Below are positions 1-64,000 of a DNA stretch of 64,000 bases, one piece after another; positions within the stretch are counted from its first letter, which is position 1, and each line of letters opens with the position of its first letter. The translations under genes were made by a program, and so were the position numbers. Origin of the DNA: Hydrogenophaga sp. (GTDB taxonomy: Bacteria > Pseudomonadota > Gammaproteobacteria > Burkholderiales > Burkholderiaceae_C); NCBI GenBank assembly GCA_016790705.1, contig JAEUOT010000055.1:21094-85093 (forward strand). Direction: 5' to 3'. The notes under the pieces were generated by a model. It made no database searches. It had not been told where the DNA came from and saw nothing but the letters and a program-made list of their open reading frames with translations.

Positions 1-767
1 CCTGGCTGGACAAGTGGTTCTGGCGCGGCTATCGCGTGCTGACGCTGGTGGCGATGATGATGGACTACATGCTGCCCAAGCGCGTGATGAGCTGGAAGGA
101 AGCCTGGGAGATCTACGCCGAGGAAAACGGCGGCGCCCTGTTCGCCGACCTGGCGCGCTACGGCATCAAGACGCCCGCCGGCTGGGAGCAGGCCTGCAAG
201 GACAAGGACCACCTCTCGCACCAGGCCTGGAACGTGTTCTACAACTACGGCGCGGCCGCCCCGTTCCACACCTGGGCGCCCAGCGAGCAGGACATGGACT
301 GGCTCTCGGCCAAGTACCCCGAGACCTTCGACAAGTACTACCGGCCGGTGTGGGAGCACTACCGCAAGGAGCAGGCCGAGGGCCGGCGCTTCTACAACAC
401 CACGCTGCCCATGCTGTGCCAGACCTGCCAGATCCCGATGTTCTTCACCGAGCCGGACGATCCGACCAAGATCTGCTATCGCGAGAGCACCTACCACGGC
501 ATGAAGTACCACTTCTGCTCGGACGGCTGCAAGCACATCTTCGACAACGAGCCCGAGAAGTACGTGCAGAGCTGGCTGCCGGTGCACCAGATCTACCAGG
601 GCAACTGCTTCGAGCCGGATGTCGATCCGACCAAGCCCGACTTCAACCCGCTGGCCGAGGTGCTGCGCTGGTACAAGATGACCTGGGGTGTCGACAACCT
701 CGACTTCGCCGACTCGCCCGACAAGAAGAACTTCGAGCAGTGGCGCCAGATGGCCACCGGCAACTGA
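1..767 (+). CDS. dmpN: Phenol hydroxylase oxygenase large subunit, C-terminal part (5' end outside window)
   Basis: C-terminal part of the diiron oxygenase alpha subunit of multicomponent phenol hydroxylase, which hydroxylates phenol and methylphenols to catechols in the cytoplasm. The reading frame is open from the first bases, so the start lies upstream; about 254 codons are visible. The diiron helices are not in view. What is seen is the tail with a YHS-like metal-binding region: the pair in LCQTCQIP followed by FCSDGCKHIF and then the family-typical EKYVQSW stretch. dmpO follows 18 bases downstream and dmpP after that, the standard LMNOP order, which supports the assignment. High confidence in family; the exact substrate range cannot be judged from this fragment. 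Confidence 0.93.
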   Translation, partial: WLDKWFWRGYRVLTLVAMMMDYMLPKRVMSWKEAWEIYAEENGGALFADLARYGIKTPAGWEQACKDKDHLSHQAWNVFYNYGAAAPFHTWAPSEQDMDWLSAKYPETFDKYYRPVWEHYRKEQAEGRRFYNTTLPMLCQTCQIPMFFTEPDDPTKICYRESTYHGMKYHFCSDGCKHIFDNEPEKYVQSWLPVHQIYQGNCFEPDVDPTKPDFNPLAEVLRWYKMTWGVDNLDFADSPDKKNFEQWRQMATGN

Positions 768-785
768 GCACAAGGAGACACGAAC

Positions 786-1142
786 ATGGCTGTGAAATCT
801 GTCGGCACGTACGCGTTCGCCCCCAAGGACAGCGTGGACAAGTTCCCCGCGCCCCTGCTCTACATCGGCTGGGAAGACCACATGATGCTCTGCGCACCGT
901 TCTGCGCACCGTTCCCGCCGGTGATGAAGTTCGGTGACCTGGTCAAGGGCGCACTGCCCGGCTTCTATGGCGCGCACCCCGAGTTCGCCCGCATCGACTG
1001 GGACAAGGTCGAGTGGTTCCGCTCGGGCCAGCCCTGGAAGCCCGACATGGACAAATCCCTGGCCGACAACGGCCTGGAACACAAGTCGGTGATCCGCTTC
1101 CGCACCCCAGGCCTGACCGGCCTGAGCGGCTCGGCCCACTGA
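786..1142 (+). CDS. dmpO: Phenol hydroxylase component P4 (DmpO)
   Basis: Small subunit of the phenol hydroxylase complex, 118 residues, matching the usual length of about 118-120. Family-typical stretches are visible: KFPAPLLYIGWEDHMMLCAPFCAP near residues 20-43 and the conserved IDWDKVEWFRSGQPW block. An AAGGAGA ribosome site lies just before the ATG at 786. It sits 18 bases after dmpN. The 97-base gap to dmpP is unusually long for this tightly packed operon and contains strong alternative hairpins. Confidence 0.93.
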   Translation: MAVKSVGTYAFAPKDSVDKFPAPLLYIGWEDHMMLCAPFCAPFPPVMKFGDLVKGALPGFYGAHPEFARIDWDKVEWFRSGQPWKPDMDKSLADNGLEHKSVIRFRTPGLTGLSGSAH

Positions 1143-1174
1143 CCTTCCCCTCCCCGCGCCCATCGCCCACGCCA

Positions 1175-1217
1175 GCCCCCGGGTCCGCCCGGGGGCGCGT
1201 GGCCGACCCCGGGCGGA
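1175..1217 (+). promoter_or_regulatory. Mutually exclusive hairpins in the dmpO-dmpP spacer
   Basis: Three arms can be read. Arm A (1175-1183, GCCCCCGGG) pairs perfectly over 9 bp with 1188-1196 around a TCCG loop. Arm B (1184-1194, TCCGCCCGGGG) pairs perfectly over 11 bp with arm C (1207-1217, CCCCGGGCGGA). A:B and B:C cannot form together. The block lies 22 bases before the dmpP start and has no T-tract, so it is not a simple intrinsic terminator. A role in mRNA processing or translation balance is inference. Confidence 0.5.
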
Positions 1218-1239
1218 CCGTGTACCCGGAGCCCCTGAC

Positions 1240-2307
1240 TTGAGCTACCAACTGACCATCGAACCGCTGGGCCAGACCGTGGAGGTGGAAGACGGCCAGA
1301 CCATTCTGGACGCCGCCCTGCGGGCCGGCATCTACCTGCCCCACGCCTGCTGCCACGGCCTGTGCGCGACCTGCAAGGTGCAGGTCAGCGACGGCGAAAT
1401 CGAACACGGCGAAGCGAGCAACTTCGCGCTGATGGACTACGAGCGCGACGAAGGCAAGTGCCTGGCCTGCTGCGCCACGCTGCAGTCCGACGTGGTGATC
1501 GAGGCCGAGATCGACGAAGACCCCGACGCACAGAACCTGCCGGTGCAGGATTTCGCCGGCACGGTCAGCCGCATCGAAAGCCTCACGCCCACCATCAAGG
1601 GCGTCTGGATCAGGCTCGCGCAACCCATCACCTTCCAGGCCGGCCAGTACATCAACCTGGCCATCCCCGGCGAATCCCAACCGCGCGCCTTCTCGATCGC
1701 CAGCGCGCCGCAACAGGCCGACGAGATCGAGCTGAACATCCGCCACGTGCCCGGCGGCAAGGGCACGACCTGGGTCCACCAGCAACTGGCCGCGGGCGAC
1801 AAGGTCCGGCTGTCCGGCCCCTACGGCCGCTTCTTCGTGCGCGAGAGCGCCCACCGCAAGGAGCAACTGGGCTACCTGTTCCTGGCGGGCGGCTCGGGCC
1901 TGTCGAGCCCGCGCTCGATGATCCTGGACCTGCTGGCCCAGGGCTGCAGCGCCCCCATCGTGCTGGTCAACGGCGCCCGCTCACGCGAGGAGCTCTACCA
2001 CCACGCCGAGTTCCTCGACCTGGCGGCCCGGCACCCGAACTTCCGCTACGTCCCCGCCCTCTCCGGCGAGCCGCAGGACAGCGACTGGGACGGCGCGCGC
2101 GGCTTCGTCCACGAGGCCGCCAAGGCCCACTTCAACAACGATTTCCGCGGCCACAAGGCCTACCTCTGCGGGCCGCCGATGATGATCGACGCCTGCATCA
2201 CCACGCTGATGCAGGGCCGCCTGTTCGAGCGCGACATCTACACCGAGAAATTCATCTCGGCCGCCGATGCGCAGCAGGTGCGCAGCCCGCTGTTCAAGCG
2301 GGTCTGA
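1240..2307 (+). CDS. dmpP: Phenol hydroxylase FAD/[2Fe-2S] reductase component P5 (DmpP)
   Basis: Electron-transfer subunit that passes electrons from NADH through FAD and a [2Fe-2S] cluster to the oxygenase. 355 residues. The N-terminal plant-type ferredoxin domain has ligands C37-x4-C42-x2-C45 and C77. A ferredoxin-reductase FAD motif RAFSIAS and a nucleotide-binding GGSGLSS segment follow, and the C terminus has the YLCGPPMMIDAC motif. The start is a TTG at 1240: MSYQLTIEP matches the family N terminus, and GGAG at 1228-1231 gives 8-base spacing. The 3' end overlaps the convergent LysR gene by 14 bases. Confidence 0.95.
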   Translation: MSYQLTIEPLGQTVEVEDGQTILDAALRAGIYLPHACCHGLCATCKVQVSDGEIEHGEASNFALMDYERDEGKCLACCATLQSDVVIEAEIDEDPDAQNLPVQDFAGTVSRIESLTPTIKGVWIRLAQPITFQAGQYINLAIPGESQPRAFSIASAPQQADEIELNIRHVPGGKGTTWVHQQLAAGDKVRLSGPYGRFFVRESAHRKEQLGYLFLAGGSGLSSPRSMILDLLAQGCSAPIVLVNGARSREELYHHAEFLDLAARHPNFRYVPALSGEPQDSDWDGARGFVHEAAKAHFNNDFRGHKAYLCGPPMMIDACITTLMQGRLFERDIYTEKFISAADAQQVRSPLFKRV

Positions 2308-3214
2308 CTGTCCGGGGCCGGTTGCGCGTATCGCCGACAAAGTCATGGACCACCTCCAGGAACGCCTTGAGCACCGGCGAGCTGTCCCCGCTGCGGTAGA
2401 GGCAGCTGAGTTCCAGCTCCTTGAGCGTCTGGCTCTTGAGCGGGCGGAACACCACGCCGGGCAGCCGCAGGTTGGCCGCCGACTGCGTCGTGATCGCCAC
2501 GCCGAAGCCGGTGGAGACCAGCGCCACGGCGGTCAGCACGTCCTCGACATCCTGCTCGACCGCCAACCGCACACCCTCGCTGCGGAAGGCATCCGCGACC
2601 TCCTGCGCCAGCCCGCGCATCGGCACGTTGGGGTAGGTGATCATGGGCACGTTGTCCAGGTCGCGCAGCGCGATGCTGGGACGCACCGACAGCGGGTGCG
2701 TGTCGGGCATGGCGACCACCAGCGACTCGCACAGCACCGTCTCGACCGTGATGCCCGCCTCCTCGGGCACCAGCCGGTTGAAGCCGACCAGGATGCGCCG
2801 CTCGTGCAGCGCCTGCAACTGCGCCACCTTGGTCATGTTGTGCAGCACGATCTTGACCTCCGGCCGCGCCGCGTGGAAACGCGCCAGCATGCGCGGGATC
2901 ACATCGAGCACGCCGGAGCCGAACAGGCCCACGTCGAGCTGACCGATGAGGCCCTGTCCCGCGAGCCGCGCGCGTTCGGTCGCGCGCTGCGCCAGCCCCA
3001 GCAGGTTGGGCACCTCGGCCAGCAGCGTCTGCCCCGCCTCGGTCAGCGTCACGCCCTTGGGCGTGCGCACGAACAGCGGCGCCCCCACCTCCTCTTCCAG
3101 CGCCTGGATGTGCCGCGTCAGCGGCGGCTGGGACATGTGCAGCCGCTGCGCGGCCCGTCCGATGTTGCCTTCCTCGGCCACCGCGAGGAAGTGGCGCATG
3201 TCGCGCAGGTCCAT
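2294..3214 (-). CDS. LysR-family transcriptional regulator of the phenol meta pathway
   Basis: 306-residue LysR protein. The N-terminal winged helix-turn-helix (MRHFLAVAEEGNIGRAAQRL, then SQPPLTRHIQALEEEVGAPLF) is followed by the ligand-binding domain. It resembles the CatR/AphT-type regulators found beside phenol clusters. It is transcribed away from the dmpQ-dmpI operon, sharing a 169-base divergent region with a perfect T-N11-A palindrome. Its 3' end overlaps dmpP by 14 bases convergently, so read-through from the hydroxylase genes would be antisense to it. The inducer (for example a catechol or muconate intermediate) is inference. Confidence 0.88.
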   Translation of the reverse strand: MDLRDMRHFLAVAEEGNIGRAAQRLHMSQPPLTRHIQALEEEVGAPLFVRTPKGVTLTEAGQTLLAEVPNLLGLAQRATERARLAGQGLIGQLDVGLFGSGVLDVIPRMLARFHAARPEVKIVLHNMTKVAQLQALHERRILVGFNRLVPEEAGITVETVLCESLVVAMPDTHPLSVRPSIALRDLDNVPMITYPNVPMRGLAQEVADAFRSEGVRLAVEQDVEDVLTAVALVSTGFGVAITTQSAANLRLPGVVFRPLKSQTLKELELSCLYRSGDSSPVLKAFLEVVHDFVGDTRNRPRTVRPA

Positions 3215-3238
3215 GTCCAGGGCTCCTTGTCCGTATCA

Positions 3239-3253
3239 ATACCCAAATGGTAT
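3239..3253. promoter_or_regulatory. Candidate LysR-type operator (T-N11-A)
   Basis: Perfect inverted repeat ATACC-CAAAT-GGTAT with T and A eleven bases apart, the classic LysR recognition pattern. It lies 25 bases before the LysR start and 131 bases before dmpQ. Twenty-two bases further on, TTGGAC (3275-3280) could be a -35 element of the rightward promoter. Operator function is inferred from pattern and position. Confidence 0.55.
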
Positions 3254-3383
3254 CGAGTCATCGAAAAAACAGTATTGGACAGTATGGAGCGAGATTTTTA
3301 TCGTTGCGGACACCTGAACGACAGGCGCCCGCAACCGCTCACCGACGAGCCCTCAACCCAGAGCGCCCCCCAGGAGACACGCC

Positions 3384-3728
3384 GTGCCCAAGTACGACAT
3401 CTGCATCCAGGACACCGGTGAGCACTACAGCTGCACCGACACCCGCTCCGTGCTCGAAGGCATGGAGTCGCTGGGTCGTCGCGGCATCCCCGTCGGTTGT
3501 CGCAACGGCGGCTGCGGTGTCTGCAAGGTGCACATCACCTCGGGCAGCTATGTGGCGCGCGTGATGAGCCGCGAATACGTCAGCGCCGAGGACGAGAGCG
3601 AAGGCCGCGTGCTGGCCTGCCGCGTGCGCCCGGCCAGCGACCTGCAACTGCGGGTGATCGGAAAGATGAAAAAGAACGTCTGCAGGGTGGTTGAGCCAGC
3701 CGGCGTTCCCCAAACCACCTCAACCTAG
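3384..3728 (+). CDS. dmpQ: [2Fe-2S] ferredoxin, DmpQ/XylT type
   Basis: Plant-type ferredoxin of 114 residues with ligands C39-x4-C44-x2-C47 and C79. In XylT/DmpQ proteins this ferredoxin re-reduces the active-site iron of catechol 2,3-dioxygenase after oxidation by substituted catechols; it lies 21 bases before the dioxygenase gene here. The start is GTG at 3384 with AGGAGA just upstream. It is the first gene of the rightward unit facing the LysR gene. Family certain; the reactivation role follows from homology and context. Confidence 0.9.
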   Translation: MPKYDICIQDTGEHYSCTDTRSVLEGMESLGRRGIPVGCRNGGCGVCKVHITSGSYVARVMSREYVSAEDESEGRVLACRVRPASDLQLRVIGKMKKNVCRVVEPAGVPQTTST

Positions 3729-3749
3729 AGAGAGACAAAGGAGATTCCC

Positions 3750-4676
3750 ATGGCTATGAAAGGTGTACTGCGCCCAGGCCACGCCCAGATCCGGGTGCTG
3801 GACATGGACGAGTCGGTGAAGTTCTATACCAACGTAATGGGCCTGATCGAGACGGGCCGCGATGGCCAGGGCCGCGTCTATTTCAAGACCCGCCAGGAAC
3901 GCGACCACAACAGCGTGATCCTGCGTCAGGCCGACCGCGCCGGCATCGACTTCTTCGCGTTCAAGGTCGCCACCAAGGTCGACATGGACGAGTTCGAGCG
4001 CCGCCTCAAGGCACACGGCGTCAAGACCGAGCGCATCCCCGCCGGCGAACTGCTGGAGACCGGCGAGCGCGTGCGCTTCATGCTGCCCACCGGCCACGCC
4101 GTCGAGCTGTACGCCGAGAAGAAGGACGTCGGCAACGGCATGGGCTACACCGATCCGGAAGTCGACGTGGTCGACGGCCCCGGCATCCGCCCGACCCGCA
4201 TGGACCACGCCCTGCTCTACGGCGGCGACATCGACGGTGCGCGCGAGATCTTCGAGAAGTGCCTGGACTTCCACCTGGTCGAACGCGTCAAGCTCGAAGA
4301 CGGCAAGACCGACCTGGCCGTCTGGCTGACCTGCAGCGCCAAGGCCCACGACATCGCGATGGTCCGCCACGCCGAGGACGGCAAGCTGCACCACGTCTCG
4401 TTCCAGATGCCCTCGTGGGAAAGCGTGCTGCGCGCCGCCGACATCATGAGCATCAACCGCGTGTCCATCGACATCGGACCCACCCGCCACGGCATCACGC
4501 AGGGCACGACGATCTATTTCTTCGACCCCAGCGGCAACCGCCTCGAAACCTTCTGCGGCGGCTACGACCACTACCCCGACATGCACCCCGTCACCTGGAC
4601 CTGGGACGAGGTCGGCCGCGGCATCTTCTATCACGACCGCAAGCTCAACGATGCGTTCCTGAGCGTGGTGACCTGA
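3750..4676 (+). CDS. dmpB: Catechol 2,3-dioxygenase
   Basis: Extradiol ring-cleavage enzyme converting catechol to 2-hydroxymuconic semialdehyde. 308 residues, the XylE/DmpB length. The Fe(II) ligands are visible as His153 (RMDHALLYG), the His pair at 214-215 (KLHHVSF) and Glu266 (SGNRLETF). The signature IDIGPTRHG and C-terminal IFYHDRKLNDAFLSVVT are typical. AAGGAGA precedes the ATG. It heads the ring-cleavage steps between the ferredoxin and the GlcG-like gene. Confidence 0.96.
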   Translation: MAMKGVLRPGHAQIRVLDMDESVKFYTNVMGLIETGRDGQGRVYFKTRQERDHNSVILRQADRAGIDFFAFKVATKVDMDEFERRLKAHGVKTERIPAGELLETGERVRFMLPTGHAVELYAEKKDVGNGMGYTDPEVDVVDGPGIRPTRMDHALLYGGDIDGAREIFEKCLDFHLVERVKLEDGKTDLAVWLTCSAKAHDIAMVRHAEDGKLHHVSFQMPSWESVLRAADIMSINRVSIDIGPTRHGITQGTTIYFFDPSGNRLETFCGGYDHYPDMHPVTWTWDEVGRGIFYHDRKLNDAFLSVVT

Positions 4677-4679
4677 TCA

Positions 4680-4790
4680 CCCCCTGCGGCGCTGCGCGCC
4701 TTCCCCCTCTCCTGCGGGAGGGGGACGCACCCAGTGGCCCGGCAAAGCCGGTTCCACGGGTGCCTTGGCGGGCTTGTCGCTGCGCGACTT
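4680..4790. repeat. C/G-rich dispersed repeat-like element between dmpB and the glcG-like gene
   Basis: The spacer after dmpB is 143 bases and non-coding. It contains a CCCCCTC/GAGGGGG hairpin (around 4706-4728), GCTGCGCGC to its left and GCCTTGGCGGGC to its right. The same three blocks, in the same order, occur on the reverse strand of the radA insertion at 34409-34507, so I read both as members of one dispersed family. No coding potential seen. Confidence 0.5.
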
Positions 4791-4819
4791 GCTGCTTGTT
4801 CATCCACTCCAGTTATTCC

Positions 4820-5254
4820 ATGAGTTCTTCCATCACTGTTCCTGCCGCCGTCATCACCGCACGCGCCGCATCGGTCGCCTGTGACGCGGCCGTGGCCAAG
4901 GCGGAGGCATTGGGGATCCGCATCAACGTGGCCGTGACCGACGCCTCGGGCACGCTGGCCGCGTTCCTGCGCATGCCCAATGCGTTTCTGCATTCGATCG
5001 ACATCGCCATCGACAAGGCCTACACCGCCGCCAGCTTCGGCTTCCCGACCGCCGCCTGGCCACAGGTGCTCGCCGGTGACGAGGGCCTTCGCATCGGCAT
5101 GCCGCACCGCCCCCGCCTGGTGACCTTCGGCGGCGGTCTGCCGATCCGCGCCGACGACCAGCTCATCGGCGGCATCGGCGTCTCCGGCGGATCGGCCGAG
5201 CAGGACGCGGTCTGCGCCCAGGCCGGCATCGACGCCCTGCTCGCCCTGGCCTGA
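4820..5254 (+). CDS. GlcG/HbpS-type (DUF336) heme-binding-like protein
   Basis: 144 residues starting at ATG 4820. Family features are visible: AxxxAxALGxxxNVAVTDASGTLAAFLRM, DIAIDKAYTAASF and the C-terminal GGLPIRADDQLIGGIGVSGGSAEQD. GlcG/HbpS-like proteins bind heme or small ligands in some members, but the function in catechol operons is not established. It sits between dmpB and dmpC, co-oriented with both, so it is probably co-transcribed. An earlier in-frame start inside dmpB was rejected because it would overlap the dioxygenase out of frame. Confidence 0.85.
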   Translation: MSSSITVPAAVITARAASVACDAAVAKAEALGIRINVAVTDASGTLAAFLRMPNAFLHSIDIAIDKAYTAASFGFPTAAWPQVLAGDEGLRIGMPHRPRLVTFGGGLPIRADDQLIGGIGVSGGSAEQDAVCAQAGIDALLALA

Positions 5255-5296
5255 CGCGCACGCACCAAGGAATCACAGACTGACCGGAGCCTTCCC

Positions 5297-6751
5297 ATGA
5301 AACACTTCCTCAACTTCATCAACGGCGATTTCGTCGCCACCGACAAGACCTTCGAAGACCGCAACCCCGCCACCAACGAAGTGGTCGGTCTGGTGCACGA
5401 GGCCGGCCAGGCCGAGGTCGACGCCGCTGTCGCCGCCGCCCGCGCGGCCCTCAAGGGCGAGTGGGGGAAGATGAGCGTGGTCAAGCGCGCCGAGCTGCTG
5501 CACGCGGTGGCCGACGAGATCAACCGCCGCTTCGACGACTTCCTCGCCGCCGAACTGGCCGACACTGGCAAGCCGCGCTCGCTGGCTTCGCACATCGACA
5601 TCCCGCGCGGCGCCGCCAACTTCAAGATCTTCGCGGACATCGTCAAGAACGTCCCGACCGAGAGCTTCCAGATGACCACGCCCGACGGCGGCACGGCCGT
5701 CAGCTACGCGGTGCGTTCGCCGCTGGGCGTGGTCGGCGTGATCTGCCCGTGGAACCTGCCGCTGCTGCTGATGACCTGGAAAGTCGGCCCGGCCCTGGCC
5801 TGCGGCAACACCGTGATCGTCAAGCCCTCCGAAGAGACCCCCGCCACCGCGACGCTGCTGGGCGAGGTGATGAACGCGGTCGGCATCCCCAAGGGCGTGT
5901 ACCAGGTGCTGCACGGCTTCGGCCCCGGCTCGGCCGGCGAGTTCATCACCAAGCACCCCGGCGTCAACGGCATCACCTTCACCGGCGAGACCCGCACCGG
6001 CGAGGCCATCATGGCCGCCGCCGCCAAGGGCGTGCGCCCGGTCAGCTTTGAACTCGGCGGCAAGAACGCCGGCATCGTCTTCGCCGACGCCGACTTCGAC
6101 AAGGCCGTCGCCGGCATCACGCGCAGCGCCTTCGAGAACTGCGGCCAGGTCTGCCTGGGCACCGAGCGCGTCTACGTGCAGCGCCCGATCTTCGACAAGT
6201 TCGTCGCGGCGCTGAAGGCCAAGGCCGAGGCCCTGACCATCGGCGGTCCCGACACCCCCGGCGTGGGCATCGGCCCGCTGATCTCGGCCGAACACAAACA
6301 GAAGGTCATGGGCTACTACGCCAAGGCCAAGGCCGAAGGCGCGACCGTCGTCACCGGCGGCGGCGCACCGGCCATGACCGGCGACTACGCCAACGGCCAT
6401 TTCGTGCAGCCCACCATCTGGACCGGACTGCCCGAGAGCGCCAGCGTGATCCGCGAAGAGATCTTCGGCCCCTGCTGTCACATCGCCCCCTTCGACACCG
6501 AAGAGGAAGCCGTCGCGCTGGCCAACGCCACCGACTACGGCCTGGCCACCACCGTCTGGACCCAGGACCTGGGCACCGCCCACCGCATGGCCGCCGCGAT
6601 CGAGGTCGGCCTGTGCTGGATCAACAGCTGGTTCCTGCGCGACCTGCGCACCGCCTTCGGCGGCGCGAAGGCCTCGGGCATCGGCCGCGAAGGCGGCGTG
6701 CACTCGCTGGAGTTCTACACCGAGCTGCGCAACGTGATGGTGAAGCTGTGA
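5297..6751 (+). CDS. dmpC: 2-hydroxymuconic semialdehyde dehydrogenase
   Basis: NAD-dependent aldehyde dehydrogenase, 484 residues, oxidising 2-hydroxymuconic semialdehyde to 4-oxalocrotonate (oxidative branch of the meta pathway). Catalytic Glu252 (FELGGKNAG) and Cys286 (NCGQVC) are present, and the NAD site has the NPWNLP-type segment ICPWNLPLL. Its stop shares bases with the GTG start of dmpD (GTGA overlap, 6748-6751), so the two branches are translationally coupled. Confidence 0.95.
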   Translation: MKHFLNFINGDFVATDKTFEDRNPATNEVVGLVHEAGQAEVDAAVAAARAALKGEWGKMSVVKRAELLHAVADEINRRFDDFLAAELADTGKPRSLASHIDIPRGAANFKIFADIVKNVPTESFQMTTPDGGTAVSYAVRSPLGVVGVICPWNLPLLLMTWKVGPALACGNTVIVKPSEETPATATLLGEVMNAVGIPKGVYQVLHGFGPGSAGEFITKHPGVNGITFTGETRTGEAIMAAAAKGVRPVSFELGGKNAGIVFADADFDKAVAGITRSAFENCGQVCLGTERVYVQRPIFDKFVAALKAKAEALTIGGPDTPGVGIGPLISAEHKQKVMGYYAKAKAEGATVVTGGGAPAMTGDYANGHFVQPTIWTGLPESASVIREEIFGPCCHIAPFDTEEEAVALANATDYGLATTVWTQDLGTAHRMAAAIEVGLCWINSWFLRDLRTAFGGAKASGIGREGGVHSLEFYTELRNVMVKL

Positions 6752-7608
6752 ACGCTCCCCACAACCCCGAAGTCGCCCGCAGCGTTCGCACCGGCAACTT
6801 CAACACCAACGTCCACGACCTCGGCGCATCGACGCCAGGCCAGCCGCCGGTGCTGTTCATCCACGGCTCCGGTCCGGGCGTGAGCGCCTGGGCCAACTGG
6901 CGCCTGGCGATGCCGGTGATTGCGCAGGCACGCCGCGTGATCGCGCCCGACATGGTGGGCTTCGGCTACACCGACCGCCCGGCCGGCATCGCCTACACCA
7001 TGGACACCTGGGTCCAGCAGGCGCTGGACCTGATGGACGCGATGGGTGTCGAGCAGGCCGACGTTGTCGGCAACAGCTTCGGCGGCGCGCTCTCGCTGGC
7101 ACTGGCGATCCGCGCGCCACAGCGCGTGCGCCGCCTGGTGCTGATGGGCTCGGTCGGCGTGCCCTTCCCGATCACGCCGGGCCTCGACGCCGTCTGGGGC
7201 TACGAGCCCTCGCTGGCCACCATGAAAAAGCTGCTGGACATCTTCGCCCACAGCCGCGCCCTGGTCACCGACGAGCTGGCCGAGCTGCGCTACCAGGCCA
7301 GCATCCGCCCCGGCTTCCAGGAGTCCTTCTCCGCCATGTTCCCGGCCCCGCGCCAGCGCTGGGTCGACGCCATGGCCAGCCCCGAGGCCGCGATCCGCGC
7401 GCTGCCGCACGAGACCCTGATCGTGCACGGCCGCGAGGACCAGGTGATCCCGCTGCAGAACTCGCTGACGCTGAGCCAGTGGATTCCCAACAGCCAGCTC
7501 CACGTGTTCGGCCACTGCGGCCACTGGACGCAGATCGAACACGCCGCGCGCTTCGCGCAACTGGTGTCGAACTTCCTCGCCGAGGCCGACGCCCGCGCCG
7601 CCGCCTGA
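6748..7608 (+). CDS. dmpD: 2-hydroxymuconic semialdehyde hydrolase
   Basis: Alpha/beta hydrolase of 286 residues for the hydrolytic branch, cleaving ring-fission products of substituted catechols to 2-oxopent-4-enoate. Catalytic triad: Ser110 (GNSFGG), Asp231 (HGREDQVIP) and His259 (GHCGHW), with oxyanion motif HGSGPG at 39-44. The start is GTG at 6748, overlapping the dmpC stop; the longer open frame upstream lies inside dmpC and was not used. It is followed by dmpE after 26 bases. Confidence 0.94.
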   Translation: MNAPHNPEVARSVRTGNFNTNVHDLGASTPGQPPVLFIHGSGPGVSAWANWRLAMPVIAQARRVIAPDMVGFGYTDRPAGIAYTMDTWVQQALDLMDAMGVEQADVVGNSFGGALSLALAIRAPQRVRRLVLMGSVGVPFPITPGLDAVWGYEPSLATMKKLLDIFAHSRALVTDELAELRYQASIRPGFQESFSAMFPAPRQRWVDAMASPEAAIRALPHETLIVHGREDQVIPLQNSLTLSQWIPNSQLHVFGHCGHWTQIEHAARFAQLVSNFLAEADARAAA

Positions 7609-7634
7609 CCCTTTCAAACCTTCCGACACACACC

Positions 7635-8420
7635 ATGGACAAACAGAAGATCCAGCAGTACGGCGACGAGCTCTACCAGTCGCTGCTCGACCGCACACCC
7701 GTCGCCCCGCTGACTGACCGGGAAGCGGACATCACCATCGAGGACGCCTACCAGATCCAGTTGCGCATGATCCAGCGCCGCCTGGACGCGGGTGAACACG
7801 TCGTGGGCAAGAAGATCGGCGTGACCAGCAAGGTCGTGATGGACATGCTCAAGGTCAACCAGCCCGACTTCGGCCACCTGCTCTCGGGCATGGTCTACAA
7901 CGAAGGCCAGCCGATTTCGGCGGGCACCATGATCGCGCCCAAGGCCGAGGCCGAGGTCGCCTTCATCCTGGCGCGCGACCTCGAAGGCCCGGGCGTGACC
8001 GCGGCCGACGTGCTGCGCGCCACCGACTGCGTGATGCCCTGCTTCGAGATCGTCGACAGCCGCATCAAGGACTGGAAGATCAAGATCCAGGACACCGTGG
8101 CCGACAACGCGTCGTGTGGCGTGCTCACGCTCGGCGGCCTGCGCAAGAGCCCGCGCGACCTCGACCTGGCGCTGGCCGGCATGGTGCTGGAGAAGAACGG
8201 CGAAATCATCAGCACCTCCTGCGGCGCCTCGGTGCAGGGCTCGCCGGTCAACGCGGTCGCGTGGCTGGCCAACACGCTCGGCCGCCTGGGCATCGGCCTC
8301 AAAGCCGGCGACATCATCCTCTCGGGCTCGCAATCTCCGCTGGTCCCGGTCGTCGCGGGCGACAGCCTGTATTGCAGCGTCGGCGGCCTCGGTGGCACGT
8401 CCGTGCGTTTCGTCGCCTGA
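7635..8420 (+). CDS. dmpE: 2-oxopent-4-enoate hydratase
   Basis: 261 residues, FAA-hydrolase-like hydratase family. It hydrates 2-oxopent-4-enoate to 4-hydroxy-2-oxovalerate. Typical segments: VGKKIGVTSKVV, the acidic metal-binding PKAEAEVAFIL and CFEIVDSRI, then DNASCG. It lies directly before its partner dmpH, with which the enzyme forms a complex in characterised Pseudomonas pathways. Assigned as dmpE rather than dmpH from N-terminal similarity and gene order. Confidence 0.92.
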   Translation: MDKQKIQQYGDELYQSLLDRTPVAPLTDREADITIEDAYQIQLRMIQRRLDAGEHVVGKKIGVTSKVVMDMLKVNQPDFGHLLSGMVYNEGQPISAGTMIAPKAEAEVAFILARDLEGPGVTAADVLRATDCVMPCFEIVDSRIKDWKIKIQDTVADNASCGVLTLGGLRKSPRDLDLALAGMVLEKNGEIISTSCGASVQGSPVNAVAWLANTLGRLGIGLKAGDIILSGSQSPLVPVVAGDSLYCSVGGLGGTSVRFVA

Positions 8421-8439
8421 GCGGGAAGGAAGCCATCAC

Positions 8440-9228
8440 ATGAAACTCGACAAGAACACCCTCGCCCAGCTCGCCGAGCACCTGGAAAACGCCGAGCTGA
8501 AGGCGCACGACGTCACCAAGATCACCGACGACCACCCGGACATGGACTGGGACGACGCCTACGCGATCCAGGACATCATCCGCGCGCGCAAGGAAGGCCG
8601 TGGCAACAAGACGGTGGGCCTCAAGTGCGGCCTGACCTCCTACGCCAAGATGAAGCAGATGGGCGTGGACACGCCGGTCTTCGGCTTCGTCAGCGACTAC
8701 ATGGCCTGCGCCGAAGGCAGCGACATCAAGACCTCGGAACTCATCCACCCCAAGGTCGAGGCCGAGATCTGCGTCGTCACCAAGACGGCGCTCAAGGGCC
8801 CGGGCTGCCACGTCGGCGCCGTGATGGCCGCCATCGACTTCGTGATCCCCGGCGTGGAGATCATCGACAGCCGCTACCGCGACTTCAAGTTCGACCTCAA
8901 GAGCGTGATCGCCGACAACACCTCGGCCTCGCGCTTCGTGATCGGCGGCCGCTCGCGCCGCGTGGACGAACTGGACCTGCGCACGCTGGGCGTGGTGCTG
9001 GAGAAGAACGGCCAGATCGTGGCCATGGCCGCCGGTGCCGCCGTGATGGGCCACCCTGCCGCCGCCATCGCCGCCCTGGCCAACCACCTCGGTGCACGCG
9101 GACAGGAGATTCCGGCCGGCAGCTTCATCATGACCGGTGGTGTGACCGAAGCCATCGCGGTGCAGGCGGGCGACAGCGTGAACGTGCGCTTCCAGGACCT
9201 GGGCACGGTCGGCATGCGCTTCGTCTGA
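8440..9228 (+). CDS. dmpH: 4-oxalocrotonate decarboxylase
   Basis: 262 residues, paralogue of dmpE. It decarboxylates the keto form of 4-oxalocrotonate to 2-oxopent-4-enoate, rejoining the two branches. Visible: KTVGLKCGLTSYAKMKQMG, the metal-binding PKVEAEICVV and GVEIIDSRYRDF, then DNTSASRF. The ATG is at 8440, with GGAAGGA about 10 bases before it. Together with dmpE and the gene at 13.0 kb, three members of this fold lie in one operon. Confidence 0.93.
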   Translation: MKLDKNTLAQLAEHLENAELKAHDVTKITDDHPDMDWDDAYAIQDIIRARKEGRGNKTVGLKCGLTSYAKMKQMGVDTPVFGFVSDYMACAEGSDIKTSELIHPKVEAEICVVTKTALKGPGCHVGAVMAAIDFVIPGVEIIDSRYRDFKFDLKSVIADNTSASRFVIGGRSRRVDELDLRTLGVVLEKNGQIVAMAAGAAVMGHPAAAIAALANHLGARGQEIPAGSFIMTGGVTEAIAVQAGDSVNVRFQDLGTVGMRFV

Positions 9229-9253
9229 GCGCCACCGCGAGAGACCCCCGCGC

Positions 9254-9829
9254 ATGAACGCTCCCGCTGCCCCGTCGCGCGCCGTGACCGTGCTGGTCAC
9301 GCGCCGCGTCGCGCCCGCTGCCGTGGCCGCTTTCGAAGCGGCCATGACCGGGATGATCGAGGCAGCGACCCGATTCCCTGGCCACCTGGGCGGCCAGCTC
9401 GTGCGGCCCGACGCGGCCGGGGACTCGGACGAACCCCTGCTCTACCACGTGGTGTTCGCCTTCGACAACGAGGCCAACCTGGCCGCCTGGCAGGCCTCGC
9501 CCGAGCGCGCGCACTGGCTCGCTCAGGTCGCCCCGCACACCATCGGCGAACAGGAGATGCGACGGGTCAGCGGACTGGACTACTGGTTCGCGCCCGCCGG
9601 CAGCACGACCAAGGCGCCGCCGCCGAAGTGGAAGGTCGCCACCGTCACCTGGCTCGGCATCTTCCCGACCGTGCTGCTGCTTTTTCTCACCGTGGCACCG
9701 CTGCTGGCCGACTGGCCGCTGGTGCCGCGCACCATGCTCATCACCGCGCTGGTGGTGATCCTCATGACCTGGGTGGTGGCGCCGCGCCTGACGCGCTGGA
9801 TGGCCGGCTGGCTGCACCGCCCCGCCTGA
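9254..9829 (+). CDS. Antibiotic-biosynthesis-monooxygenase-domain membrane protein
   Basis: 191 residues. Residues about 10-105 form an ABM-type ferredoxin-like fold ([10 protein letters not shown], the FPGHLGG turn, [17 protein letters not shown]). Two hydrophobic helices follow (about 133-152 and 159-177), so the protein should be anchored in the inner membrane. ABM domains include small quinol monooxygenases and heme-degrading enzymes, but many members have no known function. It is inserted between dmpH and dmpF in tight spacing (25 and 28 bases), an unusual guest in a meta-cleavage operon. Catalytic activity is not claimed. Confidence 0.75.
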
Positions 9830-9857
9830 ACCGGATGTTCATTTCCAGGAGAAACCC

Positions 9858-10769
9858 ATGACGAAAAAAATCAAGTGCGCCCTAATCGGGCCCGGCAACA
9901 TCGGCACCGACCTGCTGGCCAAGCTCAAGCGCAGCCCGGTGCTCGAACCGGTGTGGATGGTCGGCATCGACCCCAGCTCGGACGGCCTCAAGCGCGCCGC
10001 CGAGATGGGCATCAAGACCACCGCCGATGGCGTGGACGGGCTGGTCCCGCACATGAAGGCCGACGGCGTGCAGATCGTGTTTGACGCCACCAGCGCCTAC
10101 GTCCACGGCGAGAACAGCCGCAAGGTGATCGAGCAGGGCGCGATGATGATCGACCTCACGCCCGCCGCCATCGGCCCCTACTGCGTGCCGCCGGTCAACC
10201 TCAAGCAGCACGTCGGCAAGCGCGAGATGAATGTGAACATGGTCACCTGCGGCGGCCAGGCCACGATCCCGATGGTCGCGGCCGTCAGCCGCGTGCAGCC
10301 GGTTGCCTACGGCGAAATCGTCGCCACCGTGTCCTCGCGCTCGGTCGGTCCCGGCACCCGCAAGAACATCGACGAATTCACCCGCACCACGGCCGGCGCG
10401 GTCGAGAAGGTCGGCGGCGCCAAGAAGGGCAAGGCCATCATCATCATCAACCCGGCCGACCCGCCGCTGATCATGCGCGACACGGTGCACTGCCTGGTCG
10501 ATGGCACGCCCGACGAAGCCGCGATCACGAAGTCCATCCACGACATGATCAAGGAAGTGCAGAAGTACGTGCCGGGCTACAAGCTGGTCAACGGTCCTGT
10601 CTTCGACGGCCAGCGCGTCTCCGTCTTCCTCGAAGTCGAAGGCCTGGGCGACTACCTGCCCAAGTACGCGGGCAACCTCGACATCATGACCGCCGCCGCC
10701 GCGCGCACGGCCGAGATGTTCGCCGAAGAGATTCTCAAGGGCGAGCTGGTGCTCACCCCCACCGTCTGA
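9858..10769 (+). CDS. dmpF: Acetaldehyde dehydrogenase (acylating)
   Basis: 303 residues. It converts acetaldehyde, CoA and NAD to acetyl-CoA, working as a channelling complex with the aldolase dmpG. The Rossmann motif [13 protein letters not shown] is at the N terminus, the catalytic Cys is in [12 protein letters not shown], and the conserved [10 protein letters not shown]-like segment appears as [17 protein letters not shown] precedes the ATG at 9858. dmpG follows after 17 bases. Confidence 0.96.
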
Positions 10770-10786
10770 TTCCGGAGCACGACACC

Positions 10787-11827
10787 ATGAGCCAGAAAAA
10801 AATCACCTTGCACGACATGACCCTGCGCGACGGGATGCACCCCAAGCGCCACCTGATGACGCTCGACCAGATGAAGAGCATCGCCCAAGGCCTGGACGCC
10901 GCGGGCGTGCCGCTGATCGAGGTCACGCACGGCGACGGCCTGGGCGGCAGTTCGGTCAACTACGGCTTCCCGGCCCACACCGACGAGGAATATCTCGGCA
11001 CCGTGATTCCGCTGATGAAGCAGGCCAAGGTCTCGGCCCTGCTGCTGCCCGGCATCGGCACCGTCGACCACCTGAAGATGGCGCACGGCCTGGGCGTACA
11101 CACCATCCGTGTCGCCACCCACTGCACCGAGGCCGACGTCAGCGAGCAGCACATCACCATGGCGCGCAAGCTCGACATGGACACCGTCGGCTTCCTGATG
11201 ATGGCCCACATGAACAGCCCAGAGGGCCTGGTCACGCAGGCCAAGCTGATGGAGAGCTACGGCGCCAACTGCATCTACGTCACCGACTCCGCTGGCTACA
11301 TGCTGCCCGGTGACGTGAAGGCCCGGCTGCAGGCCGTGCGCGACGCGCTCAAGCCCGAGACCGAGCTGGGCTTCCACGGCCACCACAACCTCGCGATGGG
11401 CATCGCCAACTCGGTTGCCGCGATCGAGTGCGGCGCCACCCGCATCGACGCCGCCGCCGCCGGCCTCGGCGCGGGCGCGGGCAACACGCCGATGGAGGTG
11501 CTGGTCGCCGTGCTCGACCGCATGGGCGTGCAGACCGGCGTCGACGTCTGGAAGATCCAGGACGTCGCCGAAGACCTCGTGTTCCCGATCATGGACTTCC
11601 CGATCCGCATCGACCGCGACGCGCTGACGCTGGGCTACGCCGGCGTCTACGGCAGCTTCCTGCTGTTCGCCAAGCGCGCCGCCGTCAAGTACGGCCTGTC
11701 GGCGCGCGACATCCTGGTCGAGCTTGGCCGCAAGAAGATGGTCGGCGGCCAGGAAGACATGATCGAAGACACCGCGATGACCATGGCGCGCGAGCGCGAC
11801 GCCCGCAACCAGAAAAAGGCCGCCTGA
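10787..11827 (+). CDS. dmpG: 4-hydroxy-2-oxovalerate aldolase
   Basis: 346 residues, DRE-TIM metallolyase. It splits 4-hydroxy-2-oxovalerate into pyruvate and acetaldehyde, which passes to DmpF. Metal-binding Asp in TLRDGMHPK and the histidines of [11 protein letters not shown] are present, with [18 protein letters not shown] as the typical family segment. It directly follows dmpF and precedes the Bug-receptor gene by 10 bases. Confidence 0.96.
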
Positions 11828-11837
11828 GGAAAACCCC

Positions 11838-12818
11838 ATGATGCAACGCAGACACTTCATCGCATCCGTGGGCGCCGGCATGGCCCTGAGCCCTGTGGCC
11901 GGTTGGTCGCAGGACGCCTACCCCGCCCGCCCCGTCAAGCTCATCGTTCCGTTCCCGCCCGGCGGGCCGACCGACATCATGGGCCGCACCGCCGCCAAGG
12001 CCATGGCCGACGCGCTGGGCCAGTCCTTCGTGGTCGAGAACAGGGCCGGCGCGGGCGGCAACATCGGCACTGACGCCGTGGCCAAGGCCGCACCCGACGG
12101 CTACACCATCGGTCTCTCGGCGATCAGCAGCCTGGCCATCGCGCCCTACATGTACGACAAGCTGCCGTTCCAGGTCGAGAAGGACTTCGCCCCGATCTCG
12201 CTGGTCGGCACCACGCCCTGCGTGGTCGTCGTGCACCCGAGCGCGCCCTTCAACGACCTCAAGGGCCTGGTCGCTTACGCCAAGGCCAACCCGGGCAAGC
12301 TCGGCTACGCCACCTCGGGCATCGGCACCAGCAACCACCTCGCCGCAGAACTGCTGCAGTCGGTCGCGGGCATCCAGCTCACCAACATCCCCTACAAGGG
12401 ATCGAGCCAGATCGTGCCCGACCTGCTCTCGGGCACGGTGATCATGAGCATGGAAAGCTCGCTGGCGACCACGCTGCAGCACATCCGCTCGGGCAAGCTC
12501 AAGGCGCTGGCGGTGTCCTCGCCCGCACGGTCCACCGCGCTGCCCGACGTGCCGACGATTGCCGAGTCCGGCTACCCCGGCTTTGCGGTCGAGACCTGGT
12601 TCGGCCTGGTCGCCCCCGCCGCCACCCCGCCGGCCATCGTGCAGAAGCTGCACGACGCTTGGGCCAAGGGCGCGAAGACCGCCGAAGCCAAGACCGCGTT
12701 CGACAACATCTCCGGCAACCTGCGCGTCACGACGCCACAAGAGTTCGGCGCCTTCATCAAGGCGGAGAACGCGCGCTGGGGTGCCCTGATCCGCAAGCTG
12801 GACATCAAAGCCGACTGA
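11838..12818 (+). CDS. Bug/TctC-family periplasmic solute-binding protein
   Basis: 326 residues with an N-terminal signal peptide containing the sequence RRHFIASVGAGMALSPVAGWSQ. The mature start YPARPVKLIVPFPPGGPTD is diagnostic of tripartite-tricarboxylate (Bug) receptors. No TctA/TctB membrane genes are in the window, so it is an orphan receptor. Its place between dmpG and dmpI suggests it binds an aromatic or carboxylic substrate for this pathway, but the ligand is unknown. Such receptors are very numerous in Burkholderiales. Confidence 0.9.
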   Translation: MMQRRHFIASVGAGMALSPVAGWSQDAYPARPVKLIVPFPPGGPTDIMGRTAAKAMADALGQSFVVENRAGAGGNIGTDAVAKAAPDGYTIGLSAISSLAIAPYMYDKLPFQVEKDFAPISLVGTTPCVVVVHPSAPFNDLKGLVAYAKANPGKLGYATSGIGTSNHLAAELLQSVAGIQLTNIPYKGSSQIVPDLLSGTVIMSMESSLATTLQHIRSGKLKALAVSSPARSTALPDVPTIAESGYPGFAVETWFGLVAPAATPPAIVQKLHDAWAKGAKTAEAKTAFDNISGNLRVTTPQEFGAFIKAENARWGALIRKLDIKAD

Positions 12819-12839
12819 CCCCACCGGAGCACCACCACC

Positions 12840-13031
12840 ATGCCATTCGCCCAGATCTACATGCTCGAAGGCCGCACCCCCGAACAGAAGAAGGCCGTGA
12901 TCGAAAAGGTCACCCAGGCACTGCACGAGGCCACCGACGCAAAGAAGGAAACCATCCGCGTCTGGATCCACGAGATGCCCAAGGAGAACTGGGGCATCGC
13001 GGGGGTGTCCGCCAAGGACCTGGGCCGCTAG
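12840..13031 (+). CDS. dmpI: 4-oxalocrotonate tautomerase
   Basis: 63 codons. After Met removal the catalytic Pro1 is exposed, and Arg11 and Arg39 of the known active site are at the expected positions. It converts the enol form of 4-oxalocrotonate (2-hydroxymuconate) to the keto form used by DmpH. The mature length of 62 matches the canonical enzyme. It is followed after 10 bases by another hydratase-family gene. Confidence 0.94.
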   Translation: MPFAQIYMLEGRTPEQKKAVIEKVTQALHEATDAKKETIRVWIHEMPKENWGIAGVSAKDLGR

Positions 13032-13041
13032 GGTCCGCGCC

Positions 13042-13869
13042 ATGACCACGCCCGACGCCGTGGTCATGGCAGCCGCCGAGGCGATCTGGGCCGCCCGCCA
13101 GGCCGGGCGCACGCTCGACGCCGAAGCCACCATCGGCACACCCGACCTCGCCACCGCCTACGCCATCCAGCGCGCGCTGCTCGCGCTGCGCCTCGCCGCC
13201 GGCGAGCGCGTGGTCGGCTGGAAGCTGGGCTACACCTCGGAGGTGATGCGCCGCCAGATGGGCATTGACCGACCGAACTTCGGACCGCTGACGGACCGGA
13301 TGCTGCTCGGTTCGGGCGACGCGGTGCACGAGCGCCTGGTGCAGCCACGCGTGGAGCCCGAGATCGGGCTGCGCCTGAAGACCGCCCTCGACGCGCGGCA
13401 CTCGCCCATCGACCGCCACACCGTGGCCGCCGCCGTGGAAGGCGCCTACGCCTGCCTCGAAGTCGTGCACTCCACCTGGACCGGCTACCGCTTCAACCTC
13501 GAACAGAACACCGCCGACAACTCGTCGGCCGGCCAGGTCGTTGTTGGCCCGCGTCTGCCGGTGACGGACTTGATGGCGCTTGACACCGTGGCGGTGCGGC
13601 TGAGCGACGGGGACCGCGCGCTGGGGGAGGGCGTGGGCGCCGACGCCGATGGGCATCCGCTGGATGCGGTGGCGCGGTTGGTGCGGGAACTGGCTGCGAA
13701 TGGTCAGCGGCTGGAGGCGGGGGATCTGGTGATCACCGGGGGGTTGACGAAGGCTTGTGGGCTGGAGGTGGGTGGGCGGTTGGTGGGGGTGTTTTTGATG
13801 AGGGGAGCTTGGTCGATCGAGTTAGCAGTCCTTCGCCACTGTGTGTTAGCTGGACGCTCAAGAAAATGA
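13042..13869 (+). CDS. 2-keto-4-pentenoate hydratase / oxalocrotonate decarboxylase family protein with abnormal C terminus
   Basis: 275 residues, third member of the DmpE/DmpH fold in the operon. Family segments are clear to about residue 252: VGWKLGYTSEVMRRQMG, the acidic QPRVEPEIGLRL, ACLEVVHSTW, DNSSAGQ and LVITGGLTKA. After GGRLVGVF the family would normally end with a short strand such as FDGLG. Instead 23 unrelated residues follow, encoded where GC content falls. A frameshift at the T-run near 13793 or recombination at about 13800 would both explain it. It may be impaired. It overlaps no other gene. Confidence 0.75.
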   Translation: MTTPDAVVMAAAEAIWAARQAGRTLDAEATIGTPDLATAYAIQRALLALRLAAGERVVGWKLGYTSEVMRRQMGIDRPNFGPLTDRMLLGSGDAVHERLVQPRVEPEIGLRLKTALDARHSPIDRHTVAAAVEGAYACLEVVHSTWTGYRFNLEQNTADNSSAGQVVVGPRLPVTDLMALDTVAVRLSDGDRALGEGVGADADGHPLDAVARLVRELAANGQRLEAGDLVITGGLTKACGLEVGGRLVGVFLMRGAWSIELAVLRHCVLAGRSRK

Positions 13870-13975
13870 AGGACGAAGGCGCGGCGCCAGCAAAGGCGAT
13901 ACCCGCCATCCATCGACTTCTCCAACCGCTGGTTAAAGATACTGAGAGGATCTCCATTTATCGAAGAGCTTGCGC

Positions 13976-15217
13976 ATGACCAAGGGTTCTGCGCCAAGAA
14001 CCAACATGCACCTCCTTGCCTCGCACTACAGATCAGAGTTCTTAGCTACTCCGCAGTTGGTCCGCATCGACTACGCAAAGGGCTCGAACGGTTTCGAGCC
14101 GACTTTGCTTCTGAAGGTAAGCACGCTGGTCATCAAATACATTGCACTTGGTGCACCACTGCAACTGCTCTTAGGCCGCGTGCGCGACCGTCTTATGTAC
14201 GCAGTGACCGTGCGTGACGATGCCGCAAAGCCCGCAATGCTGTGGTCAGTCGTTGAGACTGAAGCTGAAGTCATTGCGCTGAAGACCTTGGTTGCTGGAC
14301 AGTCCTTCCCTGTTTTTCTGTTCAACGAACTTGCTCTGAATGTCGCCTGGTCCACAGGCAAAGGCAACTTCACTGCCAACGCGATCGAATGGATCAGCAT
14401 CGCAACGCTCGGGAAAACAGAGTACCCCGAGATAGCCGATCTAGCAGATGGTCTGCTCGAGCGAGCGTTCAAGGGCACCGCATCTACGAGCGAACTGCTT
14501 ACCACCGACATTGAGATTGCTGAGACTTGGCACCCCGTCTTCAATCACTTCATAACAAGTCACGGGACCGATAGCCCGATAGACATTTTCAGTAGGGACG
14601 AGGGCGGCCAGCAGGAGCAGCTCGCTATCTGGCTGACAGATAGCCTGAGCCCTCAAAGGGTTCATCACAGTCCGCAGGTTCCAGTTGGAAGGAGACAACG
14701 CGAACTTACCGACATTCTTTTCAGCCATGACCATGGCGCGGTGCTGATCGAGTCAAAGGCCCTCACGGTATTCAATCGTGAGAACTTGCCTGACCGCGCT
14801 AAGCTGGCAAAGGATGTTTCTCAGCATGTGGCGAAGGCTGCGCGCCAACTACGCGGAGCCATCCGAAAGATCAAAGACGGCGCACCAGTCACCACGAGAT
14901 CCGGCGCGCCCATTGATGTCGAGCGTTCGCAACCAGCGCATGCAGTGGTACTCATTCCTGAGTTCGGATTGATCGAAGACGAAGCGAACTTTGACCCGGA
15001 GTTCATCGCAGATTTCATGAAGGCAACCGGCGGCTTCATTCACTTACTGGACCTTGCAGAACTGCTTCGTGTGGTTCAAGCCGCCGAAATGCTATCTCGG
15101 GGAAGCACCAAGATCACCAAGCTGATGGCGTTTGACTACTACCTGATTGAGCGGGCGAAACACGCACACAAAGCTGAGACGCTTTGCATCGAGGTTCTGT
15201 TGCACCTTCAGGAGTAG
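13976..15217 (+). CDS. Uncharacterised protein with PD-(D/E)XK nuclease-like motif
   Basis: 413 residues from ATG 13976 (a TTG at 13970 is also possible). No family is recognised with certainty. The segment RELTDILFSHDHGAVLIESKAL (about 242-263) has the E...D...ExK arrangement of PD-(D/E)XK nucleases: Glu243, Asp246, Glu259-Ser-Lys261. A basic, helical stretch follows. The gene is noticeably lower in GC than its surroundings, with TTA/AGA-type codons, and is flanked by the altered hydratase end and an hpaI fragment, all signs of transfer. A defence role is speculative. No methyltransferase or partner gene is adjacent. Confidence 0.6.
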   Translation: MTKGSAPRTNMHLLASHYRSEFLATPQLVRIDYAKGSNGFEPTLLLKVSTLVIKYIALGAPLQLLLGRVRDRLMYAVTVRDDAAKPAMLWSVVETEAEVIALKTLVAGQSFPVFLFNELALNVAWSTGKGNFTANAIEWISIATLGKTEYPEIADLADGLLERAFKGTASTSELLTTDIEIAETWHPVFNHFITSHGTDSPIDIFSRDEGGQQEQLAIWLTDSLSPQRVHHSPQVPVGRRQRELTDILFSHDHGAVLIESKALTVFNRENLPDRAKLAKDVSQHVAKAARQLRGAIRKIKDGAPVTTRSGAPIDVERSQPAHAVVLIPEFGLIEDEANFDPEFIADFMKATGGFIHLLDLAELLRVVQAAEMLSRGSTKITKLMAFDYYLIERAKHAHKAETLCIEVLLHLQE

Positions 15218-15250
15218 GTGGCTGCCTCCCCATTTGGATGCCCCGTTAAC

Positions 15251-15577
15251 TCAGTACCCACCCGACGGAGCAGCCGGCGTCTTTGCAGCCTCCGCACCAA
15301 ACCGCTGCACCAGCCCCGTCGCCGCCTTCACCAGCAGCGTCGTGTCCACCCCCACCGCCAAGAACAGAGCACTCGCGTCGAGGTACTGCTGCGCCAGCGC
15401 CGGGTCGGTGGCGAGGACGCTGGCGGCGCGCGCGGAGGTGATGCCATCGAGGATCACTTTCTGCACAGCGGGTTGCCCGGGCTGGCTGCGGTAGCCCATG
15501 CTGACCGACAGGTCGGCTGGGCCGAAGAACACGCCGTCCACGCCCGCTGTCTCGGCAATCGCCTTGAGGTTGTTCAC
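15251..15577 (-). pseudogene. hpaI 3'-end fragment, copy 1
   Basis: 108 codons closely matching the C-terminal 40% of the intact aldolase at 21894-22703, from [22 protein letters not shown] to the identical terminus PAAPSGGY. The N-terminal two thirds, with the first metal-binding region, are missing. The frame is still open, with one short in-frame deletion. The homology stops abruptly at the fic stop codon. Too short to be an aldolase. Confidence 0.85.
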
Positions 15578-17082
15578 CCCTGATCTGAATCGTCCAGCAA
15601 TTCCCCCCGCATCGCCCTCGCGACCGCGCGCTCTACCGCATCCAGCACATGCGCCTGCACCCTGTCCGCATAGCGTTTGCGTCGGTTGTTGGACAACGTG
15701 CCGCCGTTCTGGAAGATGGTCACGATCAGCGTCGCGAGATCGCTGCCTCGCAGGTCGTGACGGTCGTTGATGTGGCGCTTGACTCGGTCGAACAGACCGA
15801 GGAATTCCACCTCCTGACGCATGTGGGTGTCGAGTGACGCCTCGGCCATGGCAAGGGTAAAGGTCACCGCCTCGGTCAGGTCCATGTGGCGGAACCAGAT
15901 GTCTGCCTCGGGCGCCCAGTCGTAGGTGTAGTGTTCGTCACCGGCCCAGGTCACCTGACAGAGTTGCCTCGCGGGTTGACTGAAAGCGGTCAGCGCCTGG
16001 AGGTAGTCGGCCTCATGCTTTTTCATGGCCACCGAGATCGGCAGCAGGAACTGCGGCGGCAAGCGGCCCGACTGGCCCAGGCAGTGGTGGATGAGGTAGC
16101 GCGAGAGGCGCCCGTTGCCGTCCATGAAGGGGTGGATGAAGACGAAGGCGAACGACACCACGCCCGCGTGCACCAGCGAGTCCAGCGTGGCGGGTGGCTG
16201 GTTTGCCAGTCGCATCAGGCCGTCCATCAATTCCACCGCCAGTTCGGGCTCGGGCGGCACATAGGTCACGCCCGCGGCGCCGGGCACGTCGCGTTGCAGC
16301 CGGTTCTGCTCAGTGCGGAACTGGACGGCCTTGTCGAAGGGGTTGGAGATGGCTGCGTTTTGCAACTCCACCAACAAGTCTTCGGTCAGCGGGCGCGGTT
16401 CGTGGGCGCGCCGGAGCAGGGCCGCAAACCGGGTGGCTTTGTCGGCCGAGGGGGCCTCGCCTTCGATGGCAAAGGAGCCTTCGGTTTCGCTGAGGTAGGC
16501 CCAATTGAGCGCACGCTCCAGCATGGCCTGGCCCACCGATTGGGCAAACGCCTGGGCCTGACCAAGGATGTCCTTGCCGATCAGGGTATTGAGCGCCGGG
16601 GTCTTGCGCACGACCGGGCAGAAATGCATGTCCCCCAGGCCGTTGAACACGATACGCCAGCGGGCGTCTCGATGAGCCGGCCCCACAAAGTAGTGCGCCG
16701 GGTCGAACAGCGGCGCATAGGGGGCTGTGGAACAGAAGTCGTCCAGCCCCGGCAGGCGCTGCTGGTGCAGACGCTCCCACAGGTGCCCGAGCTTGCGGCC
16801 GTAGAGACTGTTGGGGGTGGCCTGCACCCAGGCCACCAACTCAGCAGGGGGAATGTCGCGCAGGGCGCTCAGGAGCAGGTCCAGCCGGACGCCTTCGTGC
16901 TTGAGAGCGAACAGAGCGTGATGCAACAAACTGGCCTCGGGCGCCTGCCTGAGGGGCACCAGCATGGCGCCGTCTTCCAGACGCTCAATGCGGCTGACCG
17001 GCGCCAGCCGCGCCCGCTGGGCACCCAGGAAATCCGGGGCGTCTATGGTTTGCTGGATCCAGGCGTAGCCGACGTCGCTCAT
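15574..17082 (-). CDS. Fic-domain protein (putative AMPylase)
   Basis: 502 residues. The Fic motif HPFMDGNGRLSR spans residues 317-328, with catalytic His317 complete. Upstream, SFAIEG (203-208) fits the inhibitory-helix motif (S/T)xxxE(G/N), so this is an auto-inhibited class II-like Fic protein. Such enzymes usually transfer AMP to hydroxyl side chains of target proteins. The C-terminal region (LATLIVTIFQNGGTLSNNRRKRYAD) may be a winged-helix segment. The gene ends exactly at the junction with hpaI fragment 1, and its upstream region carries a phased TCTTCAG array. Target unknown. Confidence 0.88.
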   Translation of the reverse strand: MSDVGYAWIQQTIDAPDFLGAQRARLAPVSRIERLEDGAMLVPLRQAPEASLLHHALFALKHEGVRLDLLLSALRDIPPAELVAWVQATPNSLYGRKLGHLWERLHQQRLPGLDDFCSTAPYAPLFDPAHYFVGPAHRDARWRIVFNGLGDMHFCPVVRKTPALNTLIGKDILGQAQAFAQSVGQAMLERALNWAYLSETEGSFAIEGEAPSADKATRFAALLRRAHEPRPLTEDLLVELQNAAISNPFDKAVQFRTEQNRLQRDVPGAAGVTYVPPEPELAVELMDGLMRLANQPPATLDSLVHAGVVSFAFVFIHPFMDGNGRLSRYLIHHCLGQSGRLPPQFLLPISVAMKKHEADYLQALTAFSQPARQLCQVTWAGDEHYTYDWAPEADIWFRHMDLTEAVTFTLAMAEASLDTHMRQEVEFLGLFDRVKRHINDRHDLRGSDLATLIVTIFQNGGTLSNNRRKRYADRVQAHVLDAVERAVARAMRGELLDDSDQG

Positions 17083-17110
17083 GTTGGCGGGAGGGTGGTG
17101 GCTGTAAAAA

Positions 17111-17283
17111 TCTTCAGATTCTTGAAATTATCTTCAGAATAGGATCTAACGAAGAATTTTTCTTCAGATCTTGACCAGCCCACCGCCACACCAACCGCAT
17201 CAGAAGACTTCAGCCTTGCTGGAAAATCTTCAGCCGCCGGGTTTTTTCTTCAGAAACCAGCCTAATGAGGTTTTTTTCTTCAG
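17111..17283. repeat. Helically phased TCTTCAG direct-repeat array upstream of fic
   Basis: Seven co-oriented copies of (T/A)CTTCAG begin at 17111, 17131, 17161, 17207, 17227, 17247 and 17277. Spacings are 20, 30, 46, 20, 20 and 30 bases, mostly whole helical turns. Most are preceded by A- or T-tracts. The array fills the 232-base gap between the fic start and the next gene upstream. A protein-binding array for fic autoregulation is an inference. Confidence 0.7.
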
Positions 17284-17314
17284 GCTCGGGTGCAGAACGA
17301 TCCGTTGTCGGGAT

Positions 17315-17668
17315 TCAACGCGCCGCAAGCAGCGCAACCAAAGCCGCGCCCAGGAACAGCACCAACACGATCCCCAGCAGGGCACGGCTGATCGTTCGGT
17401 GAGCAGCCCTTTGAGCGGATGGATCATGGATGTGAGCCGCGAAGTCGCCAGGGTTCACCCGGTGAAGCACCCTGTGCTCCGGGTTGTTCAGCAGCTGGAT
17501 GGCGTCGGCATGCTGCGCGTCGATCGCTGCAAACACCAAATGCCGGGTGGGCACGCCTGGTCGGACGCTGGGCGGGGACTGCACGATCACTGCGATACCT
17601 GATCGCTCCAGTCGCTGGCGCAAATCATCTGCGGCCTCGCTGGTGTGAAAAGAGCTGATCAGCTTCAT
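17315..17668 (-). CDS. Small DUF2007-like protein with C-terminal membrane helix
   Basis: 117 residues from ATG 17668. The N-terminal MKLISSFHTSEAADDLRQRLERSGI resembles DUF2007 (putative signal-transducing) proteins. A single hydrophobic helix (about 97-115, LLGIVLVLFLGAALVALLA) closes the protein, so it is probably an inner-membrane tail-anchored protein. Function unknown. It lies upstream of fic on the same strand, but the 232-base repeat-filled gap argues against simple co-translation. Confidence 0.65.
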   Translation of the reverse strand: MKLISSFHTSEAADDLRQRLERSGIAVIVQSPPSVRPGVPTRHLVFAAIDAQHADAIQLLNNPEHRVLHRVNPGDFAAHIHDPSAQRAAHRTISRALLGIVLVLFLGAALVALLAAR

Positions 17669-17764
17669 CAAAGTCTGGGGTTAGTCAGCAAGGGCGGAGC
17701 CCTTCCATGAAAGCAGAGGTTACACGCCTGGAAAAGAGCACCTCCGCTCAAGTTCCTCAGCAGC

Positions 17765-17930
17765 TCAATACCCGCCTGACGACCCGGCCACCGCCTTCAC
17801 CAGCAGCGTCGACTCTCTGCTGCGCCAACGCCGGGTCGGTGGTGAGGATGCCGACGGCCTTACCGGGAGGCACGGTGGCGATGCCCTCGAGGATGACTTC
17901 CTGCACCAACCCACACATCTGACCGTTGGT
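17765..17930 (-). pseudogene. hpaI 3'-end fragment, copy 2 (decayed)
   Basis: The + strand shows tcaatacccgcctgacg, then ccgccttcaccagcagcgtcg, then gccgggtcggtggtgaggatgcc and atgccctcgaggatgac, all matching the intact hpaI 3' end in order, but with several deletions that destroy the frame. A residual peptide VILEGIAT...[12 protein letters not shown] can still be read. It represents a more degraded copy than the one at 15.25 kb. Confidence 0.75.
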
Positions 17931-17950
17931 GTCAGTCCTTGCGCTTTGCA

Positions 17951-17966
17951 CTGTTTATAAATACAG
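17951..17966. promoter_or_regulatory. Candidate LexA (SOS) box
   Basis: CTGTTTATAAATACAG fits CTGT-N8-ACAG exactly, and flanking A and T extend it to 18 bases. It includes a TATAAAT -10-like core and lies 43 bases before the VOC gene, so LexA bound here would block that promoter. Assignment rests on the consensus match and position. Confidence 0.6.
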
Positions 17967-18009
17967 TTTCAAAGCACTGCTTCATTCACCAAACCATCAG
18001 GAGGCCCCC

Positions 18010-18423
18010 ATGCTCGACCACATGACGTTCCGCGTGACCAACATCGCCCAGGCCAAGGCCTTCTACAGCGCCGCCCTGGCGCCGCTGGGTTACAGCGTCT
18101 GCTTTGAAGGGAACTACGGTTCCAACATCCTCGGCCTGGCCTACCCGGACGCCGCCGAGCCCGACGGCAAGAAGGCCGACGTCTGGTTCATCGACGGACC
18201 TTCGCCCTACGGCGGGCCGGCAGCCACCACGGGTTGCCATCTCGCGTGGCGCGCACAAAGCCGCGCACAGGTGGATGCCTTCTACAAGGCGGCCATCGCA
18301 GCAGGCGGCAAGGACAACGGCGCGCCCGGCCTGCGCCCGGACTACCACCCCAACTACTACGGCGCCTTCGTGATCGACCCCGAGGGCAACAACGTCGAAG
18401 CGGTCTGCCATCTGCCCGAGTGA
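18010..18423 (+). CDS. VOC-family (glyoxalase/bleomycin-resistance fold) protein
   Basis: 137 residues starting at ATG 18010, with CAGGAGG just before it. Single VOC-type domain: MLDHMTFRVTNIAQAKAFY at the start and YYGAFVIDPEGNNVEAVCH at the end, with His4, and Glu134 near the end, as likely metal ligands. Members act as lyases, dioxygenases or drug-binding proteins; the substrate is unknown. It is a single-gene unit between two hpaI fragments and behind a candidate SOS box. The longer open frame upstream was rejected because it would run across the box and lacks family sequence. Confidence 0.85.
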   Translation: MLDHMTFRVTNIAQAKAFYSAALAPLGYSVCFEGNYGSNILGLAYPDAAEPDGKKADVWFIDGPSPYGGPAATTGCHLAWRAQSRAQVDAFYKAAIAAGGKDNGAPGLRPDYHPNYYGAFVIDPEGNNVEAVCHLPE

Positions 18424-18437
18424 GCGGTCACAAAAAA

Positions 18438-18464
18438 TCTTCAGACGCCCGACTTTTTCTTCAG
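18438..18464. repeat. Second TCTTCAG pair, 20-bp spaced
   Basis: TCTTCAG at 18438 and 18458, preceded by an A-tract and a T-tract respectively. The second copy continues as ATTTGACC, close to the ATCTTGACC following the 17161 copy. It lies between convergent genes, where a promoter is not expected, so it may be a dispersed copy of the fic upstream repeat. Confidence 0.6.
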
Positions 18465-18491
18465 ATTTGACCCCGTCGCTGCGCAATATCT

Positions 18492-18560
18492 GCCTGACGG
18501 CGCAACCGGCACCTTTGAAGCCCCTGCACCAGACCGCTGCGCCAGGTCGGTGGTCAGGAA
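18492..18560 (-). pseudogene. hpaI 3'-end fragment, copy 3 (very short)
   Basis: gacggcgcaaccggcacct, cccctgcaccagaccgctgc and gccaggtcggtggtcagga match, in order, the last part of the intact hpaI gene with internal deletion. It is only about 70 bases long and non-coding. Same orientation as the other copies. Confidence 0.6.
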
Positions 18561-18580
18561 GTCCGAACCGGGAAGGATGT

Positions 18581-19444
18581 TCAGAACGCGCGTGCCACGC
18601 CCACCATCGCCGTCACACCATTGCGCCGGCTGACGAGGGGGCTTGCGGCGGCTTCGTCACCGAGTTGCGAGACGCCCACGTTGGCCTGCAGCGTCCAGCT
18701 TGGCGCCAGGGTGTACTCGGCACCGACGTTGAGGTCGACCTTTCGACACCCGGATTTCGGCGTGTAGACGGCCAACGAGGTGGCCTGCGCCTGGGCTGGC
18801 GTGACGCCGAAGTAGGTCTGCATGTAGTCCCGGTTGGCCCATGTCGCGCTGACCGCCATGTGCAGGGCGAGTCGGTCGGTCACAGCCCAAGGGAGGCCCA
18901 CGCTCAAGTCCGCCTGCACGCCCTTGGGGCCTCGGTTGCTCAGCGACTGTCGCGCCACCAGCATGACGGGGCCGTAGCCGATCCCGACGCCGGCTTCGGT
19001 GCCGGACTTCACCTTGCCCATGCCGCGCAGGCGCTTGTCGCCGGGCGTCGGGTCCAGTGCCGTGGGGTCCGAGTCCTTGCGTCCGGGGTCGAACTGCGCC
19101 ACCAGTGCGAGTCGGAACGGCCCCGCCTCGACGGCGTTCCAAGACAGCCCACGCTGACCGAGCTCCACGGTGCCCCAATCGTGGCTGCGGTAGCTGAGCG
19201 TCAGGTCCGGGGCCGCCAGCGTGCGGCGGTTGGGGCTGCCCTCGTAGGTGGGCACCGTCGCCACGCCCAGCCCAAGGCGACCGCTCATCCCGTAGGCCGG
19301 CTCTGGCGAGTCCGACTGCGCCTGCGCGAGCGGGCACAGCGCGAGAAGGGAGGCGGCCAGCACGGCGTGCACCACGGTGCGCGGAGTCGATGCGGGTACC
19401 TGAGCAAGGCTCGGCGAGGCGGGGAAATTCGGCGTGTGAGGCAT
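18581..19444 (-). CDS. MipA/OmpV-family outer-membrane protein
   Basis: About 287 residues from ATG 19444 (an in-frame ATG at 19477 would add 11). A signal peptide (AVLAASLLALCPLAQAQ) is followed by a beta-rich protein: YGMSGRLGLGVATVPTYEGS, alternating hydrophobic strands and terminal Phe in VGVARAF, as in OmpV/MipA barrels. Members are outer-membrane scaffolds or pore-like proteins. It is transcribed towards the VOC gene. Function beyond the family is unknown. Confidence 0.82.
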   Translation of the reverse strand: MPHTPNFPASPSLAQVPASTPRTVVHAVLAASLLALCPLAQAQSDSPEPAYGMSGRLGLGVATVPTYEGSPNRRTLAAPDLTLSYRSHDWGTVELGQRGLSWNAVEAGPFRLALVAQFDPGRKDSDPTALDPTPGDKRLRGMGKVKSGTEAGVGIGYGPVMLVARQSLSNRGPKGVQADLSVGLPWAVTDRLALHMAVSATWANRDYMQTYFGVTPAQAQATSLAVYTPKSGCRKVDLNVGAEYTLAPSWTLQANVGVSQLGDEAAASPLVSRRNGVTAMVGVARAF

Positions 19445-19549
19445 GGGTGTCTGTCGAAAAAAGGATGAAAAAGGCACACCTGCGACATCGGCAGGGTGAG
19501 CGAAGCCCGACCCTGGTCTGAACCAGGGTCTGGTGTGAGGTGGGGAAGT

Positions 19550-20263
19550 TCAGGTCGGCTTGCGGGCCACGATGAAGACCCGGAAGTCCTTGCCGCGGGT
19601 GCCGTGTCGCTCGACCGAGACGATGTTCAGGCCCTGGCGGGCCATGGCCACCTGCAATGCGTCGGCGTCGAAACACAGCACACGGGGCGCCTTGCCGAGG
19701 GCCTGCATCACGGGCACGGCCAGGTAGCGGATGAGCGGGTTCATTTCGGCGACGCAGGCCGTCTTGGAGATCAGCATGCCGCCCGGCCGCAAGGCCAGCA
19801 CCGCCTGTTGCAGCGCACGGTCAAGATCGGTCACGAGATGCAGCAGGTTGAAGGCCAGCAAGGCGTCGAATTCGCCCGGCGCCGCCACCGGTTCCTCGGC
19901 ATCGGCCAAGGCAAAGCTCAGCTGCGGCACCGGCTGGGCGGCCAGCTTCTCGCGTGCGATGGCGATCATGCGGGCCGACACATCGGTGGCCAGCAGGCGC
20001 CGGGTGAAGGGGGCCAGGCGCAACGCGGTGGTCCCGGTGCCACAGCCGATTTCCAGCACGTCCTGATCGGCCGTCAGCAGGTCTTCCACCTGCCGCAGCG
20101 TGAACTCGTAGCCGGCCATGTCGGCGATGGGGTCGGCCGCGTACTGGACGGCAATGCGGTCCCAGAAGCGGGCCTTGGGCGAGGCCGGCCCTTCAAGTTC
20201 ATCCGCGGGCGCCAGCGTCCGAAGCGGGCTGGCGCACTTCTGGTGCAAGGAAGCGTTGGACAT
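19550..20263 (-). CDS. Class I SAM-dependent methyltransferase
   Basis: 237 residues from ATG 20263. SAM-binding motif I is DVLEIGCGTGTTALRLAP, then LATDVSARM and the post-motif DALLAFNLLHLV. It resembles UbiE/methyltransferase type 11 small-molecule methylases; the substrate is unknown. Its start overlaps the stop of the upstream lipoprotein gene (ATGA), indicating translational coupling. Confidence 0.85.
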   Translation of the reverse strand: MSNASLHQKCASPLRTLAPADELEGPASPKARFWDRIAVQYAADPIADMAGYEFTLRQVEDLLTADQDVLEIGCGTGTTALRLAPFTRRLLATDVSARMIAIAREKLAAQPVPQLSFALADAEEPVAAPGEFDALLAFNLLHLVTDLDRALQQAVLALRPGGMLISKTACVAEMNPLIRYLAVPVMQALGKAPRVLCFDADALQVAMARQGLNIVSVERHGTRGKDFRVFIVARKPT

Positions 20264-20916
20264 CACCGTGCCCCCGGCTGCAACGCTGCCGCCAATGCGG
20301 CTTGCATGTCTTGCGGCAGCGTGGCCACACCCTTGACGATGCCCGGACCACCGTTGCGCCAATGCATTGAAAAAGAACGCCGCTGTTCGTTGGGCAGCTT
20401 GAATTCCTCGATGTCGAGTACGACTTCGGTTCCGCCTTCGACCAGCGCCGCGGACAAGCCGATCTTGACGACCGGCCCGAGCTCGCGAACGGTCAGGCCA
20501 ACGACTGTGTCGTAGCGCTGCGCGGCTTCGGAGGCTGCCGACTGAACGTACGGCGCGGACAGCTGCGGGACGCGGCGAACGGTGACCGATGCAAAGCAAC
20601 CCGAGTCCTGAAAAAACCGGCCAATGCCTTCGCTCGCTGCAAGCTCTCGTGCCTGAACGTCCTTCTGGTCAGCACGCCACTGCGGAGACCAGACGACCAA
20701 TGCGGTGGACGACACGTTGCACACCGGTTGCTGCGGCGAGGGCGTGAAGTTCGTGCTGGTGGTGGCAGCGCAGCCGCAGAGCGCGACAAGAGGAACAGCG
20801 GCAAGCATGGAACGCTTCAGGATGGCGTGCACGCCAGTCCGTGACGCCTGACCGCCCGCGTCGGCGGGTGGCGAGGCTTTGGCGCGAGGGGCGATAGTGG
20901 AAGACGGCATGGGCAA
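20263..20916 (-). CDS. Putative lipoprotein of unknown function
   Basis: Up to 217 residues. The lipobox-like LVALCGCAATTS follows a hydrophobic stretch, so the real start may be an internal GTG at 20832 or ATG at 20808 rather than 20916. The mature part (ALVVWSPQWRADQKDVQARELA, then DTVVGLTVRELGPVVKIG) looks like a periplasmic or envelope domain that I cannot name. Coupled to the methyltransferase by a 1-base stop/start overlap and divergent from the LysR gene at 21009. Confidence 0.7.
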   Translation of the reverse strand: MPMPSSTIAPRAKASPPADAGGQASRTGVHAILKRSMLAAVPLVALCGCAATTSTNFTPSPQQPVCNVSSTALVVWSPQWRADQKDVQARELAASEGIGRFFQDSGCFASVTVRRVPQLSAPYVQSAASEAAQRYDTVVGLTVRELGPVVKIGLSAALVEGGTEVVLDIEEFKLPNEQRRSFSMHWRNGGPGIVKGVATLPQDMQAALAAALQPGAR

Positions 20917-21008
20917 TAAAGGAAGTCGTTCGAGCAGTCAACGAATGCTATCCATGCACAACTTCGAGGGGAACTGCGGTAGATTGCAGCGAACATATAC
21001 AAATTTGC

Positions 21009-21881
21009 ATGGATAACCTCGACTGGAACCAGCTCAAGGCCTTTCTGGAGACCGCTGAAACCGGCTCGTTGTCGGCGGCCGCGCGCAAGCTGGGCCTGAC
21101 CCAGCCCACGCTGAGCCGTCAGGTGGCGGCCATCGAGCAGCGAATGGGCGTGACCCTCTTCGAGCGGGTGGGCAAGACCATGGCGCTGACGCCGACCGGG
21201 CAGGACCTGCTGGCGCATGCCCGCGCCATGGGCGCTGCTGCCGAGGCACTGGGACTGGCGGCCAGCGGCCGCTCGCAGGCGGTGGGTGGTGTGGTCTCCG
21301 TCTCGGCCACCTTCGGGATGGCCGCCCACTTCCTGGCCCCGCTGGTGCGGCAACTGCGCGAGAAGGAGCCGACCATTGCCATCGAGGTGATCGCCACCGA
21401 CACCAACAGCGACCTGCTGCGCCGGGAGGCGGACATCGCCGTCCGCCATGTCAAGCCCGATCAGCCGGACCTGATCGGCCGCTTGATCCGGGAGGCCACC
21501 GCCCACTTCTACGCGACCGAGGACTGGGTGAGGATCCACGGCCACCCGCGCCGCGCCGAAGAGGCGGCCCACCTGCCCTTCGTGGGCGCCGACCGTTCAG
21601 GCCACTTCCTGGCCTTTCTCCGCCAGCAGGGCCTGCCCCTGAGCGAGGCCAACTTCAGCTGCTACGCCGACCACTCGCTGGCGCAGTGGGCCCTGGTGCG
21701 CCAAGGCATGGGCATCGGCGCGATGGCAGACGAGATCGCCCGCGACACGCCGGGCATGGTCCAGGTGCTGGACGAGGTGCCTCCTGTGCGCTTTCCGATC
21801 TGGCTGGTCACCCACCGCGAGCTGCGCACCTCACGCCCGATACGTGTGGTGTTCGATGCGCTGGCGCAGGGCTTGGCCTGA
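21009..21881 (+). CDS. LysR-family transcriptional regulator
   Basis: 290 residues. The winged HTH is at the N terminus (LKAFLETAETGSLSAAARKL, TQPTLSRQVAAIEQRMGVTLF), followed by the effector domain. Divergent from the lipoprotein/methyltransferase pair with a 92-base intergenic region, so it probably regulates that pair. It ends 12 bases before the convergent hpaI stop, with no visible terminator between. Confidence 0.9.
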   Translation: MDNLDWNQLKAFLETAETGSLSAAARKLGLTQPTLSRQVAAIEQRMGVTLFERVGKTMALTPTGQDLLAHARAMGAAAEALGLAASGRSQAVGGVVSVSATFGMAAHFLAPLVRQLREKEPTIAIEVIATDTNSDLLRREADIAVRHVKPDQPDLIGRLIREATAHFYATEDWVRIHGHPRRAEEAAHLPFVGADRSGHFLAFLRQQGLPLSEANFSCYADHSLAQWALVRQGMGIGAMADEIARDTPGMVQVLDEVPPVRFPIWLVTHRELRTSRPIRVVFDALAQGLA

Positions 21882-21893
21882 GCCCTGAGGCGT

Positions 21894-22703
21894 TCAGTAC
21901 CCGCCCGACGGCGCAGCCGGGCCCTTCGCTGCCCCCGCACCAAACCGCTGCACCAAACCCGTCGCCGCCTTCACCAGCAGCGTCGTGTCCACGCCGACAG
22001 CGACGAACAGCGCGCCCGCGTCGAGGTACTGCTGTGCCAGCGCCGGGTCGGTGGCGAGGATGCCGGCGGCTTTGCCGGCGGCGCGCACGGTGGCGATGCC
22101 GTCGAGGATGACTTTCTGCACCTCGGGGTGGCCGGGCTGGCCGCGGTAGCCCATGCTGGCCGACAGGTCGGCCGGGCCGAAGAACACGCCATCCACGCCC
22201 TCGGTCTCGGCAATGGCCTTGAGGTTGTTCACCGCGGTCACGGTCTCGGCCTGCACCAGCAGGCACATCTGGCCGTTGGCCTGGTTGAGGTAGTCGTCGA
22301 CCTGGTTCCAGCGCGAGGCGCGCGCGAGCGCCGCGCCCATGCCGCGGATGCCTTCGGGCGGGTAGCGCATGGCCTGCACCATCAGCGCGGCCTGCTCGGC
22401 GGTGTCGATCATCGGGATCAGCAGGGTCTGCGCGCCGATGTCGAGGTATTGCTTGACGAGGGCGACGTTGGCTTCGACCACGCGCACGATGGCGTGGGTC
22501 TTGGTGTACGGCGCGACGGCGCGCAACTGGTCGAGCGTGGTGCGCGGGTCGTTGGGCGCGTGTTCGCCGTCGATGAGCAGCCAGTCGAAGCCGCAGCCGG
22601 CCAGGGCCTCGGCCACGTCGGGCGAGGCGAAGCCGACCCAGCATCCGATCTGGGGCTGGCCGGCCTTGAGGGCGTCGCGGAAGGTGTTCTGCGGAATCTT
22701 CAT
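21894..22703 (-). CDS. hpaI: 4-hydroxy-2-oxoheptane-1,7-dioate aldolase (HpcH/HpaI family)
   Basis: 269 residues, class II pyruvate aldolase. It cleaves the last homoprotocatechuate intermediate to pyruvate and succinate semialdehyde. His in [11 protein letters not shown], the metal Glu in LLVQAETV and Asp in [12 protein letters not shown] are present. Last gene of the hpa operon; its start overlaps the stop of the PanE-like gene by 4 bases. Three partial copies of its 3' end lie 3.3 to 6.6 kb downstream. Confidence 0.92.
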
Positions 22704-23731
22704 GGTGTCTTGGTCGGTTCGGGGTAGAGGCCGCGCACTTGGCCCATCAGGCGCGTGAGGCCCATGAGCGCGTCCATGGTCGGCGTGGCCACACCGAGGT
22801 GCTGGCCAATCTCGCGCACCGCGCCGACCAGGGCGTCGAGCTCGATGGGACGGCCGGCTTCCACGTCCTGCAGCATCGAGGTCTTGAAGGAGCCGAGCTT
22901 GCGCGTGACGGCGTGGCGGTCGTCGGGTTGCTGGTCGATGGGGATGCCGATGCGCGCGCCGATGGTCTGCGCCTCGCGCATCACGGCGCTGCAGAAGCCA
23001 CGCACCAGTTCGTCGTCGAGGATGCGGTCACAGGGCGCGCCGGTGATGGCCGAGACCGGGTTCATGGTCATGTTGCCCCAGAGCTTGAACCAGATGTCGC
23101 GCTGGATGCGATCGGACACGGTGACGCCGAAGCCGGCCTGCGTGAGCAGTTCGCCCAGGGCCTGCACGCGCGCAGACGTGCCGCCCGCGGGCTCGCCGAC
23201 GATGAGCTGGTTGTTCTTGATGCGTTCGATGCGCGCGGGCTGCGGCGCGGCGGCGCTGGCGTGCACCACGCAGCCGATGACCTGCGATGTCGGGATGTTC
23301 TGCGCCGTCAGGCCCAGCGGGTCCACGGCCTTGAGCTGCAGGCCCGCTGCCTCGCCCGGCAGGCCGTCGAAGAACCACCAGGGCACACCGTTCATGGCGA
23401 CCAGCACGACAGTGTTGGGGGCCATGAGCGCGCGCACGGCGGGTGCGACCTGCGGCATGGCCGGGCCCTTGACCGAGACGATCACCAGGTCCTGCACACC
23501 CAGGCTCGCCGCGTCGTCGCTGGCGTTGACCGCGACGGTGTGTTCCGCACCATCGGCGTCGACCCAGATCAGTCCGCGCTCGCGCAGCGCACGCAGGGTC
23601 TCGCCGCGCGCCACGGCCGAGAGCTGAATCTGACCAGCGGGGAGGCGCGAGCCAAGCCAGCCGGCGAACAGACCGCCGATGGCGCCGACGCCGACGACGG
23701 CGATCTTCTGGAAAACAGGCGAATCACTCAT
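22700..23731 (-). CDS. 2-dehydropantoate 2-reductase-like protein (PanE/ApbA family)
   Basis: 343 residues. N-terminal Rossmann motif [19 protein letters not shown], central NGVPWWFF and C-terminal [15 protein letters not shown], typical of ketopantoate reductases. Because it is embedded between hpaI and an aldolase gene with 4-base overlaps on both sides, a role in reducing a 2-oxo acid of aromatic catabolism is more likely than pantothenate synthesis. That role is inference. Confidence 0.82.
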
Positions 23732-24489
23732 GCGCGGTAGCCCGGGTCGATGCGGTCGATCAGCCGCTGCATGGCGGCAAACGAGTCCTCACCGGCGCCG
23801 AATTTGGGGTTGAAGTTGAGCGAGTCTCGCACGCAGCCTTGCAGCGCGGCTTCGCTGATGGGCTGCAGTTCGCCGAGCGCCTGCGACGCGACTTGGATCT
23901 CGCAGGCGCGTTGCACCAGCCACATGATGTTGAAGGCCTGCGCCAGGGTGCGCCCGATGACGACGGGGCCGTGGTTGCGCAGCAGCAGCACGGGCTTTCC
24001 GCCCGAGGAGGCGAGGATGCGCGCGCCCTCGTCGCGGTGCACGGTGATGCCCTCGAAGTCGTGGTAGGCCACCTGGCCGTAGAGCTGGGCGGCGTAGAAG
24101 TTGGTGAACGAGAGGCCGTCCTTGAGGCAGCACACGGCCATGGTCGGCGTGGTGTGCACGTGCATCACGCAGTGCGCGTCGGGCAGGGTCGCGTGGATGG
24201 CGCCGTGGAAGGTGAAGCCGGCCGGGTTGATGGGCCAGTCGTCGTTGCCGATGATGTTGCCGTCGACATCGACCTTGACCAGGTTGGACGCGGTGACCTC
24301 GGTGTAGTGCAGGCCGAAGGGGTTGATGAGGAAGTGCGCGTCGGGGCCGGGCACGCGCAGCGAGATGTGGTTGTAGATCAGCTCGGCCCAGCCGAGGTGC
24401 GCGAACATGCGGTAGGCGGCGGCGAGCTGCACGCGCGCCTGCCATTCGGCGTCGCTGACACGGGCGGGTTTGAGGAAGGCGTCGGCCAT
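23728..24489 (-). CDS. Class II aldolase/adducin-domain protein
   Basis: 253 residues from ATG 24489. Zinc-binding histidines are seen in MHVHTTPTMAV and LLLRNHGPVVIG, with GWAELIYNHISLRVP near the start. Family members are fuculose-phosphate-type aldolases or decarboxylases. It stands where an hpa operon normally passes straight from hpaH to hpaI, so it may accept a side-product of the pathway. Substrate unknown. Confidence 0.85.
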   Translation of the reverse strand: MADAFLKPARVSDAEWQARVQLAAAYRMFAHLGWAELIYNHISLRVPGPDAHFLINPFGLHYTEVTASNLVKVDVDGNIIGNDDWPINPAGFTFHGAIHATLPDAHCVMHVHTTPTMAVCCLKDGLSFTNFYAAQLYGQVAYHDFEGITVHRDEGARILASSGGKPVLLLRNHGPVVIGRTLAQAFNIMWLVQRACEIQVASQALGELQPISEAALQGCVRDSLNFNPKFGAGEDSFAAMQRLIDRIDPGYRA

Positions 24490-24509
24490 GTCTTGTCTCC
24501 TTCGGTCGA

Positions 24510-25349
24510 TCAGATGAACTTGAACTTCAGGCAGCCCAGCGGGCCGTAGTCGGCCTCGAACAGGTCGCCGGCTTTCGCGGCCACGGGCCGCGTGAAGCTG
24601 CCGGCCAGCACGATCTCGCCGGCCTGCAGCGTCTCGCCCCAGGGCGCGAGCTTGTTGGCCAGCCAGGCGATGCCGATGGCAGGGTCGCCCTGCACGCCAG
24701 CAGCCAGGCCGGTCTCTTCGACCGCGCCGTTCTGCCGCAGGATGGCGCCGCACCAGGGGCGGTTGGTGCTGCGCGGGTCGGCCTTGAAAAGGTTTGGTTG
24801 ATCAGGGTCGCCCGCGCCGATCACGATGCCGGCGTTGGCCGCGTTGTCGCTGATGGTGTCGTAGACCTTGCGCATCACCTTGGTGTGGCGGTCGAACTGC
24901 TCGATGCGCGCGTCGATGATTTCGATGGCGGGCGTGATGTAGTCGGTCGCGGCCAGCACGTCTTCCACCGTGACGTTCGGGCCGGCCAGCGGCGCCTTGA
25001 GCACGAAGGCCAGCTCGACCTCGACGCGCGGGGCGATGAAGTTCTTCGCTGGAATCTCCAGCACCTCGCCGGCCTTCGCGGTGTAGAGCATGTCGTCGAG
25101 CAGCGTGCCGTAGTCGGGCTCGTCGATCTGGCTGCTGATCTGCATGGCGCGGCTGGTCAGGCCGATCTTGTGGCCGATGACTTGTCTGCCGGCGGCCTTC
25201 TCCAGCTCGACCCAGGCGCGGCCGATGCGGTAGCCGTCTTCGATGGTCATGCCGGGATGGCGTTTGGAGAAGTGCTCGACCTGGGTGCGGGTCTGCTGGG
25301 ACTGCTGCAGCTCGGCGGCGAGCTGCTGAACGAGGACGTCGTCGAACAT
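24510..25349 (-). CDS. hpaH: 2-oxo-hept-3-ene-1,7-dioate hydratase
   Basis: 279 residues, DmpE-like fold, start ATG 25349. [35 protein letters not shown] and DNAANAG show the metal site. It hydrates 2-oxohept-3-enedioate before HpaI cleavage. It is 20 bases upstream of the aldolase-family gene in transcription order and 16 bases after hpaF. Confidence 0.92.
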
Positions 25350-25365
25350 GGTTGTTTTTTCTGAT

Positions 25366-25812
25366 CTATGGCTTCTTGAAGAGCGGGTGCAGGGAACTGT
25401 TCTTGGCGTCGAAGACTTCCTGGCCTTCGTCGACCTGGACGGTGATGCCGATCGGGCGCTTGGCCAGCTGTTCGGCAAAGCGTTCCTTCACCACCGCGTT
25501 GAGCGCCTCGCCCACACGCTGGTGCACGACGGCGCTGCGGCCTTTGGCCATGCGCACGTTCATGTAGACGAAGGCGTAGTCGCTGCCCAGGCCTGCGGCC
25601 TCGCCGGCCGCGCCACCGTCGGACACGGCGCTGTGCGCGGCCGGGTAGGCCAGCACGCGCGTGCCGCCGGTGGGGAAGACCTGCTTGTCCTGCTCGTCGC
25701 GCACGGCGAGCATCGCGTCGGCCAGCGCGCGGCACAGGCCGCTCATGTCGACGCCGCCCTGCGAGGCGGGCTTGTCGAGGTTGGGGGTGTAGAGGATGAC
25801 GAGGTGGGGCAT
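25366..25812 (-). CDS. hpaF: 5-carboxymethyl-2-hydroxymuconate delta-isomerase
   Basis: 148 residues. After Met removal, Pro1 heads the protein ([12 protein letters not shown]), as in the tautomerase-superfamily CHMI enzymes. Conserved [15 protein letters not shown] and [15 protein letters not shown] segments follow. It isomerises the product of HpaE for decarboxylation. Slightly longer than typical CHMI (about 126 residues). Lies directly between hpaD and hpaH. Confidence 0.85.
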
Positions 25813-25826
25813 GGGCTTCTCGGGGT

Positions 25827-26753
25827 TCAGAGGCGCGTGCTGACCAGGCTGAAGCCGTCGGCGGCCGAGGCCTGGGCTTTGGGAATGTCCTTGCCGGTGA
25901 CCGGCGTGACGGGGAACACGGCGTTGATCTGGCCGGTGCCGCTGGCGCCGAAGTAGGGCGTGATGACGTCCGCCTTTCCGGTGTATTCGCTCCAGCCCAG
26001 CACGCCGAGCATCATGGCGGTGTCGTGCATGAAGCCTTCGCCGTGGCCCTTGGCGGCGTACTCGGGCAGCATCTCGCAGAAGTCCTTCCACTCGCCGGCC
26101 TTCCACATGCGCACCACTTCCTGGTCGAGGTGTTCGAGGAAGGGGCTCCAGATCTTGAACGCGTACTCGGGCGCGAGGCCGTTCTGCGCGAAGCGGTGGC
26201 TGAGCGAGCCGCTGGCGAGGAAGGCGACGGTGCCGTCGTAGTGGTCTTCGACGGCCTTGCGCATGGCCCAGCCCAGGCGCGCGCTGTCGTTGAGGTAGTG
26301 CACGGTGCACAGCGCCGAGACCGAGATGGCCTTGAAGTGCTGGTCTTCGTTCATGTAGCGCATGGGCACGAGGGTGCCGTACTCGGGCTGCAGCGTGGTG
26401 GCGTGGTGGGCCAGGGTTTCGACGCCGTGTTCGATGGCGACTTTGGCGAGCAACTGGCCGAGCGCAGGGTTGCCGGGGATGGCGTAGCCCATGTTGCTGA
26501 TGAAGTGGGGCAGTTCGTTGCTGGTGTAGGTGCCTTGCCAGTGTTCGGCGCAGTTGAGGTGGTAGCTGGCGTTGACGAGCCAGTGGGTGTCGAAGACGAC
26601 GATGGTGTCGACGCCGAGTTCCTTGCAGCGGCGTGCGATTTCCTTGTGGCCGTCGATGGCGTCCTGGCGGGTGCCTTTGCGCGGGCCGTCGAGTTCGCTG
26701 AGGTACATCGAGGGGACGTGGGTGATCTTGCCGACCAGTGCTACTTTGCCCAT
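25827..26753 (-). CDS. hpaD: 3,4-dihydroxyphenylacetate 2,3-dioxygenase
   Basis: 308 residues, LigB-type extradiol dioxygenase. Iron ligands are probably in KITHVPSMYLSE and VVFDTHWLVN, with the distal Glu nearer the C terminus. It cleaves homoprotocatechuate to 5-carboxymethyl-2-hydroxymuconic semialdehyde, and hpaE encodes the next step. It is separated from hpaE by 336 non-coding bases with palindromic elements, unlike the otherwise overlapping operon. Confidence 0.93.
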   Translation of the reverse strand: MGKVALVGKITHVPSMYLSELDGPRKGTRQDAIDGHKEIARRCKELGVDTIVVFDTHWLVNASYHLNCAEHWQGTYTSNELPHFISNMGYAIPGNPALGQLLAKVAIEHGVETLAHHATTLQPEYGTLVPMRYMNEDQHFKAISVSALCTVHYLNDSARLGWAMRKAVEDHYDGTVAFLASGSLSHRFAQNGLAPEYAFKIWSPFLEHLDQEVVRMWKAGEWKDFCEMLPEYAAKGHGEGFMHDTAMMLGVLGWSEYTGKADVITPYFGASGTGQINAVFPVTPVTGKDIPKAQASAADGFSLVSTRL

Positions 26754-26802
26754 TTGGCTTGTCTCCGGTTTTGTGCTTTGTCTTGGCTGACGTTTGGGGT
26801 GG

Positions 26803-26902
26803 AAGGCGAGGTGGGTGGTGTGCCTCCGCTCATGTCCCCCGGTCTGCGCTGCGCGCAGCCCTCCTCCTTTACTTCGCTGCGGCACACCACCCACCTCGCC
26901 TT
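26803..26902. repeat. Palindromic element A in the hpaE-hpaD spacer
   Basis: Outer arms 26803-26824 and 26881-26902 form a perfect 22-bp inverted repeat. Inside lie TCCGCTCATGTCCCCC (26825-26840), a small CTGCGC/GCGCAG hairpin and CTCCTCCTTTACTTCGCTGC (26861-26880). The core recurs reversed in element B. Non-coding. Confidence 0.8.
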
Positions 26903-26948
26903 CTCGCTGCGCATCGGTTCGCCAGCAGTTCGCGCCCACGTTGGCTCT

Positions 26949-27054
26949 GGCTCAGCGAGTCGGGGTACCCGACGCAGCGAAGTAAAGGAGGAGAAACGGG
27001 CAAAGCCCGTTTCGGGGGACATGAGCGGAGTCGGGTACCCCGGCTCGCTGAGCC
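26949..27054. repeat. Palindromic element B, inverted relative to element A
   Basis: Outer arms 26949-26973 and 27030-27054 form a 25-bp inverted repeat with one mismatch, different in sequence from element A's arms. The core (26974-26993 and 27014-27029) is the exact reverse complement of element A's core blocks, around an AAACGGGC/GCCCGTTT hairpin. Non-coding. Confidence 0.8.
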
Positions 27055-27089
27055 CGCCCAGGTAGCTGCGTGAAACCGCAGAGAGCACG

Positions 27090-28565
27090 TCACACACCCC
27101 AGTGAGGAATGTGATGCGACCCCATGGACACCGCAACGTTCTTGGGTTCGAGGAAGACCTCGTAACTCCAGGTTCCGCCCTCGCGCCCGGTGCCCGACGC
27201 CTTGGTGCCGCCAAACGGCTGCCGCAGATCCCGCACGTTCTGCGAGTTCACGAAACACATGCCCGCTTCCACCGCAGCCGCCACACGGTGCGCCTTGCCG
27301 ATGTTCTCCGTCCAGACATAGCTCGACAGCCCGTACTGGATGTCGTTGGCGATGCGGATCGCGTCGGCCTCGTCCTTGAACGGGATCAGACAAGCCACGG
27401 GGCCGAAAATCTCGTCCTGCGCGATCTTCATGCGGTTGTCCACGTCGGCGAACACCGTCGGCCACACGTAGTTGCCGCCAGCCACATGCGACGGCAGTTC
27501 GGCCGCATAGCTCGGCCGGTCCAGCCCGCCGCACAGCATCGTCGCGCCCTCCTTCGGCCCCAGCTCGATGTAGCTGCGCACCTTCGCCAGGTGGGCCTTG
27601 CTGATCATCGGGCCGATGGTCGTCGCTTCATGAAGCGGGTCACCCACCACGATGCGCTTGGCGCGCTCGGTGAATTTCGCGGCGAAGTCGGCGTAGATGC
27701 TCTGCTGCACCAGGATGCGCGAGCCCGCCGTGCAGCGCTCGCCGTTGTTGCTGAAGATCATGAAGATCGCGGCGTCGAGCGCGCGGTCCAGATCCGCGTC
27801 GTCGAAGATCACGAACGGGCTCTTGCCGCCCAGCTCCATGCTGAACTTCTTCAGGCCCGCGGTCTTGACGATGCGGTTGCCGGTGGCGGTGGACCCGGTG
27901 AAGCTGATGGCGCGCACGTCGGGGTGGGCGCACAGCGGCTCGCCGGTTTCCTTGCCGAAACCGTGCACCACGTTGAGCACGCCGGCCGGGATGCCGGCTT
28001 CCAGCGCCAGCTCGCCCAGGCGCGCAGCGGTCAGCGGGCTGAGTTCGCTCATCTTGAGCACCGCCGTGTTGCCGAAGGCCAGGCACGGCGCGACCTTCCA
28101 GGTGGCGGTCATGAAGGGCACGTTCCACGGCGAGATCAGCGCACACACCCCCACCGGGTGGAACAGCGTGTAGTTCAGGTGCGTGGGCGTGGGGTAGGTG
28201 TGGCCGTCGGTGCGCGTGCACATCTCGGCGAAGTAATAGAAGTTGTCCGAGGCGCGCGGGATCAGCTGCTTACCGGTCTGCGCGATCACCTGGCCGGTGT
28301 CCTGGGTTTCGGTGTTCGCGATCTCGGGCACGTGCTTGGCGATCAGGTCGCCCAGGGCGCGCACCTTCTTCGCGCGCTCGGTCGCCGGCAGGCCGGCCCA
28401 GGCGGGGAAGGCGTCCTTGGCGGCCTGGACGGCGGCGTTGACCTCGGCCTCGGTGCCCGAGGCGACCTCGGCCAGCACGCCCTGCGTGGCCGGGTTGATG
28501 GTTTCAAAGTAGTCGGTGCCGGCAACGGTCTTGCCGTTGATGAGGTGTTCGATGCGTTGCGTCAT
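27090..28565 (-). CDS. hpaE: 5-carboxymethyl-2-hydroxymuconic semialdehyde dehydrogenase
   Basis: 491 residues, NAD aldehyde dehydrogenase. Catalytic Cys in NNGERCTAGS and Glu in MELGGKSPFV; nucleotide site ISPWNVPFM. It oxidises the HpaD product to the dicarboxylic acid. Start ATG 28565 overlaps the hpaG2 stop (ATGA). Confidence 0.94.
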   Translation of the reverse strand: MTQRIEHLINGKTVAGTDYFETINPATQGVLAEVASGTEAEVNAAVQAAKDAFPAWAGLPATERAKKVRALGDLIAKHVPEIANTETQDTGQVIAQTGKQLIPRASDNFYYFAEMCTRTDGHTYPTPTHLNYTLFHPVGVCALISPWNVPFMTATWKVAPCLAFGNTAVLKMSELSPLTAARLGELALEAGIPAGVLNVVHGFGKETGEPLCAHPDVRAISFTGSTATGNRIVKTAGLKKFSMELGGKSPFVIFDDADLDRALDAAIFMIFSNNGERCTAGSRILVQQSIYADFAAKFTERAKRIVVGDPLHEATTIGPMISKAHLAKVRSYIELGPKEGATMLCGGLDRPSYAAELPSHVAGGNYVWPTVFADVDNRMKIAQDEIFGPVACLIPFKDEADAIRIANDIQYGLSSYVWTENIGKAHRVAAAVEAGMCFVNSQNVRDLRQPFGGTKASGTGREGGTWSYEVFLEPKNVAVSMGSHHIPHWGV

Positions 28566-29335
28566 GCCTTGCTTTCGGAGGTGATGGTGTTGGTCAATGC
28601 GCCGATGCCGTCGATCTCGGTGACGATCACGTCGCCGGGCTGGCAGTCGACGACGCCGTCGGGCGTGCCGGTGAGGATGAGGTCGCCGGGCATCAGGGTC
28701 ATGAAGCCGCTGAAGTACGCGATCAGCGTGGCGACGTCGAAGATCATGTCCTTCGTGTTCCCCTGCTGCGTGACCTTGCCGTTCACGGTGGTGCGCAGCG
28801 CCAGGCTCATGGGATCGGGCACATCGGCCGCATCCACCAGCCAGGGGCCCAGCGGCGTGCAGGTGTCGCGGTTCTTGACCTTGAGGTTGGGGCGGTACCA
28901 GTTCTCCAGGTAGTCGCGGATCGCGTAGTCGTTGGCGACCGTGTAGCCTGCGACGTACTGAAGCGCGTCGGCTTTTTTCACGCGTTTGGTCGGCTGGCCA
29001 ATCACCACCGCGAGTTCGCACTCGTAGTGCATGAAGTTCACGCCGTCGGGCCGCACGGTGAAGGAGCGGTGACCGGTCAGCGAGGCCTCGCCCTTGACAA
29101 AGGCCAGCGGCTCTTCGGGCGCCTTGAAAGCGAGTTCCTTGGCATGGTCGGCGTAGTTCAGGCCCAGGGCGAGCACGGTTCGGGGTCGATCAATGGGCGC
29201 CAGCGGCGGCAGCCAGACCACCTCGTCGAATCCGACGCGGCGTCCTTTGAACGCGGGCGTGAGCAGTTCGAGCTGGCCGTCTTGTTCGACGGCGTCGTGG
29301 ACCGCGCCGGCCCAGGTGATGCGGGCTCTCTTCAT
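28562..29335 (-). CDS. hpaG: Homoprotocatechuate isomerase/decarboxylase, HpaG2-type half
   Basis: 257 residues, fumarylacetoacetate-hydrolase fold. LGLNYADHAKEL, the metal acids in FMHYECELAVVIG and the C-terminal LILTGTPDGV are visible. It decarboxylates oxopent-ene-tricarboxylate and isomerises the product. In enterobacteria the two halves are fused; here they are separate adjacent genes. ATG 29335 overlaps the stop of the other half by 4 bases. The longer open frame extending to 29731 lies in hpaG1 and was rejected. Confidence 0.9.
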   Translation of the reverse strand: MKRARITWAGAVHDAVEQDGQLELLTPAFKGRRVGFDEVVWLPPLAPIDRPRTVLALGLNYADHAKELAFKAPEEPLAFVKGEASLTGHRSFTVRPDGVNFMHYECELAVVIGQPTKRVKKADALQYVAGYTVANDYAIRDYLENWYRPNLKVKNRDTCTPLGPWLVDAADVPDPMSLALRTTVNGKVTQQGNTKDMIFDVATLIAYFSGFMTLMPGDLILTGTPDGVVDCQPGDVIVTEIDGIGALTNTITSESKA

Positions 29336-29976
29336 GCGCTTTCTCCCACAAAGTGATTCACCAGCGGCGCGAAGCCGGTGGCGGTGATCTCGACCGAATC
29401 GCCGGCCCTGGCGCGCGGCCGCGTGCCGTCGTCCAGGCAGTCGGTGCCGACCATCAGCACATCGCCTGGGCGCATGGACTGGAAGGCGTTCACGTCGGCC
29501 CACAGCGTGGCGGCGTCGCGCACCAGGTCGGCGAGCGCGGTGCGCTGGCGCATCACGCCGTCCACACGCAACTCCAGCACCAGCGAGGCGAGTTCGTCCA
29601 GCGAAGCCACCGGCCGCAACGCGTCGCCCACGCCGAGGAAACCGTCCACGCAGCGAAACTTCACCGGCGGGCGGTAGTAGCTCTCGTGCGGGATCGCCAC
29701 GTCGTTGAACAGCACGGCGCCGGCCACGCAACCCCCCTCGCCCGCCACAAGACCCAGGCTGGCGGCGACCTCGACCTCGGCCACGCCGGGGGGCAGCGCG
29801 ATGGCCTGGCTGCTGCGGGTGAAGGTGTTGGCGGTCTTGATGTAGAGCACCGGCGCGTTCGGCGGCGCCTTGTAGGGCGCCTCGTGCATGCGCGGCGCCC
29901 AGAGCGCGTGTTCGCGCCGGAAGTTCAGCAGCGTGCCGTAGACGGTGCCGCCCGGGAGGTAGGGAAGGGTCTTCAT
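29332..29976 (-). CDS. hpaG: Homoprotocatechuate isomerase/decarboxylase, HpaG1-type half
   Basis: 214 residues, second FAH-fold protein and probable partner of HpaG2. GTVYGTLLNFRREH at the N terminus, VEVAASLGLV and RPGDVLMVGTDCLDDG near the C terminus. It follows hpaR by 7 bases in transcription order. Confidence 0.88.
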   Translation of the reverse strand: MKTLPYLPGGTVYGTLLNFRREHALWAPRMHEAPYKAPPNAPVLYIKTANTFTRSSQAIALPPGVAEVEVAASLGLVAGEGGCVAGAVLFNDVAIPHESYYRPPVKFRCVDGFLGVGDALRPVASLDELASLVLELRVDGVMRQRTALADLVRDAATLWADVNAFQSMRPGDVLMVGTDCLDDGTRPRARAGDSVEITATGFAPLVNHFVGESA

Positions 29977-29983
29977 GGGGATG

Positions 29984-30472
29984 TCATTCCTCGATGTCGT
30001 CGGCCTCGACGCCGCCGGGGGCTTCCAGCGCGATCACGTCGTCCAGCAGGTCGTAGAGCTGTGCGAGCCGGTCGGAGCCCAGTTGCGCCTCCATCCACTG
30101 GTAGTGCGACTCGATGGTCTGCGACAGCTTGCGCACCAGCTTCAGGCCGGCGGGCGTGGCGCGCACCACCGTGCGCCGAGCGTCCTGCGGGCAGCGGTTG
30201 CGGGTGATCAGTCCGTCGCGTTCCATGCGGGTGAGCACGCCGGTCAGGCTGGGGCCGAGCAGCAACGCCTCGCGCGCCACGCGGCCGGTCTCGACGCCGG
30301 CCGGATCGCGGGCGTGTTCGCCCAGCACGCGCAGCACGCGCCACTGCTGGTCGGACAGGCCGTGCTCGCGCAGGCTGGGCCGGGTGTGCTGCATCACGGC
30401 CTCACGCGCTTCGAGCAGCAGGCGCGGCAGGTTGCGGTGAACAAAAGAAGGGGTGCTGTCGTCGGTGGCCAT
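29984..30472 (-). CDS. hpaR: MarR-family regulator HpaR
   Basis: 162 residues from ATG 30472; upstream in-frame sequence has no start with a ribosome site. Winged helix with LSDQQWRVLRVLGEHA, LGPSLTGVLTRMERDGLI and the beta-wing RNRCPQDARRTVV. HpaR proteins repress the hpa operon and release on 4-hydroxyphenylacetate or homoprotocatechuate. It is first in the operon and next to a perfect palindrome. Confidence 0.9.
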   Translation of the reverse strand: MATDDSTPSFVHRNLPRLLLEAREAVMQHTRPSLREHGLSDQQWRVLRVLGEHARDPAGVETGRVAREALLLGPSLTGVLTRMERDGLITRNRCPQDARRTVVRATPAGLKLVRKLSQTIESHYQWMEAQLGSDRLAQLYDLLDDVIALEAPGGVEADDIEE

Positions 30473-30487
30473 GGGGTGGTGCGATTT

Positions 30488-30503
30488 ATTTAATATGTTA
30501 AAT
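30488..30503. promoter_or_regulatory. Candidate HpaR operator
   Basis: ATTTAA-TATG-TTAAAT, perfect 6-bp arms, 15 bases before the hpaR start and 65 bases before the divergent nitronate-monooxygenase-like gene. It sits in an AT-rich stretch of otherwise GC-rich DNA, as expected of a MarR operator overlapping a promoter. Confidence 0.6.
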
Positions 30504-30568
30504 GTTTTCTCAGCCATCGCCAAACTCGGGTTAACCCGCAACCCCGGAGGCCGGCCGACAATCGCGGC

Positions 30569-31609
30569 ATGAACACGCTCGCCCAACGCCTGAACGTCGA
30601 TCGCCTGCTGCTGCAGGCGCCCATGGCCGGTTCGCAGGGCTCGGCCCTGGCGCTGGCGGTCTGCGGGGCCGGCGGCATCGGCGCCCTCCCCGCCGCCATG
30701 CTCACGCCCGAGGCGCTGCTGCAGGAGCTGATCACCCTGTCGCAAGGCACCGACCAGCCGTGGAACGTCAACTTCTTCTGCCACACGCCGCCCGTGCCCG
30801 ACGCCGCGCGCGAGGCCCGCTGGCGCGAGGCGCTGGCCCCGTTCTACGCCGAGGCCGGGCTGGACATTGCCGCCGTGCCGGCCGGCGCGGGGCGCGTGCC
30901 CTTCAGCCACACGGTGGCCGACCTCGTAGAGCCGTTCCGCCCGCCCATCGTGAGTTTTCACTTCGGCCTGCCCGCGCCGGATCTGCTGGCGCGCGTGAAG
31001 GGTTGGGGCAGCGTGCTGCTGTCCTCGGCCACCACCGTGGAAGAAGCCATCTGGCTCGAAGCCCAGGGGGTGGATGCGGTGATTGCGCAGGGCGTGGAGG
31101 CCGGCGGCCACCGCGGCATGTTCATGACCGGCGAGCTCACGACCCAGGTCGGCACCTTCGCCCTGCTGCCGCAGATCGCGGCGACCGTGAACGTGCCGGT
31201 GATCGCGGCTGGCGGCATCGCCGACGCGGCGGGCGTGCGCGCGGCGCTGGCGCTGGGCGCGGCGGGCGTGCAGGTGGGCACGGCCTACCTGTGCAGCGAC
31301 GAGGCCCTGACCTCGCCCATCCACCGCGCCGCGCTGCAGAGCGAGGCGGCCCGCCACACGGCATTGACCACACTGTTCAGCGGCCGGCCGGCGCGCGGCA
31401 TCGTCAACCGCGTGATGCGCGAACTCGGCCCGCTGAGCCCGGCCGCGCCCGCCTTTCCGACCGCCACCGCCGCCATCGCGCCGTTGCGCGCGCACTGGGA
31501 AAAGCAGGGCAGCGGCGAGTTCTCGCCGCTGTGGAGCGGCCAGAACGCCAGCGGCTGCCGCAGCGCATCGGCGGCCGACATCACCCGCGAACTCCTGAAA
31601 GGCTTCTGA
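30569..31609 (+). CDS. Nitronate monooxygenase / 2-nitropropane dioxygenase-like FMN protein
   Basis: 346 residues, TIM barrel. DRLLLQAPMAGSQGSALALAV at the start, the flavin/catalytic EAGGHRG, and the phosphate-binding VPVIAAGGIADAAGVRAALALGA. Family members oxidise nitronates; some are enoyl reductases. Divergent from hpaR and followed after 2 bases by an ABM protein, so the pair is an operon. Whether HpaR controls it is an open inference. Confidence 0.87.
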   Translation: MNTLAQRLNVDRLLLQAPMAGSQGSALALAVCGAGGIGALPAAMLTPEALLQELITLSQGTDQPWNVNFFCHTPPVPDAAREARWREALAPFYAEAGLDIAAVPAGAGRVPFSHTVADLVEPFRPPIVSFHFGLPAPDLLARVKGWGSVLLSSATTVEEAIWLEAQGVDAVIAQGVEAGGHRGMFMTGELTTQVGTFALLPQIAATVNVPVIAAGGIADAAGVRAALALGAAGVQVGTAYLCSDEALTSPIHRAALQSEAARHTALTTLFSGRPARGIVNRVMRELGPLSPAAPAFPTATAAIAPLRAHWEKQGSGEFSPLWSGQNASGCRSASAADITRELLKGF

Positions 31610-31611
31610 AC

Positions 31612-31902
31612 ATGTTCGTCGTGATCTTCCGCGCCAAGGCCCGCGACCTGGACGCCGAGTACAGCGCCATGGCCGCGCAGATGCGCCAGCTCGCGCTGAC
31701 GCAGTTCGGTTGTCTGGACTTCACCGCCATGACCGAGGGCGATCAGGAGGTCGCCCTGTCCTACTGGCCCGACGAGGCCAGCATCCGCGCCTGGAAGCAG
31801 CACACCGACCACCTGATGGCCCAGAAGCTCGGCCGCGAGCGCTGGTACGCCAGCTACATGGTCGAGGTGGCCGAGGTGAAACGCCAGTACCGCCACCCTT
31901 AG
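31612..31902 (+). CDS. Small ABM-domain protein (putative quinol monooxygenase-like)
   Basis: 96 residues, one ferredoxin-like ABM domain: MFVVIFRAKARDLDAEY, FGCLDFTAMTEGDQEVALSYW, then a WKQHTDH motif. Two bases after the nitronate-monooxygenase-like gene, hence co-translated. Reaction unknown; heme or quinol oxidation occurs in relatives. Confidence 0.85.
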   Translation: MFVVIFRAKARDLDAEYSAMAAQMRQLALTQFGCLDFTAMTEGDQEVALSYWPDEASIRAWKQHTDHLMAQKLGRERWYASYMVEVAEVKRQYRHP

Positions 31903-31940
31903 GCGGAGGGCCGCGGCGCTCGTCTATATTGGGGGTCACC

Positions 31941-34037
31941 ATGCGCCTGCCCGCCCGCCCCCTGCCGCCCCTGGACCGCCGCCACTGGCTGGGGCTGATG
32001 CTCCTGGGTCTGGGCAGCGCCCATGCGCAGGACACCCCGGTGCTGCGCTACGCCGGCGACGCGGCCTTCGCGCCTTTCGAATCGCTGGACGCACGGGGCC
32101 GGCCGCAGGGCTTCCAGATCGACCTGCTGCGCGCGCTGGAGCCGCTGATGGGCGTGCGCTTCGACATCCGCCTGCGCCCCTGGGCCCAGACCGAGGCGGC
32201 CTTCCGCTCTGGCGAGGCCGACCTGCTGGCGATGGTGGACACGCCCGAGCGGCGGGCCTGGGCGCAGTTCGCGCACGGCCACGCCACGCCGGCGATGGCC
32301 GTGTACCTGCGCCAGGGCGATCCTGAACCGCAGGCCCTGCAGGACCTGGCCGCGATGCGCGTGGCCGTGCCCGACCGCGAGGCCATGCGCGCCACCCTCG
32401 CCGGCCTGTTCCCGCAGCGCCCGGCCGGCTGGCTGACCCGGCCCGATCCGGCGGCGGTGCTGGACGCGCTGCGCAGTGGCGCGGCCGACGCCGCCCTGCT
32501 GCCCCGCGCCTATGCCGACCCGCTGCTGGCCGAGGGGCGCTTTCCCGGACTGGTCGCCTCCGGCCTGGTGCTGCGCCTGCAGGCCTACGCCTTCGCGGTC
32601 GCGCCCGGCAACACCGCGCTCATCGAACGCCTGCAGACCGCGCTGCACACGCTGGAACGCGACGGCACGCTCGAAACGCTGCGCACCCGCTGGCTGGGCA
32701 GCCACCGCGACAAGGCCGAACAGGAAAAACTGACGCGCGGCCTGGCGCAGCAGACCCAGTGGACCTGGGGCATCGGTGGCGCCTCGGCCGTGGGCATTGC
32801 CGCGCTGGGCACGCTGGCCTGGCGACGCGGCCGGCGCGTGCTGCAGGAACGCCAGCGCCGCCGTGCCGCCGAAGCGGCACTGGTCCGCGCCGAAGAACTG
32901 CTGGAACGCAGCTTCACCCTCAACCCCGCGCCGATGCTGCTGGTCGAGCGCGGCAGCTCGGTGATCCGCGACACGAACGCCGCGCTGCAGACCCTGCTGG
33001 GCGTGCTGGCGCGCAGCCTGGTGGGGCAGGCGCTGCCCGAGCTCGGCCAGTACATCGACACCGCTGCCGTTCAGGCGCTGATCCGCAGCTTCGGCGACGC
33101 CGGCGCGCTGGACGCAGTGCCGGTGCGGCTGATGCGGGCCGACGGCAGCGCGCGCGACTGCCTGATCAGCGCCGACCCGCTGAGCATCGGCGGGGTGGAG
33201 CACGCCTTCTGCCTGCTGCGCGATGTGACCGACGAGCTGGCGCAGGACGCGGCGCTGCGACAGGGCTACGAGGCGCTGGCCGCCGAGCTGGACCGCCTGC
33301 GCCGCGACCTGGACCGCGCGCAGGGCAAGCAGCAACGCGCCGAACAGTCGCTGCAGGAATTCACCCGCGTGGTCTCGCACGACCTGCGCGCGCCGCTGAT
33401 CGCGATGCAGGGCTTTGTCGGCCTGCTGCGCGAGCGCCTGCAGGACGGCCACCTGCAAGAGGCCGAGGCCTACACCGAGCACATCGCCCGCGCCACGCGC
33501 CGCATGTCGGCCATGGTGGCGGCGCTGACCGACATGGCCAAGGTCTCGCGCAAGCCGCTGCAGCGCGTGACGGTGGACATGCAGCGGCTGGCGCAGGACA
33601 CCTGGACCCTGCTGAGCGCGGCCGAGCCACAGCGCCGGGTGGACTTCCGGCTCGACACCCTGCCGCCGGCCCACGCGGACGCCGACCTGACCGCGCAGGT
33701 CTGGCAGAACCTGTTGCACAACGCCTGGAAGTACAGCGCGCAGGTGGCGCAGGCCAAGGTGTCGGTGGACAGCTTCCGTGATGCGCGCGGCATCTGGTAC
33801 CGCGTGACGGACAACGGCGCCGGTTTCGACATGGCCAAGGCGGGCCAGTTGTTCCAGCCGTTCCAGCGCATGCACACGGCCAGCCAGTTCGAAGGCAGCG
33901 GCGTGGGGCTGAGCCTGGTGCGCCGCATCGTCGACCACCACCAGGGCGAGATCCGGCTGCGCAGCGCGCCGGGCGTGGGCACGGTGGCCGAGTTCACGCT
34001 GGACGCGCCGCCGGACACCGTGGTGCCGGTGGGCTGA
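31941..34037 (+). CDS. Hybrid solute-binding-domain sensor histidine kinase
   Basis: 698 residues from ATG 31941. Signal peptide, then a periplasmic family-3 solute-binding domain (LRYAGDAAFAPFESLDARGR), a membrane helix at about 273-291, a PAS-like domain with a long coiled coil, HisKA with phospho-acceptor His in VVSHDLRAP, and HATPase boxes NLLHNAWKYS, VTDNGAGFD and GSGVGLSLVRRI. No response regulator is adjacent (radA follows), so it is an orphan kinase that probably senses an amino acid or small polar molecule. Confidence 0.9.
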   Translation: MRLPARPLPPLDRRHWLGLMLLGLGSAHAQDTPVLRYAGDAAFAPFESLDARGRPQGFQIDLLRALEPLMGVRFDIRLRPWAQTEAAFRSGEADLLAMVDTPERRAWAQFAHGHATPAMAVYLRQGDPEPQALQDLAAMRVAVPDREAMRATLAGLFPQRPAGWLTRPDPAAVLDALRSGAADAALLPRAYADPLLAEGRFPGLVASGLVLRLQAYAFAVAPGNTALIERLQTALHTLERDGTLETLRTRWLGSHRDKAEQEKLTRGLAQQTQWTWGIGGASAVGIAALGTLAWRRGRRVLQERQRRRAAEAALVRAEELLERSFTLNPAPMLLVERGSSVIRDTNAALQTLLGVLARSLVGQALPELGQYIDTAAVQALIRSFGDAGALDAVPVRLMRADGSARDCLISADPLSIGGVEHAFCLLRDVTDELAQDAALRQGYEALAAELDRLRRDLDRAQGKQQRAEQSLQEFTRVVSHDLRAPLIAMQGFVGLLRERLQDGHLQEAEAYTEHIARATRRMSAMVAALTDMAKVSRKPLQRVTVDMQRLAQDTWTLLSAAEPQRRVDFRLDTLPPAHADADLTAQVWQNLLHNAWKYSAQVAQAKVSVDSFRDARGIWYRVTDNGAGFDMAKAGQLFQPFQRMHTASQFEGSGVGLSLVRRIVDHHQGEIRLRSAPGVGTVAEFTLDAPPDTVVPVG

Positions 34038-34063
34038 TCCGCGCCGGGTGGTAGGCTCGCCCG

Positions 34064-35527
34064 ATGGCCAAGGACAAGACGATCTACACCTGCAACGAAT
34101 GCGGCGGCACCAGCCCGCGCTGGCTGGGCAAATGCCCGAGTTGCGGGGCCTGGAACACGCTGGTGGAGTCGGTGGCGGAGAACCCCGCCAGCGCGAAAAA
34201 CCGCTTCGCGTCGCTGGCACCGGCCAGCGCCGTGGCCACGCTGGCCGACATCGAAGCGACCGATGTGCAGCGCACGCCGACCGGCATCGGCGAACTCGAC
34301 CGCGTGCTCGGCGGCGGGGTGGTCGAGGGCGGCGTGGTGCTGATCGGCGGCGACCCGGGCATCGGCAAGTCGACGCTGTTGCTGCAGGCGCTGGATGCGC
34401 TGCAGAAGCAGTCGCTCGGCGCGCGCCACGCCGCCGGGCCGCCCCAAGGCGTGGCAGCCCCCTCGGGGGGCAGCGGACCGCGCGCAGCGGGGAAGCGTGG
34501 GGGCGACACGTTGTACGTCACGGGCGAGGAATCGGGTGCGCAGGTCGCGCTGCGTTCGCGCCGGCTCGGCCTGGACGATTCGCAGGTCAAGGTGCTGGCC
34601 GAGATCCAGTTGGAGAAGATCCTCGCCACGCTGTCGGCGCACAAGCCCGCGATCGCCGTCATCGACTCGATCCAGACCGTGTATTCCGAACAGCTCACCA
34701 GCGCGCCGGGCTCGGTGGCGCAGGTGCGCGAATGCGCAGCCCACCTGACGCGTGCGGCCAAGGCCAGCGGCACGGCCATCGTGCTGGTCGGTCACGTGAC
34801 CAAGGAAGGCGCGCTGGCCGGCCCGCGCGTGCTCGAACACATGGTCGACACCGTCCTGTATTTCGAGGGCGACACCCATTCGAGCTACCGGCTGATCCGC
34901 GCGATCAAGAACCGCTTCGGCGCGGTCAACGAGATCGGCGTGTTCGCGATGACCGAGAAGGGCCTCAAGGGCGTGAGCAACCCCAGCGCGATCTTTCTCT
35001 CGCAGCACGCCGAGCCCGTTCCCGGCAGTTGCGTGCTGGTGACCCTCGAAGGCACGCGACCGATGCTGGTGGAAATCCAGGCGCTGGTCGACAGCGGCGG
35101 CCCCTCGCCGCGGCGCCTGTCGGTCGGCCTGGAGCGCGACCGGCTGGCGATGCTGCTGGCGGTGCTGCACCGCCACGCGGGCGTGGCCTGCATGGACCAG
35201 GACGTGTTCGTCAACGCGGTCGGCGGTGTGCGCATCAGCGAACCAGCAGCCGATCTGGCGGTCATGCTGGCGATCACCAGCAGCCTGCGCGGCAAGGCGC
35301 TGCCCAAGGGCTTCATCGCCTTCGGCGAGGTCGGTCTGGCGGGCGAGGTGCGGCCGGCGCCGCGCGGCCAGGAGCGGCTGAAAGAGGCCGCCAAGCTGGG
35401 CTTCAGCGTCGCCGTCGTGCCCAAGGCCAATGCGCCCAAGAAGAACGACAAGGCGTTCGAAGGGCTGACCATCCACGCGGTCGAGCGCATCGAGGAAGCG
35501 ATGGAGCTGGCCCGCAGCCTCGCCTGA
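34064..35527 (+). CDS. radA: DNA repair/recombination protein RadA
   Basis: 487 residues, RecA-like branch-migration ATPase. Zinc finger C10-x2-C13 and C24-x2-C27; Walker A GDPGIGKST at 97-105; KNRFG signature; C-terminal Lon-like domain with DQDVFVNAVGG and FIAFGEVGLAGEVRP. About 30 extra residues (roughly 116-147) lie between LLLQ and LYVTGEES, rich in Gly/Pro/Ala and encoded by a C/G-rich repeat. All core motifs are intact, so the protein is probably functional with an extra loop. Confidence 0.93.
   Translation: MAKDKTIYTCNECGGTSPRWLGKCPSCGAWNTLVESVAENPASAKNRFASLAPASAVATLADIEATDVQRTPTGIGELDRVLGGGVVEGGVVLIGGDPGIGKSTLLLQALDALQKQSLGARHAAGPPQGVAAPSGGSGPRAAGKRGGDTLYVTGEESGAQVALRSRRLGLDDSQVKVLAEIQLEKILATLSAHKPAIAVIDSIQTVYSEQLTSAPGSVAQVRECAAHLTRAAKASGTAIVLVGHVTKEGALAGPRVLEHMVDTVLYFEGDTHSSYRLIRAIKNRFGAVNEIGVFAMTEKGLKGVSNPSAIFLSQHAEPVPGSCVLVTLEGTRPMLVEIQALVDSGGPSPRRLSVGLERDRLAMLLAVLHRHAGVACMDQDVFVNAVGGVRISEPAADLAVMLAITSSLRGKALPKGFIAFGEVGLAGEVRPAPRGQERLKEAAKLGFSVAVVPKANAPKKNDKAFEGLTIHAVERIEEAMELARSLA
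34409..34507. repeat. C/G-rich dispersed repeat inserted in frame within radA
   Basis: Contains the hairpin GCCCCC-TC-GGGGGGC and the block GCCCCAAGGC. On the reverse strand it resembles the spacer element after dmpB: GCTGCGCGC, then CCCCC..GAGGGGG, then GCCTTGG. RadA relatives have about 11 residues where this protein has 41. Confidence 0.7.
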
Positions 35528-35585
35528 TCCTGATCTACGCAGATTCCGCAGCGCGACCGGCGCCGGCGGTGGCGACAATCGCCAC

Positions 35586-35981
35586 ATGAACCTCCAGCGT
35601 TTTGCCATCCCCGTCCTGATCTTCGGCCTGCTGGCGATTGCCTGGCGCAGCTACGGGTGGCCGGGCATCGCCGCGGTCGGCGGCGGTCTGGTGATGTGGC
35701 TGCTGCTGCACCTGACGCGGCTGATGACGGTCATGCAGCGCGCGACCAAGCGCCCGATCGGCACGGTCGCCAGCGCGGTGATGCTCAACGCCAAGCTCAA
35801 GCCGGGCGCCACGCTGCTGCACGTGACGGCCATGACGCGCTCACTGGGCGAACGGCTGTCGGCCGAGGGTGAGCAACCCGAGCGCTACCGGTGGCGCGAC
35901 GCCAGCGACTCCTTCGTCACGGCGGAATTCGCCCAGGGCCGGCTGACACAGTGGACCCTGACGCGGCCTCCTCCGCCCTGA
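35586..35981 (+). CDS. Small membrane protein of unknown function
   Basis: 131 residues. Two predicted helices at about 6-21 and 26-46 (LIFGLLAIAWRSYGW, AAVGGGLVMWLLLHL), then a cytoplasmic-looking domain with VMLNAKLKPGATLLHVTAMTRSLGE and RYRWRDASDSFV. Not recognised. It has an ordinary position between radA and ilvE, with a plausible ATG at 35586. Confidence 0.7.
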   Translation: MNLQRFAIPVLIFGLLAIAWRSYGWPGIAAVGGGLVMWLLLHLTRLMTVMQRATKRPIGTVASAVMLNAKLKPGATLLHVTAMTRSLGERLSAEGEQPERYRWRDASDSFVTAEFAQGRLTQWTLTRPPPP

Positions 35982-36049
35982 GGCGCGCCGTAAAATTGCG
36001 GGTTGATCCGACTAGTCCCGAGACAAACCCCTTTCCCAAAGGACCCCGC

Positions 36050-36988
36050 ATGAGCCCCGTGATTCCCTCGATGTCCGACCGTGACGGCAAGATCTGGATG
36101 GACGGCCAGATGGTCGACTGGCGCGACGCCAAGATCCATGTGCTGACCCACACGCTGCACTACGGCTGCGGCGCCTTTGAAGGCGTGCGCGCCTACAAGA
36201 CCGCCGACGGCACCGCCATCTTCCGTCTGGAAGAACACACCGACCGCCTGTTCAACAGCGCCAAGATCCTGCGCATGAAGCTGCCGTTCACCAAGGAAGA
36301 AGTGAACGAGGCCCAGAAGGCCGTGGTGCGCGAGAACAAGCTCGAATCCTGCTACCTGCGCCCGCTGACCTGGATCGGCGACAAGAAGCTGGGCGTTTCT
36401 CCGAAGGGCAACACCATCCACCTGATGGTCGCGGCCTGGGCCTGGGGCGCCTACCTGGGCGAAGAAGGCCTGAGGCGCGGCATCCGCGTCAAGACCAGCA
36501 GCTACACCCGCCACCACGTCAACATCACCATGACGCAGGCCAAGGCGGTGAGCAACTACACCAACTCCATCCTGGCCAACATGGAAGTGACCGACGAGGG
36601 TTACGACGAGGCGCTGCTGCTGGACAGCTCGGGCTTCGTGAGCGAAGGCGCCGGCGAGAACATCTTCGTGATCAAGAACGGCGTCATCTACACGCCCGAC
36701 CTGTCGGCCGGTGCGCTGAACGGCATCACCCGCAACACCATCTTCCACATCGCCAAGGACCTGGGCCTGGAGATCATCCAGAAGCGCATCACCCGCGACG
36801 AGGTCTACATCGCCGACGAGGCCTTCTTCACCGGCACCGCCGCCGAAGTCACCCCGATCCGCGAACTCGACCGCATCGAGCTGGGCTCCGGCAGCCGCGG
36901 CCCGATCACCGAGAAGATCCAGAGCGCGTTCTTTGACATCGTCAACGGCCGCAATCCCAAGTACGCCCACTGGCTCGCCAAGGTCTGA
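36050..36988 (+). CDS. ilvE: Branched-chain amino acid aminotransferase
   Basis: 312 residues, PLP fold IV. GKIWMDGQMVDW, HYGCGAFEGVRAY, the active-site Lys in ITMTQAKAVSNYTNS, then GAGENIFVI and VYIADEAFFTGTAAE. Last step of Leu/Ile/Val synthesis. The zinc-finger gene follows after 14 bases, likely co-transcribed. Confidence 0.95.
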   Translation: MSPVIPSMSDRDGKIWMDGQMVDWRDAKIHVLTHTLHYGCGAFEGVRAYKTADGTAIFRLEEHTDRLFNSAKILRMKLPFTKEEVNEAQKAVVRENKLESCYLRPLTWIGDKKLGVSPKGNTIHLMVAAWAWGAYLGEEGLRRGIRVKTSSYTRHHVNITMTQAKAVSNYTNSILANMEVTDEGYDEALLLDSSGFVSEGAGENIFVIKNGVIYTPDLSAGALNGITRNTIFHIAKDLGLEIIQKRITRDEVYIADEAFFTGTAAEVTPIRELDRIELGSGSRGPITEKIQSAFFDIVNGRNPKYAHWLAKV

Positions 36989-37002
36989 AGGAAGCACACC
37001 CC

Positions 37003-37209
37003 ATGAGCAAGATGCAAGTCGAACTCGCCGCCGCCGATCTGAACCACCAGGGCGGCGTTTTCTGCCCCAGCCCCAAGGCGGACATGAAACTCTGGAACAG
37101 CCATCCCAAGGTGTATCTGGACATCGCCAAGACCGGCGAAGCCCGTTGCCCGTATTGCGGTACCGTGTACCGGCTCAAGGCCGGCGAAGTGGTCGCTCAC
37201 GGTCACTGA
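37003..37209 (+). CDS. CHCC-type zinc-finger protein
   Basis: 68 residues. Cys in VFCPSP, His in NSHPKVYLDI, and the CPYCG pair form the zf-CHCC pattern. Small bacterial homologues of this domain lie downstream of ilvE in many Burkholderiales; function is unknown. A terminator hairpin lies 32 bases after the stop. Confidence 0.85.
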   Translation: MSKMQVELAAADLNHQGGVFCPSPKADMKLWNSHPKVYLDIAKTGEARCPYCGTVYRLKAGEVVAHGH

Positions 37210-37241
37210 GCGGCCGACCCGCCCCGGACAGCGGACAAAAA

Positions 37242-37263
37242 AAAGCCACCTTACGGTGGCTTT
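37242..37263. terminator. Intrinsic terminator after the ilvE unit
   Basis: AAAGCCACC-TTAC-GGTGGCTTT, a perfect 9-bp stem including A/T ends, with a longer A-run on its left. It could also end the leftward kinase/response-regulator unit because the A-run provides a T-tract on that strand. Confidence 0.8.
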
Positions 37264-37530
37264 GAAGTCCTTGGAAGGACGTCGTTGGGAGACCGGCGCA
37301 GCAGCGGCATCGTTCTGGTTGTAGGCCGCAGCCGCCAATGTTGTGACAGCAACTGGCGGATTGTGCGTTGCGATACATATTTCGACCATCCCCTGTTTGG
37401 GGGAGAAATGCAGTCCTTTGTTGCAATTGACTGTCCGCCGTCCGTGCAGGTCAGGACCAAAGTCCGTAACGGGCCTGCGTTTCCCGGCGACAGGCCCTGA
37501 TCGCTCCGGAAAAACAAAACTTACATCGAG
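37264..37530. other. Intergenic region, no gene seen
   Basis: About 270 bases between the terminator and the end of the two-component kinase. Base composition is less GC-rich than neighbours. Only short, unconvincing open frames occur, and no RNA gene was recognised. Confidence 0.5.
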
Positions 37531-38778
37531 TTACAAAGGCAGGTCAACCACAAACCGTGCGCCGCCGCCGGGGCGGTCCTCGCATCGCACGCGGCCGTGG
37601 TGCCGCGTCGCGATGGAGCGCACCAGCGACAGGCCCAGCCCCACGCCGCCCACGCTTTCGCTCGCGCCGGGCAGCCGGTAGAACGGTTCGAAGATGCGCT
37701 CGCGCAGCTCGGGCGGCACACCCGGCCCACGGTCCTCGACCGTCACGCGCACCATCCCGCCGTCCCTTGCACCGGCAGAGCGGCCGATGTGCAGCCGAAC
37801 CGGCTCGCCAGCGCCCTGCGGCGACTGGCCGTAGCGCTTCGCGTTCTCCAGCAGGTTGCGCAACAGGCGGCGCAACAGCTTCGGGTGTCCCTGGACCAGC
37901 ACCGGCGAAATGCCTTCGTCGACATCGAGCTCTGCACCGGTGCGGGCACATTCCTCGGCCGCCAGCCCCAGCAGATCGACCTCCTCGGTCGGTCCGAGTG
38001 CCGAGGCTTCGCTGGCATCGCGCAGATCCAGGCGGCTGGCCATCAGGATTTCGTCGATCAACTGGTCCAGCTCGTCGATGTTGCGTGCGACTTCGGCGCG
38101 CTGCGCGGTCTGCGCCTTGTCATGGCCCAGCAGCTCCAGCCCCATGCGGATGCGCGCCAGCGGGGAGCGCAACTCATGCGACGCGTTCGCCAGCAAGGTC
38201 TTGTGCGAGAGCATCAGCGTCTGCACGCGTTCGGCTGCGGCGTTGAAGCGCTCCGCCAGAAAGGCCACCTCGTCCTGCCCCTGAACCGGCAGGCGGGTGC
38301 TCAGGTCCCCCTGGCCCCAGCGCTCGACACCCCGCTGCAGAGCCTCCAGGCGCTTGGTCAGGCGACGCACGATGGGGTAGGCGCCGAGCGCCACGGCCAG
38401 GCCCACCAGGCCGAGCAGCCAGGCGAAGCCGAGCGTTGTCGGCAGACCGAACAGGGTGCGGCGCCCCCCCGGCGGCACCCCGGGGGGCCGTCCCGGACGC
38501 GGCAACTGGATGTAGAGGGTCTGCCCGTCTTTCATCGGCACCTGGAACTCAAGGCCCTGACCGGGCACGCGGATCGCCTGGGCCGGCGCCTCGCCGAGGA
38601 TCTCGCCCGCCCCGTTGCGCAGCACCAGTTCGCGCGCCACGCGCGCGTCACGGTCCTCGCGGTCACGGTCCAGCGCCATCTGCCAGAGCCAGCCGACGAC
38701 GAGCGTGAGCACGGCCACGGCGGCCACGATGGCCAGCCAGATCCGCAGGTACAGCTTCTGACCGAGCAAGCTCTTCAT
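37531..38778 (-). CDS. Sensor histidine kinase (RstB/EnvZ-like)
   Basis: 415 residues. N-terminal membrane helix (LAIVAAVAVLTLVVGWLW), a small periplasmic loop, a second helix (about 112-135), HAMP, HisKA with SHELRSPLARI, and HATPase boxes NLLENAKRYG, VEDRGPGVP and GGVGLGLSLVRSI. ATG 38778 overlaps the response-regulator stop by 4 bases, so the pair is coupled. Signal unknown. Confidence 0.92.
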   Translation of the reverse strand: MKSLLGQKLYLRIWLAIVAAVAVLTLVVGWLWQMALDRDREDRDARVARELVLRNGAGEILGEAPAQAIRVPGQGLEFQVPMKDGQTLYIQLPRPGRPPGVPPGGRRTLFGLPTTLGFAWLLGLVGLAVALGAYPIVRRLTKRLEALQRGVERWGQGDLSTRLPVQGQDEVAFLAERFNAAAERVQTLMLSHKTLLANASHELRSPLARIRMGLELLGHDKAQTAQRAEVARNIDELDQLIDEILMASRLDLRDASEASALGPTEEVDLLGLAAEECARTGAELDVDEGISPVLVQGHPKLLRRLLRNLLENAKRYGQSPQGAGEPVRLHIGRSAGARDGGMVRVTVEDRGPGVPPELRERIFEPFYRLPGASESVGGVGLGLSLVRSIATRHHGRVRCEDRPGGGARFVVDLPL

Positions 38779-39506
38779 TCCTGTTGCTTCGCGAAGACGT
38801 AGCCCACGCCGCGCACGGTGAGGATGCGCTTGGGCTCCTTGCTGTCGGTTTCGATGGCGTTCCGGATGCGGCCGATGTGCACGTCGATGCTGCGGTCGAA
38901 CGCCTCCAGTTCGCGGCCGCGCACCGCCTCCATGATCTGGTCGCGGGTGAGCACGCGGCCGGCGCGCTCGGCCAGCGCCACCAGCAGGTCGAACTGGTAG
39001 GACGTCAGTTCGCAGGCCGCGCCCGCCACCTGCACGGTGCGCGCGTCGCGGTCGATCTCCAGCGAGCCGAAGCGCAGAACCGGTGTGGCGCGGGTGGTGG
39101 TGACCGCCGAGGTGGCCTCGCCACGGCGGCGCAGCACGGCGCGGATGCGCGCCAGCAGCTCGCGCGGTTCAAAGGGTTTGGGAAGATAGTCGTCGGCGCC
39201 CAGTTCGAGGCCGATGATGCGGTCCATCGGGTCGCCTTTGGCGGTGAGCATCAGCACCGGCAGTCGCGCCTGTCCGTTGGGCAGGGCCCGGATGCGCCGG
39301 CACACCTCCAACCCGTCGATGCCCGGCATCATCAGGTCCAGGATCACCAGCTCGGGCTGCACCAGGGGCAGCTCCTCCAGCCCCTTCTCCCCGTCGGGCG
39401 CGTGCGTCACCGCGTAGCCCGACTGGGCCAGGTACTCGGTGACCATCTGCGCCAGACGCGCATCGTCTTCGATCATCAGGAGGCGGGTGGGGGTCGGGAC
39501 GTTCAT
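38775..39506 (-). CDS. OmpR/PhoB-family response regulator
   Basis: 243 residues from ATG 39506. Receiver domain with acidic pocket MIEDD and phospho-acceptor Asp in LVILDLMMPG, Lys in YLPKPFEPREL; C-terminal winged helix with RSIDVHIGRIRNAI and ILTVRGVGYVF. Partner of the adjacent kinase. Divergent from the acyl-CoA ligase gene. Confidence 0.94.
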   Translation of the reverse strand: MNVPTPTRLLMIEDDARLAQMVTEYLAQSGYAVTHAPDGEKGLEELPLVQPELVILDLMMPGIDGLEVCRRIRALPNGQARLPVLMLTAKGDPMDRIIGLELGADDYLPKPFEPRELLARIRAVLRRRGEATSAVTTTRATPVLRFGSLEIDRDARTVQVAGAACELTSYQFDLLVALAERAGRVLTRDQIMEAVRGRELEAFDRSIDVHIGRIRNAIETDSKEPKRILTVRGVGYVFAKQQE

Positions 39507-39614
39507 GGAGTCAGTGTATCGAGTGAGGCGGCGGCCCGGCGCCGGATCGGGCATCGGTGACGATGGTCACCCAGGCGCGTGAACCGTTTGTCTCGCTCAC
39601 GTAAAGTTGGCGCC

Positions 39615-41159
39615 ATGTTTGCGCCCTCCGCACCCGACCTGCCCGCTCCGTCCCTGTACGCGCTGTCGCAGCGCCTGGCCCGCGAGCGGCCCGACGCGCC
39701 GGCCTTGCGCTGGCAGGACCCGTCGTCGGGCGAGCGCACCGACTGGACCTTCGGGCGCCTGCTGGAGGTGGCGGATGCGCTGGCTGCGGCGTTCGCCGCA
39801 CGGGGCGTCGGCCCCGGTGACCGGCTGGCCTGGCTGGGCCTGAGCCATCCGTCCATGATCGCGGCGCTGTTCGGGCTGGCGCGGCTGGGCGCGGTGCTCG
39901 TGCCGTTGAACCATCGGCTGGCGCCGGCCGAGTGGGCCGCCGTGCTGGCGGACTGCGGACCGCGACTGCTGGTCTTCGACGCGGCCCACGCGGCGGCCGC
40001 ACAACCGCTGTGCGCAAGCCCCGGGCAACCGTTGCCGCTCCCGCTGGCGACACTGCCCACGACGGCATCGGCGGGCACCGCGCCTGCGCCCCGGGACGGA
40101 CTCGCCGACGCGCCGGCCCTGCTGGTCTACACCTCAGGCACCACCGGCACACCCAAGGCCGCGGTCCACACCCAGCGCAACCTGCTGGCCAACATGGCGA
40201 TCGCGGCGCAGGTCCAGGGCATGACGGCCAGCGACACGGTGCTGACCGTGCTGCCGCTGTTCCACGTCGGCGGCCTGTGCATCCAGACCCTGCCCGCGCT
40301 GTCGGTCGGCGCCACCGTGCTGCTGCACGCGCGCTTCGACCCGACGGCCACGCTGCGCACCATCGCGCAGGAACGCCCGTCACTGACGCTGCAGGTGCCG
40401 GCCACGCTGCAGGCGCTGACCGCCCACGCCGACTGGGCCTCGACCGACCTGTCCTGCCTGCGCGCGGTCTGGGCCGGTTCCTCGCTGCTGCCACCCGAGC
40501 CGCTGCAGGCCTTTCTCGCGCGCGGCGTGCCGGTCAGCAATGTCTACGGCAGCACCGAGACCGGACCGTTCTCCATCGCGCTGTCACCCGAGCATTCGGC
40601 CAGCCACCTCGGCTCCTGCGGCTGGCCGGCGCCGGGCGTCGAGGTCCGCCTGCTGGACGCCCGGGGCGACGAGGTGCCGCCGGGTCAGGTGGGCGAGATC
40701 GCGGTGCGCGCGCCCAATGTCGTCGCCAGCTACTGGCCCGACAAGCCCGCGCTCGACGCCGAGGGCTTCTTTCGCAGCGGCGACCTCGCGCGACAGGCCG
40801 GGGACGGCAGCTTCACCGTGGTCGGCCGCGCCAAGGACATGATCATTTCGGGCGGCGAGAACATCTACCCGGCCGAGATCGAGAACCTGATCGCGACCCA
40901 CCCGGCGGTGGCCGAGTGCAGCGTCGTCGGGCAAGCCGATCCGCGCTGGGGCGAGGTCGCGGTGGCGGTGGTGGTGCTGCGCGATGCGCAGGCCGGCGAC
41001 GACTGGGACGCGCCGCTACGCGCCTATCTGGACGGTCGGCTGGCGCGCTACAAGTGGCCGCGCCGCTGGGTGCGGCTGGAGACCCTGCCGCGCACCGCGC
41101 TGGGCAAGGTCCAGAAGGCGGCGCTCAAGGCTTTGCTGGAGACGCCGGCGCCGAACTGA
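39615..41159 (+). CDS. AMP-binding acyl-CoA ligase
   Basis: 514 residues from ATG 39615. ANL superfamily: phosphate loop YTSGTTGTPKA, YGSTETG, the GRAKDMIISGGENIYPAEIE hinge and catalytic Lys in RTALGKVQ. Substrate not determined; fatty, aromatic or malonyl acids are possible. Its 3' end overlaps the convergent permease gene by 35 bases. Confidence 0.9.
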   Translation: MFAPSAPDLPAPSLYALSQRLARERPDAPALRWQDPSSGERTDWTFGRLLEVADALAAAFAARGVGPGDRLAWLGLSHPSMIAALFGLARLGAVLVPLNHRLAPAEWAAVLADCGPRLLVFDAAHAAAAQPLCASPGQPLPLPLATLPTTASAGTAPAPRDGLADAPALLVYTSGTTGTPKAAVHTQRNLLANMAIAAQVQGMTASDTVLTVLPLFHVGGLCIQTLPALSVGATVLLHARFDPTATLRTIAQERPSLTLQVPATLQALTAHADWASTDLSCLRAVWAGSSLLPPEPLQAFLARGVPVSNVYGSTETGPFSIALSPEHSASHLGSCGWPAPGVEVRLLDARGDEVPPGQVGEIAVRAPNVVASYWPDKPALDAEGFFRSGDLARQAGDGSFTVVGRAKDMIISGGENIYPAEIENLIATHPAVAECSVVGQADPRWGEVAVAVVVLRDAQAGDDWDAPLRAYLDGRLARYKWPRRWVRLETLPRTALGKVQKAALKALLETPAPN

Positions 41160-42570
41160 CCCGCGTCGCCAGCCAGATGAGGATGAGGACCGGCAGGCCC
41201 AGCAGCGAGGTCGCGGTGAAGAAGGTCGGGTAGTCGTAGGCGTCGACGAAGGCGCCCGAATAGCCCGCCAGCCACTTGGGCGCCAGCAGCATCATCGAAC
41301 TGAACAGCGCGTACTGCGTGGCCGAGTAGCTGACATTGGTCAGGCTGGAGAGGTAGGCGATGAAGGCCGCCGAGGCCACGCCCGCGCTCAGGTTGTCGGC
41401 CGAGACCACGGCGATCAGCGCCGTCACGTCGTGGCCATGACCCGCGAGCCAGGCAAACAGCAGGTTGCTCGCCGCCGAGAGGATGGCCCCCAGCATCAGC
41501 ACCCGCATCACGCCCAGCCGCAGCGACAGCGCGCCGCCGATGAAGGCGCCGACCAGGGTCATGATCACGCCGTAGATCTTTGTGACCGCCGCGACCTCGT
41601 CCTTGGTGTAGCCCATGTCGACGTAGAACGGGTTGGCCATGATGCCCATCACCACGTCGCTGATGCGGTAGACGCCGATCAGCGCGAGGATCAGCACTGC
41701 GTGCTTGCCGTAGCGCTTGAGGAAGTCGGCGAAGGGCTCGACGAAGGCGCCGCGGAACCATTCGCCGACGTTGCGCGACGGCGGCAGTTCGACCTGCGCC
41801 GGCTCGCGCGAGAACAGCACCGTCACCACCCCGACCAGCATGCTCGCGGCCATGACGAGGTAGGCCGTGGTCCAGGCCGTGTTCTGGTAGAGCGCGCCGG
41901 GTGCCGGTTGGGCCACGGCAGCGGCCACTGCGGCGCCGGACTGCGACACCACCGCCTGGGCGGCCTGCACCGCAGGCGCGGCCTCGGCCCGCGCCGCCAG
42001 CCACAGCACGCCCGCACCGGCCCAGATCATGGCCAGCCGGTAGCCGGTCTGGTAGGTCGCGGCCAGCGTGCCCTGGTGCGCGGCGTCGGCCGACTCGATG
42101 CGGTAGGCGTCCAGCGCGATGTCCTGCGTCGCCGACGCAAAGGCCACCGCCAGCGCACACCAGACCATGGTGTCCAGCGCGGTGCGCGGATCGGCCAGCG
42201 CCATGCCCACCAGCGCGGCCATGATCAGCGCCTGCGACAGCAGCAGCCAACTGCGCCGCCGCCCCATCCAGCGCGTCAGCAGCGGGATCGGCAGCCGGTC
42301 CACCAGCGGCGACCAGACCCACTTGAACCCGTAGGCCAGACCGACCCAGCTCAGGTAGCCGATGGTGGTGCGGTCCAGGCCCGCCTCGCGCAGACGGAAA
42401 CTCAGCGTACCCAGCACCAGCAGCAGCGGCAGGCCAGCCGAGAAGCCGAGCGCAAACATGCGCAGGCTCGCCGGTTCGAGGTAGGCCTTGAAGGTCTCGC
42501 CCCAGCCGGGCTTGCGGCCGGGCGCGGCGCTGTCGGCGGTCGACGCGGGTGTGACGGAAGACTCGTTCAT
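41125..42570 (-). CDS. ampG: AmpG-like MFS permease (muropeptide transporter family)
   Basis: 481 residues with about 12-14 membrane helices. AmpG signatures GFSAGLPLLLVLGTLSFRLREAG and ATQDIALDAYRIE are clear. AmpG imports anhydro-muropeptides for recycling across the inner membrane. It contains an Ala-rich soluble stretch near residues 190-225. Divergent from the M48 peptidase with 58 bases between. Confidence 0.88.
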   Translation of the reverse strand: MNESSVTPASTADSAAPGRKPGWGETFKAYLEPASLRMFALGFSAGLPLLLVLGTLSFRLREAGLDRTTIGYLSWVGLAYGFKWVWSPLVDRLPIPLLTRWMGRRRSWLLLSQALIMAALVGMALADPRTALDTMVWCALAVAFASATQDIALDAYRIESADAAHQGTLAATYQTGYRLAMIWAGAGVLWLAARAEAAPAVQAAQAVVSQSGAAVAAAVAQPAPGALYQNTAWTTAYLVMAASMLVGVVTVLFSREPAQVELPPSRNVGEWFRGAFVEPFADFLKRYGKHAVLILALIGVYRISDVVMGIMANPFYVDMGYTKDEVAAVTKIYGVIMTLVGAFIGGALSLRLGVMRVLMLGAILSAASNLLFAWLAGHGHDVTALIAVVSADNLSAGVASAAFIAYLSSLTNVSYSATQYALFSSMMLLAPKWLAGYSGAFVDAYDYPTFFTATSLLGLPVLILIWLATRVSSAPASPAKP

Positions 42571-42628
42571 GAAGGGGCGGGTCCTTGACCCGGATGCGGG
42601 CGACAGGCCCTTTGCCTATTATTGGACC

Positions 42629-43507
42629 ATGTGCTTCCTCTGCGACCTCAAGCAACGCGCCGCCGCACCGTCGGTGGTGCCATCTGTCGAACCCATCGGC
42701 CACGGCCGCTGGCAAGCCCGGCGCGGCTTCCTGCTCGCGGCCGCGTCCGCGGCGACAAGCTCTGCCATCGCCCAGGTCGACGTGGGCAAGGCGTCCAGCC
42801 TGCGCAAGCTGATCCCGGCCGACCAGATCGAGGACATCGGCGCGCAGCAGTTCGTCGCCACGGTCAAGGAGGCGCAGGCCAAAAACGCGCTGGTGCCGCA
42901 GAACCACCCGCAGACCCAGCGCCTGCACACCATCGCCAAGAAAATCATTCCGTTTGCCGGCGCCTGGAACCCGCGCGCCAAGGACTGGAAGTGGCAAGTC
43001 GCGCTGATCAACAGCGACGAGATCAACGCCTTCTGCCTGCCCGGCGGCAAGATCGCGTTTTACACCGGCATCCTCGACAAGCTGCAGCTCTCGGACGATG
43101 AGGCCGCGATGATCATGGGCCACGAAATGGCGCACGCGCTGCGCGAACACGCGCGCGAACGCATGGCCAAGAGCAGCGCCACCAACATCGGCCTTCGCCT
43201 GGGCGCGGAGCTGCTGGGCCTGGGCAACTGGGGCGCTGTCGCCGCCGACATGGGCTCACAACTGCTGACCCTCAAGTTCAGCCGCGAAGACGAAAGCGAA
43301 GCCGACCTCGTCGGCCTCGAGCTCGCCGCCCGCGCCGCCTACCTGCCCACCGCCAGCGTCAGCCTCTGGCAGAAGATGGCCAAGGCCGGCGGCGGCGGCG
43401 GCATCGCCTTCCTCTCGACCCACCCCAGCGGGCCGGAACGGATCCGGCAACTGCAGGCGAATGTGCCGAAGGTGCAGGGCTTGTATGAGGCGGCGAAGAA
43501 GGGCTGA
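42629..43507 (+). CDS. M48-family zinc metallopeptidase
   Basis: 292 residues from ATG 42629. HEXXH-type motif MGHEMAHALREH, with downstream zinc Glu in SREDESEADLVG. The N terminus has a twin-arginine-like RRGFLLAAASA segment, suggesting export, with Cys residues at the extreme N terminus (MCFLCDL). Loosely like BepA/LoiP periplasmic proteases. Confidence 0.9.
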   Translation: MCFLCDLKQRAAAPSVVPSVEPIGHGRWQARRGFLLAAASAATSSAIAQVDVGKASSLRKLIPADQIEDIGAQQFVATVKEAQAKNALVPQNHPQTQRLHTIAKKIIPFAGAWNPRAKDWKWQVALINSDEINAFCLPGGKIAFYTGILDKLQLSDDEAAMIMGHEMAHALREHARERMAKSSATNIGLRLGAELLGLGNWGAVAADMGSQLLTLKFSREDESEADLVGLELAARAAYLPTASVSLWQKMAKAGGGGGIAFLSTHPSGPERIRQLQANVPKVQGLYEAAKKG

Positions 43508-43564
43508 GCGCGAGCGGCACGCGCGGCGCTCAACCGACCGACCCCGCGACGCAGCCCACCCGCC

Positions 43565-45061
43565 TCACGACAGCAACTCGATCAGCTCGGCCCGGAACGC
43601 CTCATCACGCTTTTCCAGCGATGGCGCCACAGGACCGGCTTCATAGAAGTTCTTTGCCGGAGACACTTCCCGCCCCCAGAACACCTTGCACTGTGCGTTG
43701 AGGTCATCACCCAGGCGCTGCAGCGATTGCCCACCCATCCTGAGCGTCGTGTCCTGGGTCTTGCCGGCAAGCTGGCCGACCCAGAGCGCCTTGGGCAACT
43801 GTTCCCATTCCCGGATGTCGGCCTTGGCCTGCGCGTTCTGTTCCGCCACCTGGGCGGCCAGTCCGATGAACAGCCCGGCAAGCCCCAGATTGGCCATGTC
43901 ACGGTTGTTGTTCTGGATGGAACTCATCAGCGCCACGGTGGCCACCGTTTGCGAGACATCGGCCACCGTCTGCGCACCCTCCTTGAACGAGGCCTTCCCC
44001 TTGAGGACCGTGTCGACAGCCCGCCCGCCACGGGTCATCGCCTGAAAGCCGACATCGCCGGCCTTGAACAGGCGCGGCACACACAACGGTGCCGCAGCGA
44101 CCGCGGTCGGCGCATCCGGACCCTTGGCCAGCGGCCGGGGTTTGGCCGCGCCCTTCTTCTGGGACAACGCAGCGTCGGAGCCCGCCTGAACGCCGGTCTT
44201 TTCAGGTGCGGGCTGGACACAGACGGCATCCGTGGGGACGCCATCCGGTTGCGCGTGGGGCATCCATTTCAACGCCTCGCCGTACTTGCCCGTGTTGAAC
44301 TTGTATGGGGCCCGCCCCGATTCGTAGATGAGCAGCAGCGGCTTGCCGGCATCGAATTCACTCAAGCTCGCGTCTGCCTGGATGCCGCGCTGCATGTAAT
44401 CTTTTGCGAGGTTGTCGTTGCCATCGCAAGCGCTGGCCCAGGCGGCCAGCATGGGCATGATGCCGAAGTCCCCGGCGAAGCGCTCGGAGTCGGAGAGCGT
44501 GTCCTGGTAGTCCGCCTGCAGGAACATGGCGCGCGCATTCTGGTAGTCGCCCTTGGACGCATACAGAAGGCCACGGTAGTAGTACGCCATGGACCGCTCA
44601 TAGGGCTCCCCCTTGAAGTCCTTGACCTCTTCAGCCGAAAACACCGAGCGCGCCTTTTCGGCCTGCTCGTTGTTGGCGTAGATGGCCTCGATGCGCCCGA
44701 GGGCACGGTCCAGGGCTCTTTCCGCCAGACTCCACTGGCCCTGGGCCATCGCCACCATCGCCACGCGCTGGTAGTTGAGAACCGCGTTGCGCTCACCCTC
44801 CAGAAAGAGGCGTCGGAACGCGAGCCGCAGTTCCCCGCTGGGCGCCTTCGCAGCGAACGCATCGGCGGCACCCACCAGTTCGGGCCCGGCGCAACGGAAG
44901 TTGTTCTCGAACTTCTTGAGCGACTTGCCCGAGGCAGCCGAAGCGTCGTCCACAAAACCCGCGCCGCACTCCTTCGAGCCGACCACACCCCCCGTGGTCT
45001 CGCAAGCGACCAGGGCCAGCGCCGCGCACGTCGTCATCGCGCATCGAATCCATCCGATCAT
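43565..45061 (-). CDS. TPR-containing lipoprotein (COG3014-like)
   Basis: 498 residues from ATG 45061. GAGGAG lies 6 bases before this ATG, while the ATG at 45067 would touch it, so 45061 was chosen. Lipobox ALVACETTG follows. Helical repeats (YYYRGLLYASKGDYQNARAMFLQADY) and a C-terminal hydrophobic glycine-rich stretch follow, resembling uncharacterised COG3014 proteins. Last gene of a lipoprotein set on this strand. Confidence 0.8.
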   Translation of the reverse strand: MIGWIRCAMTTCAALALVACETTGGVVGSKECGAGFVDDASAASGKSLKKFENNFRCAGPELVGAADAFAAKAPSGELRLAFRRLFLEGERNAVLNYQRVAMVAMAQGQWSLAERALDRALGRIEAIYANNEQAEKARSVFSAEEVKDFKGEPYERSMAYYYRGLLYASKGDYQNARAMFLQADYQDTLSDSERFAGDFGIMPMLAAWASACDGNDNLAKDYMQRGIQADASLSEFDAGKPLLLIYESGRAPYKFNTGKYGEALKWMPHAQPDGVPTDAVCVQPAPEKTGVQAGSDAALSQKKGAAKPRPLAKGPDAPTAVAAAPLCVPRLFKAGDVGFQAMTRGGRAVDTVLKGKASFKEGAQTVADVSQTVATVALMSSIQNNNRDMANLGLAGLFIGLAAQVAEQNAQAKADIREWEQLPKALWVGQLAGKTQDTTLRMGGQSLQRLGDDLNAQCKVFWGREVSPAKNFYEAGPVAPSLEKRDEAFRAELIELLS

Positions 45062-45139
45062 GTTCATCTCCTCATTGGTTAGCCCACCCAAGGGCACGGC
45101 AGGGTCGCCGCACCGTCCTCTCGGCCCGCAGTCGGCCGA

Positions 45140-46072
45140 TCAGCGCCCCGCAGCTCTCGCCTCGGGCGCCGCCCCGACCCAACTGGCCAGCAGCGCCATC
45201 GCCGCAGCGTTCGCCATTCGCTGCTCCTGCGCACCGGGCAGGACCGGCTCGCGCACCGGCTGATAGCCGCCACGGACCGGGTCGGCCGCATAGCGCCGCG
45301 CCTTGCCCGCCGCCGCCTGGGCCGCGATCGCCTCCGCCGCGCCGTCGTACAGGGTTTCGGCCATGACCGACCCGTCCTGGACGTTCTTGAGGCGGCTGGC
45401 AATCACCACCCCCGAGCCATCAGCGCCCGGTGTCAGCAGGACCTCCAGCAGCCATCTGGCACCCGAGCGGATCGCGGCGGTCTCGACCCGCTGCGGGTCG
45501 GCCGCTGCGTCGCGCGTCTTGAGGGCCTGGCTGCGCATGATCAGGTTGCGGTCGAGCAGTTGGACGCCGCTGGCAAGCAATGCGTTGACGTAGGCACTGC
45601 GCATGCGCCACTCACGCTCCTCGGCGGGCGCCTCCCGCGCCGCCTGCCCCTCCAGCGAGGTTCTGCGCTCGGTCGACCACTCGGCCTGGCGCTCGCGCTG
45701 CGCCGGGGTTCTCGTCTCGGATTCCCACGCGGCCCCGCGCTCCATCTCCACCTTGTCCAGCGCCAGACGGTCGGTCAGTTCGCGGTTCCAGAACAACGCG
45801 ACCTTGGGCCGTCCCGCGGCGGCATAGGCCCGCTTGAACCGCGCCACGTCCAGCGTCTGCGTGGCCTGCGCCGCCTTGGGCGGTGCCAACACCTCCGGCT
45901 GGTCGGGTCGCAAGAGCTGGGCTGGCGTCGGCGCCCTGGACTCCACCGTTGGAGTCACCACCACTTGCGCGTGGGTCGAGCAGGCAAGCACCAGAAGACC
46001 CGTGAGAAAGCCGCCCTGCCACGGACGGTTCGGTCCCGGGCAGACACCGTTGTTATCCATAGAAGCCCCCAT
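45140..46072 (-). CDS. Envelope protein of unknown family next to LpoB-like genes (CsgG-like possible)
   Basis: Up to 310 residues; an ATG at 46060 is an alternative start. A signal peptide-like GGFLTGLLVLACSTHAQVVV is present. The middle (VALFWNRELTDRL, then SAYVNALLASGVQLLDRNLIMR) resembles the domain order of CsgG/LpoB-like proteins. No firm family. 78 bases upstream of the TPR lipoprotein. Confidence 0.65.
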   Translation of the reverse strand: MGASMDNNGVCPGPNRPWQGGFLTGLLVLACSTHAQVVVTPTVESRAPTPAQLLRPDQPEVLAPPKAAQATQTLDVARFKRAYAAAGRPKVALFWNRELTDRLALDKVEMERGAAWESETRTPAQRERQAEWSTERRTSLEGQAAREAPAEEREWRMRSAYVNALLASGVQLLDRNLIMRSQALKTRDAAADPQRVETAAIRSGARWLLEVLLTPGADGSGVVIASRLKNVQDGSVMAETLYDGAAEAIAAQAAAGKARRYAADPVRGGYQPVREPVLPGAQEQRMANAAAMALLASWVGAAPEARAAGR

Positions 46073-46096
46073 TGAATGGCAACCGTCGACACCGCA

Positions 46097-46546
46097 TCAG
46101 CGCGAGCCGCCGGGACCCGCCTGTGCGCGGTTGATATCGATCACTTCCACCTGCACGCTGGCGCTGGCCGGATCGATGGCCCGCTCGACGTAGACGGCAC
46201 TGGCCATCGGCGCCAGATACACCCGCTTCCAGGCACTGGCGTTTTCGCTCAGGCCGCCCGAGGACCGGAACTGCGCCTTGAAGCCCAGCACGATGTCGCG
46301 CTTCGAGCAGTTGTAGACCTCGATCTCGACCGCAGGCGCGCCGCCCGCTTCGCGCAGCACCCGTCGTGAGAGGAAACCGATCGCGTCGTGCAACGAGGCG
46401 TCGAGCACGCTCAGTCCACGGAAGGCTTCGCTGGACTGCTGGTCTTTCCAGGTCGTGCATTGCGGCGAAGACTGACAGGCGATCAGCAGCGCCGACATCG
46501 GCAGCAACGTCGCCCACTTCAAGCATTGAAGGGTGTTGGTTTTCAC
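46097..46546 (-). CDS. YcfL-like lipoprotein (DUF1425)
   Basis: 149 residues. Lipobox LLIACQSS, then LSVLDASLHDAIGFLSRRV and EIEVYNCSKRDIVLGFKAQF, as in DUF1425/YcfL, the gene beside lpoB in enterobacteria. Function unknown. Between the LpoB-like gene and the 45.1-kb gene. Confidence 0.8.
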   Translation of the reverse strand: MKTNTLQCLKWATLLPMSALLIACQSSPQCTTWKDQQSSEAFRGLSVLDASLHDAIGFLSRRVLREAGGAPAVEIEVYNCSKRDIVLGFKAQFRSSGGLSENASAWKRVYLAPMASAVYVERAIDPASASVQVEVIDINRAQAGPGGSR

Positions 46547-46594
46547 GATTGCTCCTGACTGGTTGCCGTGGTGAACACAGAGACTCGCCGCACG

Positions 46595-47269
46595 TCAGCG
46601 ATAGACGACGTCGTCGGCGGCTGCACGTGTGAATTCGTAGATGCCGGTCCACACCAGCTCGCCGGACTCCAGATCGGTCATCTCGAACGAGATCTGTGAG
46701 TAGCGCTGGATCAGCCCCGTCTTGGGACTGCGGCTGTCCAGGGAGGTGATCTTTCCGGACAAGCGGTAGTCGGCCCCTTCCGGCGCCTTGGTCAGACCGG
46801 TTGTCCCGGTCCCGACTGTCCCCGTGCGCTTGAGTTCGCGCTCCTGCTCGACCATCGCGGCGTTCTGGCGATTGATGAACAGCATCTTCGATTTCGCCGC
46901 CCGGTTGAGGTTGACCAGAAGACGCTGGGTGATCATGTTCTTGTTGATCGCCTGCGTGCTCTCGTTGGCAAAGTAGGCGGCGTCGATGATGACGCGGGGA
47001 CGTTTGGGGTTGTTGGAGAAGACCGGCTCCTGCAACATGTCCCGCATCATCTGGTCGGTCATGGCCACGATGTCCTGGCCCTCGACCCCGACGCCGGACA
47101 CCGGCCCCTTGCGCGAGGGATCGACATCCACCGAGGCCACGCCGGCGGCGTTGGGCGGATTGCTCACGCAGGCGACCAGCAGCGACGCCAGCGCGGCGCC
47201 GGTCAGCGTCTTCACCGCGCGCAAGGCTCGCGGCACCGACCCGCTGGTTGGACTGGCTTCGAATTCCAT
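46595..47269 (-). CDS. LpoB-like outer-membrane lipoprotein (PBP activator family)
   Basis: 224 residues from ATG 47269 (ATG 47281 possible). Lipobox SLLVACVSN, then VIIDAAYFANESTQAINKNM and ADYRLSGKITSLD, typical of COG3417/LpoB. LpoB activates PBP1b in enterobacteria; activity here is inferred. First of the four-gene set. Confidence 0.82.
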   Translation of the reverse strand: MEFEASPTSGSVPRALRAVKTLTGAALASLLVACVSNPPNAAGVASVDVDPSRKGPVSGVGVEGQDIVAMTDQMMRDMLQEPVFSNNPKRPRVIIDAAYFANESTQAINKNMITQRLLVNLNRAAKSKMLFINRQNAAMVEQERELKRTGTVGTGTTGLTKAPEGADYRLSGKITSLDSRSPKTGLIQRYSQISFEMTDLESGELVWTGIYEFTRAAADDVVYR

Positions 47270-47449
47270 GACGACCTCCATTCGATTCGGGCGCAAGGCC
47301 CTGAAGAAAACACCCGCTGCCGCAGTGCCTTGCAACGCTGCAAACGTCACCGCCTGACAGGTCTTCAGGTTCTCAGCATTGGAGGAGGAATGCCTCACCC
47401 GTTCGGGTGGGAGGTGAGCGCCGGATGGCAGCGATCCGGCGCGGCGCGC

Positions 47450-48502
47450 TCAGCGCTTGCTGGCCTTGATCAGCACCGGACCCACATCGCGTCGGTCCAT
47501 CACGTCAAGACGATGGAAGACGTCCTTGACGTGGGTCGCGGCCGTGTTCACCGATACGCACAGCTCGCGCGCGATCTGCAGGTTCGTCAGGCCGCGGGCC
47601 ACCAGCACCGCCACATCGCTCTGCCTCGGCGACAGCCCCAGCTTGGCGGCGCCTTCGGTGAGGCGCAGCGGCTCCGCAGACAGGCGGGACACGATGAGGC
47701 CGCGTGCCATCTGCCCCTGCTCGCCCAGCAACTGGTGGCGACGGAACGCGAAACTGCCCCACGCGGTGTCGGTGCGGTGCAGCGCTTGCGGCGATGCATC
47801 GATGGCATCCAGCACCGCGGCCACAAAGCGGGGCAATGAACGGGTCTCATGCTGGGCGGTGGCGGGCGTGATCGGGTTGCCTTCCGCAAGCCGGATCAGG
47901 CGCCCCCAGGACTCGTCCGAGTACACCACCTGGCCACAGGCATCAAACACCGCCATGCCCTCCTCGACCGTCTGTTCGAGGACGCCGGTCGAAGAGGCAG
48001 GGCTGGGGACGCCAAGCGCCTCCCCGAGGTAGTGCAGCACCTCCTGCAACAGCTCCTCGTCGCGCGCGGTGAACGCCGGCCCTTTGTCGCCCCGGTACAG
48101 ACTGAGCTGCCCGATGACCCGCGAACCCGAGCGCACGATCGCGTACAGGAAATGCTCGACGCCAAGGGGTTGCAGCACGTCGCGGTAGTAGTCGTTCGCG
48201 CGCTCCTCCGGCGTGACGCTGCGACGACTGACGGGACGCACCGCAGCCACGCGCGCCAGGTAGTGGAGGCGAAACTGACTGTCGTTGTACCGGTCGTGGT
48301 AGCGCGCCTGCACCGCCGGCGGCAGCATGCGTTCGGCGTAGAGATTGGTGATGCTGCCGCGCTCGTCGCAGAAGAAGAAGCCGGCATGCTCGGCCTTGAC
48401 CACCTGCCGCAACACCGGCAACAGCGACGGCAGCACCACGGGACCGGGCAGCCCGAGATGGCAGAGCTGGCGCAAGGTAACGCGGGCGGTGGCCTGGGTC
48501 AT
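47450..48502 (-). CDS. LuxR-type transcriptional regulator with GAF-like sensor part
   Basis: 350 residues. Helix-turn-helix at the C terminus (LSPRQSDVAVLVARGLTNLQIARELCVSVNTAATHVKDV). The N-terminal two thirds looks like GAF/PAS sensor folds (FFFCDERGSITNLY, then EGMAVFDACGQVVYSDESW). ATG 48502 overlaps the subtilase stop by 4 bases, so it is coupled to the subtilase/haloperoxidase genes and probably regulates them. Confidence 0.87.
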   Translation of the reverse strand: MTQATARVTLRQLCHLGLPGPVVLPSLLPVLRQVVKAEHAGFFFCDERGSITNLYAERMLPPAVQARYHDRYNDSQFRLHYLARVAAVRPVSRRSVTPEERANDYYRDVLQPLGVEHFLYAIVRSGSRVIGQLSLYRGDKGPAFTARDEELLQEVLHYLGEALGVPSPASSTGVLEQTVEEGMAVFDACGQVVYSDESWGRLIRLAEGNPITPATAQHETRSLPRFVAAVLDAIDASPQALHRTDTAWGSFAFRRHQLLGEQGQMARGLIVSRLSAEPLRLTEGAAKLGLSPRQSDVAVLVARGLTNLQIARELCVSVNTAATHVKDVFHRLDVMDRRDVGPVLIKASKR

Positions 48503-50616
48503 GGCAGCAGCTTCACGCCTTTCCTGGGATCCGTGCTGCCCGCGACTTCACGGCGCACGGCCGAGACCCGCGGCGTTTTCGCCAGACGATTGGCGATCCA
48601 GCGTGTGGCCTGCGGAGCCGCCAGGCTGGTCCCGTTGGCGCGGACCACCATGCCGCTCTGGCTGCCGCTGACGCGGATGCCCGGTCGTGCAACGCCCTGA
48701 TCCGCCAACGCCGACAGCTCCGGCCCGGCCGCGCTGTGGCCATCGGCGCTGTGGCCCTCGGCGCTGTAGCGAGACACCCAGGCACCCTCTGCGTCTGCGC
48801 CCACGTCCTGCAAGGCGCCGACACGGAAGACGCGCGAACCTGTGGCCACATCGGACAGCGTGTCTTCATCGCACAAGGTCTCGCCGGCCGCGGCGACCAG
48901 GTGGGCGGCCTGGTCACGCCTCGCACCGACCGTGGTGTCGTCGCGCTCCACATAGGCGTCGATGACAAGGCTTTGATCCAACCGGTTGGTGATCCGGACG
49001 GTCCAGCGACCCGACGCGGCGAAGGGCAGACGGCTGTGGGCCTGGGTAGGGGCGATGACCAGCAGCGCCATCGATCGCTGCGTGCTTTGAGGCACCTTCG
49101 GCTGAAGGTAGAGCCCCGCAAGAGGGATCGCTGGCGGATGTCCGCCAACCGCAGGGTAGAGGACGCCTGTGCCAGGAACCCCGCTGAACTCCTGACCATC
49201 CGGAGCGGTCACGGTGATCGCCGGAAACTGGCCTTCCTCGAGGGGCACGGTTTTCCCGTCGACCCGTCGATGCATCCAGATTTCCAGGTAGGTCTCTTCC
49301 TGTTTGTCGGGCGGCGCGAACAGGGTCAGCGTGTGCTCTTGGCCGGCCGTGTGCAGATCGAAACGCGCATGCAGCCCGCCGGGCTGCGCGTGCGGCAACT
49401 TGCGTTGATCGACGCTGTCCCCGTCGGGTGCACGGCGCGTGCCGTGGCTGTTGCCGGCGGCCAGGACGATGGCCAGACGATTGCGATGGGCAACCACCAG
49501 CTCATTGATGGCCGATTCCAGCATGCTCGTTCCGTCGTGGGCGCCCGCAAGGGCCCCGTAGCTGAGGTTGATCGCCACGGGAGCAGCCTTTCCGTCCTCG
49601 GCCAGGTACTGCGCGGCGCGGCTCATGATGTAGCGAAGCCCATCCAGCGCGTTGACCGCCATCCAGCGCCCGCTGTGATCATTGGTGTGGGTGGTCGGAA
49701 AGGTCACACCGATGACGGGGGCCTCCGAAGCGACGTCAAGGAGAGGTTCACCGATCGAATCGCGTTCGTCGTCGGGGTTCGACCAGCGCGGCACAGGCGC
49801 GTGTTTCGCACCGGCGAGCAGCGGCAGGATCATGCCGCCGTGGGACACCCGGGACTGCAAAGGCGAGACCCGACCGGCCGACTCCAGCGCAGCGTAGATG
49901 GCGTCCTCGTCGCCGTCGAACTGCTGAATGAGCCCGGTCATCGCGCTGGCGCTCAACTCCGCGCCGTAGGAAAACCGATCCGGCACCGCCCAGGCACCCT
50001 GATCGGGTCGGCGCCCCTGGTCCCACACTGCGACCACCCGGGAGCCGTCCCCTTTCCTTTCTCCCCGCAAGGCCGCATGCGCGAACGGGATGGCGTCACC
50101 GAGCAGCCCGAGCACCACCGGCGTTGTCTGAGGGTCGCCTTGCTTCCCGGCACCGGGCGCTTCATGGAGGGGTTTTTCCGGGGAGTCTTTCCACGGATAG
50201 TTTGGCTGCCCGACCTGAACGCGTATGACGTAGCGATTGGCCAGCACCGCCTGGACCGCCTGGGCCACGATGCCCCAGTCAACATCCTCGCCCTTCCGGG
50301 AAGTCTCCACGCTCATGCGCAGCGTGATGAACCTGGATGTAGACCCGCACGGCATGAACTGAAGATAGGCATCCGGCATGGTGAGCTGGATTTCAGGGGG
50401 TACGCCCTTCCTTAAATCAGTATTTGCATCAACCGCAGTTCTCAAAGGAGCGATGACGCTCAACACTGCATATTCAAAAGACAGCTTGATTTCCTCGGTC
50501 ACCGGCGCGTTGAGCTCCACCAGGAAATCGACGATGCGCGTCTGACGAAAGCGGCGCAGTTTCGTATGCAGGGCCCATTGCCCGTAGGGATCGACAGAGG
50601 GTGTGGTGTTAGCCAT
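48499..50616 (-). CDS. S8-family serine peptidase (subtilase), no signal peptide
   Basis: 705 residues from ATG 50616. The catalytic triad is Asp199 (VVAVWDQG), His259 (SRVSHGG) and Ser664 (ANGTSLAAPQ). The long gap between His and Ser holds a beta-rich insert (about 410-560). No signal peptide or propeptide is apparent, so it is cytoplasmic or uses another exit. 14 bases after the haloperoxidase-type gene in transcription order and coupled to the LuxR gene. Substrate unknown. Confidence 0.88.
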   Translation of the reverse strand: MANTTPSVDPYGQWALHTKLRRFRQTRIVDFLVELNAPVTEEIKLSFEYAVLSVIAPLRTAVDANTDLRKGVPPEIQLTMPDAYLQFMPCGSTSRFITLRMSVETSRKGEDVDWGIVAQAVQAVLANRYVIRVQVGQPNYPWKDSPEKPLHEAPGAGKQGDPQTTPVVLGLLGDAIPFAHAALRGERKGDGSRVVAVWDQGRRPDQGAWAVPDRFSYGAELSASAMTGLIQQFDGDEDAIYAALESAGRVSPLQSRVSHGGMILPLLAGAKHAPVPRWSNPDDERDSIGEPLLDVASEAPVIGVTFPTTHTNDHSGRWMAVNALDGLRYIMSRAAQYLAEDGKAAPVAINLSYGALAGAHDGTSMLESAINELVVAHRNRLAIVLAAGNSHGTRRAPDGDSVDQRKLPHAQPGGLHARFDLHTAGQEHTLTLFAPPDKQEETYLEIWMHRRVDGKTVPLEEGQFPAITVTAPDGQEFSGVPGTGVLYPAVGGHPPAIPLAGLYLQPKVPQSTQRSMALLVIAPTQAHSRLPFAASGRWTVRITNRLDQSLVIDAYVERDDTTVGARRDQAAHLVAAAGETLCDEDTLSDVATGSRVFRVGALQDVGADAEGAWVSRYSAEGHSADGHSAAGPELSALADQGVARPGIRVSGSQSGMVVRANGTSLAAPQATRWIANRLAKTPRVSAVRREVAGSTDPRKGVKLLP

Positions 50617-50630
50617 GGCAACGCTCCCAG

Positions 50631-51785
50631 TCACCGCCACTCGTCTTTGACCTTGGTCCACAACTGCCCGAGCAAGCGGCTCTTGCAGGCAGGTTGTGAT
50701 GGCGCCGTGGCACTCCCGCTGAAATACGCCGGGACACCGTGAGGGCCATTCATGGGTTCGTTCTTGTTGAACCCTTTCACCACGACGTCGTCAGTGGCGT
50801 TGATGCCTTGCCCATCGAACTTCCGACAGATCCAGCCGGACGCCCCACCCGCGTGCAGGCGTGCCAGCAGGTATTCCGCCAGCGTCTCACCGACCATGCG
50901 TCCGGCCGTCGCATCGATCGGGAAGTGAACGCCGGCAACCACGCGGTTGTTGGCGATGCGTGCAGCGAGTCGCTGCAGTTGCTTGTCCAGTTCGCAGCCG
51001 ACCTTCTCCCCGCTGAGCCGCTGGAACAGACGCGCCAGAAGAAACGCCTCCACCGCGTGCCCGCTGGGAAATGCGGAGAAGCGCCCGGCGTTGATGATCG
51101 GCTGGATGCCGGGTGAATAGGCCACCGGGCGGGGACAGGCCAGGTGGTGCTTGATCGGCTGATTGACCCACTGCGCGAGCGCCAGCGCCAGTTGCACCAG
51201 CTCCAGCGTGAAACGGTGATCGTTGGGATTCAGGTCCAGGATGGCCCCCCAGTACTGCAGGGGCACCGCCAACTGGGTCAGGACCTCCTGGGCCCGTTCG
51301 GCACGCAACTCGCTCCAGTCGTTGACCAGATTCGTTTGCGCCCGGAAGACCTCGACCGTCGGTCGAATCACCTCCACCACCGGTTGGGTTGTCGCAGCGC
51401 CGGCCTGCCAGTCCACGTGCTCGATCATTGCGGACTGTTTCACACTGCTTGAGGAGATCCTCAGCGAGCCCACCAGCTCGACCAGCAGGTTCTGGTGTCG
51501 CACGTCCGCCGACCACAGCCAGATGTTCTTGGGCTTGCCCACCTCAGGCAGCTCCTGGGGCCCGCGCGACCAGAGGATTGCGTCAGCACCGTGCGGCTGC
51601 ATCACCGCATCCCGATTGGTGATCAGCCCCCAGGACACGGCGGGATCGGCGCCCGGCATGAGCGTGGCGGCCGCGTAGCCCTGATATCCCTGGTACCCCT
51701 GATACCCCTGGTAGCCCTGATAGCCTTGGTAACCCTGATACCCCTGATAGCCTTGGTAACCCTGCAGATGGTTGAGCATGCTCAT
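50631..51785 (-). CDS. PAP2/vanadium-haloperoxidase-type enzyme with N-terminal (Gln-Gly-Tyr)10
   Basis: 384 residues. AGGAGG lies 7 bases before ATG 51785. Residues 8-37 are ten Gln-Gly-Tyr units. The C-terminal half has the complete PAP2/haloperoxidase pocket: Lys212-x6-Arg219-Pro, PSGH with His243, Arg281-x5-His287 and Asp291. The pocket serves vanadate-dependent halogenation or phosphate-ester hydrolysis. Sequence alone cannot tell which, although the length and soluble character favour the haloperoxidase-like group. No signal peptide. Its neighbours are a subtilase and a cyclase-homology protein. Confidence 0.85.
   Translation of the reverse strand: MSMLNHLQGYQGYQGYQGYQGYQGYQGYQGYQGYQGYAAATLMPGADPAVSWGLITNRDAVMQPHGADAILWSRGPQELPEVGKPKNIWLWSADVRHQNLLVELVGSLRISSSSVKQSAMIEHVDWQAGAATTQPVVEVIRPTVEVFRAQTNLVNDWSELRAERAQEVLTQLAVPLQYWGAILDLNPNDHRFTLELVQLALALAQWVNQPIKHHLACPRPVAYSPGIQPIINAGRFSAFPSGHAVEAFLLARLFQRLSGEKVGCELDKQLQRLAARIANNRVVAGVHFPIDATAGRMVGETLAEYLLARLHAGGASGWICRKFDGQGINATDDVVVKGFNKNEPMNGPHGVPAYFSGSATAPSQPACKSRLLGQLWTKVKDEWR
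51675..51764 (-). repeat. 90-base tandem repeat encoding (QGY)10
   Basis: Ten 9-base units. Codons vary silently: Gln as CAG or CAA, Gly as GGC, GGT, GGA or GGG, and Tyr as TAC or TAT, while the peptide is invariant. Confidence 0.95.
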
Positions 51786-51821
51786 CGGTCGCCTCCTGTG
51801 AAGTGAAGTGGTTGGACTCGG

Positions 51822-53735
51822 TCAGTCTTCGGGCAGTCCGCTGCGGCGCAAGGCCTCGGCAAACGCGTCATGAAGCGGGTGGTTGCCGGGCGCCCGCGCC
51901 CTGAAGAGACTCACGCTGGCGTGAGGCTCCACACACAGCAGGTCCTCGATCGCCTGCCGTGCGCGCTGCGGGTCGCCCAGGCGATACGCGGCAATGCACA
52001 GCGTCCGGTACGAGGATCCGTGTGATCGGTTCTTGCGGATCGCCAGTTCCGCCAGCGACACGGCGCGCTCCAGGTCACCCGCAGCCAGCGAGGCCGATGC
52101 GCTGAGCGAACAATAGAAGTCGTAGACGGGATCCAGTGGGCTCAGGCCCAGCGCCAGTTCGCTCGATCGCAAGGCCGCCTCCGACTGATCGAGAAAGCCG
52201 TGCGCGACCGCCTTCATCAGCCAGGCCAGCGACTCGTTCGGGTTGTTCTCCAGCGCCTGGTCGTAGTACCGGCTGGCCTCCTGGGGATCGGCGCGCACGC
52301 CGGCCATCACCGATCCGGCCATGGTGAGCGCCAGCGACGATGTGGGGTCACGGTCCAGCGCGCGCTGGCTGTACTCGAAGGCCTGGGCGGCGTCCCGGGT
52401 GCGATCGCCGCTCCAGCCCTGCACGACGTTGAACACGTGCCAGCGCGCCATCCAGGCCAGCGGATCGGGGTGCCGAGGCGCCCGCTCGGCCAGGGTCTCG
52501 AGCATCTGCCGGGCACGCTCGAATTCGTCCCGGCTGAAGCGGTGCAGGGCGGCCACCGCCTGGAGGTACAGCGTGTGGCTGGCCATGTTCGGCAGGGCCG
52601 CAGCGGCCCCTGCCGCGCGCTGCTCAAGCGTCACGATCCGACCGCCGAGCTCCTGCACGAGTTGCCCGTACAGCTCGCTGTCAGGCGACAGCACCTCCGC
52701 CACAGAGGCTCTGCGGGTGCAGTGGGCCACCGCTTCTCCGGCGCCCCGCCGCCACAACTGCATGCTCAGCCGCACGCCGGCATCCCCCAGGTCCTCCACC
52801 TCGCCTTGCAGCAGGTAGTCGGCGCCGAGCCGGCGGTAGACCAGATCCGGGTCGAGCGTGCGCCCCGACCAGGCCAGGGTCGACTGGCCGCTGAACACGT
52901 GAACCACCGGCAAGGTGCTCATGCGGCGAAGGAGTTGGTCGTGCACCACCTCGGCCACGCCGATGGCATGAGGGCCCGACGACGCGTGGCCCGACGGCTG
53001 CAACGGCAGCAAGGCCAGCGCCGGCTTGGTCCGCAGCCGACGGGCCACGGCCTGCTGCAGCGAACCCGGCAGAGGAGCGGCCGACGAGTGCCCCAGGCTG
53101 AACAGGCGCACGGTGCCGTCGACGTGCTTGAGGTGACAGTCACCCAGATCAAGCACCTCGGCATCGACGCCCACAATCAGCAGGTCACGCACCGGCGCCG
53201 TCACCAGTGTCTGGCCCACACCGGCCAGCGCGGCGACCCGGGCAGCGAGATTGACGCCCTGACCGTACACCCCCTGGTCGTCACACCAGACCTGGGCGTG
53301 ATGAACACCCGCCCGCAGTTGCAGCGGCGACTGCCCGGACGGCACCGGCGCCTGCGCCGCCAGCCGGTGCAACGCAAGCACACACGCACAGGCCTCGTGC
53401 GGCCGGTCGAACCGTATCAGCAATCCGTCGCCGCGCCGCTCGATCAGGTCGCCGCGATGAAGCGCGACGAGGCCCGCCGCGTCGGCCATGAATCGCCGCA
53501 GGCGGTGGACCCAGCCCGCCTCGTCCGCATGCGCATGGAGCACCGACTCGACAATGTCGACGAACGCCAGCGTGGCCCAGGTCGCCGCGGGCTCATCCTG
53601 GCCGGTCGACACAGCCGCCACCTCAGCCGATCCGGACAATGCCGGGCCCAGCCGGCGACCGCCCGCGCGCCCACCGGCGCCCAGGGGGCGGTGACGGACA
53701 AGGCAGCGGCTGCGGCCACAGGTTGGAAGACGCAT
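51822..53735 (-). CDS. Class III nucleotide-cyclase homology domain fused to TPR repeats
   Basis: Up to 637 residues; an internal GTG at 53612 may be the true start because the first 41 residues are Arg-rich and featureless. Cyclase-like domain: AFVDIVES, then LIERRGDGLLIRFDRP and GVYGQGVNLAARVAALAG. TPR-like helices follow (LAWMARWHVFNVVQGW to SYRTLCIAAYRLGD). Resembles signalling proteins that couple cyclase-fold sensing to protein binding; catalysis is unproven. It precedes the haloperoxidase-type gene by 36 bases. Confidence 0.8.
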   Translation of the reverse strand: MRLPTCGRSRCLVRHRPLGAGGRAGGRRLGPALSGSAEVAAVSTGQDEPAATWATLAFVDIVESVLHAHADEAGWVHRLRRFMADAAGLVALHRGDLIERRGDGLLIRFDRPHEACACVLALHRLAAQAPVPSGQSPLQLRAGVHHAQVWCDDQGVYGQGVNLAARVAALAGVGQTLVTAPVRDLLIVGVDAEVLDLGDCHLKHVDGTVRLFSLGHSSAAPLPGSLQQAVARRLRTKPALALLPLQPSGHASSGPHAIGVAEVVHDQLLRRMSTLPVVHVFSGQSTLAWSGRTLDPDLVYRRLGADYLLQGEVEDLGDAGVRLSMQLWRRGAGEAVAHCTRRASVAEVLSPDSELYGQLVQELGGRIVTLEQRAAGAAAALPNMASHTLYLQAVAALHRFSRDEFERARQMLETLAERAPRHPDPLAWMARWHVFNVVQGWSGDRTRDAAQAFEYSQRALDRDPTSSLALTMAGSVMAGVRADPQEASRYYDQALENNPNESLAWLMKAVAHGFLDQSEAALRSSELALGLSPLDPVYDFYCSLSASASLAAGDLERAVSLAELAIRKNRSHGSSYRTLCIAAYRLGDPQRARQAIEDLLCVEPHASVSLFRARAPGNHPLHDAFAEALRRSGLPED

Positions 53736-53852
53736 GCACCGACGGTAGCCATTCGGTGACCGGCACGCCCCACCTGTTCAGGTGAGAGTTCACCCGTACC
53801 GAGGAAGCCTCCCCCGTCCACGCCACGGGCGCACACCGCAGCGCCATGACGA

Positions 53853-55442
53853 TCAGCGCTTGTCCATCCTGACCCAGCGCCATTCCAGCCAGTTGTCTGG
53901 CCGGTGCACGGCGGTCACCGTGTCGCGCATGGCCCAGGCGATCATCTGCCGGTGCAGGGGAATGTGGTGCACCTGCTCGTTGTGCTCCCGCATGGCGGCC
54001 TTGATGAGCTGCTCGCGTCGGGCGGGATCGGTTTCCCGCGTGCTCTGGGCGGCGAGCTGGTCCAGCTTGTCGTTGCGGTAGTTGCCCCAGTTGAACATGC
54101 CCACACCGCGCTCGCCGCGGTTGCGCATGACGGGCGTGAGCGTGGTTTCGGCGTCCGTGATGCTGCCCCCCCAGCCCATCAGGTAGGCCGAGGTGTCGAG
54201 CTTCTCCAGCTTGGGGAAATACAGGGCGCGCGGCATCGCGTTGACACGAACCTTGATGCCGATACGCGCCCACATCGCGGCCACCGCCACGCAGATGGCC
54301 TCATCGTTGACATAGCGGTTGTTGGGGCAGTCCAGCACCATCTCGAATCCTTCGGGGTACCCGGCCTCCTTCAGGAGCTGGCGCGCACTGTCCGGGTCAA
54401 AAGGCTCCCGCCGGTCCAGCTCGGCATCACCCAGTATGGTCTGCGGCGACGCCGCCAGGGCGCCGGATGGAATGGCCTGCCCGCGCATCACCTTGTCGCG
54501 GATGGCCTGGATGTCGATGGCCCGGTAGAGCGCGCGCCGCACGCGGACGTCCTTGAACGGGTTCTTCCCCTTCACATTCGCGTACAGCAGCTCATCCCGG
54601 CCCTGATCCAGGCCGAAGTACATGATCCGGTTCTCCGGCCCGTCCATCACGCGAACGGCCTTGTTGGCGCGCAGGCGATCGAGGTCCTGTGTCGGCGGAT
54701 CGAGCACGAAGTCCAACTCGCCGGAGAGCAAGGCCGCCGTGCGGGTCGTGTCGTCCTTGACGGGGGTGTACACCACCTCCTGGACATTGCCGTCGGGCTT
54801 GCCCCACCAGGCGTCATTGCGCCGGAAGACGGTGCGCACATCGGGCTGCCGGGACACCAGCATGTACGGCCCTGTGCCGTTGGCATGAAGCGCGGTGTAC
54901 TTTTCTTCCCGCGCCTTGAAATCCTGCGGCTGCAACGCGCCGTGGCTCTGTGCCCACGCCTTGTTCATCACGTGGATCAGGGAGAGATGCTCCAGGAAGA
55001 CCGGATTGAACTCGGTCAAGGCGAACTCGACCACATCGCTGCCGACGGCTTTGGGCGTACCCAGGGCATTCGCGTACACGCGCACCGCCGACGTGGGCTC
55101 CCTTGCGCGCAGTACGGAAAACACCACATCCTCCGGCGTCAGCGTCGCCCCGTCGTGAAACCGCACACCTGGCCGCAGCCGGAAGCGCCAGAGCAAGGGG
55201 CTCACCCGCTCCCAGCTCATGGCCAGCGCGGGCTCGATGTTCATCTGCTTGCCGCGCTGCACCAGGGTCTCGTAGACCTGACTGTTGATCGAGTTCGTCA
55301 GGACTTCGTTCTGCGCGTGCGGGTCCAGCGTCAGCAGGTCCCCCTGGGACGCCCACCGCAGGGTCTGGGACCAGCCCTGTCCTGACGCCAGCAGCGCGAA
55401 AAACAAGACCCCTGACCGACAAATCGTGCGAATTCGGCTCAA
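53853..55442 (-). CDS. ABC-type peptide/dipeptide-binding protein (family 5)
   Basis: 529 residues. The start chosen is TTG 55442 (AAGGGG six bases before it), followed by the signal VLFFALLASGQGWSQTLRWAS. Conserved DVVFSVLRAREPTSAVRVYA, YEGRPYL-like HANGTGPYMLVSRQPD and VRRALYRAIDIQAI. It has no permease genes beside it, and the cyclase/TPR gene is 117 bases downstream. Probably an orphan binding protein. Confidence 0.88.
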   Translation of the reverse strand: MSRIRTICRSGVLFFALLASGQGWSQTLRWASQGDLLTLDPHAQNEVLTNSINSQVYETLVQRGKQMNIEPALAMSWERVSPLLWRFRLRPGVRFHDGATLTPEDVVFSVLRAREPTSAVRVYANALGTPKAVGSDVVEFALTEFNPVFLEHLSLIHVMNKAWAQSHGALQPQDFKAREEKYTALHANGTGPYMLVSRQPDVRTVFRRNDAWWGKPDGNVQEVVYTPVKDDTTRTAALLSGELDFVLDPPTQDLDRLRANKAVRVMDGPENRIMYFGLDQGRDELLYANVKGKNPFKDVRVRRALYRAIDIQAIRDKVMRGQAIPSGALAASPQTILGDAELDRREPFDPDSARQLLKEAGYPEGFEMVLDCPNNRYVNDEAICVAVAAMWARIGIKVRVNAMPRALYFPKLEKLDTSAYLMGWGGSITDAETTLTPVMRNRGERGVGMFNWGNYRNDKLDQLAAQSTRETDPARREQLIKAAMREHNEQVHHIPLHRQMIAWAMRDTVTAVHRPDNWLEWRWVRMDKR

Positions 55443-55549
55443 TTTGTACCCCTTTGGCGTTAGATGTGTAACGCACTGTATCGGGGTCAGGCAATGGACA
55501 TCAATGGGTAGAAAGCATGATTCGTTGCAAAACCACACCAGCGCGAAGT

Positions 55550-56188
55550 TCAGCGCTCACCCACATACGGATTGAACCGCCGCTCCTCGCCAAACGTGCT
55601 CTCCGGCCCGTGGCCCGGGATGAACACGGTGTCGTCGCCCATCGGCCAGAGCCGCTCCTTGATGCTCGCGATCAGCTGGGCGTGGTTGCCCTGGGGGAAG
55701 TCGGTGCGGCCGATGCTGCCGGCGAACAGCACGTCGCCGACGAAGGCCCGCTGCGCCTCGGGCGAGTGAAAGACGACATGCCCAGGCGTGTGGCCCGGAC
55801 AGTGGCGCACGTTCAGCGAGCAATTGCCGATCTGCACCGTGTCGCCATCGGCCAGCCAGCGCGTCGGCGTGAAATGGCCGGCGGGCGGGAAGCCGAACAT
55901 CTGGCTCTGCTTCGGCAGGCCGTCGATCCAGAACTGGTCGCCGGGGTGCGGACCGATGATGGGCAGGCTCAGTTTCTCGGCCAGGGTCGCGGTGCCTCCG
56001 GCGTGGTCGATGTGCGCGTGGGTCAGCCAGATGGCCTTGAGCGTCACGCCCAGGCGTTTCGCCTCGGCTTCGATGCGGTCGAGGTCGCCGCCCGGGTCGA
56101 TGACGGCGGCGTCCTTCGTTTCATCGCACCAGACGATGGAGCAGTTCTGGGCAAAGGCGGTGACAGGAACGGTGAGGTAGCGGAACAT
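55550..56188 (-). CDS. Metallo-beta-lactamase-fold hydrolase (glyoxalase II-like)
   Basis: 212 residues. Motif WLTHAHIDHAGG, second His in RHCPGHTPGHVV, Asp in FVGDVLFAGSIGRTDF and final His in FIPGHGPES. Typical YcbL/GloB-like enzyme hydrolysing a thioester; substrate unknown. Confidence 0.9.
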   Translation of the reverse strand: MFRYLTVPVTAFAQNCSIVWCDETKDAAVIDPGGDLDRIEAEAKRLGVTLKAIWLTHAHIDHAGGTATLAEKLSLPIIGPHPGDQFWIDGLPKQSQMFGFPPAGHFTPTRWLADGDTVQIGNCSLNVRHCPGHTPGHVVFHSPEAQRAFVGDVLFAGSIGRTDFPQGNHAQLIASIKERLWPMGDDTVFIPGHGPESTFGEERRFNPYVGER

Positions 56189-56247
56189 GGGCGATCAGTG
56201 AAACGGGAGGAACGACCGCCACTGTACCGGCGGTTCATACCGAGCGT

Positions 56248-57054
56248 TCAGGGCATGCGGTCGTCACGCCAGCCAGCCCGCACCCGTTCGCTGCGCACCA
56301 GCAGCAGCGCATACACGAACAGCGGCCCCACCAGCGCCAACCCGCTCAGCACCTGTTTGCCCAGCGGTGTCGGTCCGGCTTCCGCTGCGGCGAGGGTTCC
56401 GATCAGGAACAGCGCGCAGTCCCACAGGCCGTGCAGGACCATCACCGGGACGATGGAGCGCAGGCGGATGCGCAGCGCCAGGAACAGGGCGCCGCTCATG
56501 AACGCGTTGAGCGCCTGGTTGGTGGCGTCGGCCCATTCCCCGGTGATCAGGCCGTTGAACACATGGACCGAGCCGAACAGCAGACCGACGAGGAAAAAGC
56601 CGGCCCAGAACGGCAGCACCCGCCGCACGGCGCCCCAGGCCACACCGCGAAACGCCAGCTCTTCGCTGAAGCCGACCATCAGCGTGTTGGCCAACACCAG
56701 AAGCAACACCGGTGCCGCCGGCAATCCCTGGGCCAGAGACAACCCGAACATGGCCATCACATACAGGCCGGGCAGCCACAGCAGCCACAGCGAGCGCGCC
56801 GGTCGCGGCGCCTGAAACCCCAGCAGGGGCCACCAGCCGCTGCGCCAGGCCACGACGGCCATGAAGGCGGCCGCAAGCACCACGCCCCACAGCAGGTTCT
56901 GCGTCACCAGCGCCTGCAGGCTGGCGTGTGCCGCACCGGCCTGCAGCCGTCCGCCCCACAGCGTGATGGCGGCCCAGACGGCCAGTGCCAGCCAGGGCCG
57001 GCCCCGCATTGCCGCCCGACCTGAAGACGCTCCGGATTCCGTACGGTTGTTCAT
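56248..57054 (-). CDS. CPBP-family intramembrane protease
   Basis: 268 residues with about eight helices. Active-site motifs EELAFRG, FGSVHVFN and HGLWDC. CAAX-like proteases of this group process peptides or act in immunity of bacteriocins; no such partner is beside it. Confidence 0.88.
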   Translation of the reverse strand: MNNRTESGASSGRAAMRGRPWLALAVWAAITLWGGRLQAGAAHASLQALVTQNLLWGVVLAAAFMAVVAWRSGWWPLLGFQAPRPARSLWLLWLPGLYVMAMFGLSLAQGLPAAPVLLLVLANTLMVGFSEELAFRGVAWGAVRRVLPFWAGFFLVGLLFGSVHVFNGLITGEWADATNQALNAFMSGALFLALRIRLRSIVPVMVLHGLWDCALFLIGTLAAAEAGPTPLGKQVLSGLALVGPLFVYALLLVRSERVRAGWRDDRMP

Positions 57055-57234
57055 CGCATCCCTCCGCCGCGCATCGTACGTCTGCCAGGGCCGCCCGCAC
57101 ATGTCGGCGGCGAGCCCCCTTCCTGGGCCGTGCGGACTGCGCCATACTGGGAGTGTGGTTATTTGCCGAACGCGCCCCGGCGCGTCGCTGACCTGCGGCG
57201 CCGCCGGGACATTCCATCTCAAACGGGAGCTGTC

Positions 57235-59298
57235 ATGAATCGTCCGCCCTTCTTCGCCGTTGCCGTGGCTTCGGCGCTGCTTGCGCCCGCCGCGCATGCC
57301 CAGGCCGTCCCGGACTTCGGATATCCCGCCGGGTTCTCGGTGCGCAAGATGGACCCGACGGTCAGCCCGCGCAAGGACTTCACCCGCTACGCCGCCGGCC
57401 GCTGGCACGACGCGCTGGAGATCCCGGGCGACAACGTGCGCATCTCGGGGCTGGACCTGATGATGAAGCGCACCGACGTGGCGGTGCAGAAGCTGGTCGA
57501 AGGGGCCGCGCAACAGTCTGCCTCCGCCCCCAAGGGCAGCCCGACACAGCAGGTCGGCGCCCTCTACCTCGCCGGCATGGACGGCGAGCGGCTCAAGGCG
57601 CTCGGCGCCAAGCCGCTGCAGCCGCAGTTCAACCGCATTGCCGCCCTGCGCGATCGCGAGGCCGTGGCGCGCGAAATGGCGCGCATAGGGCTGCTGGTCA
57701 ACGACATGATCATGATGGGTGCGGGCATTGCGCCCGGCATCCGCGACAAGACGCGCTACGTCATGGCCGTCGGCGACGGCGAGCTGGTGCTCAATAACTT
57801 CGAGGACTACCTCAAGCCCGAGTCGGCCAAGATCCGCGAAGGGTTGGTCCGCTACGTGAACGATCTGCTGGTGCTGGCCGGCGCCGCGCCCGAAGAGGCC
57901 GCCGCCACGGCCCAGCTGGTGCTGGCGCTGGAGACCCGCGTGGCCAAGGTGCGCCAGCCGCTGGTGGAACACAAAGACCCGGACAAGCGCTTCGTCGAGA
58001 TGCCCTACGCGCAACTCAAGGCCCAGACGTCGGCCTTCGCCTGGGACGCCTATTTCGAGGTGCTGGGTATCCGTCCGCCGGAAACCGTCACGGCGGTGGA
58101 GCTAAAGGCCATGACCGAGCGCAGCCAGGCGATGGCCGAACTGAGCCTGGACCAGCTCAAGTCGCTGCTGCGCTGGGAGTACCTGCGCAAGAGCCTGGGC
58201 GGGCTGTCGGCCGACTTCATCCAACCCGGTCTCACGCTGACCCGTCTGCTCTACGGGCCGTCGTTCGAATTGCCGCCGCGCCCCAAGCAGGTGTTCGGCA
58301 CCATCGCTGGCAAGCTCGGCCACCCGCTGGGCCAGCTCTACGTCGAGAAGAACTTCAGCGCGCAGTCCAAACGTGAGGTCGAACAGATGGTCGGCATGGT
58401 GCGCGCCGAGTTCCGCGAGCGGCTGGCCCGGAACACCTGGCTGACACCGACCACCCGCCAGCAGGCGCTCAACAAGCTCGACCACGTGAAGATCACGGTC
58501 GGCTACCCCGAGGCATGGATCGACCACCGCTCGGTGGAGATCCGCCCCGACGACTACTTTGGCGACCTGGAGCGGCTGACCGAGTTCCGCGCCCGCCGCG
58601 ACCTGGCCCGCTGGGGCGGGCCGATCCAGGTCGACGGCTTCTCCGACGCCCGCACCACGCTGCCCACCATCGTCAACGCAGGCTACAGCCCGATGCAAAA
58701 CGGCATCGAGATCCCGGCGGCTTTCCTGCAACCGCCGGCCTACGACCCCAAGGGCGACCCCGCGGTCAACTTCTGCGGTGTTGGCGCGGTCATCGGCCAC
58801 GAACTCACCCATGGCTTCGATTCCGGTGGTCGCCTCTACGACGAGATCGGCCGGGCGCGCAACTGGTGGGTCAAGGCCGACGAAGAACAGTTCGTGGCCC
58901 AGGCGAAAAAACTGGTGAAGCAGGCCAACGCCTACGAGGTCGTGCCGGGGCTGCACGCCAACGGCGCGCTGGGTGTGACCGAGAACCTGGCCGACGTGGG
59001 CGGCATCGCGTTCGGCTACAACGCGCTGCAGAAGTACCTCAAGGCGCACCCGAAGGAAAACCGGGTCATCGACGGTCTGACCCAGCAGCAGCGCTGCTTC
59101 ATCTCCTGGGCCCAGATGTGGTCGGACAAGTCGCGCGAAGGCTACCTGCGCCAGGTGACGGCGACCGACGCGCATGCCGCGGGCAACTACCGCGCGTATG
59201 CCCCGGCCCAACACGAGCCCGGCTTCTACAAGGCCTTCGGCATCCGCAAGGGCGACCCGATGTGGCTGGACCCAAAGGACCGCGCCAAGCTCTGGTGA
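57235..59298 (+). CDS. M13-family zinc metallopeptidase (PepO/neprilysin-like)
   Basis: 687 residues from ATG 57235, with signal peptide (AVAVASALLAPAAHAQ). Active site VIGHELTHGFDSGGR, third ligand ENLADVGG; C-terminal GDPMWLDPKDRAKLW resembles the family end GSPM..P. Secreted or periplasmic oligopeptidase. Confidence 0.93.
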   Translation: MNRPPFFAVAVASALLAPAAHAQAVPDFGYPAGFSVRKMDPTVSPRKDFTRYAAGRWHDALEIPGDNVRISGLDLMMKRTDVAVQKLVEGAAQQSASAPKGSPTQQVGALYLAGMDGERLKALGAKPLQPQFNRIAALRDREAVAREMARIGLLVNDMIMMGAGIAPGIRDKTRYVMAVGDGELVLNNFEDYLKPESAKIREGLVRYVNDLLVLAGAAPEEAAATAQLVLALETRVAKVRQPLVEHKDPDKRFVEMPYAQLKAQTSAFAWDAYFEVLGIRPPETVTAVELKAMTERSQAMAELSLDQLKSLLRWEYLRKSLGGLSADFIQPGLTLTRLLYGPSFELPPRPKQVFGTIAGKLGHPLGQLYVEKNFSAQSKREVEQMVGMVRAEFRERLARNTWLTPTTRQQALNKLDHVKITVGYPEAWIDHRSVEIRPDDYFGDLERLTEFRARRDLARWGGPIQVDGFSDARTTLPTIVNAGYSPMQNGIEIPAAFLQPPAYDPKGDPAVNFCGVGAVIGHELTHGFDSGGRLYDEIGRARNWWVKADEEQFVAQAKKLVKQANAYEVVPGLHANGALGVTENLADVGGIAFGYNALQKYLKAHPKENRVIDGLTQQQRCFISWAQMWSDKSREGYLRQVTATDAHAAGNYRAYAPAQHEPGFYKAFGIRKGDPMWLDPKDRAKLW

Positions 59299-59319
59299 GT
59301 ACCGGGGCCGGACAGCCCG

Positions 59320-60111
59320 TCAGAGCGTGTAGTCGTACTCGATCGTGATCGGGGCGTGGTCGCTGAACTTCTCGCCCTTGTAGATCGCTTCGCGGCACGC
59401 GGTCTGGGCGAACGCTGGCGTGGCCAGGTGGTAGTCCAGCCGCCACCCCACGTTGTTGGCGTAGGCTTGGCCGCGGTTGCTCCACCACGTGTAGCAGGTG
59501 TCGGTGGTGTCGGGCTGCAGCTGGCGGTAGACGTCGACCAGACCGCCCTCGGTCAGCAACTTCGTCATCCAGGCCCGCTCCTCGGGCAGGAAGCCGCTGT
59601 TCTTCTGGTTGCTGCGCCAGTTCTTCAGGTCTTTTTCCTGGTGGGCGATGTTGACGTCGCTGCAGATGACGAAATCGCGCTTTTTCTTCAGCGCCATCAG
59701 GTGCGGGTACATCAGATCAAGAAAGCGGTACTTGGCTTCCTGGCGCTCGGGGCCTGACGAGCCACTGGGGAAATAGACGCTGATGACCGAGAACTTGCGC
59801 TTGGGCGTATCGAAGCGCAGCTCGGCCCAACGCCCTTCGGCGTCGAACTCGCCGCCGTCAAACCCGATCACGACATCGCTGGGTTCGTGACGCGTGTAGA
59901 CCGCGACGCCGGAATAGCCCTTCTTTTCCGCGAAATGGAAGTGGCCCTTGAGGCCTACCATCTCTTCGAAGCGGCCACTCACGTCGGCGGCCTGGGCCTT
60001 GACCTCCTGCACACAAATACAATCGGGCGCATGCCCGGCGAGCCAGGATTCCAGCCCTTTGTTGCTGGCCGATCGGATGCCGTTGAGGTTGAGGCTGGTC
60101 AGTTTGAACAA
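59320..60111 (-). CDS. xthA: Exodeoxyribonuclease III
   Basis: About 263 residues. [22 protein letters not shown], the catalytic [10 protein letters not shown] and [16 protein letters not shown] at 60111 with GGAG six bases before it gives the family-like MFKLTSLN; an ATG at 60123 would add METS. AP-site repair nuclease. Start region overlaps the pyrE start divergently. Confidence 0.92.
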
Positions 60112-60121
60112 GGAAGTCTCC

Positions 60122-60838
60122 ATGTCGTTGGATACGGGCGCTGCAGCCAACGGGGCTGCGCAAGACGCGCTGGCACAGGCATTCGTGCAGTTCTGCGTGG
60201 ACTCGGGCGTGCTGCGCTTTGGCGAATTCAAGACCAAGGCCGGCCGACTCTCACCCTACTTTTTCAACGCCGGCCTGTTCGACGACGGCGCCAAGCTCGG
60301 CCGGCTCGCGCAATTCTATGCACAGGCCCTGATCGCCAGCGGCATTGAATTCGACATGATCTTCGGACCGGCCTACAAGGGCATTCCGCTGGGCGCCGCC
60401 GTGGCGATCGAGCTGGCTCGCCTGGGCCGCAACGTGCCCTTTGCCTACAACCGCAAGGAAGCCAAGGACCATGGCGAGGGTGGCACCCTGGTCGGCGCAC
60501 CGCTGCAGGGCCGCGTGCTGATCGTCGACGACGTGATGAGCGCCGGCACCGCTGCGCGCGAATCGATCGCCCTCATCCAGGCCGCCGGCGCCACGGCGCA
60601 CGCGGTCGCCATCGCCCTGGACCGCCAGGAAAAGGCCACGGAAAAGGCGGCCGACGGCACGGTGCGGGATGTCGACCACAGCGCCGTGCAATACGTGCAA
60701 CGCGAGCTGGGCCTGCAGGTCTGCGCCATTGCGAGACTCTCCGATTTGCTGCAGTATCTGTCGGGCCACACGGGGGCCGAACTGAACCAGCACCGTGACC
60801 GCGTGCTGGCCTACCGCGAGCGCTACGGCGTCGCCTGA
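60122..60838 (+). CDS. pyrE: Orotate phosphoribosyltransferase
   Basis: 238 residues. [45 protein letters not shown] and the PRPP loop [14 protein letters not shown]. Pyrimidine synthesis. AAGGAAG precedes the ATG; the ATG shares its bases with a possible xthA ATG on the other strand (CATG). The next gene follows after 8 bases. Confidence 0.95.
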
Positions 60839-60846
60839 GGAACCGA

Positions 60847-61506
60847 ATGGACCGACACCGCCAACCATCGACAGTCTCCTGCCTGTGGCAGGCGGCACTG
60901 GTCATGGCCGCGCTGGTGGCGGCGCCTGCAAGCCACGCACAGGACAAGAAGGCCGGCGGCATCTACAGCTGCATCGACAGCAAGGGGCGCCGGCTGACTT
61001 CGGACCGGCCGATCCTCGACTGTCTGGACCGTGAACAGAAAGAGCTGGGCTCCTCCGGCACCGTCAAGCGCGTGGTCCCTCCGAGCTACACCGCCGAGGA
61101 ACGGGCCCAGCAGGAAGCCAAGCGCCGTGCCGAAGAGCTGGAGCTGGCGCGCATCAGCGAAGAGAAGCGGCGCGAAAGGGCCTTGCTGGTCCGCTACCCG
61201 AACCAGGCCATGCACGACAAGGAGCGCGCCGAGGCGCTGCGCCAGATCGATGAGGTGATCGATGCGGTCAAGAAGCGCTCGATCGAACTCAACAAGCAGC
61301 GCCACGACATCGACCTGGAGCTGGAGTTCTATCAGAACGACCCCAAGAAAGCGCCCGCCTGGCTGCAGCGCAAGCTTGAGGACAACACCCAGCAGGCCCA
61401 GGTGCAAGCCCGCTTTCTCAACGAGCAGAACCTCGAAAAGCAGCGGGTGAACGCGCGCTTCGATGAAGAGCTGGACAAGTTGCGCCAGCTCTGGGCCAGA
61501 AGGTAG
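60847..61506 (+). CDS. Exported DUF4124-like coiled-coil protein
   Basis: 219 residues. Signal peptide ends around ASHAQ; a DUF4124-like segment GGIYSCIDSKGRRLTSDRPILDC has two Cys; then a long charged coiled coil. Function unknown; 8 bases after pyrE, so probably co-transcribed. Confidence 0.82.
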   Translation: MDRHRQPSTVSCLWQAALVMAALVAAPASHAQDKKAGGIYSCIDSKGRRLTSDRPILDCLDREQKELGSSGTVKRVVPPSYTAEERAQQEAKRRAEELELARISEEKRRERALLVRYPNQAMHDKERAEALRQIDEVIDAVKKRSIELNKQRHDIDLELEFYQNDPKKAPAWLQRKLEDNTQQAQVQARFLNEQNLEKQRVNARFDEELDKLRQLWARR

Positions 61507-61582
61507 TTCGCGGCTGCGCCGCTGACGCGGCGTTGCGGGGCTGGGGCTCGCGCGCCGGCGGCCCCGTTCCCTCCTGAGGCTG

Positions 61583-63043
61583 TCAGCCCAGTTTCTTCTT
61601 CAGCAGTTCGTTGGCCTGCTGCGGGTTGGCCTTGCCCTTGCTGGCTTTCATCACCATGCCGACCAGCGCGTTGAAGGCCTTGTCCTTGCCGGCGCGGTAT
61701 TGCTCGACCATGGGCGCGTTGGCGGCCATCACCTCGTCGATGATCTTCTCCAGTGCGCCGGAGTCGTTCATCTGCTTGAGGCCCTTGGCTTCGATGACGG
61801 CGTCCACGTCCTGGCCTTCGCCAGCCCACAGCGCGTCCATCACCTGCTTGGCGGCGTTGTTCGACACCGTGCCGTCGGCGATGCGCTTGAGCAGTGCCGC
61901 CAGCGTGTCGGCGCTGACGGGCACCTGGGCGATGTCCTTCTCTTCGTTGTTCAGCCGGCGCGAGACCTCGCCCATGATCCAGTTGCTGGCCATCTTGGCC
62001 TGGCCGCTGGCCTTGGCGGCCGTCTCGAAATAGGCCGCCATCGCCGGGCTCTGCGTCAGCGTGGTCGCGTCGTACTCGGGCAGGCCGTAAACGGCCACCA
62101 GACGCTCGGCCATCTGGCGCGGCAGCTCGGGCATGCCGGCCTTGACCTCGTCGACCCAGCTTCGCGCGATCACCAGCGGCGGCAGATCCGGGTCGGGGAA
62201 GTAGCGGTAATCGGCGGCGTCTTCCTTGGTGCGCATGGCGCGCGTCTCGCCGGTGTCGGGGTCGAACAGCACGGTGGCCTGCTGGATCTCGAAACCATCC
62301 TCGATCTGCTCGATCTGCCAGCGCACCTCGTAGTCGATGGCCTGCTGCATGAACTTGAACGAGTTCAGGTTCTTGATCTCGCGGCGCGTGCCCAGCGGCG
62401 CGCCCGGCTTGCGCACCGAGACGTTGGCGTCGCAGCGGAACGAGCCTTCCTGCATGTTGCCGTCGCAGATGCCGATCCAGGTCACGATCTTGTGCAGCTC
62501 TTTCGCGTAGGCCACGGCCTCGGCGCTGGAGCGGATGTCGGGCTCGGTCACGATCTCCAGCAGCGGCGTGCCGGCGCGGTTGAGGTCGATGCCCGACTGG
62601 CCGATGAAGTCCTCGTGCAGGCTCTTGCCAGCGTCTTCTTCCAGGTGGGCGCGCACCAGGCGCACGGTATTCTTCTCGTCGCCGAGGAAGAAGCTCACCT
62701 CGCCGCCCTGCACCACCGGGATCTCGAACTGGCTGATCTGGTAGCCCTTGGGCAGGTCGGGGTAGAAGTAGTTCTTGCGCGCGAACACGCTCTGCTCGGC
62801 GATGTGCGAGCCCAGCGCCAGACCGAGGCGGATGGCGTGCGCCACCGCTTCGCGGTTCATCACCGGCAGCGTGCCCGGCAGCGCCAGGTCCACCGCGCAG
62901 GCCTGGGTGTTCGGCTCGGCGCCGAAGGCCGTGGGCGCGCGGCTGAAGATCTTGCTGTTCGTGGCCAGCTGCGCGTGCGTCTCGAAGCCGATCACGACTT
63001 CGTAACCTTGCACCAGCAGGGAAGCTTGTTTTTTCTCGCTCAT
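61583..63043 (-). CDS. gatB: Aspartyl/glutamyl-tRNA amidotransferase subunit B
   Basis: 486 residues. [50 protein letters not shown], with the C-terminal YqeY-like tail. Forms Gln-tRNA or Asn-tRNA with GatA/C. It follows gatA with only 2 bases between. Confidence 0.96.
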
Positions 63044-63045
63044 GT

Positions 63046-64000
63046 TCAGAAGCCCTCCGGCGTCTTCAGGTGCCAGTCGGTGGCTTGCTGAAAGGCGTGT
63101 GCGGTCTGAAGCAGTTCGCCTTCCTTGAAATAGTTGCCGATCAGTTGCAGGCCCACGGGCAGGCCGCCCGCGCCAAAGCCCGCCGGCACACTCATGCCGG
63201 GCAGGCCGGCCAGCGAGGCCGGCAGCGTGAAGATGTCGGCCAGGTAGTTGGCGACCGGGTCGTCGCTCATCTCGCCGATCTTCCAGGCGGTGGTCGGCGC
63301 GGCCGGGCCGGCGATCACGTCACATTGCGTGAAGGCCTGCTGGAAGTCCTGCGCGATCAGGCGGCGGATCTGCTGCGCCTTGAGGTAGTAGGCGTCGTAA
63401 TAGCCGTGGCTCAGCACATAGGTGCCGATCATGATGCGGCGCTGCACCTCGGGGCCGAAGCCTTCGCTGCGCGACTTCTTGTACATGTCGACCAGGTCGT
63501 CGTACTGCGCGGCACGGTGGCCGAACTTCACGCCATCGAAGCGGCTCAGGTTCGACGAGGCTTCGGCGGGCGCGATGATGTAGTAGACCGGGATCGACAG
63601 CTCGGTGCGCGGCAGCGAGATGTCGACCAGCGTGGCGCCGAGCTTTTCGTACTCAGCCAGCGCCGCGCGCACGGCGGCGACCACGTCGGGCGCACAGCCT
63701 TCGCCGAAGAACTCCTTGGGCAGGCCGATGCGCAGACCCTTGAGCGGCTGCGCGGCGGTCGCGCCTTCGCGCGGGGCGCCAAGCAGGCGCGTGTAGTCTT
63801 CGGCCGGGTGGTCCAGGCTGGTGGAATCGCGGTCGATGTCCGGACCGGCCATGGCGGTCAGCAGCGTGGCGCAGTCGGCGGCGCTGCGCGCCATCGGGCC
63901 GGCCTGGTCCAGGCTGGAGGCGAAGGCGATCATGCCGTAGCGCGAGCAGCGGCCGTAGGTGGGCTTGATGCCGGTGACGTTGCAGAAGCTGGCCGGCTGG
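63046..64000 (-). CDS. gatA: Aspartyl/glutamyl-tRNA amidotransferase subunit A, C-terminal part (5' end outside window)
   Basis: About 318 codons visible, open to the window edge. [31 protein letters not shown] and [12 protein letters not shown] are typical amidase-signature family segments; the catalytic Ser region lies outside. Operon with gatB. Confidence 0.95.

Follow-up and report, generated by a model that had tools for sequence, protein, structure and literature searches.

The self-identical repeat head of a PAP2-superfamily enzyme covaries with the TPR domain of the neighbouring sensor in a widespread bacterial cassette

Introduction

Why does a PAP2-superfamily enzyme begin with the same three amino acids ten times over, and what has this repeat to do with the sensor and protease genes on either side of it? 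The question arises from a locus within a 64,000-nucleotide stretch of Hydrogenophaga sp. DNA, which is referred to here as the window. The original prediction for this locus offered two answers, namely that the tyrosine-rich segment is a substrate of the enzyme, or that it serves as a binding tag. The sensor belongs to the cyclase-TolB-TPR type, an architecture that is common in Proteobacteria but poorly understood. In line with the original prediction, which knew of no described system of this composition, we found no description of the cassette or its arrays in the open-access literature searched.

Results

As predicted, the locus consists of four tightly packed genes on the minus strand, separated by gaps of 36 and 14 bases, followed by a 4-base overlap. 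The first gene (51822..53735) encodes a sensor of 637 aa as called, the start codon being uncertain, with cyclase-like, TolB-like and TPR parts. It is followed by the genes for the PAP2-superfamily enzyme (384 aa; 50631..51785; PF01569, 4.9e-12), for an S8 (subtilase-like) peptidase (705 aa; 48499..50616; PF00082, 1.3e-9) and, as an optional fourth gene, for a GAF-LuxR regulator (47450..48502; PF00196 and PF01590). The span 50631..53735, originally assigned to the four-gene operon, thus takes in the first two genes only. By hydropathy, neither the PAP2 enzyme nor the S8 peptidase of the window has a signal peptide, as had been stated, or a TM-like segment, and the same holds for the sensor.

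A search for homologous neighbourhoods found the sensor, the headed PAP2 gene and the S8 gene together in 51 of the 60 loci fetched first, so the genes do not occur independently of one another, which would have refuted the original prediction. This set leaves out two of 62 places (that of the window itself and another whose contig measures 3 kb) as well as a partial place in G1179 and weaker matches. In 59 of the 60 loci a sensor homologue precedes PAP2 on the same strand, in most of them at a distance of 14-104 bases. The LuxR regulator is not a core part of the operon, being present in two of the 60 fetched loci and in the window. In three of the examined loci without S8 (L161, L159, L095) a Peptidase_A4 protein takes its place, and in some variants the sensor carries a winged-helix DNA-binding domain as output. 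Thus, sensor, PAP2 enzyme and protease form a widespread cassette, between whose members the protease fold and the sensor output domain are exchanged.

A phage origin of the module was considered and rejected, as the PAP2 protein had no match in 50,697 phage records; viral contigs gave three partial matches. With the PADLOC models of known anti-phage defence systems, the four genes gave only weak partial matches (GajA, 0.015, for PAP2; IetS, 0.0052, for S8; and, for the HTH part of LuxR, two CARF models with 2.7e-5 and 1.3e-4), and the sensor gave none.

The cyclase-like domain of the sensor (residues 55-203; 53127..53573, minus strand) scores 21.8 bits with PF00211 (Guanylate_cyc), against a cut-off of 21.9. 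It contains Asp60, Asp103, Asn162 and Arg166, kept in 63, 64, 64 and 69 of the 80 aligned sensors, respectively, which we take to be the metal-binding Asp pair and the Asn/Arg residues of class III cyclases. The middle region is presumably TolB-like. The TPR domain, detected with Pfam TPR models at residues 383-636 (51828..52589, minus strand; TPR_14, 38.2 bits, cut-off 23.5), is the portion that covaries with the head repeat, as described below.

The PAP2 enzyme matches PF01569 with 46.2 bits (cut-off 27.2) and contains three catalytic motifs, presumably those named K-x6-RP, PSGH and R-x5-H-x3-D. K212, R219, P220, P240, G242, H243, N280, R281, H287 and D291 are invariant in all 56 aligned homologues (56 of 61 were used; L040, L047, L081, L096 and L098 were dropped). 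The pocket originally ascribed to a PAP2/vanadium haloperoxidase is of the general PAP2 superfamily type: the motifs of vanadium-dependent haloperoxidases are also common to acid phosphatases, and by profile comparison the family lies closer to the soluble acid phosphatase 7f17 (2.5e-23) than to the vanadium bromoperoxidase 1qi9 (6.8e-11). We consider a phosphatase more likely than a haloperoxidase. A single-sequence fold of the enzyme (mean pLDDT 36.4) was not used further.

The S8 peptidase matches PF00082 with 38.3 bits (cut-off 21.8). His259 and Ser664 of the Asp/His/Ser triad are present, together with Asn389, but the triad is not intact as had been claimed: the canonical Asp column, occupied by Asp in 68 of 72 aligned proteins, holds Gly173 in the window, where an Asp follows one residue later. 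The other exceptions are Glu in L039 and L041 and a gap in L071. With S8 adjoining in 51 of 60 loci and Peptidase_A4 in three of the examined S8-less ones, a role as a trimming protease is possible.

The repeat occupies residues 8-37 of the PAP2 enzyme (51675..51764, minus strand) with exactly ten QGY units, and hence forms an N-terminal head and not a tail. Its array score is 27, as compared with a maximum of 6 among 1220 shuffled proteins, and the ten units use six DNA spellings. In the window's own genome (84.75% complete), (QGY)3 was found in no second protein. Four loci obtained by a protein-pattern search of genome contigs were discarded by eye as unrelated, being collagen-like or YQG-rich without PAP2.

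A homogeneous array is present in 140 of 153 PAP2 homologues, a count that omits the N-masked L226 and L229 as well as L081, L096 and L098; five of the 13 homologues without a qualifying array have a short one (L170, L217, L221, L222, L233). So far 72 distinct units, or words, have been seen, including QGY, QGI, QGD, GGL, SGGY, AGR, DAR and ESW, with lengths of 3, 4, 6 and others. In all six genomes read that have at least two arrayed copies (G299, G096, G849, G1078, G1181, G1225) the words differ between copies. No residue is common to all 140 arrays: Gly occurs in 127 and Tyr in 16. This bears directly on the proposal that the head is a tyrosine-rich substrate, on which the enzyme acts by halogenation or cross-linking and the subtilase by trimming. 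The window, with ten tyrosines ahead of a PAP2 active site, invites this idea, but other arrays are built of QGI, QGD, GGL or DAR while the enzyme core is conserved regardless; as Tyr is found in only 16 of 140 arrays, a tyrosine substrate is excluded as a general role, and we give the proposal next to no credence. A collagen-like protein was likewise rejected, given a Pfam Collagen score of 21.2 bits (cut-off 27.2), words that are not three residues long and words that lack Gly (DAR, ESW, TSM).

Within each array the word is kept nearly without error. Only eight of 1204 units deviate, and codon comparison yielded 1757 synonymous versus 12 replacement differences, or 0.523 versus 0.0014 per site (0.509 versus 0.0164 with the loosest array definition). 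These numbers demonstrate that selection at the protein level holds each array identical to itself whatever the word. The synonymous spelling on average resembles random draws from the codon use of the same gene (mean z -0.16 over 76 arrays, L081, L096 and L098 being omitted), with 11 arrays above 2 and 30 below -1. A neutral product of slippage at a tolerant N-terminus might be suspected from some arrays whose DNA repeats are near-identical and seem of recent origin (L041, L047, L054, L057, L058, L070, L163; z above 3), yet the excess of synonymous over replacement differences renders this explanation very improbable. Another possibility is that the head is a self-assembly or condensate segment, in which homotypic stacking needs identical words, and many members do have low-complexity Gly/Ser/Tyr/Phe words. 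However, the arrays also include the charged (AGR)11, (QGD)8 and (DAR)7, the heads are short (15-54 residues), and self-assembly does not predict the covariation specific for the TPR domain described next; we thus regard it as improbable.

Partial correlations between head period and sequence identity of each region, with all other regions controlled, were determined for 59 loci, reduced from 63 with an array and all three genes. The TPR domain gave 0.650, a value reached in none of 500 permutations, compared with -0.167 for the cyclase, -0.107 for TolB, -0.094 and -0.069 for S8 and -0.027 for the PAP2 core, the aligned core excluding residues 38-101 directly behind the head. Along the sensor, the signal sets in at residues 350-390, at the start of the TPR domain. 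This domain holds 26 of the 30 sensor positions by which periods 3 and 4 are best told apart. On FastTree trees, the period changes between 3 and 4 once for TPR, three times for S8, four times for the PAP2 core and six times for cyclase plus TolB. In one clade (L044 and L057 versus L054, L056 and L058), the PAP2 core (63-82%), S8 (67-82%) and cyclase (68-82%) identities hold over all ten pairs, whereas the TPR blocks drop to 30-53% across the period boundary as compared with 57-72% within; the TolB part also falls, to 38-44% versus 57-73%. For unit similarity in this first set, the PAP2 core gave 0.078 (32/500 permutations), and among period-3 arrays alone TPR gave 0.275 and the PAP2 core 0.226.

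The TPR signal recurred, for period and unit similarity, respectively, in all 110 non-redundant loci (0.416 and 0.424; 0/200 permutations), in the window genus (0.422 and 0.533; 0/300 each) and in genus g100 (0.411 and 0.577; 0/300 each), where S8cat (0.243; 0/300) and TolB (0.222; 2/300) also gave signals. In 53 newly fetched loci the covariation was weaker (0.225 and 0.367; 0/300 each), and here TolB carried a signal as well (0.198 for period; 0/300), as did the PAP2 core (0.120 for unit similarity; 0/300). The period of a new locus was correctly predicted from its nearest neighbour in 46 of 60 cases by TPR, overall no better than 47 of 60 by S8, 44 of 60 by TolB, 42 of 59 by cyclase and 39 of 58 by the PAP2 core; 60 of the 72 new loci entered this test, while the others lacked either a gene or an array that qualified and could be read. 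Where TPR and PAP2 core neighbours disagreed on the period, TPR was right in six of seven cases; in the single case in which TPR and S8 differed, S8 gave the correct period. The idea that the word has S8 as its partner was unsupported in the first set, and the new loci gave a mixed picture.

Concave positions of the TPR domain are richer in period information than the remaining positions taken together (p 0.006), but not clearly richer than the other positions of helix A (p 0.061); shifting the register by 4 performs equally well. A side-chain code for aromatic words was not borne out, since only four of the top 20 positions for the aromatic-or-not class of the unit lie in the TPR domain. The TPR domain hence seems to follow the spacing of the units more than their side chains, a reading that leaves the side-chain uniformity unaccounted for.

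As the TPR domain and the head adjoin in the DNA, recombination that moves both together could contribute to the covariation. Taken to its end, this argument makes the TPR segment and the head a single recombination block, exchanged between loci while the proteins never touch. The TPR domain indeed closes the upstream gene at its 3′ end and the head opens the following gene at its 5′ end, mostly 14-104 bases apart, the FastTree topologies of the cassette parts disagree, and in the newly fetched loci TolB, which adjoins TPR, carries some signal. However, PAP2 residues 102-172, about 195-405 bases behind the head and thus at least as close to it as the distal half of the TPR domain, have no signal (0.04 and 0.01), the first-set signal ends at the TPR domain border, and hitch-hiking leaves the purity of the arrays without a reason. 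We therefore consider it unlikely.

Discussion

Taken together, the cassette is conserved and the length of its word covaries with the TPR domain. In support of the binding tag, the second answer of the original prediction, stand array purity and TPR covariation. With some reservation, we favour a model in which sensor, enzyme and protease form a cytoplasmic cassette and the sensor would dock through its TPR domain on the homogeneous PAP2 head as a private pair; direct binding between the two is probable. In this model, the TPR superhelix would lie on the repeat head, and since the short words are identical, its groove would fit in any register and several sensors could sit side by side. Cyclase domains and winged-helix DNA-binding domains both act as pairs; the gathered sensors could thus pair their cyclase domains or, in the variants, their winged-helix domains, coupling the state of the enzyme to a second messenger or to transcription. 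Such clustering is a tentative part of the model. The protease encoded alongside would terminate or reset the complex, possibly through cleavage of the head; we hold this cleavage with similarly limited confidence. Word and TPR domain would be replaced together, giving a private pair for each lineage and each genome copy.

Alternatively, the head might be a multi-copy precursor from which the protease frees identical tri- or tetrapeptides, read by the TPR sensor in the manner of RRNPP systems. Homogeneous, lineage-specific words, a protease gene that adjoins the array even when its fold is exchanged (Peptidase_A4 in L161, L159 and L095) and a TPR sensor that covaries with the word would all fit. 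Nevertheless, the carrier in the window lacks a signal peptide or TM-like segment, the supposed precursor is part of a conserved enzyme whose active site is invariant, the first set shows no covariation of S8 sequence and word, and the S8 peptidase of the window lacks the canonical Asp. A precursor is thus a fairly improbable role.

A broader version of the docking model, which we put forward as speculative, is that an arbitrary repeated word acts as a private address for the TPR domain of the same operon, a natural re-codable recognition, with a multivalent strip clustering the output domains. New words would arise by slippage, sweep through the array and then stay fixed in the protein as their codons go on drifting, and the repeat would be a landing strip that provides a simple and general switch. 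The demand that a repeat be identical to itself, with many words allowed, is hard to fit to the usual roles of low-complexity sequences. Should the TPR domain read the word, many natural orthogonal solenoid-peptide pairs would become available for deducing a recognition code and building insulated circuits; bacteria would then have evolved many orthogonal repeat-protein/repeat-peptide pairs, and a handle on the cyclase-TolB-TPR sensors would be gained.

Among known systems, soluble PAP2 acid phosphatases, and more distantly vanadium bromoperoxidases, have the K-x6-RP, PSGH and R-x5-H-x3-D motifs in common with the window enzyme, which differs by its operon context and by its repeat head, separated from the Pfam domain by about 160 residues. 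Moreover, its last motif contains NR instead of SR, the usual residues there. IetAS is a defence pair that likewise places a subtilase in a bacterial cassette, but the resemblance (PADLOC IetS, E 0.0052) is a weak match to S8 only, and the four genes include no IetA-like ATPase. RRNPP receptors read short peptides and are, as here, cytoplasmic TPR sensors next to a short-peptide source and a protease; unlike them, the cassette has no secreted propeptide, and its words sit on an enzyme lacking a signal peptide. In collagen prolyl 4-hydroxylase, a TPR fold, the peptide-substrate-binding domain, binds (PPG)n in its groove (PMC12433258), reminiscent of the proposed pairing of a TPR fold with a tripeptide-repeat chain; there, the repeat is the substrate and of a single fixed proline-rich word type, and the word is not known to change between lineages. 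Repeat proteins have also been designed for tripeptide-repeat peptides, and armadillo proteins bind Lys/Arg-rich peptides, according to PMC10115654. As proposed here, these combine an alpha-solenoid with a peptide of repeating sequence, but they are engineered or limited to basic peptides, whereas the present words are natural, number 72, are borne by an enzyme and are encoded in the same operon; moreover, the pairing is proposed here from sequence covariation and not from one-to-one matching of repeats. What is new in the cassette is the head itself, a homogeneous array with a species-varying word whose unit length follows the TPR domain, which points to a putative natural, re-codable recognition pair.

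Genetic organization and distribution of the cassette

In the window, all four operon genes are read from the minus strand and encode a cyclase-like sensor with TolB-like and TPR parts (53735-51822), a PAP2 protein (51785-50631), the subtilase-like S8 peptidase (50616-48499) and a GAF-LuxR regulator (48502-47450). Their tight packing was confirmed, the first two intergenic gaps measuring 36 and 14 bases and the last two genes overlapping by 4 bases. The adjoining LpoB-like lipoprotein gene (46595-47398) is ordinary. Residues MSMLNHL open the PAP2 protein; next come exactly ten QGY units, which form its N-terminal repeat array, hereafter termed the head. In line with the original prediction, hydropathy analysis revealed no signal peptide in the PAP2 and S8 proteins, and likewise none in the sensor; none of the three contains a TM-like segment. 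Among the fetched homologues, at least one such segment was indicated by hydropathy in 9/60 PAP2, 7/51 S8 and 8/59 sensor proteins. Judged from sequence, the operon products are taken to be cytoplasmic.

Employing a query devoid of the head (E 1e-10 or better), a homologue of the PAP2 core was found in 59 of 399 same-family genomes, own genome counted. Neighbourhoods were taken from 60 of the 62 listed places; the window's own place and another, on a 3-kb contig, were left out. The genes indeed co-occur, with a same-strand sensor gene upstream at 59/60 and an S8 gene downstream at 51/60 loci; three of the nine S8-less loci (L046, L079, L081) lie on short contigs ending nearby. The LuxR gene, which had been counted as an operon member, is present at just 2/60 fetched loci.

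The PAP2 family profile A1, built from 53 sequences, matched 52/67 genomes of the window's genus, 21/87 of a second sampled genus (g100), 11/198 in a further family of the phylum, 5/369 of the class and 32/398 of the phylum. Moreover, plasmids of Roseibium aggregatum (NZ_CP045635.1), Phaeobacter gallaeciensis, Bosea, Caballeronia and Rhizobium harbor the cassette, and the annotation of NZ_CP045635.1 lists a cyclase domain protein, PAP2 and S8 peptidase consecutively. The second round comprised 25 loci, 5 on plasmids and 20 from the searches of phylum and class. A same-strand sensor homologue is present at 20 of them, and S8 homologues are likewise present at 20, in two cases on the opposite strand. 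For replication, 72 loci were newly fetched; the window's genus contributed 47, g100 20 and the further family 5. PAP2 and S8 are present at 72/72 of these and a same-strand sensor homologue at 66/72.

The head is a pure array whose word differs between loci

At a score threshold of 12, an array was detected in 140 of 153 genes with a readable head, the highest score among 1220 shuffled control proteins being 6. The arrays employ 72 distinct words, i.e. short repeated peptides, most often 3 (84 arrays) or 4 (47 arrays) residues long. Words in the window's genus include SGGV, SGGT, SGGM, SGGA, SGGI, SGGL, SGGY, SGGF, SAGV and SGA, as well as SGV, SGY, GGF, GGI, GGM, GGV, GGY, GGS, GGT and QGY. 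Words differ between copies in 6/6 genomes in which at least two arrayed PAP2 copies were read (G299, L076/L084; G096, L052/L085; G849, L149/L150; G1078, L155/L156; G1181, L177/L215; G1225, L219/L224).

Within the arrays, 8 of 1204 units deviate, and the differences from consensus codons comprise 1757 synonymous versus 12 replacement changes (0.523 versus 0.0014 per site). As the array finder prefers pure stretches, the criteria were loosened twice, yielding 0.0033 and then 0.0164 replacements per site with 21 and then 82 deviant units. In the 76 first arrays, codon similarity between units approximates independent draws from the codon use of the gene (mean z -0.16), with z above 2 in 11 and below -1 in 30 of them. 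Near-identical array DNA is found, e.g., in L054, L057, L058 and L070 (z 3.6 to 7.3), and such arrays look newly made. A new word might expand via slippage and then fill the whole array, and selection at the protein level would hold the word while the codons drift. The PAP2 protein of L040 contains, besides its QGS head, a C-terminal (PA)18 run (residues 430-466) with near-identical DNA.

The Tyr-rich repeat had been proposed to be a substrate for halogenation or cross-linking. Since Tyr occurs in 16/140 arrays and none of the residues is common to all (Gly in 127, Ser in 64, Ala in 50), this is not a shared role of the head. A collagen helix is ruled out by words of 4 to 10 residues and by words lacking Gly, and the charged arrays AGR, QGD and DAR speak against plain homotypic stacking. 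Across the 140 arrays, Lys and Cys are absent from every unit; Arg, Asp and Glu are present.

The TPR domain varies with word length

We compared a clade comprising heads with words GGL (L044) and GGW (L057) versus AGGY (L054), GAGF (L056) and SGGY (L058). In all ten pairs, identity amounts to 63-82% for the PAP2 core, 67-82% for S8 and 68-82% for the cyclase. For the TPR block it is 30-53% across the two periods (word lengths) versus 57-72% within, and TolB resembles TPR (38-44% across, 57-73% within). Correspondingly, partial Mantel tests with 59 loci of the first set yielded 0.650 for TPR and equal period (0/500 permutations), none of the other five regions exceeding -0.027; with unit similarity, the values were 0.599 for TPR and 0.078 for the PAP2 core. 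On FastTree trees, changes between periods 3 and 4 number 1 for TPR, 3 for S8, 4 for the PAP2 core and 6 for cyclase plus TolB, and 26 of the best 30 sensor positions separating these periods lie inside the TPR domain.

In sliding windows, the signal in the sensor is near zero through residue 360 and reaches 0.27 to 0.57 from residue 380 on. PAP2 shows 0.04 and 0.01 over residues 102-172, 0.25 and 0.23 over residues 162-232, and -0.18 to 0.09 thereafter; in S8 the signal ranges from -0.20 to 0.17. One main rival explanation of the correlation is DNA linkage, by which TPR and head are jointly inherited. L156, L158 and L160, with PAP2 words QGN, AGR and QQT, have nearby TPR- or winged-helix-type regulators transcribed oppositely and provide a test bed free of the sensor-PAP2 adjacency problem.

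The correlation recurred in 53 newly fetched loci, with a TPR partial r of 0.225 for period and 0.367 for unit similarity (0/300 permutations); the respective values were 0.198 and 0.141 for TolB and 0.053 and 0.120 for the PAP2 core. All 110 non-redundant usable loci gave 0.416 and 0.424 for TPR (0/200 permutations). Within the window's genus (window excluded, four earlier loci added), TPR reached 0.422 and 0.533, and within g100 (three earlier loci added) 0.411 and 0.577, with 0.243 and 0.253 for S8cat. Nearest-neighbour prediction revealed no overall advantage of TPR (46/60; S8 47/60, TolB 44/60, cyclase 42/59, PAP2 core 39/58). Where the nearest neighbours disagree, TPR was correct in 6/7 cases against the PAP2 core, 5/6 against cyclase, 2/2 against TolB and 0/1 against S8.

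Words with aromatic residues showed no particular tie to TPR positions; thus, the link seems to rest on word length more than on side chain, which leaves the side-chain uniformity unexplained. Positions 2, 5, 9, 12 and 13 of TPR helix A usually face the groove. These carry more period information than all other positions (p 0.006), with no clear excess over the remaining helix-A positions (p 0.061), and shifting the register by +4 works equally well.

The enzyme, the protease and exchangeable slots

The PAP2 catalytic residues are invariant in 56/56 aligned sequences. The profile is closest to the soluble acid phosphatase 7f17, the vanadium bromoperoxidase 1qi9 being more distant; profile likeness alone cannot tell the two activities apart. 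Of 72 aligned S8 sequences, 71 retain His, all 72 Ser, and 68 have Asp in its column. The predicted intact triad of the window's subtilase stood for His and Ser and failed for Asp, the Asp column containing Gly173 with Asp174 beside it. Hence, this protease may be weak, altered or a binder. Among the window's relatives, this column holds Glu in L039 and L041 (words QGI, QGD) and Asp in L040 and L042 (words QGS, QGA).

In the S8-less loci L161 (3.3e-23), L159 (1.3e-27) and L095 (4.4e-9), PAP2 is directly followed by a gene for Peptidase_A4, a protease fold unrelated to S8, and in L164 by a divergent S8 (5e-22). No protease was seen in L162, and the downstream gene of L093 has no Pfam match. Arrays are kept in L159, L161, L162, L164 and L095 despite the lack of a family-type S8. 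In Phaeobacter L100, a winged helix (Trans_reg_C, 9e-15) replaces the cyclase part of the sensor. Taken together, the slots of the cassette are exchangeable, the TPR domain and the headed PAP2 being its steadiest part. In L163, from the class of the window genome, PAP2 is distant and its N-terminal region contains an (SM)10 run; downstream lies a gene judged by eye to be methyltransferase-like. The second downstream gene of this locus contains the stretch HEIAHLLGRGHPG, of HExxH type and by eye resembling a metalloprotease motif; Pfam assigned no peptidase family to this gene.

A model for the head and comparison with known systems

As the head is self-identical, the words are many and their length follows one domain of a neighbouring protein, the simplest account is that the TPR domain docks directly on the head, which we consider probable. 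A homogeneous array would allow the TPR groove to bind in any register and would accommodate several sensors next to each other. Since pairing is the general mode of action of class III cyclases and winged-helix regulators, clustering of sensors would be a natural switch; we put this forward tentatively. The neighbouring protease could then cut or reset the complex, cleavage of the head being a somewhat doubtful step. The other main rival to docking regards the head as a multi-copy signal-peptide precursor.

As predicted, the operon appears undescribed, in that searches of an open-access literature collection gave no account of the cassette; we also encountered no natural family whose words are many and exchangeable. 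According to excerpts of the respective papers, the TPR fold of collagen prolyl 4-hydroxylase binds tripeptide repeats (PMC12433258), designed solenoids likewise bind tripeptide repeats, and armadillo proteins have been paired with Lys/Arg-rich peptides (both PMC10115654). Built from known domain families, the cassette is regarded here as new at the level of the system.
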